Of a stretch of 64,000 bases of DNA, positions 1 to 64,000 are shown piece by piece. Under the pieces are notes generated by a model. That model saw only the letters and a list, made by a program, of their open reading frames with translations, did not search any database and had not been told where the DNA came from. Source of the DNA: Brevundimonas basaltis (GTDB lineage: Bacteria > Pseudomonadota > Alphaproteobacteria > Caulobacterales > Caulobacteraceae); contig NZ_JACHFZ010000001.1 in the NCBI RefSeq assembly GCF_014202075.1, forward strand, positions 620,001-684,000, given 5' to 3'. Made by a program: the position numbers and the translations under genes. Each line of letters begins with the position of its first letter. Position 1 is the first letter of the stretch.

Positions 1-151
1 CATAGGCCTCCATGGCCGGCCGGTCGTTCATATCCGTCGGCGGCGCGCCCGCCGTGGATGCGGCGAGCATGTGGGACAGCATGTCGCCGAGCATGACGAT
101 CACGAAGGCCGCAGCCACGCCGGCGACGATGGAAAGGATGGCTCTGAGCAT
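1..151 (-). CDS. Hypothetical membrane protein (partial, N-terminus only)
   Basis: The start codon is at 149-151 on the minus strand and the gene runs off the left edge of the window, so only about 50 residues are visible. The N-terminus (MLRAILSIVAGVAAAFVIVM) is a single hydrophobic stretch with one early Arg, which fits a membrane anchor or an uncleaved signal. A polar segment containing PPTDMNDRPAMEAY follows. I do not recognise the family and assign no function. It is upstream of nothing else visible on this strand; der, the next gene to the right, ends 65 bases away in the same direction. Confidence 0.6.
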   Translation of the reverse strand, partial: MLRAILSIVAGVAAAFVIVMLGDMLSHMLAASTAGAPPTDMNDRPAMEAY

Positions 152-215
152 CTGGAATTCCCCCTGCCCGATACTGGGCCCGGGCGAGGCCGGCGTCAAA
201 GCGACCGGCAAACCG

Positions 216-1838
216 CTATTTCTTCGGCGCGTGCTTCTGGCCTGTGCGAACACGACCCGAGCGCGACACCTGCCTCGCCCCTCCCCGCGCACCCTTCTGG
301 ACGGCGACGGAGGAGCCGGCCTTCTTGTTGGCGCTGGCTTTCAGGCCGGACAGCGGCTTTGACTTGCCCTTGCCGGCCTTTTTCTGCTCCAGCGCCTTGC
401 CGGGCAGGTTGGACAGGCGGTCCTCGCGCTCGGCCTTCTTGATGACCCGACGCGGAGCAGTCTTCGCGTCGCCCTTGTAGCGTTCGGGGCCCGACTTGGC
501 GCCGCCCGGGGCGTAGGGGTTCTCGCTGCCCGATTTGACGATCAGGCGGATCGGGGTACCCGGCAAGTCAAAAGATTCGCGCAGGTTATTGATCAGATAG
601 CGCTTGTACTGTTCCGGCATGGCCTCGGCGCGGCTGGCCATCAGCACGAAAGTGGGCGGCCGGGCCTTGGTCTGGGCCATATATTTGGGCTTGATCCGCT
701 TGCCATCGACGGCGGGGGGCGGATGCCTCTGGGTGGCCAGCGACAGCCAGGTGTTGAGATCCTTGGTCTTGACCTTGACCGACCAGGTGGCGTGGGCCTG
801 CAGCACGGCCGGCATCAGCCGCTCGACGCCGCGGCCGCTGTGCGAGGACAGGGCGACGAACGGCGAGCCCCTGAGCTGGGGCAGCTTGTCCTCGGCCATC
901 TGCTGCAGCTTGGCGAGGCGGGACTGGGGCTCGGTCTCGAGGTCCCATTTGGCCGCGACATAGACCAGCGCCCGGCCCTCGCGCTCGACCAGATCGGCCA
1001 GCTGCAGGTCCTGGGTGTCGAAGGCGTCGTCCTTGTCCATGACCAGCACGACCACCTCGGCGAAGGTGATGGCGCGGATGGTGTCGGCGACCGACAGCTT
1101 CTCCAGCTTCTCCTGCACCCGGGCCTTGCGGCGCATGCCAGCGGTGTCGACCAGCCGGATGTTGTGGCCCTCGTATTCCCAGTCGACCGAGATGGAGTCG
1201 CGGGTGATGCCGGCCTCGGGGCCGGTCAACATCCGGTCCTCGCCGATCAGGCGATTGATCAGGGTGGACTTGCCGGCGTTGGGGCGGCCGATGATGGCGA
1301 TGCGGATCGGCTTGTCCGGCTCGTCCAGCTCCTCGATGAAGATGTCGGCGCTGCCGGCGACGATGGCCGCGTAGAGATCGGCCATGCCCTCGCCGTGCTC
1401 CGCCGAGATGGCCACGGGCTCGCCAAAGCCCAGTGCATAGGCCTCGCCGATGCCGCCGCCGCTCTCGCGGCTTTCGGACTTGTTGGCCAGCAGGATGACC
1501 GGCTTGTGCTGATGCCGCAGCCGCTCGGCGAAGATGCGGTCCAGCGCCGTGACGCCTTCACGGGCGTCCATCATGAACAGGATCAGATCGGCGTCTTCCA
1601 GCGCCGCCTCGGTCTGTTCGCGCATCCGCGCCTCGAGGCTTTCGTCGGTGACGTCCTCGTAGCCGGCCGTGTCGATCAGCGTCAGATCCATGTCGCCGAT
1701 GTTGCCCTCGGCGTAGCGACGGTCGCGGGTCACGCCCGGGCGGTCATCGACCAGCGCAAGGCGCTTGCCGACGAGGCGGTTGAACAGGGTCGACTTGCCC
1801 ACATTGGGGCGGCCGACGATGGCGACCTTGAGAGCCAT
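216..1838 (-). CDS. der: Ribosome assembly GTPase Der (EngA)
   Basis: Der is a double-GTPase needed for late 50S subunit maturation. The 540-residue product shows two P-loops, GRPNVGKSTL near residue 8 and GRPNAGKSTL near residue 185, each followed by a DTAG switch II motif, then a KH-like C-terminal domain. It is about 50 residues longer than the E. coli protein. The excess is a Lys/Gly/Ala-rich basic tail (after about residue 460), plausible as an rRNA-binding extension. It starts 32 bases after the stop of bamB, and the order yfgM-like, bamB, der is the conserved proteobacterial arrangement, so the three are probably co-transcribed. Confidence 0.97.
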   Translation of the reverse strand: MALKVAIVGRPNVGKSTLFNRLVGKRLALVDDRPGVTRDRRYAEGNIGDMDLTLIDTAGYEDVTDESLEARMREQTEAALEDADLILFMMDAREGVTALDRIFAERLRHQHKPVILLANKSESRESGGGIGEAYALGFGEPVAISAEHGEGMADLYAAIVAGSADIFIEELDEPDKPIRIAIIGRPNAGKSTLINRLIGEDRMLTGPEAGITRDSISVDWEYEGHNIRLVDTAGMRRKARVQEKLEKLSVADTIRAITFAEVVVLVMDKDDAFDTQDLQLADLVEREGRALVYVAAKWDLETEPQSRLAKLQQMAEDKLPQLRGSPFVALSSHSGRGVERLMPAVLQAHATWSVKVKTKDLNTWLSLATQRHPPPAVDGKRIKPKYMAQTKARPPTFVLMASRAEAMPEQYKRYLINNLRESFDLPGTPIRLIVKSGSENPYAPGGAKSGPERYKGDAKTAPRRVIKKAEREDRLSNLPGKALEQKKAGKGKSKPLSGLKASANKKAGSSVAVQKGARGGARQVSRSGRVRTGQKHAPKK

Positions 1839-1870
1839 GTCGGCCTTCTAACGCAGAATGGGGCGAACGG

Positions 1871-3295
1871 TCAGCGAATGCTGACCAGAGTGCCCTTGTC
1901 GGTGAGAACGTAGAGGGCGCCGTTGTAGGCGGCCGGCGCGATGAAAGCGGGGGCGCCGAGTCGCAGCGAGGCGGTCTGCAGGCCGGTCTTGGGATCGAAG
2001 GCCACCAGCTCGCCGTCGGAGTTGACCAGCACCAGACGGTTCGAGGCCAGCAGCGGGCCCGACCAGGTCGGGCGCACGGTGCGGTCCCAGAAGCCGAAGA
2101 AGCCGCCTTCCTGACGCACGCGGCCCTCGTTGAGGTCGCGGGTCCAGTAGACTTGGCCCGAGTCGCGGTTGACGACCGTCAGTTCGCCGGTCTTGGAGAC
2201 GAGATAGACGACGTCCCCGACCGGCAGGGGCGCATTGACGCCGGCGACCGGCAGTTGCCATTTGGGCTGGCCGGTCGGCACGTCGATGGCCGACATCAGG
2301 CCCGAGTGGCTGATCGCATAGACGACGCCGCGGCTGACCACCGGACGACCGGCGATGTCGCGGATTTCGGACAGGGCGCTGGTCCGGCTGGTGCGCGACA
2401 GCACCTGCTGCCACACCGGCTGGCCGGTGGAGGCGCGCAGGGCGACCAGTTCCCCGGAGGAGAAGGGCGCGATGACCGTGTCGCCGGTCACGGCCGGGCT
2501 GGTGGCGCGCATGATGCGGGCGGGCTCGGGAATGCCGCGATAGGCCCAGACCTGCCGGCCGGTGTTCACGTCGAGGGCCAGCATCTGGTTCTCGACATCG
2601 ACCACGTAGACGCGGCCGCCGGAGACCGTGGGGGCCCCGTGGATCGGCACGTCGACGGGCGTGGTCCACAGCACCGCGCCGGTGCCCTGATCGACAGCGG
2701 TGACGGTGCGGTAGCCCGAGGCGATGAAGACCTTGCCGCCGCCGACCGCGACGCCGCCGCCGAAGCCGCCGCCGGTCGAGCTGCCGCCGAACAGGTTGAA
2801 GTCCAACAGGCCGCGCTGGAACTCCTTCTCGTCAGGCTTGACGCTGACCTTCCAGGCGACCGAACCGCTGGCGGAGTCGACCGCGGTGACCGTGGCCTCG
2901 CCGTCGAGGACAAAGACGCGGCCGTTGTCGGCGACGACCGGGGCCATGACCTGACGGGTGTCGGACGAACCGGCGCCGATGTCGCGGCGCCAGGCGACGG
3001 CGAACTCGGGGGCCGCGACGACGTGCTCGACCGCATTCTCCGGATTGCCGCCAGGCTGGGTCCAGGCCGCGGCGGGCTGGGGACCAGGCAGGAAGAAGTC
3101 GCGACCGGACAGGGCGGCCGAGGGCGCCAGTTGCTGTTCGAACTCGAGCACCGAGATGCGCTGGCCTTCGGTCGCGCGGGCTTGGGGGGCGTCGGAGCCG
3201 CCGAGACCGAATGGCAGGATGTTGCGGACCGTGCCGCAGGAGGCGACGGTGGCGGCGAGGCCGCACAGCAGGGCGACTTTAAGCACGCGGTTCAT
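1871..3295 (-). CDS. bamB: Outer membrane assembly lipoprotein BamB (PQQ-type beta-propeller)
   Basis: BamB is the propeller lipoprotein that scaffolds BamA in the outer-membrane beta-barrel assembly complex. From the chosen ATG the protein begins MNRVLKVALLCGLAATVASC, a lipoprotein signal with lipobox VASC, and continues with repeated PQQ-type blades (for example VFVLDGEATVTAVDSASGSV and VYAISHSGLMSAIDVPTGQP). A GTG nine codons upstream (3320-3322) overlaps the stop of the upstream gene as GTGA. Translational coupling from that codon is possible, but it would put nine extra residues before the signal; AGGA stands eight bases before the ATG. Second gene of the yfgM-like/bamB/der operon. Confidence 0.93.
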   Translation of the reverse strand: MNRVLKVALLCGLAATVASCGTVRNILPFGLGGSDAPQARATEGQRISVLEFEQQLAPSAALSGRDFFLPGPQPAAAWTQPGGNPENAVEHVVAAPEFAVAWRRDIGAGSSDTRQVMAPVVADNGRVFVLDGEATVTAVDSASGSVAWKVSVKPDEKEFQRGLLDFNLFGGSSTGGGFGGGVAVGGGKVFIASGYRTVTAVDQGTGAVLWTTPVDVPIHGAPTVSGGRVYVVDVENQMLALDVNTGRQVWAYRGIPEPARIMRATSPAVTGDTVIAPFSSGELVALRASTGQPVWQQVLSRTSRTSALSEIRDIAGRPVVSRGVVYAISHSGLMSAIDVPTGQPKWQLPVAGVNAPLPVGDVVYLVSKTGELTVVNRDSGQVYWTRDLNEGRVRQEGGFFGFWDRTVRPTWSGPLLASNRLVLVNSDGELVAFDPKTGLQTASLRLGAPAFIAPAAYNGALYVLTDKGTLVSIR

Positions 3296-3318
3296 GGCGG
3301 ACGTCCTGGAAGCGGGGG

Positions 3319-4089
3319 TCACGGGCGGGCCTGCCCGGCCGGAGCGGTCTCGGCGGGCGGCGCGGCGGGCGCGGCGGGCGCGGCGGGCGCGGCGGGCGCT
3401 TCGACCGGGCCCATGGCGGCGATGATGGCGGGGATGTTGGAGGCGGTGCCGTCGTCGATCGAGGCGAGCGCCAGCTCGGCGCGCTGGCTCAGCTCGCGCG
3501 GGGTGTCGAGACTGTTCTTGAGCACCACGAGGGTCGAACGGGCCTCGGCGGTCTTGCCGTGCTGCAGCTGGGCGGCGGCCAGCGCCTCGCGGGCGAAGGC
3601 GCGGAAGGGCCGCCCCTCTTCGGTCAGGGGTTCGAGCCGGGCCTGAACGTCCTCCAGACTGGCGGTGTCCATCACCAGCAGGGCCGCCTTGTAGGCGGCG
3701 CCGTCGCGCAGCAGGGGATCACGGGAGGCGGCGGCGGCTTCGTCGAACAGTTCGACGGCGGCGGGGATGCGGTTCTGCTGAACGGCGATGCCGGCGCGAT
3801 GCTGCAGCGCCAGCGCCCTGTAGGCGGCATTGCCCTCGTCGGCGGCCTGGACGAAGGCCGCGTCGGCCCCGACCAGATTGTTCGACTCGAGCGATTCGAG
3901 GCCCCGCTGGTAGGCGATGGAGGCCTTGTCGGCCTTCGAGGTCTCCATCTTCTGCCAGCCCCACCAGGCAAGGGCCGCGATCAGGGCGACCAGAAGCACG
4001 CCGCCGACAACCGGCAGCCAGGTGCGGGCCAGCCGCTTGTATCGATCGGAGCGAAGCTCCTCCTCGACCTGATCGAAGACATCAACCAC
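3319..4089 (-). CDS. YfgM-like tetratricopeptide membrane protein
   Basis: 256 residues: a short cytoplasmic N-terminus, one transmembrane helix at about residues 27-45 (LPVVGGVLLVALIAALAWWG), then a periplasmic TPR-like region of helical pairs. This is the architecture of YfgM, an ancillary SecYEG translocon subunit that interacts with periplasmic chaperones. The C-terminus is a low-complexity Pro/Ala tail encoded by a near-perfect 9-bp tandem repeat (about 3357-3402), prone to slippage. Position directly before bamB and der matches the usual yfgM locus, which supports the call more than sequence alone. Confidence 0.85.
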   Translation of the reverse strand: MVDVFDQVEEELRSDRYKRLARTWLPVVGGVLLVALIAALAWWGWQKMETSKADKASIAYQRGLESLESNNLVGADAAFVQAADEGNAAYRALALQHRAGIAVQQNRIPAAVELFDEAAAASRDPLLRDGAAYKAALLVMDTASLEDVQARLEPLTEEGRPFRAFAREALAAAQLQHGKTAEARSTLVVLKNSLDTPRELSQRAELALASIDDGTASNIPAIIAAMGPVEAPAAPAAPAAPAAPPAETAPAGQARP

Positions 4090-4168
4090 GGATACGTCGC
4101 CCCAAAAGTCGCAGAAAATCCAACCGGCCGGACCCTAGAGACTCGTTTCCCGCGCCGCAACGCGGGCG

Positions 4169-5005
4169 CTACGGCGAAACCGGCTTTTTCGAGAAGTAGG
4201 TCTCGACTTCGGCAGGAAAACGGCGGGCGCGGACATCGTCGGCGTAGGCGCCGACCGCCCGGCCGATCTCGGAGCGAAGATCGGCGTAGCGGCGGACGAA
4301 TTTCGGCGTCCAGTCGAACAGGCCCAACATGTCCGGGGTGACGAGGATCTGGCCGTCGCAGGCGGCCGAGGCGCCGATGCCGATGGTCGGCTTGTCGACC
4401 GCCTCGGTGATCTCCCGGGCCAACCCTTCGGCGACGCCCTCGATGACGATGGCGAAGGCGCCGGCGTCGGCGGTGGCCTCGGCCTCGGACATGACCCGCA
4501 ACCGCTCCTCGTCGGTGCGGCCCTTGGCCTTGAACGCCCCGTCGGTCAGCACGGCCTGGGGGCGCAGGCCGACGTGACCCATGACCGGAATGCCGCGCTG
4601 GACGAGGTAGGCGATGGTTTCGGCGACGGTCGGACCGCTTTCCAGCTTCACGCCCTGGGCGCCGGTTTCCTTCATGACACGGGCGCAGTTCTCGTAGGCC
4701 TGTTCCTTGCCGCCTTCGTAGGAGCCGAACGGCATGTCGATGACCACCATGGCCCGATTCGAACCCCGCATCACCGCCTGGCCGTGCAGAATCATCATCT
4801 CAAGGGTGACGCCGACGGTGTTGGGCATGCCGTGCACGACCATGCCGACGCTGTCGCCGACCAGCAACAGGTCGCAATGATCGTCCAGCAGGGCGGCGGT
4901 CGGGGCGTCGTAGGCGGTCAGACAGACCAGCGGCTCGCCGCCCTTGCGCGCCCGGATGTCGGGGGCGGCGATGCGACGGACGGCTTCCTGCTTGTGGCTG
5001 GACAT
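4169..5005 (-). CDS. panB: 3-methyl-2-oxobutanoate hydroxymethyltransferase PanB
   Basis: PanB transfers a hydroxymethyl group from 5,10-methylene-tetrahydrofolate to 2-oxoisovalerate, the first committed step of pantothenate synthesis, in the cytoplasm. The 278-residue protein carries [13 protein letters not shown], the MPFGSYE segment and a KLESG motif (QGVKLESG), all typical of the TIM-barrel family. The ATG at 5005 is chosen because AGGAGG lies six bases upstream; the open frame extends 18 codons further without such a site. It is followed 79 bases later by the yfgM-like gene on the same strand. panC and panD are not in the window. Confidence 0.96.
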
Positions 5006-5085
5006 GGTCGGCCTCCTGTTCGGAGACCGGGATATAGGGCTCCGCGCCCGGCCCGTCATCCCCGGGCGGGGTAGACGGGAAGGGT

Positions 5086-5505
5086 TCAGACTTCCTGCGA
5101 CAGCTTCATCACCCCGGCGGCGGCGACGGCGATCAGGGCGCCGGCGGCGATCCAGAACAACTGCATGCCGCCCATGGAGCCCAGTTCCATATTGGCGAGG
5201 CCGACCTGATCGAGCGCCGACTGGGTCATGTTCTGGACGTTCAGGGACGCGGACTGGATGCCCTGGCCCAGCGCGTCGCCGGCGACCACGCCGTCGCGGG
5301 CGCCGAGATCGATATCGACCTGCATGGTCTCGCGCACGGCCACCGCCCCTCCGATCAGGCCGGCGAGCGACAGGGCGAGAAAGCGGACGCGGGAGCCCTT
5401 CTGAAGACGTTGCTCGACCCGGGCAGTGAACAGGGGGGCGTCGGGCAGCGTGGGCGTCCGCGCGAACAGACGTTCCACGAAGGGATCGAACTCGTCAGCC
5501 GACAT
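5086..5505 (-). CDS. Putative membrane anti-sigma factor-like protein
   Basis: 139 residues from the ATG at 5505, which lies inside the end of the upstream ECF sigma gene (11-base overlap), so the two are translationally coupled. It has a soluble N-terminus (about 40 residues, [18 protein letters not shown]), a hydrophobic segment at about 43-60 and a second near the C-terminus ([18 protein letters not shown]). I see no zinc-binding HxxxCxxC anti-sigma motif. The role as regulator of the adjacent sigma factor is inferred from coupling and membrane topology only. Confidence 0.55.
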
Positions 5506-6055
5506 GCTGCGTTCTCCCCAAGGTTTGAGCGGGTTCCGGCTGGAGCCGCGCGCGGAGTTTATCCAGACCACGTTTGACATGAGACTTCACCGTACCGAGT
5601 GGCAAATTCAGGGCGGAGGCGATCTCGGGATGCGCCATGCCCGCTCCGTGGCAGAGAGACACACAGAGCCGTTCCGGTTCGCTGAGGGCCTTGAGGGCCT
5701 CGTCCAGGTCCATCAGGCCCGCCTGATCGGCGGCGGGCGCGACATCATCCTGTTCGATTTCACCGACGTAACGGGCCTCCTTGGCGACCCGCTTGATATA
5801 GAGGCGCGCCGCGATCCGCTTGACCCAGGCCACGAACGTCCCCTCCCCGCGAAATTCGCCGCAGCGCTGGAAGGCCTGGATGAAGGCGTCCTGGGCGATG
5901 TCGTCGGCGAGCGAGGGCTGGGCCCCCATGCGCCGGAGAAGGGCGCGCACCGCCGAACCGTGGCGGCGCACGAGCTCTCCGAACTCCCGCCGACCGCCCG
6001 CCGCCGCAAGGGCGGCGAGCTCGACGTCGTGCCGGTCGACCAAGGCCTGGGTCAT
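5495..6055 (-). CDS. ECF-family RNA polymerase sigma factor
   Basis: 186 residues with sigma region 2 (about 22-90, including DDIAQDAFIQAFQR) and region 4 (about 118-170, with the helix-turn-helix HPEIASALNLPLGTVKSHVKRG). There is no region 3 or 1.1, as expected for extracytoplasmic-function sigma factors. It follows the DUF6249 gene by 26 bases and overlaps the anti-sigma-like membrane gene by 11, giving a three-gene operon. Which stimulus it answers to cannot be read from the sequence. The -35/-10 consensus it uses is not evident here. Confidence 0.9.
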   Translation of the reverse strand: MTQALVDRHDVELAALAAAGGRREFGELVRRHGSAVRALLRRMGAQPSLADDIAQDAFIQAFQRCGEFRGEGTFVAWVKRIAARLYIKRVAKEARYVGEIEQDDVAPAADQAGLMDLDEALKALSEPERLCVSLCHGAGMAHPEIASALNLPLGTVKSHVKRGLDKLRARLQPEPAQTLGRTQHVG

Positions 6056-6081
6056 GATCTGTCCCCCTGTCCGCCCCGGCC

Positions 6082-6483
6082 CTATTCCTTGTTCGGGTTG
6101 AAGAAGCTGAGCAGAATGAAGGCCAGGCCGATGGTCACCGGAAGGGCAGCCAGACCCGTCATGGCGGCGGACGCGCCCCGAACATCGTGATCGTTCCAGC
6201 CGAGGCTGCTCAGATAGCTGAATGCGGCGAAACCGATGCCCACGGCCAGCCAGATGACGCCGCGGCGCAGGTCGCGGGTCCGTGAGGGCAGTTTGCTGGC
6301 GACGTCGCGGGTCATGGCGTCGACCAGTTCAGGCGGCAGGGGCTGACCCTTGTCGATGGCGTGACGGACCGTGGCCTGTGTTTCCCGGCGATCCCGCGAT
6401 TTCAAATAGGTCGGGCCGAAAAAGACCGCCACGATGGTTCCGAAGAACGCGACGATCGCGACAACCGGAATGAAGTCTTCCAT
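6082..6483 (-). CDS. DUF6249-type small membrane protein
   Basis: 133 residues starting MEDFIPVVAIVAFFGTIVAV: an N-terminal transmembrane helix, a charged cytoplasmic stretch (about 29-68), then two further hydrophobic helices (about 75-93 and 105-127) and the C-terminus FFNPNKE. This pattern fits the DUF6249 family, often found beside ECF sigma genes. The role is unknown. It is first in the operon with the sigma and anti-sigma-like genes; the longer open frame upstream of 6483 has no supporting features. Confidence 0.7.
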   Translation of the reverse strand: MEDFIPVVAIVAFFGTIVAVFFGPTYLKSRDRRETQATVRHAIDKGQPLPPELVDAMTRDVASKLPSRTRDLRRGVIWLAVGIGFAAFSYLSSLGWNDHDVRGASAAMTGLAALPVTIGLAFILLSFFNPNKE

Positions 6484-6908
6484 TGAGGTATCCCCTCTCG
6501 TGTGAAACCGGAGCGTGATGCTTCGGCCTTCTGACGACAAGAGGCGGCGACGGCGGCCTGCGGATGCGATCCGGCGGATGAAACTTTCGTAAAGCGGTTC
6601 AGGCTCGGCCGAAGCGGCGCGAGAGCCAGCGGGCGGCGAGCGCCGAGGGCCGTCGCCAGCACCATCGCGATGGGCTGGATGGCCGCGACCATGCTTTCTG
6701 CGAGGGGAGAGACCACCCGGCTGACGCCCCACAGCAGTGCCGTCGCCTCGATGGACCAGGCGCGCCAGCGGATGCGCTGCGTTTGGCTTTTTCCAGCTGT
6801 CGTGAGCGACGGGTAAGGGGTCCGACCGCCCTGCAACTGCACAGCCTGCCCCGCGTTCGCTGTATGCCGTGCGTTTTTTGCCGGCCGACGCCGCTGGAGA
6901 ACCGCCCC
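6484..6908. other. Intergenic region without a supported gene
   Basis: About 425 bases between the divergent DUF6249 gene (minus) and the DUF2188 gene (plus). It must contain both promoters. On the minus strand one frame reads a protein-like stretch (around 6605-6775, including WSIEATALLWGVSRVV), but it has no start with a ribosome binding site and dissolves into low-quality sequence. It may be the remnant of a decayed gene. No RNA or repeat recognised. Confidence 0.4.
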
Positions 6909-7148
6909 ATGGTCCAGATCACCTATCGTATCGTCGAACACGACGGGGGCTGGGCCTACCAGCTGGGCGACACCTTTTCGGAAACCTATCCTGACCACGA
7001 CTCCGCCCGGGCGGCGGCCGTGGCAGCGGCGCGCGAGCAGAAGGTTCCGGACGAAAACACCCTGATCGAATATGCTGATGCGTCGGGACGCTGGGTGACC
7101 GAACGGGCCGACGGCCATGATCGGCCGCAGACCGAGGTCGAAGGCTGA
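6909..7148 (+). CDS. DUF2188 domain-containing protein
   Basis: 79 residues beginning MVQITYRIVEHDGGWAYQLG, with the small alternating pattern of DUF2188 (an aromatic GWAY element, a DSARAAAVAAAREQ helix and a final strand). The start is chosen for GGAGAA eight bases upstream; the in-frame extension to 6783 is not protein-like. Function of the family is unknown. It stands alone between the ECF operon and the Vgb-like gene. Confidence 0.75.
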   Translation: MVQITYRIVEHDGGWAYQLGDTFSETYPDHDSARAAAVAAAREQKVPDENTLIEYADASGRWVTERADGHDRPQTEVEG

Positions 7149-7238
7149 GGCCCGATTTCGGTCGCAATCTCCGACGGAAGGGGGCGCGTCGTCCGTAGAA
7201 GGGTAACGTTGTCCGCATCACGAACGGAGGGATTCCAC

Positions 7239-8204
7239 ATGCGCTGCTTCTGGATGACGCTGCCCGCAGCGGCGGTCCTCGCCATCGCCGCACCGGCCTG
7301 GGCCCAGCAGGTTCAATACTATGACGTGCCCCCGGGCGGTCGGGCCCACGATGTCGCCGTCACCGCCGACGGCGCGGAGGTCTGGTGGACGGTGCAGCGC
7401 GGCGGCGGGCACGGCATCCTGAACCCGGAGACGGGCGAAACGGTGATCATTCCGCTGGGCGAGGGCTCGGCCCCGCACGGGGTCATCGTCGGCCCGGACG
7501 GCGACGCCTGGATCACCGACGGCGGCCAGAACGCCATCGTCCGCGTCGACCGCGAGACGCGGCAGGTCCGGGTCTGGCCTCTGCCGGAGGACACCGGCCC
7601 GATCAATATGAACACCGCCACCTTCGACCACCGCGGCCGCATCTGGTTCACCGGCCAGACCGGCTTCTACGGCCGGCTCGACCCGGCCACCGACGACATG
7701 AAGGTCTGGGCGGCGCCGCGCGGACGGGGTCCGTACGGCATCACCACCACGCCCTCGGGCGACGTCTGGTACGCCTCGCTGGCCGGCAGCCATATCGCGA
7801 AGGTCGATCTGGACACCGGTGAGGCGACCATCGTCGAGCCGCCGACCCCGAACCAGGGGGCGCGGCGGGTCTGGTCCGACAGCCGGGGCCGAATCTGGGT
7901 CAGCGAGTGGAACAGCGGCAACGTCAGCGTCCACGACCCGCGCGATGGCAGCTGGCGCACCTGGAAGCTCCCGGGCGAGGCCCCGAAGACCTATTCGGTC
8001 TATGTCGACGAGACCGACAAGGTGTGGCTGACCGACTTCGCCGCCAACGCCATTGTCCGCTTCGACCCGGCCACGGAGACCTTCGAGAGCTTCCCGAGCG
8101 ACCGCCCCGGGGCCCAGGTGCGCCAGATGCTGGGTCGGCCCGGCGAGGTTTGGGGCGCGGAATCCGGCACCGACCGGCTGGTCGTCATCCGGCACGGCGA
8201 CTGA
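7239..8204 (+). CDS. Secreted Vgb-like (streptogramin-lyase-fold) beta-propeller protein
   Basis: 321 residues with a cleavable signal peptide (MRCFWMTLPAAAVLAIAAPA, cut after AWAQ), so exported to the periplasm. The rest is built of about six to seven propeller blades repeating the pattern DGDAWITD, RGRIWFTG, SGDVWYAS, RGRIWVSE and TDKVWLTD. That is the virginiamycin B lyase/SMP-30-type fold. True Vgb enzymes linearise streptogramin antibiotics using specific His and Glu residues; I cannot confirm those here, and export makes cytoplasmic drug inactivation unlikely. A cytochrome c gene starts three bases after the stop, suggesting a redox-linked role. Ribosome site GGAGG is seven bases before the ATG. 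Confidence 0.75.
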   Translation: MRCFWMTLPAAAVLAIAAPAWAQQVQYYDVPPGGRAHDVAVTADGAEVWWTVQRGGGHGILNPETGETVIIPLGEGSAPHGVIVGPDGDAWITDGGQNAIVRVDRETRQVRVWPLPEDTGPINMNTATFDHRGRIWFTGQTGFYGRLDPATDDMKVWAAPRGRGPYGITTTPSGDVWYASLAGSHIAKVDLDTGEATIVEPPTPNQGARRVWSDSRGRIWVSEWNSGNVSVHDPRDGSWRTWKLPGEAPKTYSVYVDETDKVWLTDFAANAIVRFDPATETFESFPSDRPGAQVRQMLGRPGEVWGAESGTDRLVVIRHGD

Positions 8205-8207
8205 GGC

Positions 8208-8582
8208 ATGCCCCTTTACTGGCTTCTGCTGACGGCGGTCCTGACGACCCCGCCGGCGCCCCAGTCCGCGCCCGCGCCCGATCCGGGCGAGCGCGCTTTC
8301 CAACGCTGCGCGGCCTGCCATTCCATGCGAGCGAACGATCATGACAATCCGGGACCGAGCCTCAGGGGCGTGCTCGGCCGCCGGGCCGGCGGGGCGTCCG
8401 GTTTCGCCTATTCCGACGCCCTGAAGGCGGCGGGCCGACGGGGCATGGTGTGGGACGAACGGACGCTGGAGCGCTATCTCGCCGACCCCGTAGCCGTCGT
8501 GCCCGGAACCGACATGCCGTATCAGGGCGGGAGCGCCGCCGAGCGGGCGGCGGTGATCGCCTGGCTGCGTCGGCAGCGCTGA
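8208..8582 (+). CDS. Small c-type cytochrome
   Basis: 124 residues: a hydrophobic N-terminal export signal (about 1-20), one heme-attachment motif CAACH at residues 34-38, and a probable distal Met ligand in the GTDMPYQG segment. The rest matches mitochondrial-type class I cytochrome c (NPGPSLRGVLGRRAG and the FAYSDALK helix). It begins three bases after the Vgb-like gene, so both are almost certainly made from one mRNA and act together in the periplasm. Electron partners are not identifiable in the window. Confidence 0.9.
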   Translation: MPLYWLLLTAVLTTPPAPQSAPAPDPGERAFQRCAACHSMRANDHDNPGPSLRGVLGRRAGGASGFAYSDALKAAGRRGMVWDERTLERYLADPVAVVPGTDMPYQGGSAAERAAVIAWLRRQR

Positions 8583-8621
8583 TCCACCACCGGCGCAACG
8601 CCTTGTGATCGATCGAGGGTA

Positions 8622-8643
8622 GGCGCGGGGCGACGCGCCGTTT
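8622..8643 (+). terminator. Candidate terminator after the cytochrome gene
   Basis: Inverted repeat GGCGCG / CGCGCC with a six-base loop (8622-8639) followed by GTTT. The T-run is short, so intrinsic termination is plausible but weak. The GH3 gene starts 35 bases downstream. Confidence 0.4.
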
Positions 8644-8677
8644 AGTCCTGCGTCGTCCCACAGATGGAACCGGTTAC

Positions 8678-10960
8678 ATGCGCCACCTGCCCCTCCCCGC
8701 CCCGACCCGCCGCATGCTTCTGGCCGGAGGTGCGGTCGCGGCCGGGCTGATGATGGCGCCGCGCATCGCGGCGGCCCAGGCGCAGGCCAATCTGGACCGG
8801 GTCAACGCCCTGATCGCGCGCATGACGATCGAGGAAAAGGCCGGCCAGTTGACGCTGCAGAACGACCCGTTCCGCTGGCGGCCCGAAGGCGTGAACCCCG
8901 GCGACACGCTGGACACCAATCAGGAGCAGACGGCGGCCGAGATCCGCGCCGGACGGATGGGCGCCCTGTTCAATGGCGTCGGGGCCGCGACCACGCGCTT
9001 CGTGCAGGAGATGGCGGTCCGGGACAGCCGGTTGGGCATTCCGCTGCTGTTCGCCGCCGACATCGTGCACGGATTGCGCACCACCTTTCCGGTGCCGCTG
9101 GGCGAGGCGGCGAGCTGGGACCTCGATCTGGCCGAGCGCACGGCGCGGGCCGCCGCCGTCGAGGGCGGCGCGGCGGGCGTCCACCAGACCTATGCGCCGA
9201 TGGTCGACATCGGCCGCGACCAGCGCTGGGGCCGGGTGGTCGAGGGCGCGGGCGAGGACGTGCTGCTGGGCAATCTGTTCGCCGCGGCGCGCACCCGGGG
9301 CTTCCAGGGCGACGACCTGAAGGCCTGGTCGTCGCTGTTGGCCTGTCCCAAGCATTTCGTCGCCTATGGCGCCGCCGAGGCCGGGCTGGACTACAACTCG
9401 ACCGACATGAGCGAGCTGGAGCTGCGCTCCGTCTATCTGCCGCCGTTCAAGGCCGCCTTCGACGCGGGCGCCCTGTCGACGATGAGCGGGTTCAACGATC
9501 TGAACGGCGTCCCGACCAGCGGCAACAAGTGGTTGCTGACCGACATCCTGCGCGGGGAATGGGGCTTCGCGGGCTTCGTGGTCTCGGACTACACCTCGGA
9601 GGAGGAACTGATCGCCCACGGCTATGCCGCCGACGGCCGCGACGCGGCGCGGATCGCCCTGATGGCCGGCGTCGACATGTCGATGAAGAGCGGCCTCTAC
9701 ATGAAGCACATCCCGGATCTGGTGCAGTCGGGCGACGTGCCGATGGCGCGGGTCGACGAGGCCGTGCGCCGGGTGCTGATGACCAAGGCGGCGCTGGGCC
9801 TGTTCGAAAACCCGTACCGCGGCTCCGATGTCCGGGTGGAGCGGCGGGTCACCGGCAGCCGCGAACATCTGGCGCTGGCGCGGGAGGCCGGACGCAAGTC
9901 GATCGTGCTGCTGAAGAACGAGAACGGCCTGCTGCCGCTGCCGAAGACCGGCCAGCGCATCGCCCTGATCGGGCCGTTCGGGGCGGACAAGGTCGATCTG
10001 TTCGGGCCGTGGTCGATCTTCAAGGACGCCAGGCTGTCGGTGTCGCTGGAAGAGGGGCTGCGCGCGGCCATGGGAGCGGGCGGATCGCTGACCGTGGTCA
10101 AGGGCTCCGACGTCGAGGCCCCGATCGCGGGCGGCGTCGAGACCGCCGTCATCGCCGCGTCGCAGGCCGACGTGGTGCTGTTGGCCGTCGGCGAGAGCCA
10201 AAACATGTCGGCCGAGGCGCAGTCGCGCGTCGACATCGGCCTCCCGGAGCCGCAGCTGGCGCTGGCCGAAGCGGTGGCGGCGACGGGCAAGCCGGTCGTG
10301 GTCCTGCTGCGCCACGGCCGGGCCGTGGAGCTGTCGGGCGCGGTCAAGGACGCGCCGGCGATCCTCGCCACCTGGTTCCTCGGCTCCGAGACCGGAAACG
10401 CCGTCGCCGACGTGCTGTTCGGCGACCATGCGCCGACCGGGCGGCTGCCGGTCAGCTTCCCTCACTTCTCGGGCCAGTCGCCCTTCTACTACGCCCACAA
10501 GAGCACCGGCCGCCCGGCGGCGTCGCGCGACGAGGGCTTCAAGGCGCAGTTCCGCGAGACGGCGAACGCCGCCCTCTATCCGTTCGGCCACGGCCTGACC
10601 TATGCGCCGGTGCAGTATTCGCCGGTTCGGTTGTCCGCGCCGGCCATGGGGTGGAACGGCGAGCTGACCGCCACGGTCACCCTGACCAACAGAGGCGCGC
10701 GCGAGGCGTCGGAGGTGGTGCAGCTGTACATTCGCGACCGCGCCGCCTCGATCACCCAGCCGATCCGGCTGTTGAAGGGGTACCGGCGGGTCACCGTGCC
10801 AGCCGGCGGCAGCGTCGAGGTCAGCCTGCCATTGAGATTCGCCGACCTGCTGTTCCTCGGCCCGGACCTGGAACCGACGGTAGAGCCGGGTCAGTTCGAC
10901 GTCTGGCTGGCCCCGAACGCCCAGGCGGGGGAGCCGGCGCGGTTCAGCCTGACGCGCTGA
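8678..10960 (+). CDS. Glycoside hydrolase family 3 beta-glucosidase (BglX-like), exported
   Basis: 760 residues. The N-terminus has a twin-arginine-like signal (TRRMLLAGGAVAAG, cleavage near AAAQA), so export by Tat is possible. The GH3 TIM-barrel follows with the nucleophile Asp in the VVSDYTSEEEL segment, then the alpha/beta sandwich with the conserved Glu of AEAQSRVDIGLP, and a C-terminal fibronectin-III-like domain (about 650-760). The layout is that of periplasmic BglX, which releases glucose from beta-linked oligosaccharides. It converges on the ArsC-family gene with a six-base gap. Substrate range cannot be read from sequence. Confidence 0.93.
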   Translation: MRHLPLPAPTRRMLLAGGAVAAGLMMAPRIAAAQAQANLDRVNALIARMTIEEKAGQLTLQNDPFRWRPEGVNPGDTLDTNQEQTAAEIRAGRMGALFNGVGAATTRFVQEMAVRDSRLGIPLLFAADIVHGLRTTFPVPLGEAASWDLDLAERTARAAAVEGGAAGVHQTYAPMVDIGRDQRWGRVVEGAGEDVLLGNLFAAARTRGFQGDDLKAWSSLLACPKHFVAYGAAEAGLDYNSTDMSELELRSVYLPPFKAAFDAGALSTMSGFNDLNGVPTSGNKWLLTDILRGEWGFAGFVVSDYTSEEELIAHGYAADGRDAARIALMAGVDMSMKSGLYMKHIPDLVQSGDVPMARVDEAVRRVLMTKAALGLFENPYRGSDVRVERRVTGSREHLALAREAGRKSIVLLKNENGLLPLPKTGQRIALIGPFGADKVDLFGPWSIFKDARLSVSLEEGLRAAMGAGGSLTVVKGSDVEAPIAGGVETAVIAASQADVVLLAVGESQNMSAEAQSRVDIGLPEPQLALAEAVAATGKPVVVLLRHGRAVELSGAVKDAPAILATWFLGSETGNAVADVLFGDHAPTGRLPVSFPHFSGQSPFYYAHKSTGRPAASRDEGFKAQFRETANAALYPFGHGLTYAPVQYSPVRLSAPAMGWNGELTATVTLTNRGAREASEVVQLYIRDRAASITQPIRLLKGYRRVTVPAGGSVEVSLPLRFADLLFLGPDLEPTVEPGQFDVWLAPNAQAGEPARFSLTR

Positions 10961-10966
10961 CGGCCG

Positions 10967-11314
10967 TCAGGCGAACGCCGCCGCGTAGAGGTCCGGTTTG
11001 AAGCCGACCAGGGTCCGGTCGCCGAGGTCGAGCACCGGCCGTTTGATCATCGACGGCTGGGCCAGCATCAGGTCAACGGCCCTGACGGCGTCGAGGTCGG
11101 CCTTGTCGGCGTCCGGCAGGGCGCGGAAGGTCGTGCCGGCGCGGTTCAGCACCGTCTGCCAGCCGTGCGCCGCCACCCATTGTTCCAGCCGCGGACGGTC
11201 GATCCCGGCTTTCTTGTAGTCGTGGAACGCAAAGGCGACGCCGCGCTGGTCCAACCACGTCCGGGCCTTCTTGACCGTATCGCAGTTGGGGATGCCGTAG
11301 AGGGTGAGGGTCAT
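10967..11314 (-). CDS. ArsC/Spx-family thioredoxin-fold protein (YffB-like)
   Basis: 115 residues with the thioredoxin-like fold of the ArsC superfamily. It has a single active-site-type Cys near residue 11 (GIPNCDTVKKARTW), the AGTTFRAL segment and a conserved PVLDLGDRTLVGF C-terminus. This is the YffB/Spx-type subgroup; real arsenate reduction is unproven in it and no ars genes are nearby. Convergent with the GH3 gene. Confidence 0.85.
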   Translation of the reverse strand: MTLTLYGIPNCDTVKKARTWLDQRGVAFAFHDYKKAGIDRPRLEQWVAAHGWQTVLNRAGTTFRALPDADKADLDAVRAVDLMLAQPSMIKRPVLDLGDRTLVGFKPDLYAAAFA

Positions 11315-11364
11315 TTTTCCTGTCTGCCGGGAGCCTCCACGAGTCGCAAGCCGAGGACCTTGCG

Positions 11365-11382
11365 TTTAACCGCTTGGTTTAA
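11365..11382 (+). promoter_or_regulatory. Candidate operator upstream of the VOC gene
   Basis: Imperfect dyad TTTAACC / GGTTTAA with a GCTT centre, followed by an AT-rich ATATAC that could be a -10 element, 32 bases before the VOC start. The dyad resembles the TTAACC-n4-GGTTAA sites of ArsR-type regulators associated with such small genes (family knowledge, from memory). No such regulator is encoded nearby. Confidence 0.4.
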
Positions 11383-11413
11383 TATACAGGCCGGGCCGAC
11401 AACGGAGACCGAC

Positions 11414-11905
11414 ATGACCACCCTCCCCCCGCGTCAGAAAGTCATTCCCTGTCTGTGGTTCGACAAACAGGCCGAAGAGGCCGCGAACTTCTATGCGTCG
11501 CTGCTTCCGGATTCCCGTGTCGACAGCGTGATCCGCGCGCCGGGCGACTATCCCAGCGGCCAGAGCGGCGATGTGCTGGTGGTCGAATTCACTTTGGCCG
11601 GCAGCCGCTACACCGCCCTGAACGGCGGCCCTCACTTCAAATTCAGCGAGGCCGTCTCGCTGCAGATCGACTGCGAGGACCAAGCCGAGGTCGACCGGCT
11701 GACCGAGGCCCTGTCCGCCGTCCCCGAAGCCGAGCAGTGCGGATGGGTCAAGGACCGCTACGGCCTGTCGTGGCAGATCGTGCCCTACGCCCTGCCCCGC
11801 CTGCTGGCCGACCCTGACGAAAAGGTCCGCAAGCGGGTCTTCGAGGCCATGATGCAGATGAAGCGGCTGAACGTCGCCGAACTGGAACGCGCCGCGAGGG
11901 AATAG
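11414..11905 (+). CDS. VOC superfamily protein (PhnB/3-demethylubiquinone-methyltransferase-like)
   Basis: 163 residues in two beta-alpha-beta-beta-beta modules: QKVIPCLWFDKQAEEAANFY at the start, and YGLSWQIVPYALPRLL closing the second module. The family covers PhnB-like proteins of unknown substrate, usually dimeric and often metal-binding. The ATG at 11414 is preceded by GGAGA. Downstream is a short helix region (MMQMKRLNVAELERAARE). A dyad operator candidate lies upstream. No functional partner is adjacent. Confidence 0.85.
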   Translation: MTTLPPRQKVIPCLWFDKQAEEAANFYASLLPDSRVDSVIRAPGDYPSGQSGDVLVVEFTLAGSRYTALNGGPHFKFSEAVSLQIDCEDQAEVDRLTEALSAVPEAEQCGWVKDRYGLSWQIVPYALPRLLADPDEKVRKRVFEAMMQMKRLNVAELERAARE

Positions 11906-11973
11906 TCCTCCGCCTGGAGGGAACGGATCGGCCGCCGGGACCTTGAGGCTTGGAACGACAAGAGGAGGCATTG

Positions 11974-12552
11974 ATGAATCGGCTGGCCTGGACCGCGACG
12001 GTCCTGACATTCGCCCTCGCGGGCTGCGGCGCGCCCGAGACGACGGAACCGGCCGAGGCGCCCTCCCCCGCCCCCGCGCCCGTGACCGCCGTGGATCAGG
12101 CCACGCGGGCCGTCGCCATCTTGCGGACGGCGGACGGATCCGCGGCGGGCAGCGCCACGGCCACCGACACCGGTGGTCAGGTGGTGATCGCTCTCAGCGT
12201 TCAGGGTCTGCCGCCCGGACAGCACGGCGTACATGTCCACACCACCGGACGCTGCGATGCCCCGGGCTTCGACAGCGCCGGCGGCCACTGGAACCCGACC
12301 AACCAGAAGCACGGGATCGAGGACCCTGAGGGCCAGCACGCCGGGGACATGCCCAATCTGACCGTGGCCCAGGACGGACGCGGCACGCTGGAATACCGGC
12401 TTGAAGGCGCCAGCTTCGACGGCCTGTTCGACGCCGACGGCTCGGCCTTCGTGGTCCACGCCGGCGCGGACGATCAGCGCACGGATCCCTCCGGCGACAG
12501 CGGCGCCCGCATCGCCTGCGGCGTGTTCGAGCGGGGCCAGCTGGTTAGCTGA
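11974..12552 (+). CDS. sodC: Cu/Zn superoxide dismutase family lipoprotein
   Basis: 192 residues. The N-terminus MNRLAWTATVLTFALAGCGA is a lipoprotein signal (lipobox LAGC) followed by a Pro/Ala/Glu-rich linker. The SodC domain keeps copper and zinc ligands in GQHGVHVH, GGHWNP, the HAGDMPN loop and FVVHAGADD, plus the two disulfide Cys (GRCDAPG and IACGVFE). It should dismutate superoxide in the periplasm at a membrane surface. GAGGAGG lies just before the chosen ATG. Its stop directly abuts the guaA stop on the other strand (no gap). Confidence 0.93.
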   Translation: MNRLAWTATVLTFALAGCGAPETTEPAEAPSPAPAPVTAVDQATRAVAILRTADGSAAGSATATDTGGQVVIALSVQGLPPGQHGVHVHTTGRCDAPGFDSAGGHWNPTNQKHGIEDPEGQHAGDMPNLTVAQDGRGTLEYRLEGASFDGLFDADGSAFVVHAGADDQRTDPSGDSGARIACGVFERGQLVS

Positions 12553-14115
12553 TTATTCCCACTCGATGGTCCCCGGAGGCTTGCTGGTCACGTCATAGAC
12601 CACCCGGTTGACGCCCCGCACCTCGTTGACGATGCGGGTGGCGGTCCTGCCGAGGACATCCCACGGGAATTCGAAGAAGTCCGCGGTCATGCCGTCGGTG
12701 GAGGTGACGGCGCGCAGGGCCAGCACCTTCTCGTAGGTGCGGGCGTCGCCCATGACGCCGACGGTCCTGACCGGCAGCAGGACGGCGAAGGCCTGCCAGA
12801 TCTTGTCGTAGAGGCCGGCCTTGCGGATTTCGTCGAGGTAGATGGCGTCCGCCTCCTGCAGGGTGGCGACGGCGTCGGGGGTGATCTCGCCGGGGATGCG
12901 GATGGCCAGGCCCGGCCCCGGGAAGGGGTGGCGGCCGACGAAGGCCTCGGTCAGGCCGAGCTCGCGGCCGAGCGCCCGGACCTCGTCCTTGAACAGTTCG
13001 CGCAGCGGCTCGACCAGCTTGAGCTTCATATAGTCGGGCAGGCCGCCGACGTTGTGATGGCTCTTGATCACATGGGCCTTGCCGCTCGACGAGGAGACGC
13101 TTTCGATCACGTCCGGATAGAGGGTGCCCTGGGCGAGGAACTCGGCGCCCTCGATCTTGCCGGCCTCGCGGTCGAAGATCTCGATGAAGACCCGGCCGAT
13201 GATCTTGCGCTTGGTCTCCGGGTCCGATTGTCCGGCCAGTTCGCCGAGAAATTCCCTTGACGCATCAACATGGATCAGCGGAATGTTGTAGTGGTCCCTG
13301 AACAGGGTGGTGACCTGTTTGGCCTCGTCCTTGCGCAGCAGGCCGGTGTCGACGAAGACGCAGGTCAGCTGGTCGCCTATGGCCTCGTGGATCAGGACCG
13401 CGGCCACCGATGAGTCGACGCCGCCGGACAGGCCGCAGATCACTTTCGCCGAACCGACCTGCTCCCGGATCTGGGCGATCTTCTCGTCGCGATAGGCGGC
13501 CATGGTCCAGTCGCCCTTCAGCCCGGCGATGCCGTGGGTGAAGTTCTTCAGCATGGTCGCACCGCGCGGGGTGTGCATCACCTCGGGGTGGAACTGGACG
13601 CCGTAGAAGCGGCGGGTCTCGTCGGCGATCACAGCGTAGGGCGAACCGGCGGAGGTCGCGACGGCCTCGAAGCCCTCGGGGATGGCGACGATCTTGTCCC
13701 CGTGGCTCATCCACACGGTTTCCTCGTAGCCGACCGGAGCGAGGCCGGCCAGCAGCGGAGAGGTTTTCCGCACGGTGATCTCGGCCCGCCCGAATTCGCG
13801 ATGGTGGCCGCCCTCGACCTTGCCGCCGAGCTGTTCGCACATGGTCATCTCGCCGTAGCAGATGCCCAGCACCGGCACGCCAGCCTCGAACACCGCCTGC
13901 GGCGCGCGGGGGCTGCCCTCCTCGTGCACGCTCTCGGGACCGCCCGACAGGATGATGGCCGCCGGCTTCAGCGCCGCCAGCGCCGCCTCGGCCTTCGCAT
14001 AGGGATGGATCTCGCAATAGACGCTGGCCTCGCGCAGGCGCCGCGCGATCAGCTGCGTGACCTGGCTGCCGAAGTCGACGATCAGAACCTTCTGGTGATC
14101 AGCGGGGGCGGTCAT
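12553..14115 (-). CDS. guaA: GMP synthase (glutamine-hydrolysing)
   Basis: 520 residues. N-terminal class I glutamine amidotransferase (about 1-200) with the nucleophile in LGICYGE and the His-x-Glu of QFHPEV, then the ATP-pyrophosphatase P-loop LSGGVDSS and the C-terminal dimerisation domain. It converts XMP to GMP. The start overlaps the stop of the nucleosidase gene by four bases (ATGA), forming the third gene of an operon with the RsmB-type methyltransferase and the nucleosidase. guaB, the preceding enzyme in the pathway, lies about 2.5 kb further along the same strand. Confidence 0.98.
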
Positions 14116-14759
14116 GCGGGCTCCGTGGCGGCAGGGGCGAAATGGTCATGCAACAGGTCGAGCGCTTCGGCCAGACGGAGATCGATCTCCGCCAGGGCGT
14201 CGGTCCAGTGCGACAGGGCGCTGAGGTCGGCGCGGCCGTCCGAGACACCTCGCAGGCCGAGCACCGGCACGCCGAAACGGGCGGCGGCGCGGACCACGGC
14301 ATAGGTCTCCATGTCGACCATGTCCGTGTCGAGGGCGTCATAGCCGGCGCCGGAGACGACGCTGGCGCCGGTCGCCAGCCGCGCGGTTGGCAAGGCGGCG
14401 GGGCCGTCGGCCAGAGGCAGGACGGCTGAGCCCGGCAGGAACGGCGTCTCCCCCTTCGGAAAGCCGAGCACGCTGGCGTCCATGTCGCGATAGGCGACGT
14501 GCGATACGCGGTAGACGCGGGCGTGATCGAGCGTCCGCGAGCCGGCCGAGCCGAGGCTGATCACCAGGTCCGGCAGATCGCCCGCCGCCTTGAGCTCGGC
14601 CAGGGCGTGGCCGATGGCGGCCGCGGCCTCGACGGGGCCCACGCCGGTCATCAGAGGGCGGATGCGGGCGCGGAGCGCCGGGCCGTATTCGGCCTCGGCG
14701 GCCATGGCGCACAGGACGGTCTTCGGACCGAAGCGGGAAAGGGCCCAGTCCCGGCTCAC
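14112..14759 (-). CDS. 5'-methylthioadenosine/S-adenosylhomocysteine nucleosidase-like phosphorylase family protein
   Basis: 215 residues from a GTG that overlaps the upstream methyltransferase stop (GTGA) and ending in an ATGA overlap with guaA, so it is tightly coupled on both sides. The PNP/UDP-phosphorylase fold is indicated by [17 protein letters not shown], the VISLGSAGS strand and [12 protein letters not shown], whose Glu contacts the ribose in MTA/SAH nucleosidases. A late DGRADLSAL segment holds the acid Asp region. Whether it cleaves MTA/SAH or another nucleoside is not settled by sequence; the link to an S-adenosylmethionine-using enzyme upstream fits SAH recycling. Confidence 0.8.
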
Positions 14760-16168
14760 GCCCGCCGCTCGTAGAGGGCGAGGAAGAAGCCGTCGGTATG
14801 GGTCGAGGCCGGCGACATCCGCAGGCGATGGCCGGCGGCCGCTGCGGCGAGGCGCTCGCGGGCGGCGGCGGTCAGAGTCGGCGCGTCGAGAAGATCGGCG
14901 ACCGGCAGGGGTGTGAAGTCCGGATGCGCCGCCTCGAAGGCGCCGGTGGTCGCCTCGTTCTCGACGGTCAGCATGGAACAGGTGACATAGGCGAGGCGGC
15001 CGCCCGGCTTCACCAGCGCCACGGCCTGATCGAGGATGCGGCGCTGCAGGGCGTGAAGCCGCTCGACCTCGTCGGCCTTCAGCCGCCAAGCGTCCTCAGG
15101 ACGACGACGCCAGGTGCCGGAGCCGGTGCAGGGGGCGTCGACGAAGACGAGGTCGGCCTTGCCGTTGAACTCCTCGACCCCGCCGCCGTTCTGGCCGATC
15201 AGGCGCAGGTCGGCGGCGACGCCGGCGCGCTGCAGGCGGGGGCGGATGTTGTCGAGCCGCTTCTGGACCACGTCGCAGGCGATGAGTTTCATGCCGGAGG
15301 CCGGCGGGGCGGCGCGGCGAGCGGCGGCTTCATCCTCACCGGTGGGCGACCAACCGGCGGGCTTCGGCGCGCGGACTTCGGACGGATCGGCGTCAGGCAG
15401 GCCCTGAACGGCGAGCGCCAGCGTCTTCCCTCCCCCACCGGCGCAATAGTCGACGACGATGCTCTCGGGGGTGAAGTCCAGACCCGAGCCGGCCAGCCAG
15501 GTCACGATCTGGCTGCCTTCGTCCTGGATCTCGATATGACCCGCCTTGAAGGCCTCCAGCGCCTGGACATTGGGCGGCGGTTCGGAGGGCAGGCGCAGGC
15601 CGTGGGCCGACCACGGCGTCGGCTCCGGCGACAGACCGGCGGCGGTCAGCTCGGCGGCCACGCCCTCGACGGAAGCCTTTGCGGTGTTGACGCGCAGGTC
15701 GATGGGCGCGCGGGGCGCCATCAGCTCGCGGGCCTCTTCGCTCCAGCGCTCGCCAAAGGTGGCCTTGAAGTCCTCGACCACGAATTCGGGCAGGCCGGCG
15801 GCAACCCAGCCGGGCAGATCGCCCTCCCCGGCCGTGATGCGGGCGCGTTCCTGTTTCGACAGCGGCCGCGGGCCATAGCCCTCGCCGGAGTGCAGCGCCT
15901 CGATCTCCTCCAGCGACAGGCCGTCGATCAGCGAGAGCGAGCCGATGACCAGCGCCCGGCCGTCCTCGCGCCCGCCCATGGCCCAGACCAGACGGCCGCG
16001 GGCGCGCAGCACGCGATAGACGCGGTCGGCGACGGCGCGGCGGTCCTTGGAGCCCGCATAGCGGTTGGCGGCGCCCCAGGCCTTGAGCACGACCTCGGCC
16101 GGCGCGCGGCCCTGGGCGATGCTATCGAGGACGGAGGCGGCGGCGGCGAGGCGGGCGGCTGGGGTCAA
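14756..16168 (-). CDS. RsmB/NOP-family rRNA (cytosine-C5) methyltransferase
   Basis: 470 residues. The N-terminal helical region (about 1-120) is followed by a class I methyltransferase with the SAM site VDYCAGGGGKTLALA, the VDAPCTGSGTWRRRP catalytic motif and the second conserved Cys in YVTCSMLTVENE. These two cysteines define the RsmB/RsmF/NOP2 group that makes m5C in rRNA. About 35 residues of Pro/Ala/Glu-rich sequence are inserted between motif I and the next strand. It is first in the operon with the nucleosidase and guaA. Confidence 0.9.
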   Translation of the reverse strand: MTPAARLAAAASVLDSIAQGRAPAEVVLKAWGAANRYAGSKDRRAVADRVYRVLRARGRLVWAMGGREDGRALVIGSLSLIDGLSLEEIEALHSGEGYGPRPLSKQERARITAGEGDLPGWVAAGLPEFVVEDFKATFGERWSEEARELMAPRAPIDLRVNTAKASVEGVAAELTAAGLSPEPTPWSAHGLRLPSEPPPNVQALEAFKAGHIEIQDEGSQIVTWLAGSGLDFTPESIVVDYCAGGGGKTLALAVQGLPDADPSEVRAPKPAGWSPTGEDEAAARRAAPPASGMKLIACDVVQKRLDNIRPRLQRAGVAADLRLIGQNGGGVEEFNGKADLVFVDAPCTGSGTWRRRPEDAWRLKADEVERLHALQRRILDQAVALVKPGGRLAYVTCSMLTVENEATTGAFEAAHPDFTPLPVADLLDAPTLTAAARERLAAAAAGHRLRMSPASTHTDGFFLALYERRA

Positions 16169-16178
16169 CTCGAAACTT

Positions 16179-16580
16179 TCAGACGAACAGGGCGGCGAGG
16201 ACCATCACCAACCCGCCGGCGGCGACCAGCCAGACCAGCGAGCGGATGTAGGGCACGCCGAAGGCGTAGAGCGGCAGGTAGATCAGCCGCCCGAAGAAGT
16301 AGAGGTGCGTGCCGACGAGGGTCAGCATCACGCCGTCCTTACCGGCGATATGCGCCATGATCACGGCGGCGGCGAAGATCGGCAGGGTTTCGAACAGATT
16401 GGCCTGGGCCCGCATCAGCCGCCCGGCCAGTTTCCCCGGCGGCGGAACCTCGGCGTCGCGCGGACCGGCGTTCCACTTCGCGCCGAGTTCCGCCGTCCGG
16501 GCCATGCCCGCCGCCCCGATCTGGACCAGCGCCAGGATCAGGGTGAAGGCCAGCATGATGAACTCGGGCGTCATATCCAT
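16179..16580 (-). CDS. MAPEG-family membrane protein
   Basis: 133 residues with four hydrophobic helices (about 6-25, 60-78, 83-105 and 110-131). A conserved AQANLFETLPIF segment is the hallmark loop of MAPEG proteins (membrane-associated proteins in eicosanoid and glutathione metabolism). Bacterial members are integral inner-membrane trimers, some with glutathione transferase activity; the activity here is unknown. It lies between guaB and the RsmB-type gene on the same strand with very short gaps. Confidence 0.87.
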   Translation of the reverse strand: MDMTPEFIMLAFTLILALVQIGAAGMARTAELGAKWNAGPRDAEVPPPGKLAGRLMRAQANLFETLPIFAAAVIMAHIAGKDGVMLTLVGTHLYFFGRLIYLPLYAFGVPYIRSLVWLVAAGGLVMVLAALFV

Positions 16581-16591
16581 GGCCTGTTTCC

Positions 16592-18728
<2,137 letters not shown>

Positions 18729-18732
<4 letters not shown>

Positions 18733-19439
18733 CGCCGGTTCATCGCCACCAGGAAGACCTCGGCGCTGTCCTTCCGGCTCGACTCCGGCTTCACGTATTT
18801 GACCGTCTCGAACTCGGCCCGGAGCCGCGTGAGCACGCCGCCGGCGTCGCCGCCCTGGAAATTCTTCGACACGAAATGGCCGCCCGGTTTCAGCGTGCGG
18901 ATGGCGAAGTCGGCGGCGATCTCGATCAGGGCGATGATCTTCAGGTGATCGGTCTGGCGGTGACCGACGGTGTTGTGGGCCATGTCGGACAGGACGAGGT
19001 CGGGCGGCCCGCCCAGCAGGTCCATCATCTGCCGGTCCACCCCCGGGTGGGTGAAGTCGGCCTGGACCAGCTCCGCGCCGGGGATGGGCTCGATCGGCAG
19101 CAGGTCGACGCCGACCACGGCCTTCGCCCCGCGCTTCAGCGCCACCTGCACCCAGCCGCCCGGCGCGGCGCCGAGGTCGATGACCCGGCTGCCCGCCCGG
19201 ATCAGGTGAAAGCGGTCGTCGATCTCCAGCAGCTTGAAGGCCGCGCGGCTGCGCCAGCCCTCGGCCCGGGCGCGCTCGGACCATTTGTCGGACAGTTGGC
19301 GCTTGATCCACTGCTGGCTGGACATCGACTTGGTGTCCGCCGTCTTCATCTTCGTGCCCATGCCGCGGCCGGCCGCGGTGCCGCCGGAGGGCGGGCGCAC
19401 CATGCGGCGGCGTTCGGGTTTGGCTTCTTCGTCGGACAT
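18729..19439 (-). CDS. rlmE: 23S rRNA (uridine-2'-O-)-methyltransferase RlmE
   Basis: 236 residues. After a basic N-terminal tail (about 1-45) comes the FtsJ/RrmJ fold: SRAAFKLLEIDDRF, the SAM motif VIDLGAAPGGWVQVA, VLSDMAHNTVGH with the catalytic Asp, and GGHFVSKNFQGGD with the catalytic Lys. It methylates the A-loop uridine of 23S rRNA (U2552 in E. coli) in the 50S subunit. The tail is longer than in E. coli RlmE, as in other alphaproteobacteria. Divergent from the SRAP gene. Confidence 0.95.
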
Positions 19440-19500
19440 GAAGCGCTTATGTCATCCGCCTTCGGTCGACGGAAGGCGCGACCTCGGGCAGGTTCGGCGC

Positions 19501-20091
19501 ATGTGCAGCCAGTTCCAGGTCAAGCTCCCCCTGCATGTCGTCGAGGCGTCGTTCAGCCATACGCGCTTCCCGCTGCGCTTCCCGGCCGGACGCCCGAACA
19601 TCGAGCCGCGCGACGAGGTGACCATCGGCGATTCGGCCGCGGTAGTGACGCTGGGCGAGGACGGGCCGGAGATGGCGCCCCTGCCCTTCGCGTGGAAGGG
19701 TCCGAACCGGCGGCCGGTGTTCAATTTCCGTTCGGACGGGCGGCGCTTTGACGGCAGCCGGCGCTGCCTCGTCCCGGCCTCCGGTTTCTTCGAATTCACC
19801 GATCCCCAGCCTGGCCAGAAGCGCAAGACCCGCTGGCTGTTCACCCTCCAGGGCGAGGAATGGTTCTGGATGGCGGGCATCGTCCGGGACGGAGCCTTCG
19901 CTCTGCTCACCACCGAGCCCGGCGAGGACGTCGCGCCGTATCACAACCGCCAGGTCGTGGTGCTGCCGCCGGATCTGGGACCGGATTGGCTGGGACTGAC
20001 CCGGCCCGAGGACGCGCTGCTTCGCCCGCTGGCCGCCGGAAGCCTGACGGTGGAGCGGGCCTTCCCGCCGCTCGAGCCGACGTTGCTGTGA
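19501..20091 (+). CDS. SRAP-domain protein (YedK/HMCES-like), divergent
   Basis: 196 residues beginning M-C. SRAP proteins use the Cys exposed after Met removal to crosslink abasic sites in single-stranded DNA. The expected active-site set is present: Cys2, Asn75 (in PVFNFRSDGR), Glu98 (in ASGFFEFTD) and His148 (in YHNRQVVVL). The usual MCGRY start is MCSQF here, and the NARAE and H-x-RMP motifs are also altered, so it is a divergent member. No SOS box was found upstream. Divergent from rlmE, with 61 bases between. Confidence 0.85.
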   Translation: MCSQFQVKLPLHVVEASFSHTRFPLRFPAGRPNIEPRDEVTIGDSAAVVTLGEDGPEMAPLPFAWKGPNRRPVFNFRSDGRRFDGSRRCLVPASGFFEFTDPQPGQKRKTRWLFTLQGEEWFWMAGIVRDGAFALLTTEPGEDVAPYHNRQVVVLPPDLGPDWLGLTRPEDALLRPLAAGSLTVERAFPPLEPTLL

Positions 20092-20158
20092 ACGACGCCG
20101 GGGTTTCGCGGTCCCGCGCCGGGATGTAAGAGCGCCCCAACTCAAACAGGAGCGCCCG

Positions 20159-20620
20159 ATGGCCGACACCCTCACCTTCACCCTCGACACCGGCGACGGC
20201 GAGGCCCGCGACGTGGTCATCAAGCTGCGCCCCGACCTCGCGCCCGGCCACGTGGCCCGCATCAGCGAGCTGGCGCAGGAAGGCTTCTACGACGGCGTGG
20301 TCTTCCACCGCGTCATCCCCGGCTTCATGGCCCAGGGCGGCGATCCGACCGGCACCGGCACCTCGGGCTCGTCCAAGCCGAACCTGAAGGCCGAGTTCTC
20401 GGCCGAGCCGCATGTCCGCGGGGTCTGCTCGATGGCCCGCACCTCGGACCCCAACAGCGCCAACAGCCAGTTCTTCATCTGCCTCGACGACGCCACCTTC
20501 CTCGACCGCCAGTACACGGTCTGGGGCGAGGTGACGGATGGCATGGACAACGTCGACGCCCTGCCCAAGGGCGAGCCGCCCCGCAACCCGGGCAAGATCG
20601 TCAAGGCGACGGTGAGCTGA
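20159..20620 (+). CDS. Cytoplasmic cyclophilin-type peptidyl-prolyl isomerase
   Basis: 153 residues, no signal peptide. Cyclophilin motifs FYDGVVFHRVIPGFMAQGGD, the SMARTSDPNSANSQFFI core and the WGEVTDGMDNVDAL end are all present, with the catalytic Arg in FHRVIPGF. It should catalyse proline cis-trans isomerisation in folding proteins (PpiB type). It converges on rnd; the whole gap between the two is filled by a repeat element. Confidence 0.95.
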   Translation: MADTLTFTLDTGDGEARDVVIKLRPDLAPGHVARISELAQEGFYDGVVFHRVIPGFMAQGGDPTGTGTSGSSKPNLKAEFSAEPHVRGVCSMARTSDPNSANSQFFICLDDATFLDRQYTVWGEVTDGMDNVDALPKGEPPRNPGKIVKATVS

Positions 20621-20700
20621 GGTCGTAGGTCGTAGGGCTTAGGGCTTGGGGCTTGGGGACGCGCTCCCACCAAGCCCTAAGCCCCAAGCCCTAGCCCCTA
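20621..20700. repeat. Hairpin element of GGGCTT(A/G) heptamers between convergent genes
   Basis: The left arm (20621-20659) contains GGTCGTA twice, then GGGCTTA and GGGCTTG units. The right arm (20670-20700) contains the reverse-complement CAAGCCCTAAGCCCC pattern, so the region folds into a long imperfect hairpin. It occupies the whole space between the cyclophilin and rnd stops and supplies the rnd stop codon. It looks like a short version of the element at 45434-45659. Bidirectional termination is plausible but unproven. Confidence 0.75.
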
Positions 20701-21846
20701 TTCGATCTCGACAACCTCGACCCGCGGGCCGTTCAGCACGAGGGCGATCTCGCCGCGCTTGAGCTTCAGCGCGTCCTCGCCGAACAGCTGGCGGCGCCAG
20801 CCCTTCAGGGCGTCGACATCGGCCTCGTCGCTGAGCGCGATCTTCTCCAGGTCGGCGACGTTGGCCAGCAGTTTGGTGGCCACGCCGGCGTTGTCGCTCT
20901 TGGCCTTGAGCAGCACCTTCAGCAGTTCCACCACCGACGGCGGCGCCGGCTGGTTGTGGGAGGGGCGCTCGAGCTTGGGCGCGTGGGCCTCGGGATCGGC
21001 CAGCACCCGGTTCAGTTCGGCGGTCAGTTCGACCCCGAGACGCGAGGCGCCGAAGCCCTTGGGCACCGAACGCAGGCGATTGAAGGCGTCAGGATCGGTG
21101 GGGCCTTGGGCGGCGATCTCGTCGATGGCTTCATCCTTGAGAATGCGGCCGCGCGGCTGGTCGCGCTCCTGCGCCGCCCGCTCGCGCCACACCGCCGTGG
21201 CCACGAAGGCGGCCAGGTATTTGGCGGAATATTTCTTCGGCTTCAGGCGCTTCCACGCCTTTTCCGGATCGGTGTCGTAGAGGGCCGGGTCGGTCAGGTC
21301 CTCCATCTCGGCGGTGACCCAGCTCAGGCGGCCGTCCTTCTCCAGCCGCTCGCGCAGCTTCGGGAACAGGGCGGCCAGATGCGTGACGTCGCCCAAGGCG
21401 TAGGTGAGTTGGGCGTCCGACAGCGGACGGCGCGCCCAGTCGGTGAAGCGGCTGCCCTTGTCGACCTCCTGCCGCAGCATCTGGCGGACCAGGGCTTCAT
21501 ACGAAACCTGATCCCCGAACCCCGCCGCCATGCCGGCGACCTGGGTGTCGAACATCGGCCGGGGCATGGCGCCCAGCTTCACAAAGATCTCCACGTCCTG
21601 GCGGGCGGCGTGGAAGACCTTGAGAATCGATTCGTCGCGCAGCAGCTCGAGGAAGGGCTCGAGGTCGATGCCCTCGGCCATCGGGTCGATGATGGCCGCG
21701 TCTGTGGCCGACGCCGCCTGGATCAGGCACAGTCGCGGCCAATAGGTCGTTTCCCGCATGAACTCGGTGTCGACCGTGATGAAGGGCTGGTTCGAGAGCT
21801 TCGCGCAGAAGTCGCGCAGCCCCTCGGTGGTGGTGATCGGCGTCAT
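20698..21846 (-). CDS. rnd: Ribonuclease D
   Basis: 382 residues from the ATG at 21846. DEDD exonuclease motifs are visible: FITVDTEFMRE (Exo I), FHAARQDVEIF (Exo II) and TYALGDVTHLAALF (Exo III, with the Tyr). HRDC-type helical domains follow in the C-terminal half. RNase D trims the 3' ends of tRNA precursors and other structured RNAs. An extra 17 codons upstream lack support. The stop codon lies within the heptamer hairpin element. Confidence 0.94.
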   Translation of the reverse strand: MTPITTTEGLRDFCAKLSNQPFITVDTEFMRETTYWPRLCLIQAASATDAAIIDPMAEGIDLEPFLELLRDESILKVFHAARQDVEIFVKLGAMPRPMFDTQVAGMAAGFGDQVSYEALVRQMLRQEVDKGSRFTDWARRPLSDAQLTYALGDVTHLAALFPKLRERLEKDGRLSWVTAEMEDLTDPALYDTDPEKAWKRLKPKKYSAKYLAAFVATAVWRERAAQERDQPRGRILKDEAIDEIAAQGPTDPDAFNRLRSVPKGFGASRLGVELTAELNRVLADPEAHAPKLERPSHNQPAPPSVVELLKVLLKAKSDNAGVATKLLANVADLEKIALSDEADVDALKGWRRQLFGEDALKLKRGEIALVLNGPRVEVVEIE

Positions 21847-21926
21847 TCGGATGCTATAGCCCCGCGCGATGCGGTTGTGGCAAGAGCCGCCGCACAAATC
21901 CGCCCACTGATTCAGGCCCGTGACCG

Positions 21927-22970
21927 ATGAGCGACACCCCCGACAGCCCGCGCAACGGCCTCACCTACGCCGATGCCGGCGTGGATATCGACGCCGGCGA
22001 GATGCTGGTCGACGCCATCAAGCCGCTGGCGAAGTCGACGCGGAGGCCCGGCGCCGAGGCGTCGCTGGGCGGATTCGGGGCCCTGTTCGACCTCAAGGCG
22101 GCGGGGTTCGAGGATCCGCTGATCGTCGCCACCACCGACGGCGTCGGCACCAAGCTGAAGATCGCCATCGAGACCGGACGCCACGACGGCGTCGGCGTCG
22201 ACCTGGTGGCCATGTGCGTCAACGACCTGCTGGCCCAGGGCGCGGAGCCGCTGCTGTTCCTCGACTACTACGCCACCGGCAAGCTGGAGATCGACGCCGC
22301 CAAGCGGGTCGTGGCCGGGATCGCCGAAGGCTGCCGTCAGGCGGGCTGCGCGCTGGTCGGCGGCGAGACGGCCGAAATGCCCGGCATGTACGCCGGCGGC
22401 GATTATGATCTGGCGGGCTTCTCGCTGGGCGCCGTCGAGCGCGGCCACGCCCTGCCGTATCTGGACCGGCAGGCTCCGGGCGACGTCATCATCGGCCTGG
22501 CTTCATCCGGACCGCACTCGAACGGCTACTCCCTGATCCGCAAGGTGGTCGAAAAGTCCGGTCTGTCGTGGGCGGACGACGCCCCCTTCGCTCGCGACCG
22601 CACCCTGGCCCAGGCCCTGATGGAGCCGACCCGTATCTATGTGAAGCCGGTGCTGCCTCTTATGAAGGCGGGGCTGGTCAAGGGCGCGGCGCACATCACG
22701 GGCGGCGGCCTGATCGAGAATCCGCCGCGCTGCATCGCCGAGGGTCTGCACGCCGAGTTCGACTGGGACGCCATTCCCCTGCCGCAGGTGTTCCAGTGGC
22801 TGGGCGAGACCGGCGGGATTTCGGATCACGAAATGCGCCGGACCTTCAACTGCGGCGTCGGCTTTATCCTGGTGGTCGCGCCGGAAAACGCCGAGCCGGT
22901 GCTGGCGGCCCTGCTCAACGCCGGCGAGGCGGCCTTCGTCTGCGGCCAGCTGGCGGCCGACCCAGCCTAG
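21927..22970 (+). CDS. purM: Phosphoribosylformylglycinamidine cyclo-ligase (AIR synthetase)
   Basis: 347 residues. Family motifs are [63 protein letters not shown] and [11 protein letters not shown]. It closes the imidazole ring in purine synthesis using ATP. purN, its usual neighbour, lies about 1.9 kb downstream on the same strand, separated by a minus-strand gene and an M28 peptidase gene. The stop overlaps that minus-strand gene by four bases. Confidence 0.98.
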
Positions 22971-23422
22971 TCTTCGAGGAGCGAATAGCTGACCCGCACG
23001 ATGGTGGCGCGGCCGGGGTTCTGGTGCACGGTGGCCGTCAGGCCTTCACGCGTCCACACCGGCCAGTCCTCGGGCTCGTCGGGAACCGGCGCGAAGCCCG
23101 CGCTCTCCAGCGGGCCCGCCACGGCGTCCCGCGCCTGATCGAAGCCGCCCGCCCGCGCCTGCACCTCGCACACCCGGCGCAGGTTGTGGTCCCGGGCGTT
23201 CCCGGTCAGCGTCAACTTGACGAGGTGGTGCCCGTTGGCGGTCTGCAGATCGCGCTCGTCGCCGCCCGGCCGCCGGACCAGACCGGCGAGGGCGATGTTG
23301 TCGGCCGAAACCTCGCCCGAAGCGGCGAACGGCAGGCAGACGCCGACGACGATCTGTCGCGTGATCTGACCCGAATCCTGGGGGGCGGCGACGAGGGCGG
23401 CGGCAAGGATCAGCGGGTGCAT
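22967..23422 (-). CDS. Hypothetical secreted protein
   Basis: 151 residues, starting at the ATG at 23422 (GAGGAG nine bases upstream). The N-terminus [20 protein letters not shown] is a short signal peptide. The mature part has two Cys (GVCLPFA and RRVCEVQ) that could form one disulfide, and a mixed beta pattern with no recognised domain. It ends four bases inside purM on the opposite strand. I do not recognise the family. Confidence 0.6.
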
Positions 23423-23535
23423 CTGGTTCTCCTCGAGACACTGTCCCGGAGGACGGGCTCCGGCGCAAGCCGCCCGCATTGACCGCCGCGCCCTGCCCCG
23501 GCAAGGTCCGCGCCTTCCCCGCTGTGAGGTCGCTG

Positions 23536-24915
23536 ATGCGCGCGCTTTCGATCGCCCTGACCGGGCTGGTGCTGGTCTCCGGATCCGCGGCCGCCCAGAC
23601 GCCCGCCGCCAACGAGCACGCCCTGCTGCACCGGCTCGCCGCCGAGGTCCGGCCCGAGCGGATGCGGGCGGACATCGAGTCCATGGTCGGCTTCGGCACC
23701 CGCCACACCCTGTCGGAGACGCAGTCCGACACCCGCGGCATCGGGGCCGCCCGGCGCTGGGTCCAGCGCGAGTTCGAAGCCATGAGCCGCGACTGCGGCG
23801 GCTGCCTGACCGTGGTGACGCCCTCGGACACCGTCACCGGCGCCCGGGTGCCGACGCCGACCGAGGTGGTCAACATCGTCGCCATCCAGCGCGGCACAGG
23901 GGACCCGAACCGGGTCATCATCATCTCGGGGCACCTCGATTCCCGGGTCAGCGACGTGATGAATTTCACCGACGACGCTCCCGGCGCCAACGACGACGCC
24001 TCGGGCGTGGCGGCGGTGATGGAGGCGGCGCGGGTTCTGTCGAGACACCGTTTCGACGCCACCCTGGTCTATGCCGCCCTGTCGGGCGAGGAACAGGGCC
24101 TGCTGGGCGGCAAGATCGTCGCCGATTACGCCGAAGCGCAGGGCTGGCGGGTCGAGGCCAATCTGAACAACGACATCGTCGGCAATTCCCAGGGGCAGTC
24201 GGGCGTGCGCGACACCACCCGGGTGCGCGTCTTCTCCGAAGGCACCAAGACCGTAGAGACGGCCGCCCAGGCGGAACGCCGGCGCTACAACGGCGGTGAA
24301 GTCGATTCGTCGTCGCGCAATCTGGCCCGCTTCATCGACGCCGTCGCCGAGCGTTATCTGACCAATTTCGACGTCGAGATGATCTACCGCACCGACCGCT
24401 ACGGCCGCGGCGGCGACCAGGTCGAGATGCTGCGCCACGGCTTCCCCGCCGTGCGCATCAGCGAGGGGGCCGAGAACTACGACCGCCAGCACCAGGACCT
24501 GCGGGTCGAGGATGGGGTCCATTACGGCGACACCATCGACGGCGTCGACTTCGATTATCTGGGCCAGGTGGCGCGACTGAACATCGTCGCCATGGCCGCC
24601 CTCGCCAACGCCCCGGCCACGCCGCTCGGCGTCACCATCGAGGGCGCGGTCAAGCCGGACACCACCGTCAGATGGCAGGCCGTCCCCGGCGCGGCGGGCT
24701 ATCGCGTCTGGTGGCGGCCGACCACCGCGTCGCAATGGACCCATAGCCGCTGGGCCGGATCGGCGACCGAGCTGACCCTGCCGGGCGTGGTCATCGACGA
24801 CTACTTCTTCGGCGTCTCCGCGGTCTCCGCGGGCGGCTATGAAAGTCCGGTGGTCTTCCCCGGGCCGGCCGGGTCGTTCGTTTCGGTCGGCGACCCCGCC
24901 CCGCCCGCGCGCTGA
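23536..24915 (+). CDS. Exported M28-family metallopeptidase with C-terminal FN3-like domain
   Basis: 459 residues with a signal peptide (MRALSIALTGLVLVSGSAAA, cut near AQT). The M28 di-zinc site is visible in order: HLDSRVSD (first His and Asp region), PGANDDASGVAA (bridging Asp), LSGEEQGLLG (catalytic Glu) and NNDIVGNS. A late HGFPAVRISEGAENYDRQHQ completes the set. The last about 95 residues (TTVRWQAVPGAAGYRVWWR) look like a fibronectin-III module, common in secreted aminopeptidases. Its stop overlaps the purN start (TGATG). Confidence 0.88.
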   Translation: MRALSIALTGLVLVSGSAAAQTPAANEHALLHRLAAEVRPERMRADIESMVGFGTRHTLSETQSDTRGIGAARRWVQREFEAMSRDCGGCLTVVTPSDTVTGARVPTPTEVVNIVAIQRGTGDPNRVIIISGHLDSRVSDVMNFTDDAPGANDDASGVAAVMEAARVLSRHRFDATLVYAALSGEEQGLLGGKIVADYAEAQGWRVEANLNNDIVGNSQGQSGVRDTTRVRVFSEGTKTVETAAQAERRRYNGGEVDSSSRNLARFIDAVAERYLTNFDVEMIYRTDRYGRGGDQVEMLRHGFPAVRISEGAENYDRQHQDLRVEDGVHYGDTIDGVDFDYLGQVARLNIVAMAALANAPATPLGVTIEGAVKPDTTVRWQAVPGAAGYRVWWRPTTASQWTHSRWAGSATELTLPGVVIDDYFFGVSAVSAGGYESPVVFPGPAGSFVSVGDPAPPAR

Positions 24916-25523
24916 TGTCCATGCCGCCTTCCGGCCGCGCGCGCGTGGCCGTCCTGATCTCCGGCGCCGGGTCCAACATGGCCGCCCTGATCGACGCCGC
25001 GCAGCCGTCCGACGCCCCGTTCGAGGTGGTTCTGGTGCTGTCGAACAAACCGGACGCCGGCGGACTGGCCGTCGCCCAGGCCCGGGGAGTCGCCACCGCC
25101 GTCGTCGACCACCGCCCCCTCGGCAAGGACCGCGCGGCTCACGAACGGGCCGTCCAGACGGTGCTGGAGGCGCACGGCGTCGAGGTCGTGGCCCTCGCCG
25201 GCTACATGCGGTTGCTGACGCCGTGGCTGGTCGGCCGGTGGCAGGGTCGGATGGTCAACATCCACCCCAGCCTGCTACCCAAATATCCGGGTCTGGACAC
25301 CCACGCGCGCGCCCTCGCCGCCGGCGACGCCGAGGCCGGCTGTTCGGTGCATCTGGTCGCCGAGGGCGTCGATGACGGCCCCCTGCTGGGGCAGTCGCGT
25401 GTGCCGGTCCTGCCCGACGACACCCCGGCCTCTCTGGCGCAGCGGGTTTTGACCGCGGAGCACGAACTCTATCCGCGGGTTCTGGCCGACTTCTGCCGGG
25501 CCGGTCGGGGTCGAACGCAATGA
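24915..25523 (+). CDS. purN: Phosphoribosylglycinamide formyltransferase
   Basis: 202 residues. GART motifs VLISGAGSNMAALIDA, ALAGYMRLLTPWLV and MVNIHPSLLPKYPGLDTHARAL with the catalytic Asn-His, plus the HLVAEGVDDGPLLGQ loop. It formylates GAR with 10-formyl-tetrahydrofolate. The start overlaps the peptidase stop, so translation is coupled to a secreted peptidase unrelated to purines, which suggests the peptidase was inserted into an ancestral purM-purN pair. Confidence 0.97.
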   Translation: MSMPPSGRARVAVLISGAGSNMAALIDAAQPSDAPFEVVLVLSNKPDAGGLAVAQARGVATAVVDHRPLGKDRAAHERAVQTVLEAHGVEVVALAGYMRLLTPWLVGRWQGRMVNIHPSLLPKYPGLDTHARALAAGDAEAGCSVHLVAEGVDDGPLLGQSRVPVLPDDTPASLAQRVLTAEHELYPRVLADFCRAGRGRTQ

Positions 25524-25551
25524 AAACAGCCCCGGCGATCGCTCGCCGGGG
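25522..25551 (-). terminator. Intrinsic terminator of ndk
   Basis: Hairpin with nine-base arms CCCCGGCGA / TCGCCGGGG and a four-base loop (25530-25551). Read on the minus strand it is followed by CTGTTTTC, so it fits ndk (which ends at 25581). It sits immediately after the purN stop and may also stop plus-strand transcripts. Confidence 0.75.
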
Positions 25552-25580
25552 CCGCTCGATATTCCGAAAGCCGAAAAGGC

Positions 25581-26000
25581 TTAGCCGACGATCTGATCGT
25601 CGGCGAAGAACTGCTCGATCTCGATCTTGGCGTTCTCGATCGAGTCCGAACCGTGCACCGAGTTCTCGCCGATCGACAGGGCGAACTGCTTGCGGATGGT
25701 GCCGTCGGCGGCGTCCTTCGGATTGGTGGCGCCCATGACTTCGCGGTAGCGGGCCACGGCGTTGTCGCCTTCCAGAACCTGGACCACGACCGGCTCGGCG
25801 GTCATCTGGCCGACCAGTTCGCCGTAGAACGGACGCTCGGCGTGGACTTCGTAGAATTTCTTGGCCTGGGCCTCGGTCAGCTTGACGCGGCGCTGGCCGA
25901 CGATGCGCAGGCCGGCGCCCTCGATCACGGCGTTGATGGCGCCGGTCAGGTTGCGGCGCGTGGCGTCGGGCTTGATGATCGAGAACGTACGTTCGGTCAT
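25581..26000 (-). CDS. ndk: Nucleoside diphosphate kinase
   Basis: 139 residues starting [20 protein letters not shown]. The catalytic His lies in [11 protein letters not shown], and the Arg and Asn that bind nucleotide are in [10 protein letters not shown] and [15 protein letters not shown]. It equalises nucleoside triphosphate pools by a phospho-His ping-pong mechanism and serves the purine genes around it. The open frame extends 103 codons upstream without a good start. Divergent from the ABC-F gene. Confidence 0.98.
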
Positions 26001-26133
26001 GGGAGTGACTTCTTGTTGGGAGATTGAGGGTCGCGGGCTTATAGACGCGCCCTCCGACCTTTCCAAGGCGTCCCTAACGCTCGGCGCGCGGCGCCTCGCT
26101 GCTTGAGGGACGTGCGCTGACCTCGATTGTTTC

Positions 26134-28035
26134 ATGCTCCAGATCACCGACCTGACTTTCAGCGCCTGGGGCCGCAAATTCCTCGAGGACGCCTCGGTCA
26201 GCCTGCCGCCGGGATCGAAAGTGGGCCTTGTGGGCCGCAACGGCATCGGCAAGTCGACGCTGTTCAAGCTGATCCTCGGCGAGCTGGCCGCCGGCGGCGA
26301 TGAGATCACCCTGCCGAAGACGGCCCGCGTCGCCTCGGTCGATCAGGAGCACCCGGCCACCCCCGTCAGCGTGCTGGAAACCATCCTCGAGGCCGATGTC
26401 GAGCGCCATGACCTGCTGACCCGGCTGGAGACCGCCGAGCCCGAGGAGATGGGCGAGATCTGGACCCGGCTGATCGAGATCGACGCCGACGCCGCCCCGG
26501 CCCGGGCCGCCGAAATCCTCGTCGGCCTCGGCTTCGACCAGGACAACCAGCAGCGGCCGATGTCCGAGTTCTCGGGCGGCTGGCGCATGCGCGTGGCCCT
26601 GGCGGCCGCCCTGTTCGCCGAGCCGGACATGCTGCTGCTCGACGAACCGACCAACTACCTCGACCTCGAAGGCGCCCTGTGGCTTGAGGCGCGGCTGAAG
26701 AAATATCCGCACACCGCCCTGATCATCTCCCACGACCGGGAGATGCTGAACGAGGTCTGCACCCACATTCTGCACCTCGCGAACCGGACCCTGACCCTCT
26801 ACACGGGCAACTACGACCAGTTCGAAAAGGCCCGCGCCGAGAAGGCCCGACTGCAGCTCTCGGCCAAGGCCAAGCAGGACGCCGAGCGCGCCCACCTGCA
26901 GGCCTTCGTCGACCGCTTCAAGGCCAAGGCCTCCAAGGCCGCCCAGGCGCAGTCGCGGATGAAGCGGCTGGCCAAGATGGAGCCGGTCTCGACCACCATC
27001 GAGGAGCGCGTCGCGCCCTTCATACTGCCCTCCCCGCCGCGCCCGCTGGCGCCGCCGCTGATCCGGCTGGAGGCCGCCAACGTCGGCTATGAGCCCGGCA
27101 AGCCGATCCTGCGCAATCTCAACCTGCGCATGGACCTCGACGACCGCATCGGCCTGCTCGGCGTCAACGGCGCCGGCAAGTCGACTTTCGCCAAGATGAT
27201 CGCGGGCGCGCTGGACGTCGAGACCGGCGAACTGCACCGCGACCGCAAGATGCGCGTCGGCTGGTTCCACCAGCACCAGATCGAGGCCATGGACCCGACC
27301 GACACGCCGCTGGAGATCATCCGCCGCGCCATGCCGGACGCGAGCGAGAGCAGCCGTCGGTCAAAGCTGGCCCAATGGGGTCTGGGCTATGAAAAGCAGG
27401 AAACCACCGTGGCGTCCCTGTCCGGGGGGGAGCGGGCGCGGCTGCTGCTCAATCAGGTGGCGATGGACGCCCCGCACGTCCTGATCCTCGACGAACCGAC
27501 CAACCACCTCGACATCGACAGCCGCCGGGCCCTCCTCGATGCGCTCAACGAATACTCCGGCGCCGTCATCCTGATCACCCATGACCGCTCGCTGATGGAG
27601 TTGGTCGCCGACCGGCTGTGGCTGGCCGCCGACGGCACGGTGAAGCCCTTCGACGGCGACATGGACGATTACGCCAAATTCGTCCTCGACCGGGCAAAGC
27701 AGGCGGCGGTGAAGCCGTCCCAGATCAAGGCGGAGGCCGAGGCGAAGGTCAGCCTTCAGGTAGACAGCGCCCGCGGCCCGAACGACAGGGCGAACAAGAA
27801 GAAATCCGGCCCGTCCCCCTCGACACTGCGTCACGCGGTGAAGAAGGCGGAAGAGCGGATGGCGGCCCTCACCGCCGAGGTGGCCCGCATCGACGACGAT
27901 CTCGCCAACGCCGCGGTCAGCAATCCGAAGGCGCTGGAGGGATTGACCCGGGCACGCGCGAAAACCCAAGCCGATCTGGAAGCAGCCGAGGCCGCCTGGA
28001 TGCAGGCCGAGGAGGCGTTGGCGGAGGTGAACTGA
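26134..28035 (+). CDS. ABC-F family ATPase (Uup/YheS type)
   Basis: 633 residues, two ABC domains in one chain with no transmembrane segments. Walker A motifs [13 protein letters not shown] (about 31) and [13 protein letters not shown] (about 342), signatures EFSGGWRMR and SLSGGERAR, and Walker [12 protein letters not shown] and [11 protein letters not shown] are all intact. The charged linker between domains (about 230-300) is the P-site tRNA-interaction motif, and a coiled-coil ends the protein (about 560-630). ABC-F proteins act on the ribosome E site; which subtype this is cannot be fixed by eye. Confidence 0.93.
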
Positions 28036-28166
28036 GACCGACCCTTGGAGCGGGACCAGACGGGCGTTATTACAGAAACCTCATGCTGCCGGCTGCATCC
28101 ACAGGCGGCGCGGACGGCCTCCTTGTCGTCGAAGGCGTGAGAGTCACGCTCCAGCGGGGTGCCAGA

Positions 28167-29573
28167 ATGTTCGATTCCACTGTCTCCAGGAACCAGGGCC
28201 CGAAGGGCCGCCATCCGGTTCAGGGCCGTCGCGGCGGTATCCGCCTCACCCTCGTCAGCCTGACGGCCCTGGCGCTCTGCGCCGCCCCCGCGCTGGCCCG
28301 GGACCCGGAGCGTATGGACCAGGTCGTGCGAGCCTCGGTCGAGGCCGAGCAGTTCAGCGGTTCGGTTCTGGTCGCCCGCGATCGCGAAATCCTGCTCGAC
28401 CGGGGTTACGGCCTCGCCAATCGGGAATGGAACATCCCCAATGACGGCGACACCAAGTTCCGCCTGGCGTCGGTGACCAAACAGTTCACCGCCGTCGCGG
28501 TGATGATCCTGCACGAACGCGGTCTGGTGGATCTGGACGCGCCGGTGAAGACCTGGCTGCCGGACGCGCCGGCGGCCTGGGATGACGTCACGGTCCGCCA
28601 CCTGCTCACCCACACCTCCGGCGTGCCCAGCTTCACCAGCTTCGACGATTACGACGCGACGAAGACCTTGCCCGCCACCCTGGACAGCCTGATCGCGCGC
28701 TTCCGCGATCGGCCGCTCGACTTTCAGCCGGGCGAGGGCTGGGCCTATTCCAATTCAGGCTATGTCCTCCTGACCGCCGTCGTCGAGCAGGCGAGCGGCC
28801 AGTCCTACGCCGACTTCGTCGCCGGTGCGCTGTTCCAGCCGCTCGGCATGAGTGACAGCGGCTATGACAGCCACGCCGCCATCCTGCCGCGTCGCGCGGC
28901 GGGGTACACGCCCAGCGCCCGTGGCATCATCAACGCCGACTATGTGGATATGAGCATCCCCCAGGGCGCGGGTGCGCTCTATTCCACCACTCACGATCTC
29001 CTGAAATGGACACAGGGAGTGTTTGGCGGCCGTTTGTTGCGTCCGGAATCGCTCACGCTTCTGACGACGCCGGTTCGCAACCAGTACGCCTTCGGTCTGA
29101 TCGTGACGGAGAAGGACGGAAACACCACCGTCGGCCACTCCGGCGGCATCGAAGGCTTCAACACCTATCTGGCCTATGATCCGGCGCGCCGGATGACGGT
29201 CGTCGTCCTTGGGAATCTCAATGGCGCCGGCCCGGATCAGGTCGGGGCCTCGCTTATGGCGCTTGCGCGCGGTCAGGCCGTCACCCTGCCGGGCGAGCGT
29301 CAGGCCTTCACGGTCGCGCCCGAAGTGCTGAGAGCCTACGAAGGCGTCTACGAGCTGACCCCGACATTCGCCATCACTGTATCGCTGGTGGACGACAGGT
29401 TGATGGCGCAGGCGACCGGCCAGGACGCATTCGAACTGCATGCGGAATCCGCCGACGCGTTCTTCCTGCGCGTGGTCGACGCCCAGGTCACCTTCACCCG
29501 TGACTCCTCGGGAACCGTCGACGGTCTGATCCTGCACCAGGGCGGCAGGGACACGCCCGCGCCGAAGAAGTAA
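28167..29573 (+). CDS. Exported serine hydrolase of the beta-lactamase/AmpC-like (S12) family
   Basis: 468 residues. A basic N-terminal stretch precedes a signal helix (LTLVSLTALALCAAPALARD). The catalytic set of class C beta-lactamase-related enzymes is present: SxxK as SVTK (in FRLASVTKQFTA), the Tyr motif in GWAYSNSGY and a GHSGG near residue 330. The C-terminal about 120 residues form a small beta-rich domain. Members include esterases, D-aminopeptidases and low-molecular-weight penicillin-binding proteins; I cannot tell which. An in-frame ATG at 28083 is possible, but 28167 leaves a better signal peptide. Confidence 0.83.
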   Translation: MFDSTVSRNQGPKGRHPVQGRRGGIRLTLVSLTALALCAAPALARDPERMDQVVRASVEAEQFSGSVLVARDREILLDRGYGLANREWNIPNDGDTKFRLASVTKQFTAVAVMILHERGLVDLDAPVKTWLPDAPAAWDDVTVRHLLTHTSGVPSFTSFDDYDATKTLPATLDSLIARFRDRPLDFQPGEGWAYSNSGYVLLTAVVEQASGQSYADFVAGALFQPLGMSDSGYDSHAAILPRRAAGYTPSARGIINADYVDMSIPQGAGALYSTTHDLLKWTQGVFGGRLLRPESLTLLTTPVRNQYAFGLIVTEKDGNTTVGHSGGIEGFNTYLAYDPARRMTVVVLGNLNGAGPDQVGASLMALARGQAVTLPGERQAFTVAPEVLRAYEGVYELTPTFAITVSLVDDRLMAQATGQDAFELHAESADAFFLRVVDAQVTFTRDSSGTVDGLILHQGGRDTPAPKK

Positions 29574-29634
29574 CGCGGCTCGGGCCTGTCGCCTGTAGGC
29601 GAACGGCCGGTCCCCCGGCTAAGATGCCGGCCCT

Positions 29635-30093
29635 ATGGCTGAACACCCCGAAATCTGGTTCTACCACCTCGAACGTTCGACGCTCGATCAGGTGTTGCCG
29701 GGCCTGCTCGAGAAGACGCGCGAGCGAGGCTGGCGGGCGCTGGTCCGCGCCGCCGACCAGCGGCGGCTGGACGATCTCGACGAGCGGCTCTGGACCTATC
29801 GCGACGACAGTTTTCTGGCCCATGGCCGCGCCTCGGAGCCGGAAGCGGCGCGGCAACCCATCCTTCTGACGCAGTCCGCCGAGAACCCGAACGGCGCTCA
29901 GGCGCTGTTCATCCTGGACGACGCAGAGCTTGGCGATACGAAAGGGTTCGATCGATGCTTCATCATCTTCGACGGTCGGGACGACACCGCGGTGGCTGCG
30001 GCCCGGGTGCGCTGGAAGACGTTGAAGGACGGCGGCGCCAATCTCGCCTACTGGAAGCAGTCGCCCGAGGGACGCTGGGAAAAGGCGGCCTGA
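29635..30093 (+). CDS. holC: DNA polymerase III chi subunit
   Basis: 152 residues beginning MAEHPEIWFYHLERSTLDQV, with the LPGLLEKTRERGWRALVRA and DDSFLAHG segments that characterise HolC. HolC bridges the clamp loader to SSB. In related genomes holC commonly neighbours pepA; here pepA is 1.4 kb away on the opposite strand with four small lipoprotein genes between. The last codons overlap the first of those ORFs. Confidence 0.92.
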   Translation: MAEHPEIWFYHLERSTLDQVLPGLLEKTRERGWRALVRAADQRRLDDLDERLWTYRDDSFLAHGRASEPEAARQPILLTQSAENPNGAQALFILDDAELGDTKGFDRCFIIFDGRDDTAVAAARVRWKTLKDGGANLAYWKQSPEGRWEKAA

Positions 30094-30404
30094 TCGCGCT
30101 CGCCGCGCTCGCGGCCTGTTCGACCCCGGCGTCTGACGCGCCTGCGCCCCGGACGGTGGAGCGGGCCCAGATGAGCCAGCCGATCGGCGCTCCGGTGGTC
30201 AGCCCCACCGCCGACCTGTGCAAGGCCGGCGAGCTGCAGTGGCTGGTGGGGAAACCGAAGACCGAGATCCCCGTTCCCGTTGACGTGGTCAACCGCAGGG
30301 TGACCTGCACCACCTGTCCGGTGACCGAGGAGTTCTCGCCCCACCGCCTGAACATCTTCTTCAACGACCAGACGGACATCGTCGAACAGGTTCGCTGCGG
30401 CTGA
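30075..30404 (+). CDS. I78-inhibitor-like lipoprotein, copy 1 of 4 (non-ATG start likely)
   Basis: About 109 residues from a CTG at 30075; the lipobox is in LIALAALAACS. No ATG, GTG or TTG lies between an ATG at 29955 (inside holC, giving a non-protein-like extension) and the lipobox, so initiation at CTG by coupling to holC, or use of an internal ATG at 30171 without a signal, are the options. The mature part is I78-like: DLCKAGELQWLVGKPK, then RRVTCTTCPVTEEF, HRLNIFF and a final CG. I78 inhibitors block serine proteases. The C-T-T-C is an addition to the family pattern. Confidence 0.7.
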   Translation: MGKGGLIALAALAACSTPASDAPAPRTVERAQMSQPIGAPVVSPTADLCKAGELQWLVGKPKTEIPVPVDVVNRRVTCTTCPVTEEFSPHRLNIFFNDQTDIVEQVRCG

Positions 30405-30422
30405 AGCCAAGGGAGACGCCCC

Positions 30423-30716
30423 ATGAAGATTCATCTGCCCAGCCTCGCCGCCGCCGGCCTGCTGATCGCAGCCTGCGCCCCGGTCGAGCCGGGCCCCGCG
30501 CCGACGCCCCCCGGGGACAGCCCGTCCCAGTGTCGCGCCGACCACTATCAACGCTATATCGGCCGCAACCGGTCCGAACTCCCGGCCCGGCCCGCCGGAG
30601 AGGTCTGGCGCGTGACCTGCACCACCTGCCCGGTGACCATGGATTACAACCCCGCCCGCCTGAACATTCTCTACGACCAGTCCAGCGGCGTGATCCGGGA
30701 GGTCAAATGCGGATGA
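30423..30716 (+). CDS. I78-inhibitor-like lipoprotein, copy 2 of 4
   Basis: 97 residues. MKIHLPSLAAAGLLIAACAP is a lipoprotein signal with lipobox IAAC. The domain reads QCRADHYQRYIGRNRSELP, WRVTCTTCPVTMDYNP, RLNILYDQSSGVIREVKCG: the I78 framework (first Cys, (L/V)G, V-T-x-D/E-Y, RLN, CG) with a C-T-T-C inserted at the reactive-loop position. It should be tethered to a membrane facing the periplasm. Starts 18 bases after copy 1 with GGGAGA upstream. The target protease is unknown. Confidence 0.85.
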   Translation: MKIHLPSLAAAGLLIAACAPVEPGPAPTPPGDSPSQCRADHYQRYIGRNRSELPARPAGEVWRVTCTTCPVTMDYNPARLNILYDQSSGVIREVKCG

Positions 30717-30985
30717 GAACCCTTGTCCTGACGGCGGGCGCGCTCGTCCTGGCGTCCTGCGCCCCGATGCCGGAGAGCGCGGGCGACCCGATCCCCCAGC
30801 GCTGCGACGCCGGGGCCAACCAGTCCCTGATCGGATCGCACGTCGGCGCCGTCAGCTTCCCGGCCGACGCCAATGTCCGCGTGGTCTGCACCACCTGCCC
30901 CACCACCAAGGACCTGCGCCCGGACCGGCTCAACGTTCGCTTTGACCAGGACACGGGCATCATCCGGAGGGTGGATTGCGGCTGA
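30707..30985 (+). CDS. I78-inhibitor-like lipoprotein, copy 3 of 4
   Basis: 92 residues; the ATG at 30707 has GGAGG five bases upstream and overlaps the end of copy 2 (a second ATG at 30713 forms an ATGA overlap). MRMRTLVLTAGALVLASCAP is the lipoprotein signal. The domain contains RCDAGANQSLIGSHVG, RVVCTTCPTTKDLRPDRLN and a final RRVDCG. Like copies 1 and 2 it keeps C-T-T-C before the V/T-T motif, while the loop sequence around it differs, as expected for inhibitors with diverging specificity. Confidence 0.85.
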   Translation: MRMRTLVLTAGALVLASCAPMPESAGDPIPQRCDAGANQSLIGSHVGAVSFPADANVRVVCTTCPTTKDLRPDRLNVRFDQDTGIIRRVDCG

Positions 30986-31305
30986 TCGTCCTGACCCTCG
31001 GGGCCGCGGCGACGCTGGCCGCCTGCACCGAACCGGCGCCCCCGTCCGCGCCGACTGAGCCCCGTCCATCCCCTCCGGCCAGACCGGAGGCGCCGCCCAC
31101 CCCGGTTCCGGCCGATGGGTGTGGGGCGGCCGAACGTCAGGACTGGGTCGGTCGCGCACGCTCGGACCTGCCGGCCCCTCCGTCGCGGGCGAATTGGCGG
31201 ATCTACGAAACCGGTCAGCCGGTGACCCAGGACCTGCGGCCCGATCGGCTCAACATCGAAATCGATCCGGACAGCCAGACCGTCGTCCGCCTCGGCTGCG
31301 GCTGA
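30976..31305 (+). CDS. I78-inhibitor-like lipoprotein, copy 4 of 4 (lacks C-T-T-C)
   Basis: 109 residues from a TTG at 30976 overlapping copy 3 by ten bases, with GGAGGG upstream. MRLIVLTLGAAATLAACTEP is the lipoprotein signal, followed by a long Pro-rich linker (about 18-48). The domain is the canonical form: GCGAAERQDWVGRARSDLP, NWRIYETGQPVTQDLRPDRL, NIEIDP and a final CG. Where copies 1-3 have C-T-T-C it has ETGQ, so this is probably the ancestral-type loop. Confidence 0.85.
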   Translation: MRLIVLTLGAAATLAACTEPAPPSAPTEPRPSPPARPEAPPTPVPADGCGAAERQDWVGRARSDLPAPPSRANWRIYETGQPVTQDLRPDRLNIEIDPDSQTVVRLGCG

Positions 31306-31335
31306 GCCTCGCCCCGCTACCTCGGGAGTCGCGTG

Positions 31336-31435
31336 TGTCGCGGATGTCCCTGCCGGTGTAGCCGCCGTGTCCATGATCTGTAGCGGCCGGGTCGCGGATA
31401 TGTCCCGCTTGTCGCGGGCGAATGTGACGCATGTC
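31336..31435. repeat. Phased TGTC motif array
   Basis: Ten TGTC or one-mismatch TGTC words lie at about 31336, 31345, 31357, 31368, 31379, 31390, 31401, 31410, 31423 and 31432. Spacings are 9-13 bases, centred near one DNA helical turn. No ORF is supported in 31306-31536. It lies between the convergent I78 array and pepA. A similar array is at 43256-43334. Confidence 0.5.
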
Positions 31436-31536
31436 TCTGGTCGAGCTGATCGAAATGGCCGTCCGAACGGGCCGATAGCCCGTCCGGCGCTGGTCGAAAT
31501 CGTCACGAACTGGCTACGGCCCGCGATGCCGCCGCA

Positions 31537-33012
31537 TCAGCTCTCGTAGCTATCGGCCACCATGCGATCGAGGGTGCGGACGCCCCAGCCAACAGGGCCG
31601 TCGGGCACGGTCGGGTTCTTGCTGTCCTTGACCCAGGCCGTCGGCGCGATGTCGATGTGGGCCCACGGGACGCCGTTGGTGAACCGCTGCAGGAACAGGG
31701 CGGCGGTGATCGAGCCGCCGGCGCGGCCGTTTCCGGTGTTCTTCACATCGGCGATCGGGCTGTCGATGTGACGCTCGTAAGCCTCCGGGATCGGCATCCG
31801 CCAGGCGTTCTCGCCGACCTTGGGCGCGGCGGCGAGGAAGTTGTTCGCCAACTCGTCCGAGTTCGAGAAAACACCCGCATATTCAAGGCCAAGGGCGACA
31901 ATCATGGCCCCGGTCAGCGTCGCCAGGTCGAGCATGAATTTCGGCTTGAACCGCTCCTGGGTGTACCAGAGGCAGTCGGCGAGGACGAGGCGGCCCTCGG
32001 CATCGGTGTTCAGGATTTCGACCGACTGGCCCGACAACGACATGACCACGTCGCCGGGGCGCTGGGCGTTCCCATCCGGCATATTCTCGACCAGGCCGAT
32101 GACACCGATGGCGTTGACCTTCGCCTTGCGACCCGCGAGGGCGTGCATCAAGCCCGAGACAGCGGCCGCGCCGCCCATGTCCCACTTCATCTCCTCCATG
32201 CCGTCCGACGGCTTGATTGAGATGCCGCCGGTGTCGAAGGTCACGCCCTTGCCGACGAAGGCAATCGGCTGGTCGCCCTTGTTGCCGCCGTTCCACTTCA
32301 TGATGGCGACCTGGCTCTCGCGGCGGCTGCCCTGCCCCACCCCGAGCAAGGTGCGGAAGCCGAGCTTCTCCAGCTCCTTCTCGCCGAGCACCTCGACCTC
32401 GAGGCCGATCTTTTCCAACGCCTTGACGCGTTTGGCGAACTCGACCGGATACAGGACGTTGGCCGGCTCGGCGACGAGATCACGCGAAAATTCAACGGCC
32501 GCGGCGACGGGCGAGAGCTTGCCCCAGGCGGCCTGGGCTGCCTTCACGTCGCCGGCGACGATCTTGATGGTCTCGATCGACGGGGTCTTCTCGGGCTTCA
32601 GCGTGGTGCGGTACTTGAGGAACCGGTAGGCGGCCAGGCGGGCGCCGAAGGCGGCGCGCGCGGCCTGATCGGCGGACAGGGAGCCGGCGTCGATGGTCAG
32701 CGTCTTCGCGCCCGAGAGCTTGACGGCCTGATAGGCGGCGCCGGCAGCCGTCTCCATCGCCAGATCGTCGAACTTGCCTGGATCGCCCGCGCCGGTAAGC
32801 ACCACCGTGTCGGCGTCGATCCCGCTTGGGGCCGCAACGACGAGGGTGCTGTTCGCGCCACCCGTGAAGCGGCCGGCGGTCATGGCCCGGGTTAGGGCGC
32901 CCGAGGCGGCCGTATCATGTTCGGCGCCCTTGCCCTGGAAGGCGCGGCCTTCGTGAACCAGTACCGCCAGCACCTCGGCTCCGCTGGCGTTCGCGACGAA
33001 CTCGATCTTCAT
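31537..33012 (-). CDS. pepA: Leucyl aminopeptidase PepA
   Basis: 491 residues from the ATG at 33012 (AGGAG eight bases upstream). The M17 metal site is visible: GKGVTFDTGGISIKPSDGM with the Lys and Asp ligands, and NTDAEGRLVLADCLWY with Asp, Glu and the catalytic Arg. The N-terminal half is the macro-like domain that in E. coli also binds DNA. It removes N-terminal amino acids in the cytoplasm. Divergent from lptF, the arrangement seen in many proteobacteria. Confidence 0.96.
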   Translation of the reverse strand: MKIEFVANASGAEVLAVLVHEGRAFQGKGAEHDTAASGALTRAMTAGRFTGGANSTLVVAAPSGIDADTVVLTGAGDPGKFDDLAMETAAGAAYQAVKLSGAKTLTIDAGSLSADQAARAAFGARLAAYRFLKYRTTLKPEKTPSIETIKIVAGDVKAAQAAWGKLSPVAAAVEFSRDLVAEPANVLYPVEFAKRVKALEKIGLEVEVLGEKELEKLGFRTLLGVGQGSRRESQVAIMKWNGGNKGDQPIAFVGKGVTFDTGGISIKPSDGMEEMKWDMGGAAAVSGLMHALAGRKAKVNAIGVIGLVENMPDGNAQRPGDVVMSLSGQSVEILNTDAEGRLVLADCLWYTQERFKPKFMLDLATLTGAMIVALGLEYAGVFSNSDELANNFLAAAPKVGENAWRMPIPEAYERHIDSPIADVKNTGNGRAGGSITAALFLQRFTNGVPWAHIDIAPTAWVKDSKNPTVPDGPVGWGVRTLDRMVADSYES

Positions 33013-33145
33013 GAGGCTACTCCTGCCGGGATGGAACGCCCCGGTCGTACTTGCAGTGACGCACGCGGGCGACTGTCGCCGGTGCGTGGGGATGTGTATT
33101 AGAGGCGTTCCCGCCGCCGCCTGCAACGGGCGATTTTCTCCGCTT

Positions 33146-34279
33146 ATGACGCTGATTCAAGGCTATCTATTTCGCCAGATCGCCCGCCCCGTCGTGGGAG
33201 CGTGCGCCGCGCTGGCCGGTATCGGCATCCTGAGCCAGAGCCTCGACCAGCTCGAAATCATCGTCGAGCGCGGTCAGAGCGTCTGGGTCATGGTCAAGCT
33301 GACCCTGCTCGCCGTGCCCCAGCTTCTGGCGGTGATCGTGCCGATCGGCCTGTTCGTCGGAGCCCTCGTCGCCCTCACCCGACTCCAGCGGGAACAGGAG
33401 CTCACCGCGGTCTTCGCATCCGGCGTCACCCGCTGGTCGGCGATTCGGCCGGCCGTGCGCATCGCGGCCATCGCTGCGGTCCTGACTCTGGTCGTCACCA
33501 CTGTGCTGCAGCCGTGGGCGCAACGGCAGGCGCGGGCCGAGGCCTTCGCCGTCCGCACCGATCTCGCCGCCCTGCTCGTCGAGGAGGGCCGCTTCGTCCA
33601 GGGGCCCGAGGGACTGACAGTCTATGTCCAGCAGATCGAACAAAACGGCCTGCTGAAGAACATCTTCATCTACTTGGCCGAGGATGATCGGGTTACCACC
33701 TGGGACGCGGCCGAGGCCCGATTTTCCCGGATCGACGGCGAGCCGATCCTGACCCTTATCGATGGGTCGTGGCAGCGATACTCCAGCCGGGGCGTGCTCG
33801 AACACCTCTCCTTCGGGCGTCAGGATGTGCCGCTGGGCCCCTACACCGAGGTCACGGACACAGTCCGCTACAAGCCGTCCGATCTTTACCTGACCCAGTT
33901 GCTCAACCCCTCCCCGCAGGATCTCGACCGGATCGGATCCGCCGGCGAGCTCAGGGCCGAGGCGCATTCGCGGCTGTCCGCCCCCCTGTATGCGCTGCTG
34001 GCCATGGCGATGGCGCTTTCGGCCATCCTCGGCGGTCAGTTCAGCCGCACCGGCTACGGCCTGCGGATCGCCCAGGTGGCGGCGGCGTTCCTGACCATCC
34101 GCATCGTCGGCTACGGCGTAGTGGCCGCCAGCGCTTGGAACGGCTGGCTGAACGTATTCCAATACCTCCTGCCTCTCGCGGCGACCGTCGTCGCCCTGCG
34201 CCTGCTGTTCCGCGCGCTCAAGCCCCGGCGGCGGCGGTCATGGCCGGCCTACGATCGCCTGAAGGCGAGGTTCGCGTGA
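33146..34279 (+). CDS. lptF: LPS export permease LptF
   Basis: 377 residues. Three N-terminal transmembrane helices (about 12-30, 45-75 and 95-120), a periplasmic jellyroll (about 125-270) and three C-terminal helices. The EQELTAVFASGVTRW loop is the coupling helix that docks on the LptB ATPase. With LptG it forms the inner-membrane transporter that extracts LPS. The ATG at 33146 starts the real protein; the open frame before it is Cys/Arg-rich. Its stop overlaps the lptG start. Confidence 0.95.
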   Translation: MTLIQGYLFRQIARPVVGACAALAGIGILSQSLDQLEIIVERGQSVWVMVKLTLLAVPQLLAVIVPIGLFVGALVALTRLQREQELTAVFASGVTRWSAIRPAVRIAAIAAVLTLVVTTVLQPWAQRQARAEAFAVRTDLAALLVEEGRFVQGPEGLTVYVQQIEQNGLLKNIFIYLAEDDRVTTWDAAEARFSRIDGEPILTLIDGSWQRYSSRGVLEHLSFGRQDVPLGPYTEVTDTVRYKPSDLYLTQLLNPSPQDLDRIGSAGELRAEAHSRLSAPLYALLAMAMALSAILGGQFSRTGYGLRIAQVAAAFLTIRIVGYGVVAASAWNGWLNVFQYLLPLAATVVALRLLFRALKPRRRRSWPAYDRLKARFA

Positions 34280-35391
34280 GCGCCGACACCACGCCTTCAT
34301 GGCTGAGGCTGGGGCGGATCGAGCGCTATGTGCTCCTCCAGCAGGCGCGCTATCTGGCCATCGCGCTGGGCGTCATCGCCGCCCTGATCATGCTCATCGA
34401 CTTCGTGGAAATTTCCCGGGGCGTGGGCTCGGACGTCGACCTGTCCGGCGTCCGTATCCTCGGGCTCATGCTGCTGAAATCGCCGCAGGTGATCATCCAG
34501 CTGCTGCCGTTCGTCTTTCTGTTCGGCACCCTCGCCGCCTTCGTGGGGTTGAACCGGAGAAGCGAGCTGATCGCCATGCGCGCGGCCGGGTTGTCGGCCT
34601 GGCGGTTCGTGTTGCCGGCTGCGGGAGCGGCCTTCCTGTTCGGCGCGCTGACGGTGACAGCTCTGGGTCCTCTGGCCGCGTCAGGGGACGGCCTGTTCCA
34701 GCGCGAGCGCAGCCGACTCTCGGGCGCCCGGGACGCGGCGGAAGCAGTCTGGATTCGGGAGGGCGACGACACCCGGCAGATGGTCATTCGCGCGGAACGA
34801 CAAGACCGGAGCAACGCCCAACTCCTCGGCGTGACCTTCTTCATCTATGCCAACGACGGCGACGGTCATCGCACTTTCCGGGAGCGGATCGACGCGGCGT
34901 CCGCCTCGTTGAGCGCCGGTCGCTGGCGGTTGGTCGACGCCGTGGGAGCCCAGGTCGGCCAACGGGCAGTGCGCTACGAAACGCTCGACCTGCTTTCCAG
35001 CCTTGCCGACGACGAGGCTTTCGAGCGATTCGCGCGGCCGCAGTCGACCCCGTTCTGGTCGCTTCCCGGTCAAATCGCCCGGGTCGAGGCGGCGGGCTTT
35101 TCCAGTACGGCTTATCGATTGAGGCTCCAGCAGTTGCTGGCCACGCCCCTGATGTTCGCGGCCATGTCGATCCTCGCCGCCGCCTTCTCGCTGCGACTGA
35201 TGCGATTGGGCGACCTCGCGCGGATGAGCCTGGCGGCGGTGGTGCTCGGCTTCGGCTTTTTCTTCGTCAACCAGGCGGCGTCTGCGTTCGGCTCGGCAGA
35301 GGTGATCCCGCCCTGGCTGGCGGCGTGGCTGCCGCCAATGCTGACGGCGCTCGCCGCCTTCACCTTGCTGTTCTATACCGAAGACGGCTAA
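34276..35391 (+). CDS. lptG: LPS export permease LptG
   Basis: 371 residues from a GTG overlapping the lptF stop (GTGA). The same layout as LptF: helices near 25-45, 65-90 and 105-125, periplasmic domain, then three helices (about 285-365). RRSELIAMRAAGLSAWRF is the coupling-helix loop. Forms a heterodimer with LptF above the cytoplasmic LptB2 ATPases. Followed after 46 bases by lptD. Confidence 0.95.
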   Translation: MSADTTPSWLRLGRIERYVLLQQARYLAIALGVIAALIMLIDFVEISRGVGSDVDLSGVRILGLMLLKSPQVIIQLLPFVFLFGTLAAFVGLNRRSELIAMRAAGLSAWRFVLPAAGAAFLFGALTVTALGPLAASGDGLFQRERSRLSGARDAAEAVWIREGDDTRQMVIRAERQDRSNAQLLGVTFFIYANDGDGHRTFRERIDAASASLSAGRWRLVDAVGAQVGQRAVRYETLDLLSSLADDEAFERFARPQSTPFWSLPGQIARVEAAGFSSTAYRLRLQQLLATPLMFAAMSILAAAFSLRLMRLGDLARMSLAAVVLGFGFFFVNQAASAFGSAEVIPPWLAAWLPPMLTALAAFTLLFYTEDG

Positions 35392-35437
35392 GCGAGCCGT
35401 CGCCCATCCTCCTTTGCCGCCCATCGAGTGAGCCTGA

Positions 35438-37888
35438 ATGCCGCGTGACAGCCACGCCGAAACAGGAGCCCTGCGCCTCCGGCTTCTGGCCGGCGCGGCG
35501 GCCGTGGCCGTGGCGTCATGGAGCGGGACGGCGCAGGCCCAACAGACTCCGCCGGCCGGTGGCCCCGTCGCGCAGCCCGGCCTCGACGGCCTGACACCGG
35601 AAGCGGTCTATCTGGAGGCGGACACCGCGTCGCGCGACGGAGACGTAATCTCCGCGGCCGGCGGGACGGAGCGGGTTCTGGCCCGCTTCCGCAACACCAC
35701 CCTGCGCGCCGGCAGCTTGTCCTATGATCTGAATCTGGGCGTGGCGACGGCCGATGACCGGGTCGAGTTCATTGATCCCGAAGGCAACGTCGTCTTCGCC
35801 AGTCATCTGGAGCTCGACTCCGACCTGAAGGCCGGCGTGGCCGTCGACTTCGCCACCCGCTTCCGCAACGGGGCCAGCCTGATGGCGGCCACGGCCGTGC
35901 GTCGCAGCGAGAACGTCAACGAGCTGAACTACGCCCTGTTCACCCCCTGCCCCATCTGCGACGCTGAAGGAAATCCCCGGGAGCCGAGCGTCGCCATCCA
36001 GGCAGAGAAGGTAGTGCAGGACGAGAGCCTGCGCGCGGTGCTGTACCGAAACGCCGTCTTCAGGGTCGGAGGCGTGCCGGTTTTCTACCTGCCCTGGTTC
36101 GCCCATCCGGACCCGACGGTCGAGCGGGCCTCCGGCTTCCTCGCACCGACTCCCAGCTATGACGAAGGTCGGGGCTTAAGCCTTGAGGTTCCCTATCTTC
36201 AGGTGGTGTCACCATCGGAGGACTGGCTGATCAGTCCCCAGCTTAACAACCGGGTCGCGCCGCTGCTGAACCTGCAATGGCGCCGTCGATTCGCAGACGG
36301 CACGGTCGTGCTGCGCGGCGGCTACACCTACGAGCGGAACTTCGGCGACTTCGATCTCGACAACGACGGCGATGCCGAGAGCAACGTAAAATTCGGCGAC
36401 CGCACCAGCCGCAGCTATTTCCTCGGGCACGGCCGGTTCGATCCGGCGGGCCCATGGCGCTGGGGCTTCACGGCCGAGCGCACCTCGGACAAGACCCTGT
36501 TCGACCGCTACGATGTGCGCGACCCCTATCAGGACAACGGTCTCTATTACGGCGACCAGCGCCGGCTCATCAGCCAAATCTACGCCGAGCATCAGACCGA
36601 CCGGTCCTATGTCTCGGTCGCCGCCTTCACCTTGCAGAGCCTGCGCGTGGCGAAGTTCGACCCGATCACCCCCGCATTGAACGAGTTCGAGCGCGACGGC
36701 GCGCTTCCCGCCGTCGCACCTCTGGTGGAAGCGCGATGGGAGCCGGACGGGCCCGTGCTGGGCGGACGGCTGCGCCTGCGGGGGTCGGCGGTCGCCCTCT
36801 ATCGCGACGATTACGTCGGCAGCCCGGTGCTCCGGCCGCAGGTTCTCCCCACCGGGCCGACCCTGGGTTTCCCTGGCGTCGACAGCCGACGGGTGTCGGC
36901 CCAGGCCGATTGGCGCAAGACGATGATCTCGCCGGCGGGCGTGCGATGGGAGCCGTTCATCGACCTGCGCGCCGATTACTATTCCGTCGCCGACCTGCCA
37001 CCCGCCCTTGGGCTGGACGAGGAATCGATCGGGCGCGGGCGCGCCACGGCAGGCGTCGACGTCAGCTATCCGTTGATCCGGCGATTTGGGGCTACGGAGA
37101 TGATCCTCGAGCCTATAGCGCAGTTGTCGCTCTCGACCGATCCGGATCTTGACCCCCGGATCCCGAACGAAGACAGCGAGACCATCGAACTCGCCGAGAG
37201 CTCGCTGTTCAGGGTGGACCGGTTCCCGGGGCACGATCTTTACGAGGGCGGCCTGCGCCTCACAACGGGCGCGCGGACCACGCTGCGCTGGGACGCCGGA
37301 CGGCAAGCCAGCCTGTTCATCGGCCGCAGCTTCCGGTCCGACGAAGAGCCCGCCTTCCTGATTCCCGTTCCGGACTCTCCGGGCGATCTCTACGATCCGA
37401 CCGGTCTGGCGGCAGACACCTCCGACTGGGTCATGCAGGGCGAGTTCTCACCGTCGGACCGCATTCGCGGCTGGGGCCATGCCACGATCGATTCCGGCGG
37501 CAATGTGCGGCGGGCAGAGATCGCCGTCGACGGCCGATGGGGGCGGCGAAACCTGGCGACGGTCAGCTACATTCTCGACCGCTCCAACCCTCTGGCCGGG
37601 CCGAACAACCGGAACTACGAATTCGTCCAACTGGCGGGTCAGCAGTTCCTGTATGGCAATTGGGGGGTGGCCTTTGCGGGAATCGCCGATCTCGAACGGA
37701 CGCCCCGTCCGGGCCAGCCCGATCCAGGTTATCTGGTGCAATCCGAGATTGGCCTTCTGTTCGATGACGACTGCTTCCGTTTCGAACTCGGCTGGCGGCG
37801 GGACAATACCAGCGTGAGGCCGTCCGGCCCCTCCGAGGGCCCTTATGTGCGCCTAACCCTCGCCACTTTCGGCGGTACAGGATATTGA
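35438..37888 (+). CDS. lptD: LPS-assembly protein LptD
   Basis: 816 residues. Signal peptide (LRLRLLAGAAAVAVASWSGT, cut near AQAQQ), then a periplasmic OstA-like jellyroll (about 45-210) with CPICDAEGNPREP, and a C-terminal 26-strand-type outer-membrane barrel ending in an aromatic-poor TFGGTGY. With LptE it inserts LPS into the outer leaflet. Only the CPIC pair of Cys and a late Cys (DDDCFRFELGW) are seen, consistent with an inter-domain disulfide. Part of the lptF-lptG-lptD-surA operon. Confidence 0.94.
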   Translation: MPRDSHAETGALRLRLLAGAAAVAVASWSGTAQAQQTPPAGGPVAQPGLDGLTPEAVYLEADTASRDGDVISAAGGTERVLARFRNTTLRAGSLSYDLNLGVATADDRVEFIDPEGNVVFASHLELDSDLKAGVAVDFATRFRNGASLMAATAVRRSENVNELNYALFTPCPICDAEGNPREPSVAIQAEKVVQDESLRAVLYRNAVFRVGGVPVFYLPWFAHPDPTVERASGFLAPTPSYDEGRGLSLEVPYLQVVSPSEDWLISPQLNNRVAPLLNLQWRRRFADGTVVLRGGYTYERNFGDFDLDNDGDAESNVKFGDRTSRSYFLGHGRFDPAGPWRWGFTAERTSDKTLFDRYDVRDPYQDNGLYYGDQRRLISQIYAEHQTDRSYVSVAAFTLQSLRVAKFDPITPALNEFERDGALPAVAPLVEARWEPDGPVLGGRLRLRGSAVALYRDDYVGSPVLRPQVLPTGPTLGFPGVDSRRVSAQADWRKTMISPAGVRWEPFIDLRADYYSVADLPPALGLDEESIGRGRATAGVDVSYPLIRRFGATEMILEPIAQLSLSTDPDLDPRIPNEDSETIELAESSLFRVDRFPGHDLYEGGLRLTTGARTTLRWDAGRQASLFIGRSFRSDEEPAFLIPVPDSPGDLYDPTGLAADTSDWVMQGEFSPSDRIRGWGHATIDSGGNVRRAEIAVDGRWGRRNLATVSYILDRSNPLAGPNNRNYEFVQLAGQQFLYGNWGVAFAGIADLERTPRPGQPDPGYLVQSEIGLLFDDDCFRFELGWRRDNTSVRPSGPSEGPYVRLTLATFGGTGY

Positions 37889-37986
37889 CGGGGCGACAGG
37901 CGCCGGCCGGCGTGCGATCTCGGTCGTGCGCGGGCTGCCAGAACGGGGCTCGAACCCACGGCGCCGCTTGAGGAACCAGGACTAAT

Positions 37987-39327
37987 ATGCGTTTTCAGCG
38001 TTATTTCACGGGCGTGGCGATCGCCGCCCTCCTGGCGGGAACGGCCATGGCCCAGACCGCTCCGCAGCCGCCGGCGGCGGCGGGCACGCTGAATCCCGCC
38101 ACCGCGCAGACCCCCCCCGCCGCGCCGGCGGGCGCGCCGCAGTTCCAGATGGCCGACGGCATCCTGGCCACGGTGAACGACAGCGTCATCACCGGCTTCG
38201 ATCTCCGGCAGCGTATGCTGTTGCTGATCGCCATGACCCAGGTCCAGCCCACGCCCGAGAACATTCCCGCCATCCAGCAGGAAGCCCTCAACGCCCTGAT
38301 CGACGAACGCTTGCAGATGCAGGAATTGAGAAACTACGAGGGGCTCGTCGTCAGCGACGAGGAAGTGACTCGGGAAATCGCCGCTATGGCCCAGGAGGTC
38401 GGGGTCACCGCCGACGCCTATCTGGCCTTCCTTGAGGCCGGCGGCATTCGGGAGCAAACTCTCCGCGACCAGTTGCGCACCCAGATCGGCTGGCAGCAGC
38501 TGGTCGGCGGTCGATTCCAGAGCCGGGCCAGAGTTAGCAGGGGCGCGGTCGACGCCGCCATGCGCCAGCTTTCCGAGGCCGCGTCCAAGAAGCAGTACCT
38601 GATCGGCGAAATCTACATCGAGGCCGCTCGGGTGGGCGGCCAACAAGCCGCGATGAACGGCGCCGCCCAGCTAGTCCAGCAGATGGTCCAGGGGGCTCCG
38701 TTCCAGAACGTGGCGCAACAGTTCTCGGCCGCCCCGTCCGCGACCCGTGGAGGCGATGCGGGCTGGGTCGTTGCTGGCACCGTAAACCCGACTCTCCAGC
38801 AGGCAATGGACCAGCTTGAAGTTGGGCAGCTTTCGCGGCCGATTCCGGTGGAGGGGGGCGTTTACATCATCTACATGCGCGACAAGCGGGAGGGGGCGTC
38901 GGCGAGCCTGGTGCAGCTGAAGCAGGTGATGGTCGAGCTGGCGGAGACGGCGAGCGAGGCCGAGGTGGCGGCGGCGGCGCGGCGGCTGACCGCCCTCCAG
39001 CCGCAATTGACCTGCGATAACATGCTGCAGCGTGCGACGTCGGAGCATGGCCTGCTCGGCGCCGACCTCGGCGAGGCCGATGTGCAGAACCTGGCCCCGC
39101 AGTTCCAGCAGGTCGCGCGTTCGGCCGAGGTCGGCTCGGTCAGCACCCCGATCCGCACCCCGCTGGGTCTGCACCTGGTCGGCGTCTGCGGCCGCCGCGT
39201 CGGCGGAGCCGAGGCCCCGGACCGCCGCGCCGTCGAGAACCAGCTGTTCCGCCAGAACCTCGCCAACCTGGGCCGCCGCTATATGCGCGACCTGCGCGAG
39301 GACGCCCTGATCGAGTTCCGCCAGTGA
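37987..39327 (+). CDS. surA: Periplasmic chaperone/peptidyl-prolyl isomerase SurA
   Basis: 446 residues with signal peptide (MRFQRYFTGVAIAALLAGTA, cut near MAQTA). A SurA N-domain (ILATVNDSVITGFDLRQRML) is followed by two parvulin-like segments (about 185-290 and 300-410), the first with GGDAGWVVAGTVNP and the second with VSTPIRTPLGLHLVGVCGRR. It escorts outer-membrane barrels such as LptD to the Bam complex, which explains its place after lptD. A GTG of pdxA overlaps its stop. Confidence 0.92.
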   Translation: MRFQRYFTGVAIAALLAGTAMAQTAPQPPAAAGTLNPATAQTPPAAPAGAPQFQMADGILATVNDSVITGFDLRQRMLLLIAMTQVQPTPENIPAIQQEALNALIDERLQMQELRNYEGLVVSDEEVTREIAAMAQEVGVTADAYLAFLEAGGIREQTLRDQLRTQIGWQQLVGGRFQSRARVSRGAVDAAMRQLSEAASKKQYLIGEIYIEAARVGGQQAAMNGAAQLVQQMVQGAPFQNVAQQFSAAPSATRGGDAGWVVAGTVNPTLQQAMDQLEVGQLSRPIPVEGGVYIIYMRDKREGASASLVQLKQVMVELAETASEAEVAAAARRLTALQPQLTCDNMLQRATSEHGLLGADLGEADVQNLAPQFQQVARSAEVGSVSTPIRTPLGLHLVGVCGRRVGGAEAPDRRAVENQLFRQNLANLGRRYMRDLREDALIEFRQ

Positions 39328-40382
39328 CCCCGGCCCCGCCGCTGGCCCTGACCATGGGCGAGCCGGCGGGCGTGGGACCCGAGATCATCGCCGCCGCCTG
39401 GCGCGCCCTCAAGGAGGGGCCGCAACCGTTCGCCGTCGTCGGCGACGCGGCGCTGATGCGCGCCCAGGGCGTCCCCGTCGAGTCGATCGCGGCGCCCGCC
39501 GACGCCGCCCGCGCCTTCGCCCGCGCCGTGCCGGTGCTCGACTCTCCCCTGCCCGCCCCGGTCACGCCGGGCCGGCCCGAGGCCGCCAACGCCGGCGCGG
39601 TGGCCGACTGGATCGAACAGGCCGTCAACCTGGCCCTCGCCGGCGAGGTCGCCGGTCTGGTCACCGCCCCGATCGCCAAGGCCCCGCTGTACGCCGCCGG
39701 TTTCCGCTTTCCCGGCCATACGGAGTTCATCGCCGAACTGACCGCCGAGGCGCCGTTCGCGGGGGTGCGGGGCCCGGTGATGATGCTGACCGCGAAGGAC
39801 CTGAGGGCCTGTCTGGTGACCATCCACGCGCCGCTGGCCGAGGTCCCGGAGCTGGTCACGGGCGAGCGCGTCCGGCGCACCGCCCGCGTCGTCCACGAGG
39901 CGATGAAGCGCGATTTCGGCATCGCCCGGCCGCGTCTGGCGCTGGCGGCGCTGAACCCCCACGCCGGCGAGAGCGGAGCCTTGGGGCTGGAGGAGATCGG
40001 GGTGCTGGCTCCGGCGGCGGCGGCCCTGCGCGGCGAAGGCGTCGAGATCACCGATCCCCAGCCCGCCGACACCCTGTTCCACGACGCGGCCCGGGCCGGC
40101 TACGACGCGGTGCTGTGCCTGTATCACGACCAGGCGCTGATCCCGGTCAAGACGCTGGACTTCTGGGGCGGGGTCAACGCCACGCTGGGATTGCCGGTGG
40201 TGCGCACCTCGCCCGACCACGGCACCGGCTTCGACATCGCCGGCCAGGGCGTTGCGCGCGCCGACAGCCTGATCGCGGCGGTGACGCTGGCGGGCGAGAT
40301 GGCCAGGGCAAGGGCGGGTCAGGATTCCTTCTCCCTTCGGGGGAGAAGGTGGGCCGGAGGCCCGGATGAGGGGGCTGTTTGA
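39324..40382 (+). CDS. pdxA: 4-hydroxythreonine-4-phosphate dehydrogenase PdxA
   Basis: 352 residues from a GTG overlapping surA (GTGA). Family motifs MGEPAGVGPEIIAAAW, GLVTAPIAKAPLYAAGF, the FPGHTEFIAEL and NPHAGESGALG metal-site His, and LYHDQALIPVK are intact. It acts in pyridoxal phosphate synthesis. The last about 20 residues (SFSLRGRRWAGGPDEGAV) are not family sequence: they are translated from a REP-like palindrome that begins at 40327. The native C-terminus was probably at about residue 332. Confidence 0.95.
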   Translation: MTPAPPLALTMGEPAGVGPEIIAAAWRALKEGPQPFAVVGDAALMRAQGVPVESIAAPADAARAFARAVPVLDSPLPAPVTPGRPEAANAGAVADWIEQAVNLALAGEVAGLVTAPIAKAPLYAAGFRFPGHTEFIAELTAEAPFAGVRGPVMMLTAKDLRACLVTIHAPLAEVPELVTGERVRRTARVVHEAMKRDFGIARPRLALAALNPHAGESGALGLEEIGVLAPAAAALRGEGVEITDPQPADTLFHDAARAGYDAVLCLYHDQALIPVKTLDFWGGVNATLGLPVVRTSPDHGTGFDIAGQGVARADSLIAAVTLAGEMARARAGQDSFSLRGRRWAGGPDEGAV

Positions 40383-40466
40383 AGCCCGCCGGCGGTCAGC
40401 CGATCCGGAGCCGATTCACCCCTCATCCGCCCCTCCGGGGCGCCTTCTCCCCCAAGGGGAGAAGGA
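40327..40466. repeat. Inverted pair of REP-like palindromes (REPIN-like), family A
   Basis: Copy A1 (40327-40374) and copy A2 (40419-40466) are the same about 48-base element in opposite orientation, 44 bases apart. Each holds two hairpins: CTTCTCCC(n)GGGAGAAG and GGCC(n)GGCC-type followed by GGATGAGGGG. The first copy is translated as the PdxA tail. Inverted pairs of this kind are called REPINs in other bacteria; the RAYT transposase that moves them is not in this window. Confidence 0.8.
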
Positions 40467-40543
40467 TGCGGTCTGCGACTTTCGGATGTATCGTCTGGCC
40501 ATCTCCCGGTTGATCCATCAGGATCGCCGCTGGAGGTTCTCCG

Positions 40544-40900
40544 ATGTTCCAGACGCCGTCGAGGACGCGACAAGCCAGACGCCTGCGCGTCGAGATGACC
40601 GGCGCGGAGGCGAAGCTGTGGGCCATGCTGCGGGGCAGACGGTGCGACGGGCTCAAGTTCCGCAGGCACGCGCCCACCGCGGGCGCGATACCGGACTTTT
40701 TCTGTCCGGAGATTCGGCTGGCGATCGAATTGGACGGCGGCGTGCATCGGCTACTTGAATATCGGGACGCGGAGCGGGACGCCCGACTGGCGAAAGCCGG
40801 GTTCACGGTGCTGCGCTTCGGGAACGAGGCGTTTCTGGGCAATCCGGCGGTCGTGCTTGAGGCGATCCGGCGACATGCGGCGACGGTGAGCGGACGCTGA
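40544..40900 (+). CDS. DUF559 (Vsr-like/PD-(D/E)XK) endonuclease-fold protein
   Basis: 118 residues: KFRRHAPTAGAIPDFFCPE with the Asp, then LAIELDGGVH with Glu and Asp, and a final VLRFGNEAFLGNPAVVLEAI helix. This is the DUF559 arrangement, related to very-short-patch-repair endonucleases, with putative metal-binding Asp and Glu. Substrate and cellular role are unknown. It is inserted between pdxA and rsmA, normally adjacent, and is bracketed by REP copies A2 (78 bases before) and A3 (48 bases after), which suggests it came in with the repeats. Confidence 0.88.
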   Translation: MFQTPSRTRQARRLRVEMTGAEAKLWAMLRGRRCDGLKFRRHAPTAGAIPDFFCPEIRLAIELDGGVHRLLEYRDAERDARLAKAGFTVLRFGNEAFLGNPAVVLEAIRRHAATVSGR

Positions 40901-40947
40901 GTTTGGTGAAGTCCCAAAACGGTTGGCGTCGGGGCGCGGCTGGCTTA

Positions 40948-40995
40948 CCCCTCATCCGGCCCTCCGGGCCACCTTCTCCCCCAGGGGGAGAAGGA
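40948..40995. repeat. REP-like palindrome, family A, copy A3
   Basis: Third copy of the family A element, in the same orientation as A2 (ACCCCTCATCCGGCCC, then CTTCTCCC and GGGAGAAGG). Its last stem strand ends five bases before rsmA and forms the rsmA ribosome binding site. Confidence 0.85.
40984..40993 (+). promoter_or_regulatory. Ribosome binding site of rsmA, part of REP copy A3
   Basis: GGGGAGAAGG, five to six bases before the rsmA ATG at 41000. It is the 3' strand of the A3 palindrome stem, so when the hairpin forms the site is paired. This would make rsmA translation sensitive to the fold. Confidence 0.7.
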
Positions 40996-40999
40996 TACG

Positions 41000-41824
41000 A
41001 TGATGGACAGCCCCTTGCCCGACCTCCCCTCCCTCCGCGAAACGCTCGACGCCCACGGCCTGCTGGCGAAGAAGTCGTTCGGGCAGCATTTCCTGCTGGA
41101 TCTGAACGTGACGCGGAAGATCGTGCGGCTGGCGGGGCCGTTCGAGGGGCGGAGCGTGATCGAGGTGGGACCGGGGCCGGGGGGGCTGACGCGGGCGTTG
41201 CTGGAGAGCGACGCCGGCAAGGTGGTGCTGGTCGAGAAGGACCCGCGGTTCATCCCGCTGCTGAAGGAACTCGATGACGGCTCGGGGCGGCTGGAGATCG
41301 TCGAGGGCGACGCGCTGAAGGTGCGCGAGAGCGATCTGGCGGACGGACCGGCGCATGTGGTCTCCAACCTGCCGTACAATGTCGGCACGGCGCTGCTGAT
41401 CAAATGGCTGACCGGGCCGTGGACGCCGCACGCCCTGACATTGATGTTCCAGAAGGAAGTCGCCGAGCGCATCGTCGCAGGGCCCGGGGACGAGGCCTAC
41501 GGCCGGCTGGCGGTCATTTCGCAGGCGGTGTGCGAGGCGAAACTGGTCATGCACCTGCCCGCCGCCGCCTTCACCCCGCCGCCGAAGGTGGCCAGCGCCG
41601 TGGTGCATCTGGTCCCGCGCCCGGACCGGGCGGACCGGGAGACGCTGAAACGGCTGGAACGGGTCACGGCGGCGGCCTTCGGCCAGCGCCGCAAGATGCT
41701 GCGCTCGAGCCTGAAGACGCTGGGCGGGGCCGGACTGTGCGAGGCGGCCGGGATCGCCCCGGACGACCGGGCCGAGGTGGTGGATCTGGCGGGGTTCCTG
41801 CGGCTGGCGGCGGCGCTGGCCTGA
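41000..41824 (+). CDS. rsmA: 16S rRNA (adenine-N6,N6)-dimethyltransferase RsmA (KsgA)
   Basis: 274 residues. KKSFGQHFLLDLNVTRKIV, SAM motif VIEVGPGPGGLTRALLE and the catalytic NLPY in VVSNLPYNVGTALL are intact. It dimethylates two adjacent adenines in helix 45 of 16S rRNA (1518 and 1519 in E. coli) during 30S maturation. The surA-pdxA-rsmA order is conserved; here pdxA and rsmA are separated by a DUF559 gene and repeats. A second in-frame ATG follows immediately at 41003. Confidence 0.97.
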   Translation: MMDSPLPDLPSLRETLDAHGLLAKKSFGQHFLLDLNVTRKIVRLAGPFEGRSVIEVGPGPGGLTRALLESDAGKVVLVEKDPRFIPLLKELDDGSGRLEIVEGDALKVRESDLADGPAHVVSNLPYNVGTALLIKWLTGPWTPHALTLMFQKEVAERIVAGPGDEAYGRLAVISQAVCEAKLVMHLPAAAFTPPPKVASAVVHLVPRPDRADRETLKRLERVTAAAFGQRRKMLRSSLKTLGGAGLCEAAGIAPDDRAEVVDLAGFLRLAAALA

Positions 41825-42205
41825 GTCGTCCCGCGCGGCCGAGGGCGCCGTTCCGGGTTCGACGCTCGCCCATCCCACGGCATAGACGTCGCGCTACGCC
41901 GTCATCTGGCCGATCGCCCTGACGACGCAGAACGTCACGGCGCGGTCCGCTTGGGCGACGACGTCGATCCGGATCGCATGGCCGCGCGCAGCGATCTCGA
42001 CGCGGTGCTGGCGCGCGCCTCGACGGATCCAGAATGCACGAGGCAGACGGGCACGATAGAGCGATCTCCCGCGGCGCTTGAAGGCGCATCGTATAGGCCT
42101 GCTGTCCGACTTGGTCCGGGACGGCCGACAGCGCCGGTGACGCCGGGGCGATGATCTGTCACAACCGGGGCGGGCCCGGACTGAACCGGTGGAGATCGGC
42201 CTACG
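41825..42205. other. Intergenic region, no well-supported gene
   Basis: About 380 bases between rsmA and the membrane protein gene. A minus-strand frame ending at 41894 has a few protein-like residues (RVEIAARGHAIRIDVVAQ) but no convincing start codon or ribosome site, and is Arg-rich upstream. It may be a degraded gene. No terminator with a T-run was found. Confidence 0.35.
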
Positions 42206-42718
42206 GTGACCGTCTGGCAGCAAGCAGAAATCTTGTTCGGCCTGATCGTCTACACGGTTGTCTGGATGCGCGGCGGACCTCCAGAGAGACTGGCCGTGGG
42301 GGTATTGCTGATCCACAACCTGACGTCGTTCGTCACCTGGCGGTGGGAAATCGAAGCTTCCTATACCGCGTCCATGATCCGAGAATCCGTCTCTCTGCTC
42401 ATCTTCGGCGGCCTGTGGTTTCGATCAAACCGTTGGTGGCCGGCTGTCATGGCTGCGGCGACCTGTCTGCTCCTGCTCACCTACGCTCTCTGGATGCTGC
42501 ACGCCGCGGTCGCGCACTTTGCCGTCGCCTCGGCCCGTGTCGGCCTTTGGTTTCTGATCGACCTGGTCCTGTTGCTGAGCGTCTTCGAACGCTGGGTGGC
42601 GGGGGAGCCGCCGGCCGGTTCCGCTGCGTGGGCGAAAGCGGCGCGGGCGACGGCGGCGAAGCGCCGGGCCGCCTCGCCTACCGCGCCTCCGACTCCACCG
42701 CGCCCGTCCGTCCCGTGA
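42206..42718 (+). CDS. Hypothetical four-helix membrane protein
   Basis: 170 residues from a GTG at 42206 (GGAG about ten bases upstream). Hydrophobic helices at about 5-22, 27-43, 62-75, 80-98 and 108-128 are followed by a Pro/Ala/Lys-rich cytoplasmic tail. Trp-rich segments (VTWRWEIE and WFRSNRWWPAV) lie at helix ends. No family recognised. The last 41 bases overlap the convergent BLUF gene, which is unusual and suggests that one of the two ends is not final. Confidence 0.55.
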   Translation: MTVWQQAEILFGLIVYTVVWMRGGPPERLAVGVLLIHNLTSFVTWRWEIEASYTASMIRESVSLLIFGGLWFRSNRWWPAVMAAATCLLLLTYALWMLHAAVAHFAVASARVGLWFLIDLVLLLSVFERWVAGEPPAGSAAWAKAARATAAKRRAASPTAPPTPPRPSVP

Positions 42719-43124
42719 CGATGCGCAGCAGGGCGTCGACGGCGGCCTCGGGCGAGACGCGGCACTGGTCGATCAGCCGCTGAAGCTGTGGGGCGATCTC
42801 CGGCGTGATGCGGGCGGCAACCATGGTCCAGTCGGGAAACAGGCGGCCGGACACGGTGCGGCGCGACAGAAGCTCGATCTCGGCGTGCCGCGCGTCGTCG
42901 GCGAGGCGGCGGAGCAGGCCGTCCAGCGCCGGACCCGGGCCCTCGACGACCTGGAGAAACCAGCCGTCGTTGACGGCAAGGGCGCCGGTCAGGCCGTCAC
43001 GGACATTGTTGCGTCGGGAAACGCCGAGGATCTCGGAAATGATCTGCAGGGAAGCGGTGTCGACGCAGGCCTTGCTACAGTAGACGATCCGCTCGAGCGC
43101 GTCGTGACGAGGTGATCCGAACAT
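42678..43124 (-). CDS. Stand-alone BLUF-domain blue-light photoreceptor
   Basis: 148 residues from the ATG at 43124 (GGGAGG upstream). BLUF proteins bind flavin; blue light shifts a Tyr-Gln-flavin hydrogen-bond network. The key residues are visible: Tyr15 (ERIVYCSKA), Asn40 (RRNNVRDGLTG) and Gln58 (WFLQVVEGPG), plus the late Trp-x-Met (FPDWTMVA) that gates signalling. The Tyr-Asn spacing is one residue longer than in Slr1694. There is no output domain; the C-terminal about 50 residues are helical, so signalling must go through a partner protein. The adjacent membrane gene is a possible partner, by position only. Confidence 0.88.
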   Translation of the reverse strand: MFGSPRHDALERIVYCSKACVDTASLQIISEILGVSRRNNVRDGLTGALAVNDGWFLQVVEGPGPALDGLLRRLADDARHAEIELLSRRTVSGRLFPDWTMVAARITPEIAPQLQRLIDQCRVSPEAAVDALLRIVTGRTGAVESEAR

Positions 43125-43255
43125 CTGTGTCCTCCCTGCCGCTGCAGGAAAAACAGCGCGGGGAGCCGACGGGTTGCATTGCAGGCCCTCCCGGGCCTTC
43201 CAAAGGGTCGAGAGCCGGTCCCTGAACGCGGCGCGGGACCTGGACCGTCGCCCGA

Positions 43256-43334
43256 GACATTTTCCGCGAGACATCCGGGACACCGCCGCCGGCGACAGCG
43301 GCGACACCCGAGACATGCGCGACAAATGCTGACA
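43256..43334. repeat. GACA/TGTC motif array
   Basis: Eight GACA words at 43256, 43270, 43279, 43294, 43303, 43312, 43321 and 43331, mostly 9 or 10 bases apart with two wider gaps of 14 and 15. It is the reverse-strand counterpart of the TGTC array at 31336-31435. It lies in the 323-base gap between the divergent BLUF gene and the terminase pair; nothing else is recognised there. Confidence 0.5.
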
Positions 43335-43447
43335 ATCCGCCGCCAGCCATCACAATCTGGCGGGCCAAGGCGTTGATCGCCCGCGCCTTTCGTGTCGCGA
43401 CAGCGTCCTGAACCCGCCCCATGAAGCGGCGGGGCGATAATGGCGGG

Positions 43448-44020
43448 ATGGAAAAGCACGACACCCCCCGACGCAACCCCTATCGCATTCGCGGCAAGCG
43501 GACCTGGGCCCTGATACGGCCGCGCTATCTGGCCGGGCAGAGCGCGCCGCGGCTGGCCGAGGTGTTCAACGTCACCGAATACGCCATCCGCCAGCGCATC
43601 CGCCGCGAGGGCTGGAGCAAGGCGTCGCTGGCCGAGGCCGAGGAGGCGGGGATGCCCGATCCGGAGGAGGCCGCAGCGGCGCCGGCGGCCGAAGCGGCGG
43701 CGGACGGATTCGAGGACGCGGAACTGGACCCGCGGGCTGCGGCGCGAACGGCGCTGGAGGCGGCGGTGCGGCTGATGAAGATCGGGCAGATGACCGGGGC
43801 GGCCGAAGCGGCGCGGGTGGCGGACGTGATGGCGCGGGCGGCGGCGCGGCTGGACGGCGACGGGCCGGGCGATCCGGGGGAGCCGGATCAGGCCGCGTTC
43901 GAGGCGGTGCGAAGGAAGGTGCTGGGCGAAGACTGGCGCGCGGTGGTGGATGACCTCGACCCCTCCACCGCTTCGCGGTCCCCCTCCCCATCGCTTCGCG
44001 ACGGGGAGGAGACGGTTTGA
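43448..44020 (+). CDS. Small terminase-like protein (gene-transfer-agent g1 type)
   Basis: 190 residues. The N-terminal half has a DNA-binding helix-turn-helix (LAEVFNVTEYAIRQRIRREG), followed by Ala/Glu-rich helices typical of small-terminase oligomerisation regions. It precedes a large terminase gene with a four-base overlap, the g1-g2 order of alphaproteobacterial gene transfer agents. The start ATG at 43448 is preferred over 43421. The C-terminal DLDPSTASRSPSPSLRDGEE is encoded by a family B repeat and is not native. Confidence 0.65.
   Translation: MEKHDTPRRNPYRIRGKRTWALIRPRYLAGQSAPRLAEVFNVTEYAIRQRIRREGWSKASLAEAEEAGMPDPEEAAAAPAAEAAADGFEDAELDPRAAARTALEAAVRLMKIGQMTGAAEAARVADVMARAAARLDGDGPGDPGEPDQAAFEAVRRKVLGEDWRAVVDDLDPSTASRSPSPSLRDGEETV
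43957..44010. repeat. Repeat element family B, copy B1
   Basis: About 54-base element: CCCTCCACCGCTTCGCGG, then TCCCCCTCCCCATCGC and the complementary GCGACGGGGAGGA. Two nested hairpins are possible. It forms the 3' end of the small terminase gene and supplies the ribosome site of the large terminase gene. Confidence 0.8.
44003..44011 (+). promoter_or_regulatory. Ribosome binding site of the large terminase gene, from repeat B1
   Basis: GGGGAGGAG five bases before the TTG at 44017. It is the distal stem of repeat B1, so start-site choice depends on the repeat. Confidence 0.6.
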
Positions 44021-45431
44021 GCCGGGCGGCGCGGATTGCGGGGCTGTCGCCGCCGGACAAGCAGATGTTCGGAGCGGACTGGCGCCTCGCGCGGCACCCC
44101 GGCCAGAAGCCGCCGGCGGGGGACTGGTCGACCTGGCTGATCCTCGGCGGGCGCGGCGGGGGGAAGACGCGGGCGGGGGCGGAGTGGATCGCCGACCGGG
44201 CGTGGGAGACGGGGCGGATCGCCCTGGTCGGGCAGAGCCTGCACGATGTGCGCGAGGTGATGATCGAGGGACCGTCCGGCATCCGCGCCCTGCCCCGCTT
44301 TTCAATCGGCGGGCGGCCGGGGTGGGAGGCGAGCCGGCGGCGGCTAACGTGGCCGAACGGGGCGATCGGCATGGTGTTCTCGGCCGAGGACCCGGAGAGC
44401 CTGCGCGGGCCGCAGTTCGGGGCGGCGTGGGCCGACGAATGGTGCGCCTGGCGAAGGCCGGAGCCGACGCTGGCCCTGCTGCGCATGGGGTTGAGATTGG
44501 GGACCCGGCCGCAACTGGTGCTGACGACGACGCCGAAGCCGATGGCGGCGCTGCGCCGACTGCTGAACGAGGCGGGATTGGCGCGGACGGATCTGCCGAC
44601 GGCGGCCAATGCGGCCAATCTGGCGCCGGCCTTTCTGGAAGGACTGCAACAGCTGTACGGGGGCACCCGGCTGGCGGCGCAGGAGCTGGAGGGGATGGTG
44701 GTGGAGGGGGATGGGGCGCTGTTCACCCTGGCGATGATGCGGGCGGCGCGGGGGGAAGGCATGCGCTCTCCTCCCCGCCCCGGGGAGGGGGGTCGCCGGA
44801 GGCGACCGGGTGGGAAGGGCCGGGCGAGCGACCCGCCGCCTGTTCGCTGGATCGCCGGGCCGCCCCCACCCCGTCGTCGCTTCGCGCCGACGACCCTCCC
44901 CGGAACGGGGAGGGAGAGCGCGAGCGCCCTTCCGGGTTCGACCGGGTGGTGGTGGCGGTCGATCCGCCGTGCTCGGCGGAGGGCGACGCCTGCGGGATCG
45001 TGGTCGCGGGTCGGGCGCGGGGGATGGCGTGGGTGCTGGCGGACCGAACGGTGCATGGGCGGTCGCCGCAGGGCTGGGCCGGCGTGGTGGCGCGGGCGGC
45101 GGCGGAATTCGGCGCCGTGCGGGTGGTCGCCGAGGCCAACCAGGGCGGGGAAATGGTCGAGGCGGTGCTGAAGACGGCGGGTGTCCGCTGTCCGGTGAAA
45201 CGGGTGCATGCGCGGCTCGGCAAGCAGGCCCGGGCCGAGCCCGTGGCGGCGCTCTATGAACAGGGGCGCGTGCGGCACAGCGCGGGGCTGGAGGCGCTGG
45301 AGGAGGCCTTGATGGGGTTGGGGCTGGAAGACGGCGGCGGGTCGCCCGACCGGGCCGACGCGCTGGTCTGGGCAGTGACGGACCTGCTGGTGGACGGGGC
45401 CGGGATGGGGCCGAGGGTGAGGGTTCTGTAG
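44017..45431 (+). pseudogene. Gene-transfer-agent-type large terminase, frameshifted by a repeat insertion
   Basis: Frame 1 from a TTG at 44017 encodes the ATPase half: Walker A LILGGRGGGKTRAGAEW, ADEWCAW with Walker B character and VLTTTPKP (the coupling motif), ending around ALFTLAMMRAARG. The nuclease half (DRVVVAVDPPCSAEGDACGI, then VVAEANQGGEMVEAVL and the final DALVWAVTDLLV) is in a different frame ending at 45431. The switch occurs inside a palindromic repeat at 44766-44918. No stop codon intervenes in either frame, so this is a frameshift in the linker; two half proteins or programmed shifting are possible but less likely. Confidence 0.75.
44766..44918. repeat. Palindromic insertion (REPIN-like, family C) inside the large terminase
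   Basis: Terminal arms CTCTCCTCCCCGCCCCGGGG (44766-) and its near complement ending CGGGGAGGGAGAG (-44918) flank a 100-base centre with further inverted GTCG / CGAC stems. About 153 bases in total. It separates the ATPase and nuclease halves of the terminase. Confidence 0.75.
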
Positions 45432-45433
45432 GA

Positions 45434-45659
45434 AGGGCTTAGGTCGTAGGGCTTAGGGCTTAGGGCTTAGGGCTTAGGGCTTAGGGCTTGGGGCTTGGGG
45501 CTTGGGGCTTGGGGCTTGGGGCTTGGGGCTTGGGGCTTGGGGCTTAGGGCTTAGGGCTTGGGGCTTGGGGCTTGGGGCTTGGGGCTTGGGGCTTGGGGCT
45601 TGAGTTGCTGGGCCCGAGAGCAAATAGCCAACACCTAAGCCCTAAGACCTAAGCCCTGC
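45434..45659. repeat. G-rich heptamer array GGGCTT(A/G) with inverted flanks
   Basis: 22 tandem heptamers fill 45449-45602: five GGGCTTA, eight GGGCTTG, two GGGCTTA and seven GGGCTTG. The flanks are inverted: AGGGCTTAGGTCGTAGGGCT at 45435 and its near-complement CCTAAGCCCTAAGACCTAAG at 45635-45654. The array therefore sits in the loop of a large stem. The runs of three to four G with CTT spacers fit G-quadruplex formation on the plus strand. It fills the gap between the convergent terminase and gmk genes. Confidence 0.9.
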
Positions 45660-45664
45660 CTGCT

Positions 45665-46306
45665 TCAGACCGTCTCGTTGAGCAGGGCGTTGCGGTAGGC
45701 GTCGACCCAGGTGTTGCGCGAGCGGCGCGAGCGTTCGGCGTGGTAGATGTGGGCCAGCTCGGCGTAGGAGCGGTCGAAGTCGTCGTTGACGAAGATGTAG
45801 TCGAAATCGCCGCAGTGCTCGATCTCGCCCTTGGCGTTGGCGATGCGGCGCTCGATGACGTCCTCGGCGTCCTGTGACCGGGTCACCAGCCGGCGGCGCA
45901 GCTCCTCGAGACTGGGCGGCAGGATGAAGACGCGGACGGCGTCGCCGGGGCATTTGGCGGCGATGTCGCGGGCCCCCTGCCAGTCGATGTCGAACAGCAC
46001 GTCACGGCCCTCGGCGAGGGCGCGCTCGATCGGGGCGCGGGGGCTGCCGTAGCGGCTGCCGTGGACGTCGGCCCATTCGAGGAAGGCGTCCGCGTCGATC
46101 ATGCGCTGAAACTCGGCGTCGTCGACGAAATGGTAGTCGCGGTCGGCGACCTCGCCGGGGCGAATGCCGCGGGTGGTCATCGAGATCGACAATTCGAGAC
46201 CGCCGTGGTCGGCCATCAGGCGGCGGCACAGGCTGGTCTTGCCGGCGCCCGAGGGGCTGGCGACGATCAGGAGGACGCCCCGGCGAGGCGTGCGTTCATT
46301 CGACAT
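45665..46306 (-). CDS. gmk: Guanylate kinase
   Basis: 213 residues. P-loop VASPSGAGKTSLCRRL, then SISMTTRGIRPGEVADRDYH (GMP-binding) and the DIDWQGARDIAAK segment. It phosphorylates GMP to GDP, downstream of guaA and guaB, which lie elsewhere in the window. Last gene of the conserved fabF-mltG-yicC-gmk series, although here a secreted-protein gene stands between yicC and gmk. Ends beside the heptamer array. Confidence 0.97.
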   Translation of the reverse strand: MSNERTPRRGVLLIVASPSGAGKTSLCRRLMADHGGLELSISMTTRGIRPGEVADRDYHFVDDAEFQRMIDADAFLEWADVHGSRYGSPRAPIERALAEGRDVLFDIDWQGARDIAAKCPGDAVRVFILPPSLEELRRRLVTRSQDAEDVIERRIANAKGEIEHCGDFDYIFVNDDFDRSYAELAHIYHAERSRRSRNTWVDAYRNALLNETV

Positions 46307-46520
46307 TCTTGGGTTCTTTTCCGGGACGCGCAGTTCAGGTTGGGCTCGACGACCCCGCCCGTGAAGTCGCTCGGGCGGGATAATTCCCAGCCGTTAAACG
46401 CTCCGCAGACGTCCGAGGCAAGGCAGGGACGCCTGGGAGACCGACTCTCCGGACGGGCGGTCCGGATCGGGGGATTCTGTTTCCACCGCAAGCTCGGGCG
46501 CCAGCGCCTTGACCCGGGTA

Positions 46521-47000
46521 TCATCGAGAGCTGCGCTGGCGATCGGGGGTGAAGTCCAGAGTCAGTCGTCGCGGCAGAAGAAGATCATGCACGAAGTCGC
46601 CCCGCGCCCGGGTCCAGATCGCCGTCACGTCGCGAAGGCGGCCGTTACGGACGTATCCGGACCACTGGAGCCGCTCATTGTCCCGGGTGACATAGTCTGC
46701 CGAGAACCGGGCGCCGTCAGCCGTCTGAGACTGATCGTACCGCCCTGACTCCGTTACGCCGTCGACCGTCCAGTGCAGCCGGCCGCCCTGGAATGACAGA
46801 ACGCCCGCGACGCTGAACAGGCCGTAGATTCCGCGCGCGCGAACCCGTCCAGGCACGGACAGATTCTCGAGCTCGGGCGTATCAACCGCCGCCTCGCCTG
46901 TGGGCCAGGACGGTTCGACCGCCGCCGGAGGCGACGCCGTCGCCGTCCGATCCGGAAGACCGACCAGACACAATGCGGCGGCAAATCCGATAGCGCGCAT
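46521..47000 (-). CDS. Hypothetical secreted protein
   Basis: 159 residues. MRAIGFAAALCLVGLPDRTA is a signal peptide. The mature protein is beta-rich (ARGIYGLFSVAGVLSFQGGR and RLQWSGYVRNGRLRDVTAIW) with no Cys. I do not recognise it. An ATG six bases further upstream is equally possible and neither has a clear ribosome site. It lies between yicC and gmk on the same strand; 46307-46520 downstream of it holds nothing I can support. Confidence 0.55.
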   Translation of the reverse strand: MRAIGFAAALCLVGLPDRTATASPPAAVEPSWPTGEAAVDTPELENLSVPGRVRARGIYGLFSVAGVLSFQGGRLHWTVDGVTESGRYDQSQTADGARFSADYVTRDNERLQWSGYVRNGRLRDVTAIWTRARGDFVHDLLLPRRLTLDFTPDRQRSSR

Positions 47001-47142
47001 CGTCATGCAGAAATAATACAAGACCGGCCAATACAGGGCAAATACCGGGCGTCATTCTGGCCCATCACGCATAGATCAGCAGGTTAATGGATGGTCGGAC
47101 ATTTCTTGGCGAAATCCACCGATTCACGCCTGAGCTGCGGAT

Positions 47143-48039
47143 TTACTCGACATTCTGGACCTGTTCCCGCAGCTGTTCGATGACGGCCTTCAGTTCGAGG
47201 CCGATTCCGGTGAGCGCGGTCGTAGCCGATTTCGAGCAGAGGGTGTTCGCCTCCCTCATGAATTCCTGCATCAGGAAGTCGAGTTTCCGCCCGGCGGGGG
47301 GCTGGCGCAACAGTTGGCGGGCGGAGTCGAGGTGGGCGGCGAGACGATCGAGCTCCTCGCGGACGTCGGCCTTGGCGGCCAGGGCGGCGGCTTCGAGGAA
47401 GATGCGCTCCTCCAGACCGGGTGCGTCGGGAGCCAGTTCGGTCATGCGGCGGGTGAAGCGCTCGCGGATGGCCCCGGTCTGGGCGGCGGCTTCGGTTTCG
47501 GCCGAGGCGACGAGGGTCCCGATGCGGTCGATGAAGTCGGTGATCACCGGCAGCAGCTGGGCCCCCTCGCGGTCGCGGGAGGCCTTGAGGGCGGCGAAGG
47601 CGGCGTCGATGGCGGCGGCCATGGCGGTCTCGACGGCGGCGCGGGCCTCGGGGGCCTCGTCCTCCTCCGGGGCTTCGAGCACGCCGCGTAGGGCCAGCAG
47701 GCCGTCGGCCGAGGGCGGCGCGGCCCCCGCCTCCGCCAGCCGGTTGGCGAGGGCCAGGTAGCGGGCGAGGATGTCGTCATTGACCCTGAGGGCGGCGGCG
47801 CCGGGGTCGGCGCGCTTCGCCTGGACACCGACGGTGACCTGACCGCGATTGAAGTGAGCGCGGGCGGCGGTCTTGGCGTGGTTTTCGAGGGTGTCGAAGC
47901 CGGGCGGGCCGCGGAAGCGGACCTCGAGGTTGCGGCCGTTGACCGAGCGGGCCTCGACCGCCCAGGTCCAGCCGCCCTCCCCGCCTTCGCTGCGGCCGAA
48001 GCCGGTCATGCCGGAGATCTGGCCGGAGATCCGGCTCAT
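47143..48039 (-). CDS. YicC-family endoribonuclease-like protein
   Basis: 298 residues. The N-terminal domain begins GMTGFGRSEGG, and the C-terminal DUF1732 has LDFLMQEFMREANTLCSKSA. YicC proteins have been reported as endoribonucleases in E. coli. The start overlaps the mltG stop by four bases (ATGA), so it follows mltG in an operon. It normally precedes gmk directly. Confidence 0.93.
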   Translation of the reverse strand: MSRISGQISGMTGFGRSEGGEGGWTWAVEARSVNGRNLEVRFRGPPGFDTLENHAKTAARAHFNRGQVTVGVQAKRADPGAAALRVNDDILARYLALANRLAEAGAAPPSADGLLALRGVLEAPEEDEAPEARAAVETAMAAAIDAAFAALKASRDREGAQLLPVITDFIDRIGTLVASAETEAAAQTGAIRERFTRRMTELAPDAPGLEERIFLEAAALAAKADVREELDRLAAHLDSARQLLRQPPAGRKLDFLMQEFMREANTLCSKSATTALTGIGLELKAVIEQLREQVQNVE

Positions 48040-49210
48040 CGGGCGGGGGCCTGCTGCGGGACGCGGATGACCTGGGCGCCGGGCGGGACGACGACGCCCG
48101 CGGGCGCGGCGTCGGGGTCGGCGTTGGGCACGCCGGGCACGGTCCCCGGCACGGCCGGCGACGGGGCGCCGGGGGGCAGACCGGCCTTGCGGCGCTCGAT
48201 CTCGCGCCAGCGGGCGACGTTGGCGAGGTGCTCGTCATAGGTGCGGGCGAAGGCGTGGCCGCCCGAGCCGTCGGCGACGAAGAACAGCTCGTCGGACGCC
48301 GGCGGATTGAGCACGGCGGCGAGGGCTTCGTGGCCGGGATTGGCGATCGGCGTCGGCGGCAGGCCGGCGATCTGGTAGGTGTTCCACTCGGTCGGGCGGT
48401 CGAGCTCGGAGCGACGGATGCCGCGGCCCAGCGGGCGGCCGCGGGTGATGCCGTAGACGATGGTCGGGTCGCTCTCCAGCCGCATGCCGAGACGCAGGCG
48501 GTTGGAGAAGACGGCGGCGACGCGGGGGCGCTCGGCGGCGACGGCGGTCTCCTTCTCGACGATGGAGGCGAGGATGACGGCCTCCTCGGGCGACTTGACC
48601 ACGGTGCGCGGCGAGCGGGCGGCCCACAGGCGGGCGAGATTGTCGGCCTGGGCGCGGGTCATGCGGGCGACCACCGAGGCGCGGGTGTCGCCGCGGGCGA
48701 TCTCATAGGTGTCGGGCCACAGCGAGCCCTCCTCCGGGGTGTCTGGAATCTCGCCGGTCAGCAGCGGCTCGCGCATCAGGATGTCGACGGCCTGGGCCGA
48801 GGACCAGCCCTCGGGCAGGGTGACGTAGTGGCGAACCACCTTGCCGTCGACCAGCAGGGCGAGAACCGACCGGAGCGAGGCCCGGGACGGCACTTCGTAT
48901 TCGCCGGCCCGCAGCTTGCGGTCGGCGCCGGTCAGGGTGGCGGCGGCCTTGAACATGTCGGTCGAACGGATCACCCCGGCCGCCTTCAGATTGGCCGCAA
49001 TGGCGTTGACGCCGGCCCCGCTGGGCAGGGTGACGATGGTGTGATCCTCGCCGCCGCGGGCCGCCGGTCCCGGGGCGTAGAACACGCTCCAGGACGCGAC
49101 GATGGCGGCGATCAGGAACAGGCTGAAGGTGGCCGAGGCGGCCAGCAGGGCGGTGGCCCGGCCGGACCGCTGTCGTTTCGGAGCGCCCGCCCCCCGGGGA
49201 CGTCCGGCCA

Positions 49211-49211
<1 letters not shown>
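48036..49211 (-). CDS. mltG: Endolytic murein transglycosylase MltG
   Basis: 391 residues. N-terminal membrane anchor (about 20-45, TALLAASATFSLFLIAAIVA), a LysM-like region (about 50-120) and the YceG/MltG catalytic domain with the conserved Glu in ILASIVEKETAVAAERPRVA. MltG cuts nascent glycan strands in the periplasm and sets chain length. The C-terminal tail (about 350-391) is Pro/Ala/Val-rich. The start overlaps the fabF stop (one base), and yicC overlaps its stop. Confidence 0.93.
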
Positions 49212-50491
<1,280 letters not shown>

Positions 50492-50792
50492 GCGGCGGTC
50501 CTTTGCGGTGAATCTCGCTGGGAGAATAGGGGGTGGAGGCGCGCGGGGCTAGGCGGGGTGGATGAAGCCGATCGGAATGCCCGAGATGCGCCAGAGCCGG
50601 ACATTCGATCGTCGCCGGGAAGCGGACCTCCGAGCCTGGACGGCCAGGCGGCCACTTCCGACCCGTAGCAGACCTAAGGCGTCAGGGTGGCGACTGCGCC
50701 ACGCTGAGACCGGCGTTCACAAACCGAACCCAAGTCTGATTTGTGTCGCTGTCGAAAGACGGATCCATTGCTGCGGTTTCTGGAGTTGAGGC
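50492..50792. other. Divergent intergenic region between fabF and the DapA-family gene
   Basis: 301 bases with no supported ORF. It must hold the promoters of fabF (minus) and the DapA-family gene (plus). No clear consensus promoter, repeat or operator was recognised. Confidence 0.4.
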
Positions 50793-51668
50793 ATGACGCT
50801 ATTTTCAGGTCTTTCGGCCTTTCCGATCACACCGATGACGCCGTCGGGCGAGCTCATCGCTGCCGACCTGAGCCGGCTCGCTCGCCGCATCGAAGCCGGC
50901 GGCGCCGCTTCCATCGGTCTGCTCGGCAGCACAGGGACCTATATGTTCCTGGGCCAAGAGCAGCGGAGGCGGGCCGTGGCGACCGCCGTCGGGGCAGTTT
51001 CATCGATCCCCGTGATTGTCGGCGTCGGGGCCATGCGCACGGACGATGCCGAGTCCCTGGCGCGCGATGCGGCGACGGAGGGGGCGGCCGGCCTCCTGTT
51101 GGCGCCCGTGAGCTACACTCCTCTGACCGAAGGAGAGGTTTTCGAGCACTTCCTCGCGGTCGCGTCCGCCAGCGACCTGCCCCTGTGCATCTACAGCAAT
51201 CCCGGAACGACCAACTTCACGTTCCGGCCGGACTTCGTCGCTCGCCTGGCGGCCATTCCGACCGTCGCGGCCATCAAGCTTCCACTCCCGTCCTCTGGCG
51301 ACATCGCCGCCGACCTGGCGGCCTTCCGTCAGGCCGCGCCCGGCCTGTCCGTTGGCTACAGTGGGGACTGGGGCTGCAAGGAGGCCCTGCTAGCGGGTGC
51401 CGACTGCTGGTTCAGCGTCATTGGCGGGCTCTTCCCCGAGCGCGCTGCAGCCCTGACGGCTGCGGCCATGAAGGGCGATCGCGAAGAGGCCGACCGTCAC
51501 GATGCTGTCTTTGCGGGCTTGTGGGACCTCATCAGAGCGAATGGAAGTCTGCGACTGATGTATGCTGCGGCGAACCTTCTAGAACTGACCGATGCCCAGC
51601 CGCCGCGACCTCTGCTCGGAGTGGGCGAAGAACTCAGGGCGAAGATTGCGTCAGCGCTTCCAATCTGA
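50793..51668 (+). CDS. Dihydrodipicolinate synthase/N-acetylneuraminate lyase family aldolase
   Basis: 291 residues. TIM-barrel aldolase with GLLGSTGTYMFL (substrate loop), the catalytic Tyr in LPLCIYSNPG and the Schiff-base Lys in VAAIKLPLPS. The family uses pyruvate or related keto acids; the usual G-[ST]-T-G-E loop has Thr in place of Glu here, so true DapA activity is doubtful. It stands alone in the insertion between fabF and the copper genes. The substrate is unknown. Confidence 0.8.
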   Translation: MTLFSGLSAFPITPMTPSGELIAADLSRLARRIEAGGAASIGLLGSTGTYMFLGQEQRRRAVATAVGAVSSIPVIVGVGAMRTDDAESLARDAATEGAAGLLLAPVSYTPLTEGEVFEHFLAVASASDLPLCIYSNPGTTNFTFRPDFVARLAAIPTVAAIKLPLPSSGDIAADLAAFRQAAPGLSVGYSGDWGCKEALLAGADCWFSVIGGLFPERAAALTAAAMKGDREEADRHDAVFAGLWDLIRANGSLRLMYAAANLLELTDAQPPRPLLGVGEELRAKIASALPI

Positions 51669-51772
51669 AGTGACGACCCGGCGGCGACGTCCATTTCCCG
51701 CCCATAGCGGACGCTCAGACGCCGATGGGCTTCAGGTCAGGACAGCGCTGGACGCGGACTTTGACAAAAGTC

Positions 51773-52239
51773 CTATGATCGGGTTCTCGAAACGCCCGAA
51801 TAGACCGGGTTGGGGGATCGGACGACTTTTTGTCGGACCCGGAGCACGCCGCCATCCCGTTCTGCCAGATCCATGAGGATTGGACAGTCCGGGCGGTCAT
51901 CGCCAGCGCAGCCTTTGGCGAGCGTCCGAAGCGCGTCCGCCATCGCCTGCATCTCGGCAACCCGGGCGTCGAGGTCGGCGACGTGTTTCTGGGCGATCGC
52001 CTTTACTTCCCGGCTCGGACGGGCGCGGTCACGCCAGAGCGATAGCAGTTGGCCGATTTCCTCGACCGAGAAACCCAGGTCACGGGCGCGACGGATGAAC
52101 TGCAACTCCCGCACATCCCGCTCGCCGAAGTCGCGGTAGTTGCTGTCCGTCCGGTCCGCCGGCCGGATCAGGCCGACGGACTCGTAGTAGCGGATCATCT
52201 TGGTCGAGACGCCGGTCGCCCTTGAGGCCTGGCCGATGT

Positions 52240-52243
<4 letters not shown>
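51773..52243 (-). CDS. cueR: MerR-family copper-responsive regulator (CueR-like)
   Basis: 156 residues. MerR helix-turn-helix ([20 protein letters not shown]), dimerisation helix and the CueR metal loop with two Cys (Cys112 and Cys120) in [14 protein letters not shown]. It should activate copA and copZ by untwisting the promoter when Cu(I) is bound. The C-terminus continues about 25 residues beyond the usual end. The start overlaps the copA stop by four bases, so it is downstream in the copA operon and autoregulated. Two CueR-type boxes lie upstream of copA and copZ. Confidence 0.9.
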
Positions 52244-54723
<2,480 letters not shown>

Positions 54724-54761
54724 CGGGACGGTCTCCAAAAATGAGGTCCCGCCCTTCTTGA

Positions 54762-54782
54762 ACCTTCCAGTCATGGGAAGGT
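54762..54782 (-). promoter_or_regulatory. CueR box and promoter of copA
   Basis: Perfect arms ACCTTCC and GGAAGGT separated by seven bases, the form of the E. coli copA CueR box. On the minus strand a TTGACC (-35) overlaps the box and TTCAAG (-10-like) follows about 19 bases later, the long spacer that CueR activates. It lies about 40 bases from the copA start. Confidence 0.85.
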
Positions 54783-54821
54783 CAAGCGTCCCTTCAAGTA
54801 AGTCCGATGCTCACCCCCTTG

Positions 54822-54842
54822 ACCTTCCCACGCTGGGAAACC
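54822..54842 (+). promoter_or_regulatory. Second CueR-type box, promoter of copZ
   Basis: ACCTTCC, seven bases, GGAAACC; the inner part TTCCCA(CGC)TGGGAA is perfectly symmetric. The right arm deviates from the consensus GGAAGGT. A TTGACC -35 overlaps the left arm on the plus strand. The copZ start is about 38 bases downstream. Confidence 0.7.
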
Positions 54843-54879
54843 CCACCTGCCTCATCGTCAATCGACAAAGGAGATGACG

Positions 54880-55071
54880 ATGATCGAGTTGAAGGTTGAG
54901 CGAATGACCTGCGGCGGCTGCGCTGCGACGGTGAGGGCTGCCGTGGCTGAGGTGGCGCCAAAGGCCCGGATGGAGATCGAGATCGCCACCGGGACGCTGC
55001 GGGTGGAAGGCGAGGTCGACGAATCCCGGGTCCGGGCCGCGATCGAGCAAGCCGGCTACGGCATCGCCTAA
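54880..55071 (+). CDS. copZ: Copper chaperone CopZ-like heavy-metal-associated protein
   Basis: 63 residues, a single HMA domain: metal site MTCGGC near residue 9-14 (MIELKVERMTCGGCAATV) and the GTLRVEGEVDESRVRAAIEQ helix. It should carry Cu(I) to CopA in the cytoplasm. An ATG six bases earlier (54874) is too close to AAGGAG; the second ATG is spaced normally. Divergent from copA across two CueR boxes. Confidence 0.85.
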   Translation: MIELKVERMTCGGCAATVRAAVAEVAPKARMEIEIATGTLRVEGEVDESRVRAAIEQAGYGIA

Positions 55072-55073
55072 GG

Positions 55074-55105
55074 GGTCGCGGCCGATCCCTCGATCGGCCG
55101 CGACC
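55074..55105 (+). terminator. Terminator-like hairpin after copZ
   Basis: Perfect 14-base-pair stem GGTCGCGGCCGATC with a four-base CCTC loop, starting three bases after the copZ stop. It is not followed by a long T-run (GTCCTTC), so it may act with Rho or as a barrier. The rest of 55106-55259 holds no recognised feature. Confidence 0.55.
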
Positions 55106-55259
55106 GTCCTTCACGAGGGAAGCGCCCGCTTGGCGCGTAGAGACACAGAAGGCCGGGATCGGCCGCATGTCTGGAGACCGGGTATGCGTAACTTCAATCC
55201 CGCCCCCTTCATCGCCGTCGCGGCGAGCCAGACGCTGCCTTTAGCGCCCCCCCAAACGC

Positions 55260-55299
55260 AAAAGGCCGCCGCGCGCCCTTCGGCGTCGCGGCGGCCTCT
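55260..55299 (-). terminator. Intrinsic terminator of acpP
   Basis: GC-rich hairpin with AGGCCGCCGCG / CGCGGCGGCCT arms, read on the minus strand and followed by TTTTGCGTTT. About 25 bases after the acpP stop. Confidence 0.8.
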
Positions 55300-55324
55300 C
55301 GTGCCGTACGATCGGCTGGCGGCC

Positions 55325-55564
55325 TTAGCCGGCCAGCTTCTCGTCGATGAACTTCACGGCGTCGCCGACGGTCTGGATGTGCTCGGCGGCGTCGTCGGGG
55401 ATTTCGATGTCGAATTCTTCCTCGAAGGCCATGACCAGTTCGACGTTGTCGAGCGAGTCGGCGCCCAGATCGTCGATGAAGCTGGCCTTTTCAACGACCT
55501 TTTCCGGATCGGCGTCCAGGTGGTCGATGACGATCTTGCGGACGCGTTCCAGGGTGTCGGACAT
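55325..55564 (-). CDS. acpP: Acyl carrier protein
   Basis: 79 residues, acidic, with the phosphopantetheine Ser in [20 protein letters not shown]. It carries acyl chains for the Fab enzymes. fabG and fabD lie upstream on the same strand. Its usual downstream partner fabF is displaced by the copper module. It has its own terminator, so it is probably strongly expressed from its own promoter. Confidence 0.98.
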
Positions 55565-55737
55565 GGGGGTCTCTGCTCTCAGGGCCGCCGCGGCGGCTGT
55601 TGTTCAGTCTTTGCCGTATGACGACGGCGGCGGCTGCGCAAGCCTTCAACGAAGACTCAGGCGAACCGGTTGCGTGGGGTTTAGCACGGGCGGGGCGGGT
55701 GGAAACAGGGTTGTAGGCGTATGTGATTGGCCCTCGG

Positions 55738-55861
55738 ACCCCTCCACCGCTTCGCGGTCCCCCTCCCCATCGCTGCGCGACAGGGACGAGACAGGGGTCC
55801 GGCCGCTTCGCCCCTACACCGCTTCGCGGTCCCCCTCCCCTCGCCTGCGGCGCGGGGAGGA
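55738..55861. repeat. Two tandem family B repeats between fabG and acpP
   Basis: Copies B2 (about 55738-55789) and B3 (about 55812-55861), direct orientation, both with ACCGCTTCGCGGTCCCCCTC and a complementary GGGGAGGA or similar end. B3 directly abuts the fabG stop codon. Compare B1 at 43957-44010. They fill most of the 297-base gap 55565-55861. Confidence 0.75.
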
Positions 55862-56602
55862 TCAGATCATCGCCATGCCGCCGTTGACGTGCAGGGTCTG
55901 GCCGGTGACGTAGGCGGCTTCGTCCGAGGACAGATAGACGGCGGCGGCGGCGATCTCGTCGCCCGTGCCGAGGCGGCCAGCGGGAATGTTCTTCAGGATG
56001 GTCTCGCGCTGCTGGTCGTTGAGCACGTCGGTCATCGGGCTGGCGATGAAGCCCGGGGCGATGCAGTTGACGGTGATGCCTCTGGAGCCCACCTCTTGCG
56101 CCAGCGACTTGGAAAACCCGATCATGCCGGCCTTGGAGGCGGCGTAATTGGTCTGGCCGGGGTTGCCGGTGACGCCGACCACCGAGGTGACGCCGATGAT
56201 CCGGCCCGAGCGGCGCTTCATCATCCCCTTCATGGCCGCGCGCGAGAGACGGAAATAGCTCTCGAGATTGACCTTGATGACGTCGGAGAAGTCCTCGTCC
56301 TTCATCCGCATCAACAGGCCGTCCCTGGTGATGCCGGCGTTGGCGACGAGAATGTCGAGCGGGGCGCCGGCGGCCTCCTCGGCGCGGGCGATCAGGCCGT
56401 CGACGGAGTCGGCGTCCGACAGGTTGGCGGCGGCGGCGAAGGCGCGCTCGCCGAGGTCTTTCGCCAGATCCTGCAGCACCGCCTCGCGGGTGCCGGACAG
56501 GACGACGGTGGCTCCCTGGGCGTGCAGGGCGCGGGCGACGGCCCCGCCGATGCCGCCGGTCGCGCCGGTGACGAGGGCGGTCTTGCCGGTGAGGTTGAAC
56601 AT
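55862..56602 (-). CDS. fabG: 3-oxoacyl-ACP reductase FabG
   Basis: 246 residues from the ATG at 56602 (GGAG about nine bases upstream; a TTG five codons earlier is less likely). SDR fold: NADP site TGATGGIGGAVARAL, NAGITRDGLLMRM, and the catalytic Ser/Tyr/Lys in SVVGVTGNPGQTNYAASKAG. It reduces 3-oxoacyl-ACP. Part of the fab cluster with a zinc-ribbon membrane gene between it and fabD. Confidence 0.97.
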   Translation of the reverse strand: MFNLTGKTALVTGATGGIGGAVARALHAQGATVVLSGTREAVLQDLAKDLGERAFAAAANLSDADSVDGLIARAEEAAGAPLDILVANAGITRDGLLMRMKDEDFSDVIKVNLESYFRLSRAAMKGMMKRRSGRIIGVTSVVGVTGNPGQTNYAASKAGMIGFSKSLAQEVGSRGITVNCIAPGFIASPMTDVLNDQQRETILKNIPAGRLGTGDEIAAAAVYLSSDEAAYVTGQTLHVNGGMAMI

Positions 56603-56625
56603 CTGAAACTTCTCCAATCCAGGCC

Positions 56626-56871
56626 TTAGGTCAGGTCTTCATCACATTTTGAGCAGCGTTTGACCGGAACCGGGGTCACCCACATCCCGCGCCGATAAAC
56701 GTTACGGCCACAGGCCGGACACCTGAGGGCGATCGACACCAGCAGCAGGCCGAACCACGCAAATAACAGCCAGCCTGGGACATAAGCGAGAAACAACAGC
56801 CCAGAAAGAACGAGGATCCCGACGACCGCGCTGAGCAGCGCATGTCCGAGCGCGACCCGGTACAGGCTCAT
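56626..56871 (-). CDS. Small membrane protein with a zinc-ribbon-like C-terminus
   Basis: 81 residues; the ATG at 56871 overlaps the fabD stop by one base (TGATG), so translation is coupled. Two hydrophobic helices (about 9-28 and 31-46) are followed by RCPACGRNV and KRCSKCDEDLT, a four-Cys knuckle pair that could bind zinc. No family recognised. Position between fabD and fabG suggests a link to lipid synthesis but no more. Confidence 0.7.
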   Translation of the reverse strand: MSLYRVALGHALLSAVVGILVLSGLLFLAYVPGWLLFAWFGLLLVSIALRCPACGRNVYRRGMWVTPVPVKRCSKCDEDLT

Positions 56872-57818
56872 CAGCCCGGCGACTTCGCGAAGGCTTCCAG
56901 ATCCTCCGGCGTATTCAGGGCCAGGCTCTCGGCGTCGGGCGCGATGCGTTTGGCCATGCCGGTCAGGACCTTGCCCGAGCCGATCTCGGCGAAGCGGGTC
57001 ACACCGCCCTCCCCGGCCATCCATTCCATGCTCTCGCGCCAGCGCACGCGGCCGGTGACCTGCTCGACCAGCAGGCGGCGAATGACTTCCGGGTCGGTCT
57101 CCGGGCGGGCGGTGACGTTGGCGACGACGGGGACGGCGGGGGCGACGATCTTCGCGTCAGCGAGGGCGTCGGCCATTTCGTCGGCGGCGGACTGCATCAG
57201 CGGGCAGTGGAACGGGGCCGAGACGTTCAGCGGGATGGCGCGGGCGCCCAGCTCCTTGGCCTTTTCGATGGCGCGGTCGACGGCGGCCTTGTCGCCCGAG
57301 ATGACGATGTTGCCGGCGTTGTTGTCATTGGCGACGACGCAGACGCCGACCTCGGAGCCGGCGGCGGCGGCGGCCTCGGCGAGGGCGAGGTCGGTCTTGG
57401 GACCGATCAGCGACGCCATGGCCCCGCGGCCGACCGGCACGGCGCGCTGCATGGCCTGACCGCGCAGCTTCAGCAGGCGGGCGGTATCGGCGAGGGTGAT
57501 CGATCCGGCGGCGCACAGGGCGGAGTATTCGCCGAGCGAGTGGCCGGCGACGAAGGCGGCGCGGCTGACGTCGACGCCGAACTCGACCTTGAGCACCCGG
57601 GCGGCGGCCAGCGACACGGCCATCAAGGCCGGCTGGGCGTTCTCGGTCAGGGTCAGCTGGTCCTCGGGCCCCTCGCGCATCAGCTGCGACAGCTTCTGGC
57701 CCAGGGCGTCGTCGACCTCGGCATAGACCTCGCGGGCGGAGGCGAAGGCGTCGGCCAGGGCCGCGCCCATGCCGACCGACTGGCTGCCTTGTCCGGGGAA
57801 CAGCAGGGCGAGGGTCAT
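56871..57818 (-). CDS. fabD: Malonyl-CoA:ACP transacylase FabD
   Basis: 315 residues from the ATG at 57818. Starts MTLALLFPGQGSQSVGMG; nucleophile Ser in FVAGHSLGEYSALCAAG, His in NVSAPFHCPLMQSA, and the conserved Arg in LKLRGQAMQRA. It loads malonyl groups onto ACP. First gene of the fabD-ribbon-fabG group. The long open frame upstream has no protein-like sequence. Confidence 0.97.
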   Translation of the reverse strand: MTLALLFPGQGSQSVGMGAALADAFASAREVYAEVDDALGQKLSQLMREGPEDQLTLTENAQPALMAVSLAAARVLKVEFGVDVSRAAFVAGHSLGEYSALCAAGSITLADTARLLKLRGQAMQRAVPVGRGAMASLIGPKTDLALAEAAAAAGSEVGVCVVANDNNAGNIVISGDKAAVDRAIEKAKELGARAIPLNVSAPFHCPLMQSAADEMADALADAKIVAPAVPVVANVTARPETDPEVIRRLLVEQVTGRVRWRESMEWMAGEGGVTRFAEIGSGKVLTGMAKRIAPDAESLALNTPEDLEAFAKSPG

Positions 57819-57915
57819 GGGCGGGGCTCCGGGGTATTTGAATTGAGGCGGAGGGTTAGGACGATCGCCCGGTGCGGGCAAGCGTCCCTTGCCGAACCTC
57901 GGGGCGAGGCCGGCT

Positions 57916-58096
57916 GGTTCGTCACAACGGCCGCAACGAAGACACGACGGACACAACGGGGCCGGCGGGCCCGCGTCGCCCGTCAGGGAGGCGCAACACA
58001 ATACCATGGCGGGTAAGGGCCCGCGAAGTCCGGAAGCCCGCTCGATGTCGTCGTGCCCGTTGTGGCTTTTTCTCGTTGTGGCCGCTGTGATGAACC
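57916..58096. repeat. Fold-back (MITE-like) element between fabD and the flavin oxidase
   Basis: Left arm 57916-57960 (GGTTCGTCACAACGGCCGCA...) and right arm 58056-58096, which reads as its near-complement (GGTTCATCACAGCGGCCACA on the other strand). The arms match at most of about 41 positions with a four-base indel, and enclose about 95 bases. No ORF is supported. The inner arms also contain CACGACG words. Confidence 0.7.
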
Positions 58097-58108
58097 TACG
58101 AGGTCAGA

Positions 58109-59509
58109 TCAGAACAGCACCGCCGGGTTCATGATCCGGTGCGGGTCGATCGCCGCGCGTATCGCCTGCATGGTGCGGATCTCCAGCGGGGATTTGTAGC
58201 GGCGGGCCTCGTCGGTCTTGAGACGGCCGAGGCCGTGTTCGGCGGAGATGGAGCCGTCGTAGCGGGCGACGATGTCGTGGACGATCTGCGAGCCCTCGGC
58301 CCAGCGGGCGAGGAAGGCTTTCAGGTCACCGCCCGGCGGGCACAGCACATCGTAGTGGAGGTTGCCGTCGCCGACGTGGCCGAAGGCGCTGACCCGGGCG
58401 CCAGGGTGGAAGCGTTCGACGGCGGCGGTCGCTTCCTCGAGGAAGTCGGCGATGCGGGAGACGGGGACGGAGACGTCGTGTTTCCAGCCCCCGCCCTCGG
58501 GCTTCTGGGCGGCGGACTGTTCCTCGCGGACCTTCCAGAAGGCGGCGCGCTGGGCGTCGTTCTGGGCAATGGCGGCGTCGACGATCAGGCCGGTCTCGAA
58601 GGCTTGGGCCAGCAGCCGCTCCATGGCGGCGTCGGCCGCCCCAGGCTCGCCAGAGACCAGTTCGATCAGGACATACCAGGGCGGGGCGGAGTCGAGCGGT
58701 TCGCGGGTGTCGGGGATGTTGGCCAGCACGAATTCCATGCCGATCCGCTTCATCAGTTCGAAGCCCTCGACCCCGCCGCCGGTCTCGACCTTGGCGCGGG
58801 CCAGCAGCTCGATGGCGGCGCGGGAGCTGTCGAGGCCGACCACGGCGGTGGCGTGCGAGCGCATCACCGGGAACAGCTTCAGGGTCGCGGCGGTGACGAC
58901 GCCCAGCGTGCCCTCCGCCCCGATCAGCAGCTGTTTCAGGTCGTAGCCGGTGTTGTCCTTCCTGAGCCGCTTGAGGCCGTGGAAGACCTCGCCGTCGGGC
59001 AGAACGGCCTCGATCCCCAGCACCAGGTCGCGCATGACGCCGTAGCGCAGCACGGCGGTGCCGCCGGCGTTGGTCGAGACGACGCCGCCGATGGTGGCCG
59101 TGCCCTCGGCGGCGAGGCTGAGCGGGAACATCCGGTCGGCGGCGGCGGCGGCCTGTTGCGCCTCCAGCAGGGTGACGCCGGCCTCGACGGTCATGGCGTC
59201 GTCGAGCGGGGTCACGTCGCGGACGGCGCGGAGCTTGCGGGTCGAGAGCAGCACCTCGCCGAACGGAATCTGGCCGCCGACGAGGCCGGTGTCGCCGCCC
59301 TGCGGGACGATGGCGACGCGGTGTCCGGCGCAGACCCGCACCGCCGCTGCGACCTGATCGGTGGAACGGGGCGTCAGCATCAGGGGCGTGTGGCCGTGCC
59401 AGCGGTTGCGCCATTCGGTCAGCCAGGGCGCGATCTCGGCCGGATCGTCGGTCCAGCCGCCGTCGCCGAGGGCGGACTTGAGCGCGGCCAAAGCCTGCGG
59501 ACTCACCAT
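58109..59509 (-). CDS. FAD-binding oxidoreductase of the GlcD/D-lactate/D-2-hydroxyacid dehydrogenase type
   Basis: 466 residues from the ATG at 59509. The FAD (PCMH) domain has VAIVPQGGDTGLVGGQ and GGVVSTNAGGTAVLRYG; the C-terminal FAD-oxidase_C part carries SAFGHVGDGNLHYDV with the metal-site His and SAEHGLGRLKTDEAR. The family oxidises D-2-hydroxy acids (D-lactate, glycolate, D-2-hydroxyglutarate). Substrate not decided by sequence. The start lies seven bases inside the vapC end. Confidence 0.9.
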   Translation of the reverse strand: MVSPQALAALKSALGDGGWTDDPAEIAPWLTEWRNRWHGHTPLMLTPRSTDQVAAAVRVCAGHRVAIVPQGGDTGLVGGQIPFGEVLLSTRKLRAVRDVTPLDDAMTVEAGVTLLEAQQAAAAADRMFPLSLAAEGTATIGGVVSTNAGGTAVLRYGVMRDLVLGIEAVLPDGEVFHGLKRLRKDNTGYDLKQLLIGAEGTLGVVTAATLKLFPVMRSHATAVVGLDSSRAAIELLARAKVETGGGVEGFELMKRIGMEFVLANIPDTREPLDSAPPWYVLIELVSGEPGAADAAMERLLAQAFETGLIVDAAIAQNDAQRAAFWKVREEQSAAQKPEGGGWKHDVSVPVSRIADFLEEATAAVERFHPGARVSAFGHVGDGNLHYDVLCPPGGDLKAFLARWAEGSQIVHDIVARYDGSISAEHGLGRLKTDEARRYKSPLEIRTMQAIRAAIDPHRIMNPAVLF

Positions 59510-59883
59510 TCCAGCCGAGTCCCATAGATAGGCAAGGCCCTGTCGGCCGAGATGAGCGTGAGGTTCTCGGCGAGCGCCTGGGCCACGATGATCCGGTCCC
59601 AAGGGTCCCGGTGATGTTCGGGCAGTCGGCCCGCCCGGGTTGCATGGCCTTCATCGATCGGCAGCCACTCGAAGACGAGCAGATGACGGAGCTCGTCGAG
59701 ATCGGTCGGAAGCCTGGAGAGTTCAGGATCGCGTCGGCGCTTGTATTCGATCTCATAGGCGGAAGCGGTGCTGACCATGCGGTCGTTGTCCGGATCAGAA
59801 ATCAGGTCGCGCGCCCTTGCGGACAGGCTTGACGGAAGCAGCGCCGACCACACGAGAGCATGGGTATCGAGCAGCAACCTCAT
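59503..59883 (-). CDS. PIN-domain ribonuclease toxin (VapC-like)
   Basis: 126 residues from the ATG at 59883. PIN-domain acidic residues are visible in LLLDTHALVW (Asp), SAYEIEYKRR (Glu), DPWDRIIVAQAL (two Asp) and SADRALP (Asp). VapC toxins cut tRNA or rRNA. The start overlaps the antitoxin stop (ATGA). It also overlaps the flavin oxidase start at the other end. Confidence 0.88.
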   Translation of the reverse strand: MRLLLDTHALVWSALLPSSLSARARDLISDPDNDRMVSTASAYEIEYKRRRDPELSRLPTDLDELRHLLVFEWLPIDEGHATRAGRLPEHHRDPWDRIIVAQALAENLTLISADRALPIYGTRLEW

Positions 59884-60140
59884 CGTCTGGCGGGATCGAT
59901 CGGCGCGTCCATCAAGGCTTCCAACTCCAGGTCTGGCTCGAAGAACACCGAGTCCGGCACATTGATGTTCAGGTGTTGCCAAGCGCCCAGAACCGGCTTG
60001 CGGCGCGCCGCGGGCTCGACGGGCTGAAGCCGGACGCTCGGCTTGCCGTTGCGCGCGATGACGACCTCCTCGCCCGCTTCCGCTCGAGCGACGAGTTCCG
60101 AGAGTTTGGACTTGGCCTCGGCGATGTTCATCGTCGTCAT
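59880..60140 (-). CDS. Phd/YefM-type antitoxin
   Basis: 86 residues. MTTMNIAEAKSKLSELVARA and VVIARNGKPSVRLQPV are the Phd/YefM DNA-binding fold. The C-terminal about 30 residues (VPDSVFFEPDLELEALMDA) are the toxin-neutralising tail. First of the two-gene module. A 21-base palindrome 30 bases upstream (60170-60190) is the probable autoregulatory operator. Confidence 0.88.
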   Translation of the reverse strand: MTTMNIAEAKSKLSELVARAEAGEEVVIARNGKPSVRLQPVEPAARRKPVLGAWQHLNINVPDSVFFEPDLELEALMDAPIDPARR

Positions 60141-60169
60141 GAACCCAAGACTATCACGGACGCCCGAGT

Positions 60170-60190
60170 TGGTCCAACATGGTTGGACCA
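60170..60190. promoter_or_regulatory. Perfect palindrome between the antitoxin and NUDIX genes
   Basis: Arms TGGTCCAAC and GTTGGACCA with a three-base ATG centre. It lies 30 bases upstream of the antitoxin and its last base is the first base of the NUDIX start codon. A Phd-type operator is the likely reading; repressor binding would also cover the NUDIX translation start. Confidence 0.7.
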
Positions 60191-60606
60191 TGACCAGTCC
60201 GCTGCCCGCTCCCGTGCCCTGCGTCGGCGTCGTCTGCCTGCGTGGGGACGATGTGCTGCTGATCCGGCGGGGGCGGGCGCCGATGGCTGGGGCCTGGAGC
60301 CTGCCGGGCGGACGGATGGAGCCGGGCGAACGGGCCACGGAGGCGGCGCTGCGCGAACTGCGCGAGGAAACCGGCGTGGAGGCGGAGATCACCGGCCTGA
60401 TCGATGTGGTGGACGGAATCTTCCCTGAGGCTGGCCGGCATTATGTGCTGGTCGACTACGCCGCGCGGTGGCTGTCGGGCGAGCCGACCGCCGGTGACGA
60501 CGCCCTGGAGGCCCGGTTCGTGCCGCTGGACCAGGTCGAGACGCTGGTCGACTGGGACGAAACCCGGCGGGTGATCCGCCTGGCCGTGGCGACCCGGGAA
60601 GGCTGA
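60190..60606 (+). CDS. NUDIX hydrolase
   Basis: 138 residues. Complete Nudix box from GGRMEPGERATEAALRELRE to the following ETGV (about 36-58). The N-terminus CVGVVCLRGDDVLLIRRG resembles ADP-ribose and mutator-type members; substrate unknown. The start codon overlaps the palindrome upstream, and no conventional ribosome site is seen, so it may be leaderless. Divergent from the toxin-antitoxin pair. Confidence 0.9.
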   Translation: MTSPLPAPVPCVGVVCLRGDDVLLIRRGRAPMAGAWSLPGGRMEPGERATEAALRELREETGVEAEITGLIDVVDGIFPEAGRHYVLVDYAARWLSGEPTAGDDALEARFVPLDQVETLVDWDETRRVIRLAVATREG

Positions 60607-60696
60607 AACATTACAGCGAGTTCATGAACGGGGGTCCGGTTTCGCTGGCGGGCCGGCCCCCGGGTGCTAACCTTGAGGAGAACAGGGAGGCTTTTG

Positions 60697-61704
60697 ATGG
60701 ACTTTTCCACACTCTTCGTCGGCGCGCTGGTCGTCATGGCGTTCATCCTGCTGTTCAGCGTGGTGAAGATCGTGCCGCAGGGGCGCGAGATGACGGTCGA
60801 GCGGTTCGGGAAATACACCCGGACGCTGTCCCCCGGCATCAGCCTGCTGACGCCGTTCGTGGAGCGCATCGGCCGCCGCATGAACATGATGGAGCAGGTC
60901 CTCGACGTGCCCCAGCAGGAGGTCATCACCAAGGACAACGCCATGGTGAAGGTCGACGCCATCGTCTTCATCCAGGTGATGGACGCGGCGCGCGCCGCCT
61001 ACCGGGTCGAAAACCTGCCGTACGCCATCACCCAGCTGTGCTCGACCAACCTGCGCACCGTGGTCGGCTCGATGGACCTCGATGAGGTGCTGTTCCAGCG
61101 CGACAACATCAACTCGCGCCTGCTGACCGTGATCGACGCGGCGACCGAGCCGTGGGGCGTCAAGGTCAACCGCATCGAGATCAAGGACCTGAGCCCGCCG
61201 GCCGACATCACCAACGCCATGGCCCGGCAGATGAAGGCCGAGCGCGAACGCCGCGCCGTGATCACCGAGGCCGAGGGCGAGAAACAAGCCGCCATCGCCC
61301 GCGCCGAGGGCGCCAAACAGTCGGCCATCCTGCAGGCCGAGGGCCGCAAGGAGGCCGCCTTCCGCGACGCCGAGGCCCGCGAACGCGAAGCCCAGGCCGA
61401 GGCCAAGGCGACGTCGATGGTGTCGGAGGCCATCGCCCGCGGCGACGTCAACGCGATCAACTATTTCGTGGCCCAGAAATACGTCGAGGCCTTCGCCGAA
61501 CTGGCCCGAAACCCCACCCAAAAAACGGTCATCGTCCCGGCCGAAATGTCCGGTCTGGTCGGCACCATCGCCGGTCTCGGCGAACTGGTCGGCCTGGCGA
61601 AGGAGCAACAGCAGGGCCGCACCGACGTCCGCGCCGCCGCCCCGCCGCGGGCCACGCCCCCCGCCCCGCCCCGCCCACGCGGCGGGTCCGTTCCGAGGAG
61701 CTGA
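60697..61704 (+). CDS. SPFH/band-7 membrane protein (QmcA/stomatin-like)
   Basis: 335 residues. N-terminal transmembrane helix (about 6-25, [20 protein letters not shown]), then the SPFH domain ([20 protein letters not shown] and [13 protein letters not shown]), a long Ala/Glu/Arg coiled-coil (about 175-245) and a Pro/Ala/Arg-rich tail. Forms membrane microdomain scaffolds. Followed three bases later by an NfeD-type gene, the usual pairing. Confidence 0.92.
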
Positions 61705-61707
61705 TCC

Positions 61708-62169
61708 ATGGACGCCCTGATCGACCTGCACGCCGCCCAACCCTACTGGATCTGGCTGGCCATCGGCGTGATTCTGCTGGCCATCGAGTCGGCCTTCTCG
61801 ACCGAATGGCTGCTGTGGCCGGCGGTGGCGGCGGGCGTCGTGGCGGTGGTCACGGCGCTGGGCCTGCCGCTCGGCGGGTTCTGGGGCGAGACCGCGCTGT
61901 TCGCGGTGTTGACCGTGGCCGCCACCCTGATGTCGCGGCGGCTGATCCAGCGCGTCAACCCCGCCGACAGCCCCGACATCAACGCCCGCGACAGCCGCCT
62001 GGTCGGCCAACGGGCCCAGGTGGTCCAGGCCTTCGTCGACGGCCGGGGTCGGGTGTTCGTCTCGGGCTCCGAATGGATCGCCGAGATCGAGGGCGCCGCG
62101 CCGCTGGCGGGCGAAAGCGTGATCGTGGAGGCGATGGACGGGTCCAAGCTGAAGGTGCGAGCCGTTTAG
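61708..62169 (+). CDS. NfeD-family membrane protein
   Basis: 153 residues. Two or three hydrophobic helices (about 13-33, 35-52 and 62-80) and a C-terminal OB-like NfeD domain ([20 protein letters not shown] and [10 protein letters not shown]). NfeD proteins work with stomatin-like partners. It is coupled to the SPFH gene by a three-base gap. The stop overlaps rnhA by four bases on the other strand. Confidence 0.9.
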
Positions 62170-62606
62170 CCTCCCATCTCGTCGATCCCGCGATTGGCCA
62201 GACCGTCGGCCCGTTCGTTGAGCTCGTGGCCGGCGTGGCCCTTGACCCAGTGCCATTTCACCTCATGGCGGGCGCGGGCGGCGTCGAGGCGTTTCCACAG
62301 GTCCTCGTTCTTGACCGGCTTCTTGTCGGCCGTCTTCCAGCCGCGCGCCTTCCAGCCCCGGATCCATTCGGTGATGCCGGTCATGACGTATTTGCTGTCG
62401 GTGTGCAGGTCGACGCGGCAGGGCCGGGTCAGGGCCTCCAGCGCCATGATCGCCCCCATCAGCTCCATGCGGTTGTTGGTGGTCAGCGGCTCGCCGCCCC
62501 ACAACTCCTTCTCGTGACCGCCGCCGGTTTGCAGCACGGCGCCCCAGCCGCCGGGACCGGGATTGCCACGACAGGCGCCGTCGGTGTGGATGATCACATG
62601 GGACAA
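62166..62606 (-). CDS. rnhA: Ribonuclease HI
   Basis: 146 residues. The catalytic acids are visible: Asp in [16 protein letters not shown], Glu in [13 protein letters not shown], Asp in [14 protein letters not shown] and the last Asp in [11 protein letters not shown]. It removes the RNA of RNA-DNA hybrids. Divergent from the AbrB-type antitoxin; the palindrome at 62625 is between them. Confidence 0.97.
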
Positions 62607-62624
62607 GATAGGCTCGCTTTGCGT

Positions 62625-62640
62625 TATAACATTTGTTATA
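62625..62640 (+). promoter_or_regulatory. AT-rich palindrome upstream of the AbrB-Doc module
   Basis: Perfect TATAACA / TGTTATA arms around a TT centre, followed by TATAG. AT-rich in a very GC-rich region. It lies 26 bases before the antitoxin start and is a likely autoregulatory operator overlapping the -10 region. Confidence 0.7.
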
Positions 62641-62665
62641 TAGCTATCTGAAAGCGAGACCAGCG

Positions 62666-62893
62666 ATGATAGCCGTCAAAGTCACTCAGGTTGGAAATTC
62701 CCTTGGGATGCTGTTGCCCAAGGAAGCCGTCGTGGAGCTCGGCGTCGAAAAGGGTTCGACCCTCTACATGACCCGCGCACCAGACGGCAGCATGCGCATC
62801 TCTCCGTACGACGACCGCATTCAGGAGCAGATCGCACTCGGCGAGAAGTTGATGGACGAACATCGCGACGTTTTCCGTGCCTTGGCCAAATGA
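62666..62893 (+). CDS. AbrB/MazE-type antitoxin
   Basis: 75 residues from the ATG at 62666. AbrB/SpoVT swapped-hairpin domain ([20 protein letters not shown]) and a C-terminal toxin-binding tail. The ORF starts 11 codons earlier but AbrB sequences begin at this Met. Stop overlaps the Doc start (ATGA). Confidence 0.88.
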
Positions 62894-63285
62894 GGGACCT
62901 TGAGCCTCGGTGGCTCGAGAAGCAGGCGATCATCGCACTACATGACCGTACCTTGGCTCTCCATGGCGGCCCGAGCGGCCTTCGGGACGAGGGATTGCTG
63001 GAGTCTGCGCTCCAACGGCCCATCGATCACTTTGCCTACGAAGGAGAGACGAGCCCTGCCGCGCTCGCCGCGATCTACGCCGTTGGGATCGCAACGAACC
63101 ATCCGTTCGTGGACGGCAACAAACGGGCGGCATTCCAGGCGTTGATCCTGTTTCTGGCGTTGAATGGGACTCCGCTTCGAGCTGACCCGATCGATGCCAT
63201 CAACACCATGCTGGATGTCGCGGCGGGCCAGATCGATATCGAAGCCCTCGCAACCTGGGTTCGGGCCAACAGCACGGCGACCTGA
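62890..63285 (+). CDS. Fic/Doc-family toxin
   Basis: 131 residues. Fic core HPFVDGNKRAAF (phosphate-transfer His, Asp, Asn, Lys, Arg) is intact. Doc toxins phosphorylate EF-Tu. The partner antitoxin is of the AbrB type rather than Phd. An N-terminal LHDRTLALHGGPSGLRDEGL fits death-on-curing proteins. Confidence 0.9.
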   Translation: MRDLEPRWLEKQAIIALHDRTLALHGGPSGLRDEGLLESALQRPIDHFAYEGETSPAALAAIYAVGIATNHPFVDGNKRAAFQALILFLALNGTPLRADPIDAINTMLDVAAGQIDIEALATWVRANSTAT

Positions 63286-63387
63286 CGCCGCATTCGCTTG
63301 GCGTCGCGCCACTGAACGGCCTATATGCGGGACCATGTTTTCCGTCGGGGCAATACCGCTCCGATCATCGATAGAGATTGAGCCGCC

Positions 63388-63603
63388 ATGCAGCCCGGTA
63401 TCTGGCAAATCCTGATCATCGCCGTCCTCGCCCTCCTGCTGTTCGGCGGGCGCGGCAAGATTTCCGGCCTGATGGGCGACGCCGCCAAGGGCATCCGCGC
63501 CTTCCGCGACGGCCTGAAGGACGGCGACGCCGACAAGCCCCGGGACGAGCGCGCGGGCGCCCTGCCTCGCACCGAGGCCGAAAAAGAAGACCTGAAGTCG
63601 TAA
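63388..63603 (+). CDS. tatA: Twin-arginine translocase subunit TatA
   Basis: 71 residues: N-terminal helix [16 protein letters not shown], then the amphipathic helix [20 protein letters not shown]. Forms the Tat pore. The GH3 enzyme near 8.7 kb has a Tat-like signal. tatB follows 29 bases later. Confidence 0.95.
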
Positions 63604-63632
63604 GCCCCGTTTCGCGCCGGAGACTCTGACGG

Positions 63633-64000
63633 ATGGGTGGTCTTGGGCCCGGCATCGGCGGGCTGGAAATCCTCGTCATCGGCCTGCTGGCGCTCATCGT
63701 CGTGGGACCGAAGGACCTGCCGCTGCTGATGCGCAGGGTCGGCAAGGCCGTGGGCAAGGCCCGCGCCATGGCCAACGAATTCCGCGCCAGCTTCGACGAG
63801 ATGGCGCGGCAGTCGGAGCTGGACGAGCTGCGGCAGGAGGTCGAGGCCCTGCGGCGCGGCCAGGGTATGGTTCCGCTCGGCGCCGAGGCCGAGGCGACCT
63901 TCCGCGATATCAGCGATGATCTGAACAGACCGCTGGACGAACCCGCGACCCAGCCCGCGCTGACCGGGCCGGATGAATGGCCCGACGCCGCGCCGGTGAT
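63633..64000 (+). CDS. tatB: Twin-arginine translocase subunit TatB (partial)
   Basis: At least 122 residues, cut by the right edge of the window. MGGLGPGIGGLEILVIGLLA is the N-terminal helix, followed by VVGPKDLPLLMRRVGKAVGK and a long amphipathic helix (RAMANEFRASFDEMARQSEL), typical of TatB. With TatC it receives Tat signal peptides. No stop codon is visible in the window. Confidence 0.93.
   Translation, partial: MGGLGPGIGGLEILVIGLLALIVVGPKDLPLLMRRVGKAVGKARAMANEFRASFDEMARQSELDELRQEVEALRRGQGMVPLGAEAEATFRDISDDLNRPLDEPATQPALTGPDEWPDAAPV

Follow-up and report, generated by a model that had tools for sequence, protein, structure and literature searches.

Four tandem I78-like lipoprotein genes in Brevundimonas basaltis, three with a conserved C-x-x-C beside the presumed reactive loop

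Introduction

Four consecutive small genes in a 64,000-nucleotide stretch of the Brevundimonas basaltis genome (the window) raise the question of whether they encode a set of I78-family protease inhibitors, and of what an additional pair of cysteines close to the presumed reactive loop does in three of them. Bacterial I78 proteins are common in Pseudomonadota and seem essentially unstudied. The original prediction knew of no description of such a set, and a search of the open literature (subscription journals lay outside it) likewise found none, either of a C-x-x-C at positions P8–P5 or of a tandem bacterial set with Glu, Met, Lys/Arg and Gln at P1. The family and the fold are already known; the conserved C-x-x-C variant is real and apparently undescribed.

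Organisation of the locus

The four genes lie in tandem on the plus strand (30075–31305), between holC and pepA, and each encodes a small lipoprotein with an I78 / potato-inhibitor-I domain (Table 1). Their packing is operon-like: the start of copy 1 overlaps the end of holC, 18 bases separate copy 1 from copy 2, the start of copy 3 sits in the stop of copy 2 (an ATGA overlap), and copies 3 and 4 overlap by 10 bases, placing the TTG start of copy 4 inside the end of copy 3. Promoter and terminator scans found none.

No ATG, GTG or TTG lies close to the signal peptide of copy 1, whose likely start is the CTG at 30075–30077, within holC. Among 45 related Brevundimonas copy 1 genes the codon at this position is CTG in 40, TTG in three, GTG in one and ATG in one, so that a CUG start is probably conserved, with the caveat that the overlapping Trp codon of holC fixes the TG as well. 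The orthologues in Caulobacter and Phenylobacterium carry an ATG at the stop of holC (equivalent to 30090–30092 of the window).

Table 1. Coordinates of the array, its loop motifs and its neighbours, as positions in the window
Feature	Position	Strand	Description
holC (DNA polymerase III chi)	29635..30093	+	conserved neighbour, upstream of the first I78 gene
Copy 1	30075..30404	+	I78-like lipoprotein, 109 aa if CTG 30075 is the start; C-T-T-C; P1 Glu
C-T-T-C of copy 1 (P8–P5)	30306..30317	+	P1 Glu codon 30327-30329
Copy 2	30423..30716	+	I78 lipoprotein, 97 aa; C-T-T-C; P1 Met
C-T-T-C of copy 2	30618..30629	+	P1 Met codon 30639-30641
Copy 3	30713..30985	+	I78-like lipoprotein, 90 aa; C-T-T-C; P1 Lys
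C-T-T-C of copy 3	30887..30898	+	P1 Lys codon 30908-30910
Copy 4	30976..31305	+	I78 lipoprotein, 109 aa; TTG start; E-T-G-Q loop base; P1 Gln
E-T-G-Q of copy 4	31207-31218	+	same place as C-T-T-C
pepA (M17 leucyl aminopeptidase)	31537..33126	-	other conserved neighbour; downstream and convergent in the window

In each product a lipobox-like Cys is followed by a linker, which in most is rich in Pro and Ala, and by a domain of 60–61 residues. The lipobox-like sequences, judged by eye, are L-A-A-C, I-A-A-C, L-A-S-C and L-A-A-C in copies 1 to 4, and the Pfam lipobox model LPAM_1 matches copy 4 only, below its cut-off; secretion and lipid anchoring facing the envelope would apply to all four products. 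After the lipobox-like Cys they share the pattern of a domain Cys, G, (V/T)T x D/E, RLN and a final CG. The first and last domain cysteines occur in all four copies and in the relatives read. Copies 1–3 have five cysteines (the lipobox Cys and four others), and copy 4 has three (the lipobox Cys and two others).

Family membership and modelled fold

As originally predicted, the Pfam I78 model (PF11720, cut-off 23.6 bits) matches all four products, with copies 2 and 4 (25.5 and 25.4 bits) above the cut-off and copies 1 and 3 (21.7 and 16.2 bits) below it; copy 1 reaches 23.8 bits when its frame neighbours are included. Copies 1 and 3 are counted as I78 because they join through a close family-specific profile (A2), to which copy 3 scores 97.6 bits. 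Across the whole genome, matches to PF11720 are confined to this array. Against the potato inhibitor I model (PF00280; I13; cut-off 24.5 bits), copies 1, 2 and 4 stay below the threshold with scores of 13.3 to 14.0 bits, and copy 3 has no match: the four products have the same fold as potato inhibitor I and belong to a different family. A profile of the C-x-x-C copies recovered both AFUEI (I78) and eglin c by sequence from the solved structures, a collection in which phmmer with copy 2 alone gave no match; an NCBIfam search returned nothing useful.

AlphaFold2 models of copies 2 and 4 (mean pLDDT 91.4 from 59 alignment rows and 88.6 from 42) show a potato-inhibitor-I-like fold in which an exposed loop joins strand 1 to strand 2. 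Among the structure matches listed, almost all are potato-inhibitor-I or I78 proteins, many of them in complex with subtilisin or trypsin, and AFUEI and eglin c rank with the leading ones. Eglin c aligns over the whole domain with a Z of 7.5 (58 residues, rmsd 2.1; VIA-align) and AFUEI with a Z of 7.3 (64 residues; VIA-align), values of about 7 being middling on the tool's own scale; the Foldseek E-values are weak for this domain (65 residues), with none below 0.001.

In the model of copy 2, strand 1 (residues 30–34) finishes on C34; C37 falls within the loop, P1 is Met41, and residue 48 is the first of strand 2. The C-T-T-C thus sits at the presumed reactive loop, as first proposed, and not far from it. 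The models of copies 2 and 4 together with the alignment place the C-x-x-C at P8–P5, between strand 1 and the reactive loop. The residues aligned there are H-P-G-D in AFUEI and x-P-G-x in many other I78 domains. This turn, which is usual but not obligatory before the I78 reactive site, is absent from all four copies, and its absence marks a variant and is no bar to I78 membership. The presence of C-T-T-C ahead of the shared motif in copies 1–3 and the plain form of copy 4 were located exactly in the original prediction, and the same pattern recurs in orthologous arrays across the genus, which takes it beyond chance. What has to be corrected is the description of the C-T-T-C as extra or added: it is not an insertion, but four residues swapped for the x-P-G-x turn at equal length.

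P1 divergence and the proposed function

Primary specificity in potato inhibitor I proteins is set by the P1 residue, and Glu and Gln are unusual at P1 in this fold. Across Brevundimonas, copy 1 has Glu at P1 in 31 of 38 sequences and copy 2 has Met in 30 of 31; a basic residue (Arg or Lys) occupies the site in 25 of the 29 sequences of copy 3, and Gln in six of the nine of copy 4. The order 1, 2, 3, 4 is kept throughout the genus wherever the copies are present. Residues fixed within paralogue groups and different between them are consistent with the diverging specificity that had been proposed for the set. In buckwheat rBTI, for example, Arg45 at P1 fits trypsin (PMC3115953).

The four genes probably encode lipid-anchored inhibitors of the I78 fold, with a stapled loop in copies 1–3 and a P1 specificity that has been split between the copies. 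By the standard mechanism, the rigid convex loop would enter the active site of a serine protease in the manner of a substrate and be cleaved only very slowly. In copies 1–3, a short disulfide across P8–P5 would staple the non-primed foot of this loop, where an ordinary I78 protein has its P-G turn. Such a set would cover proteases cleaving on the C-terminal side of Glu, of hydrophobic or basic residues and perhaps of Gln. The targets could come from outside, or they could be exported proteases of the cell itself. Three subtilases (at least one of them exported-looking) and three trypsin-family matches are present in the genome. Two of the subtilase genes, L239 (G000:C4:247782-248600) and L240 (G000:C5:118466-119071), are candidates for the organism's own targets; one has a lipobox-like start, a poly-Pro linker and a long C-terminal part, and the other looks exported.

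Bacterial I78 lipoproteins appear never to have been assayed, the literature found mentioning the family only in passing, and together with the unusual Glu and Gln at P1 this lends some weight to a different reading, in which the fold is kept but protease inhibition has been lost, the diverged loops having taken on other ligands in the envelope or belonging to inert surface proteins. That reading is rather unlikely, since Thr at P2, an acidic residue at P1' and Arg at P6', the signature of the canonical loop, are retained in nearly all copies, and since P1 is fixed within each orthologous group and differs between groups, as divergence of inhibitor specificity predicts. P2 and P6' belong to the network that holds the loop in potato inhibitor I proteins (PMC3115953).

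The cysteine pair

Among 284 distinct I78 domains, both additional cysteines are present in 201 and neither in 83, with no domain containing a single one, the domains being related rather than independent and six trait changes sufficing on a weak tree. This all-or-none pairing, the exported appearance of the proteins and the DsbB gene in the genome point, at the level of sequence, to a structural disulfide. It is this half of the earlier "disulfide or metal-binding CxxC" that is supported, indirectly; the metal-binding half is not, there being only two free ligands.

C-x-x-C is also a motif of thiol-disulfide exchange. If the disulfide were a redox switch, reduction would loosen the loop, the inhibitor would be released or cleaved, and inhibition would follow the redox state of the envelope. 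An unrelated 12-mer subtilisin inhibitor behaves in a comparable way, in that it needs its loop disulfide and is cleaved as a substrate when reduced (PMC9623506). For the array such a switch is improbable: the residues between the two cysteines range widely (TT, TS, ST, SS, TE, HN, HD, AE, DV, FN and more, giving motifs as different as CTTC, CHDC, CAEC, CDVC and CFNC), unlike those of a tuned redox pair, and neither a redox partner nor regulation was seen, the synteny being with holC and pepA. Strict co-conservation is predicted equally by a plain structural disulfide, and the redox sensitivity proposed at first gains no support from it. The fully elaborated version, in which envelope inhibitors of different P1 specificity are each switched by the thiol state of their loop, is likewise improbable. 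A metal ion held by the C-x-x-C, whose two cysteines can ligate zinc or iron, is very improbable and was set aside, as two ligands are too few and neither His, Asp nor a third Cys is conserved next to them, the intervening positions vary freely, the canonical first and last cysteines are expected to be bonded to each other, and in proteins that look exported the C-x-x-C would be oxidised.

Distribution and evolution

The C-T-T-C-type motif is kept in orthologues, the C-x-x-C being usual in Caulobacter, Phenylobacterium and Brevundimonas, present in one further family of the order (f3) and rare elsewhere. In Caulobacter and Phenylobacterium the C-x-x-C gene behind holC is single, with Met at P1 as a rule (cultured Caulobacter vibrioides strains, L218 and L225, included as single-gene cases), and the number in Brevundimonas ranges from one to four. 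Within f3, C-x-x-C copies occur alongside plain ones. These f3 arrays (L102, L104, L108, L112-L114, L116, L125) parallel the Brevundimonas set: the C-x-x-C copies terminate in CG and the plain ones in CY or CF, and Gln is the usual P1 residue of the latter.

The sequences read from the remaining families of the order, and from other Pseudomonadota, are plain copies, and the tally of class and phylum sequences is 45 plain to one with C-x-x-C. A further family of the class (f5) has C-x-x-C forms in two genomes of one genus (G305, G1091), possibly of separate origin; the I78 genes L247 (G1091) and L248 (G305) read R-Y-V-C-x-x-C (CAGC, CSTC), and most genomes of that genus have none. A strict DNA pattern, R-x-x-C-x-x-C-x-[VTAI]-T ... 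R-[LIV]-N, matched no genus but that of the window in 385 class-level genomes, and no more than three genera, all Caulobacteraceae, in 398 phylum-level genomes. It underestimates the spread, since known cases escape it, G305 (L150) and G427 among them.

Of 80 named loci, a set gathered with a narrow profile (A3) and biased toward Met-P1 copies, 78 have holC next to the gene, and pepA usually precedes holC. In the window, as in L154, L160, L164, L167 and L168, pepA instead lies downstream in convergent orientation, whereas most of the remaining loci have it upstream of holC in the same direction, a difference that reflects rearrangement of the segment inside the genus. One Brevundimonas-like I78 gene lies outside this context in a Sphingosinicella genome (sp. 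YJ22, L180:3501-3683): its first half resembles copy 2, its second half (RLNIFFNEQTEIVEQVRCG) matches Brevundimonas copy 1, and neither holC nor pepA is nearby. This mosaic looks like the product of transfer together with recombination between paralogues.

The simplest reading is that one ancestral Met-P1 inhibitor was duplicated and retuned. The ancestral Caulobacteraceae gene would have been a single Met-P1 inhibitor behind holC, and tandem duplication in Brevundimonas would have been followed by divergence of the P1 "bait" to Glu in copy 1, Met in copy 2, Lys/Arg in copy 3 and Gln in copy 4. A poorly resolved gene tree (146 rows, 57 columns, the C-x-x-C columns excluded) groups copy 1 with the single Caulobacter/Phenylobacterium genes (SH-aLRT 82–85), which agrees weakly with this duplication and is compatible with copy 1 being their orthologue. 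The tree is compatible with either one origin or several for the C-x-x-C of Caulobacteraceae and f3.

Implications

The group offers a natural experiment: on one scaffold at a conserved locus, the two loop cysteines, and with them the predicted disulfide, are either both there or both missing, and the P1 residues of the four paralogues are fixed and differ from one another, the rare Glu included. It makes two questions testable, namely what envelope inhibitors protect against and whether a non-primed staple improves a canonical loop, and the loop may serve inhibitor design. The single gene of Caulobacter vibrioides places the variant in an organism with easy genetics.

Comparison with known systems

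AFUEI, the Aspergillus fumigatus elastase inhibitor (PDB 3w0d; MEROPS I78/PF11720), is the only characterised I78 protein met in the literature searched (PMC8954713). It is alike in fold, in the position of the reactive loop and in T-x-(D/E) ... RLN, and its first and last domain cysteines, Cys5 and Cys67, correspond to the pair found throughout the array (PMC8954713). It differs in the residues at P8–P5 and in being a secreted fungal protein, one not known in a tandem set with different P1 residues. The plain I78 proteins of other Pseudomonadota are likewise small, mostly have Met at P1 and are sometimes in tandem, but mostly have an x-P-G-x-like turn instead of the C-x-x-C.

Eglin c and CI-2 (I13) resemble the products over the whole domain and have the Arg at P6'; the eglin c loop reads P-V-T-(P1)-D, and changes at P1 set specificity. 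They have Arg or Trp at P8' where the array has Asn, are without the C-x-x-C and, to our knowledge, have no first/last Cys pair.

In two further systems a disulfide steadies the binding loop. The rigidity of the loop in a selected peptide inhibitor of subtilisin depends on its disulfide (PMC9623506). In buckwheat rBTI, a plant I13 protein, Cys4–Cys49 ties the primed side (P4') to the N-terminus (PMC3115953), whereas the two cysteines of the array are three residues apart and on the non-primed side, at P8 and P5.
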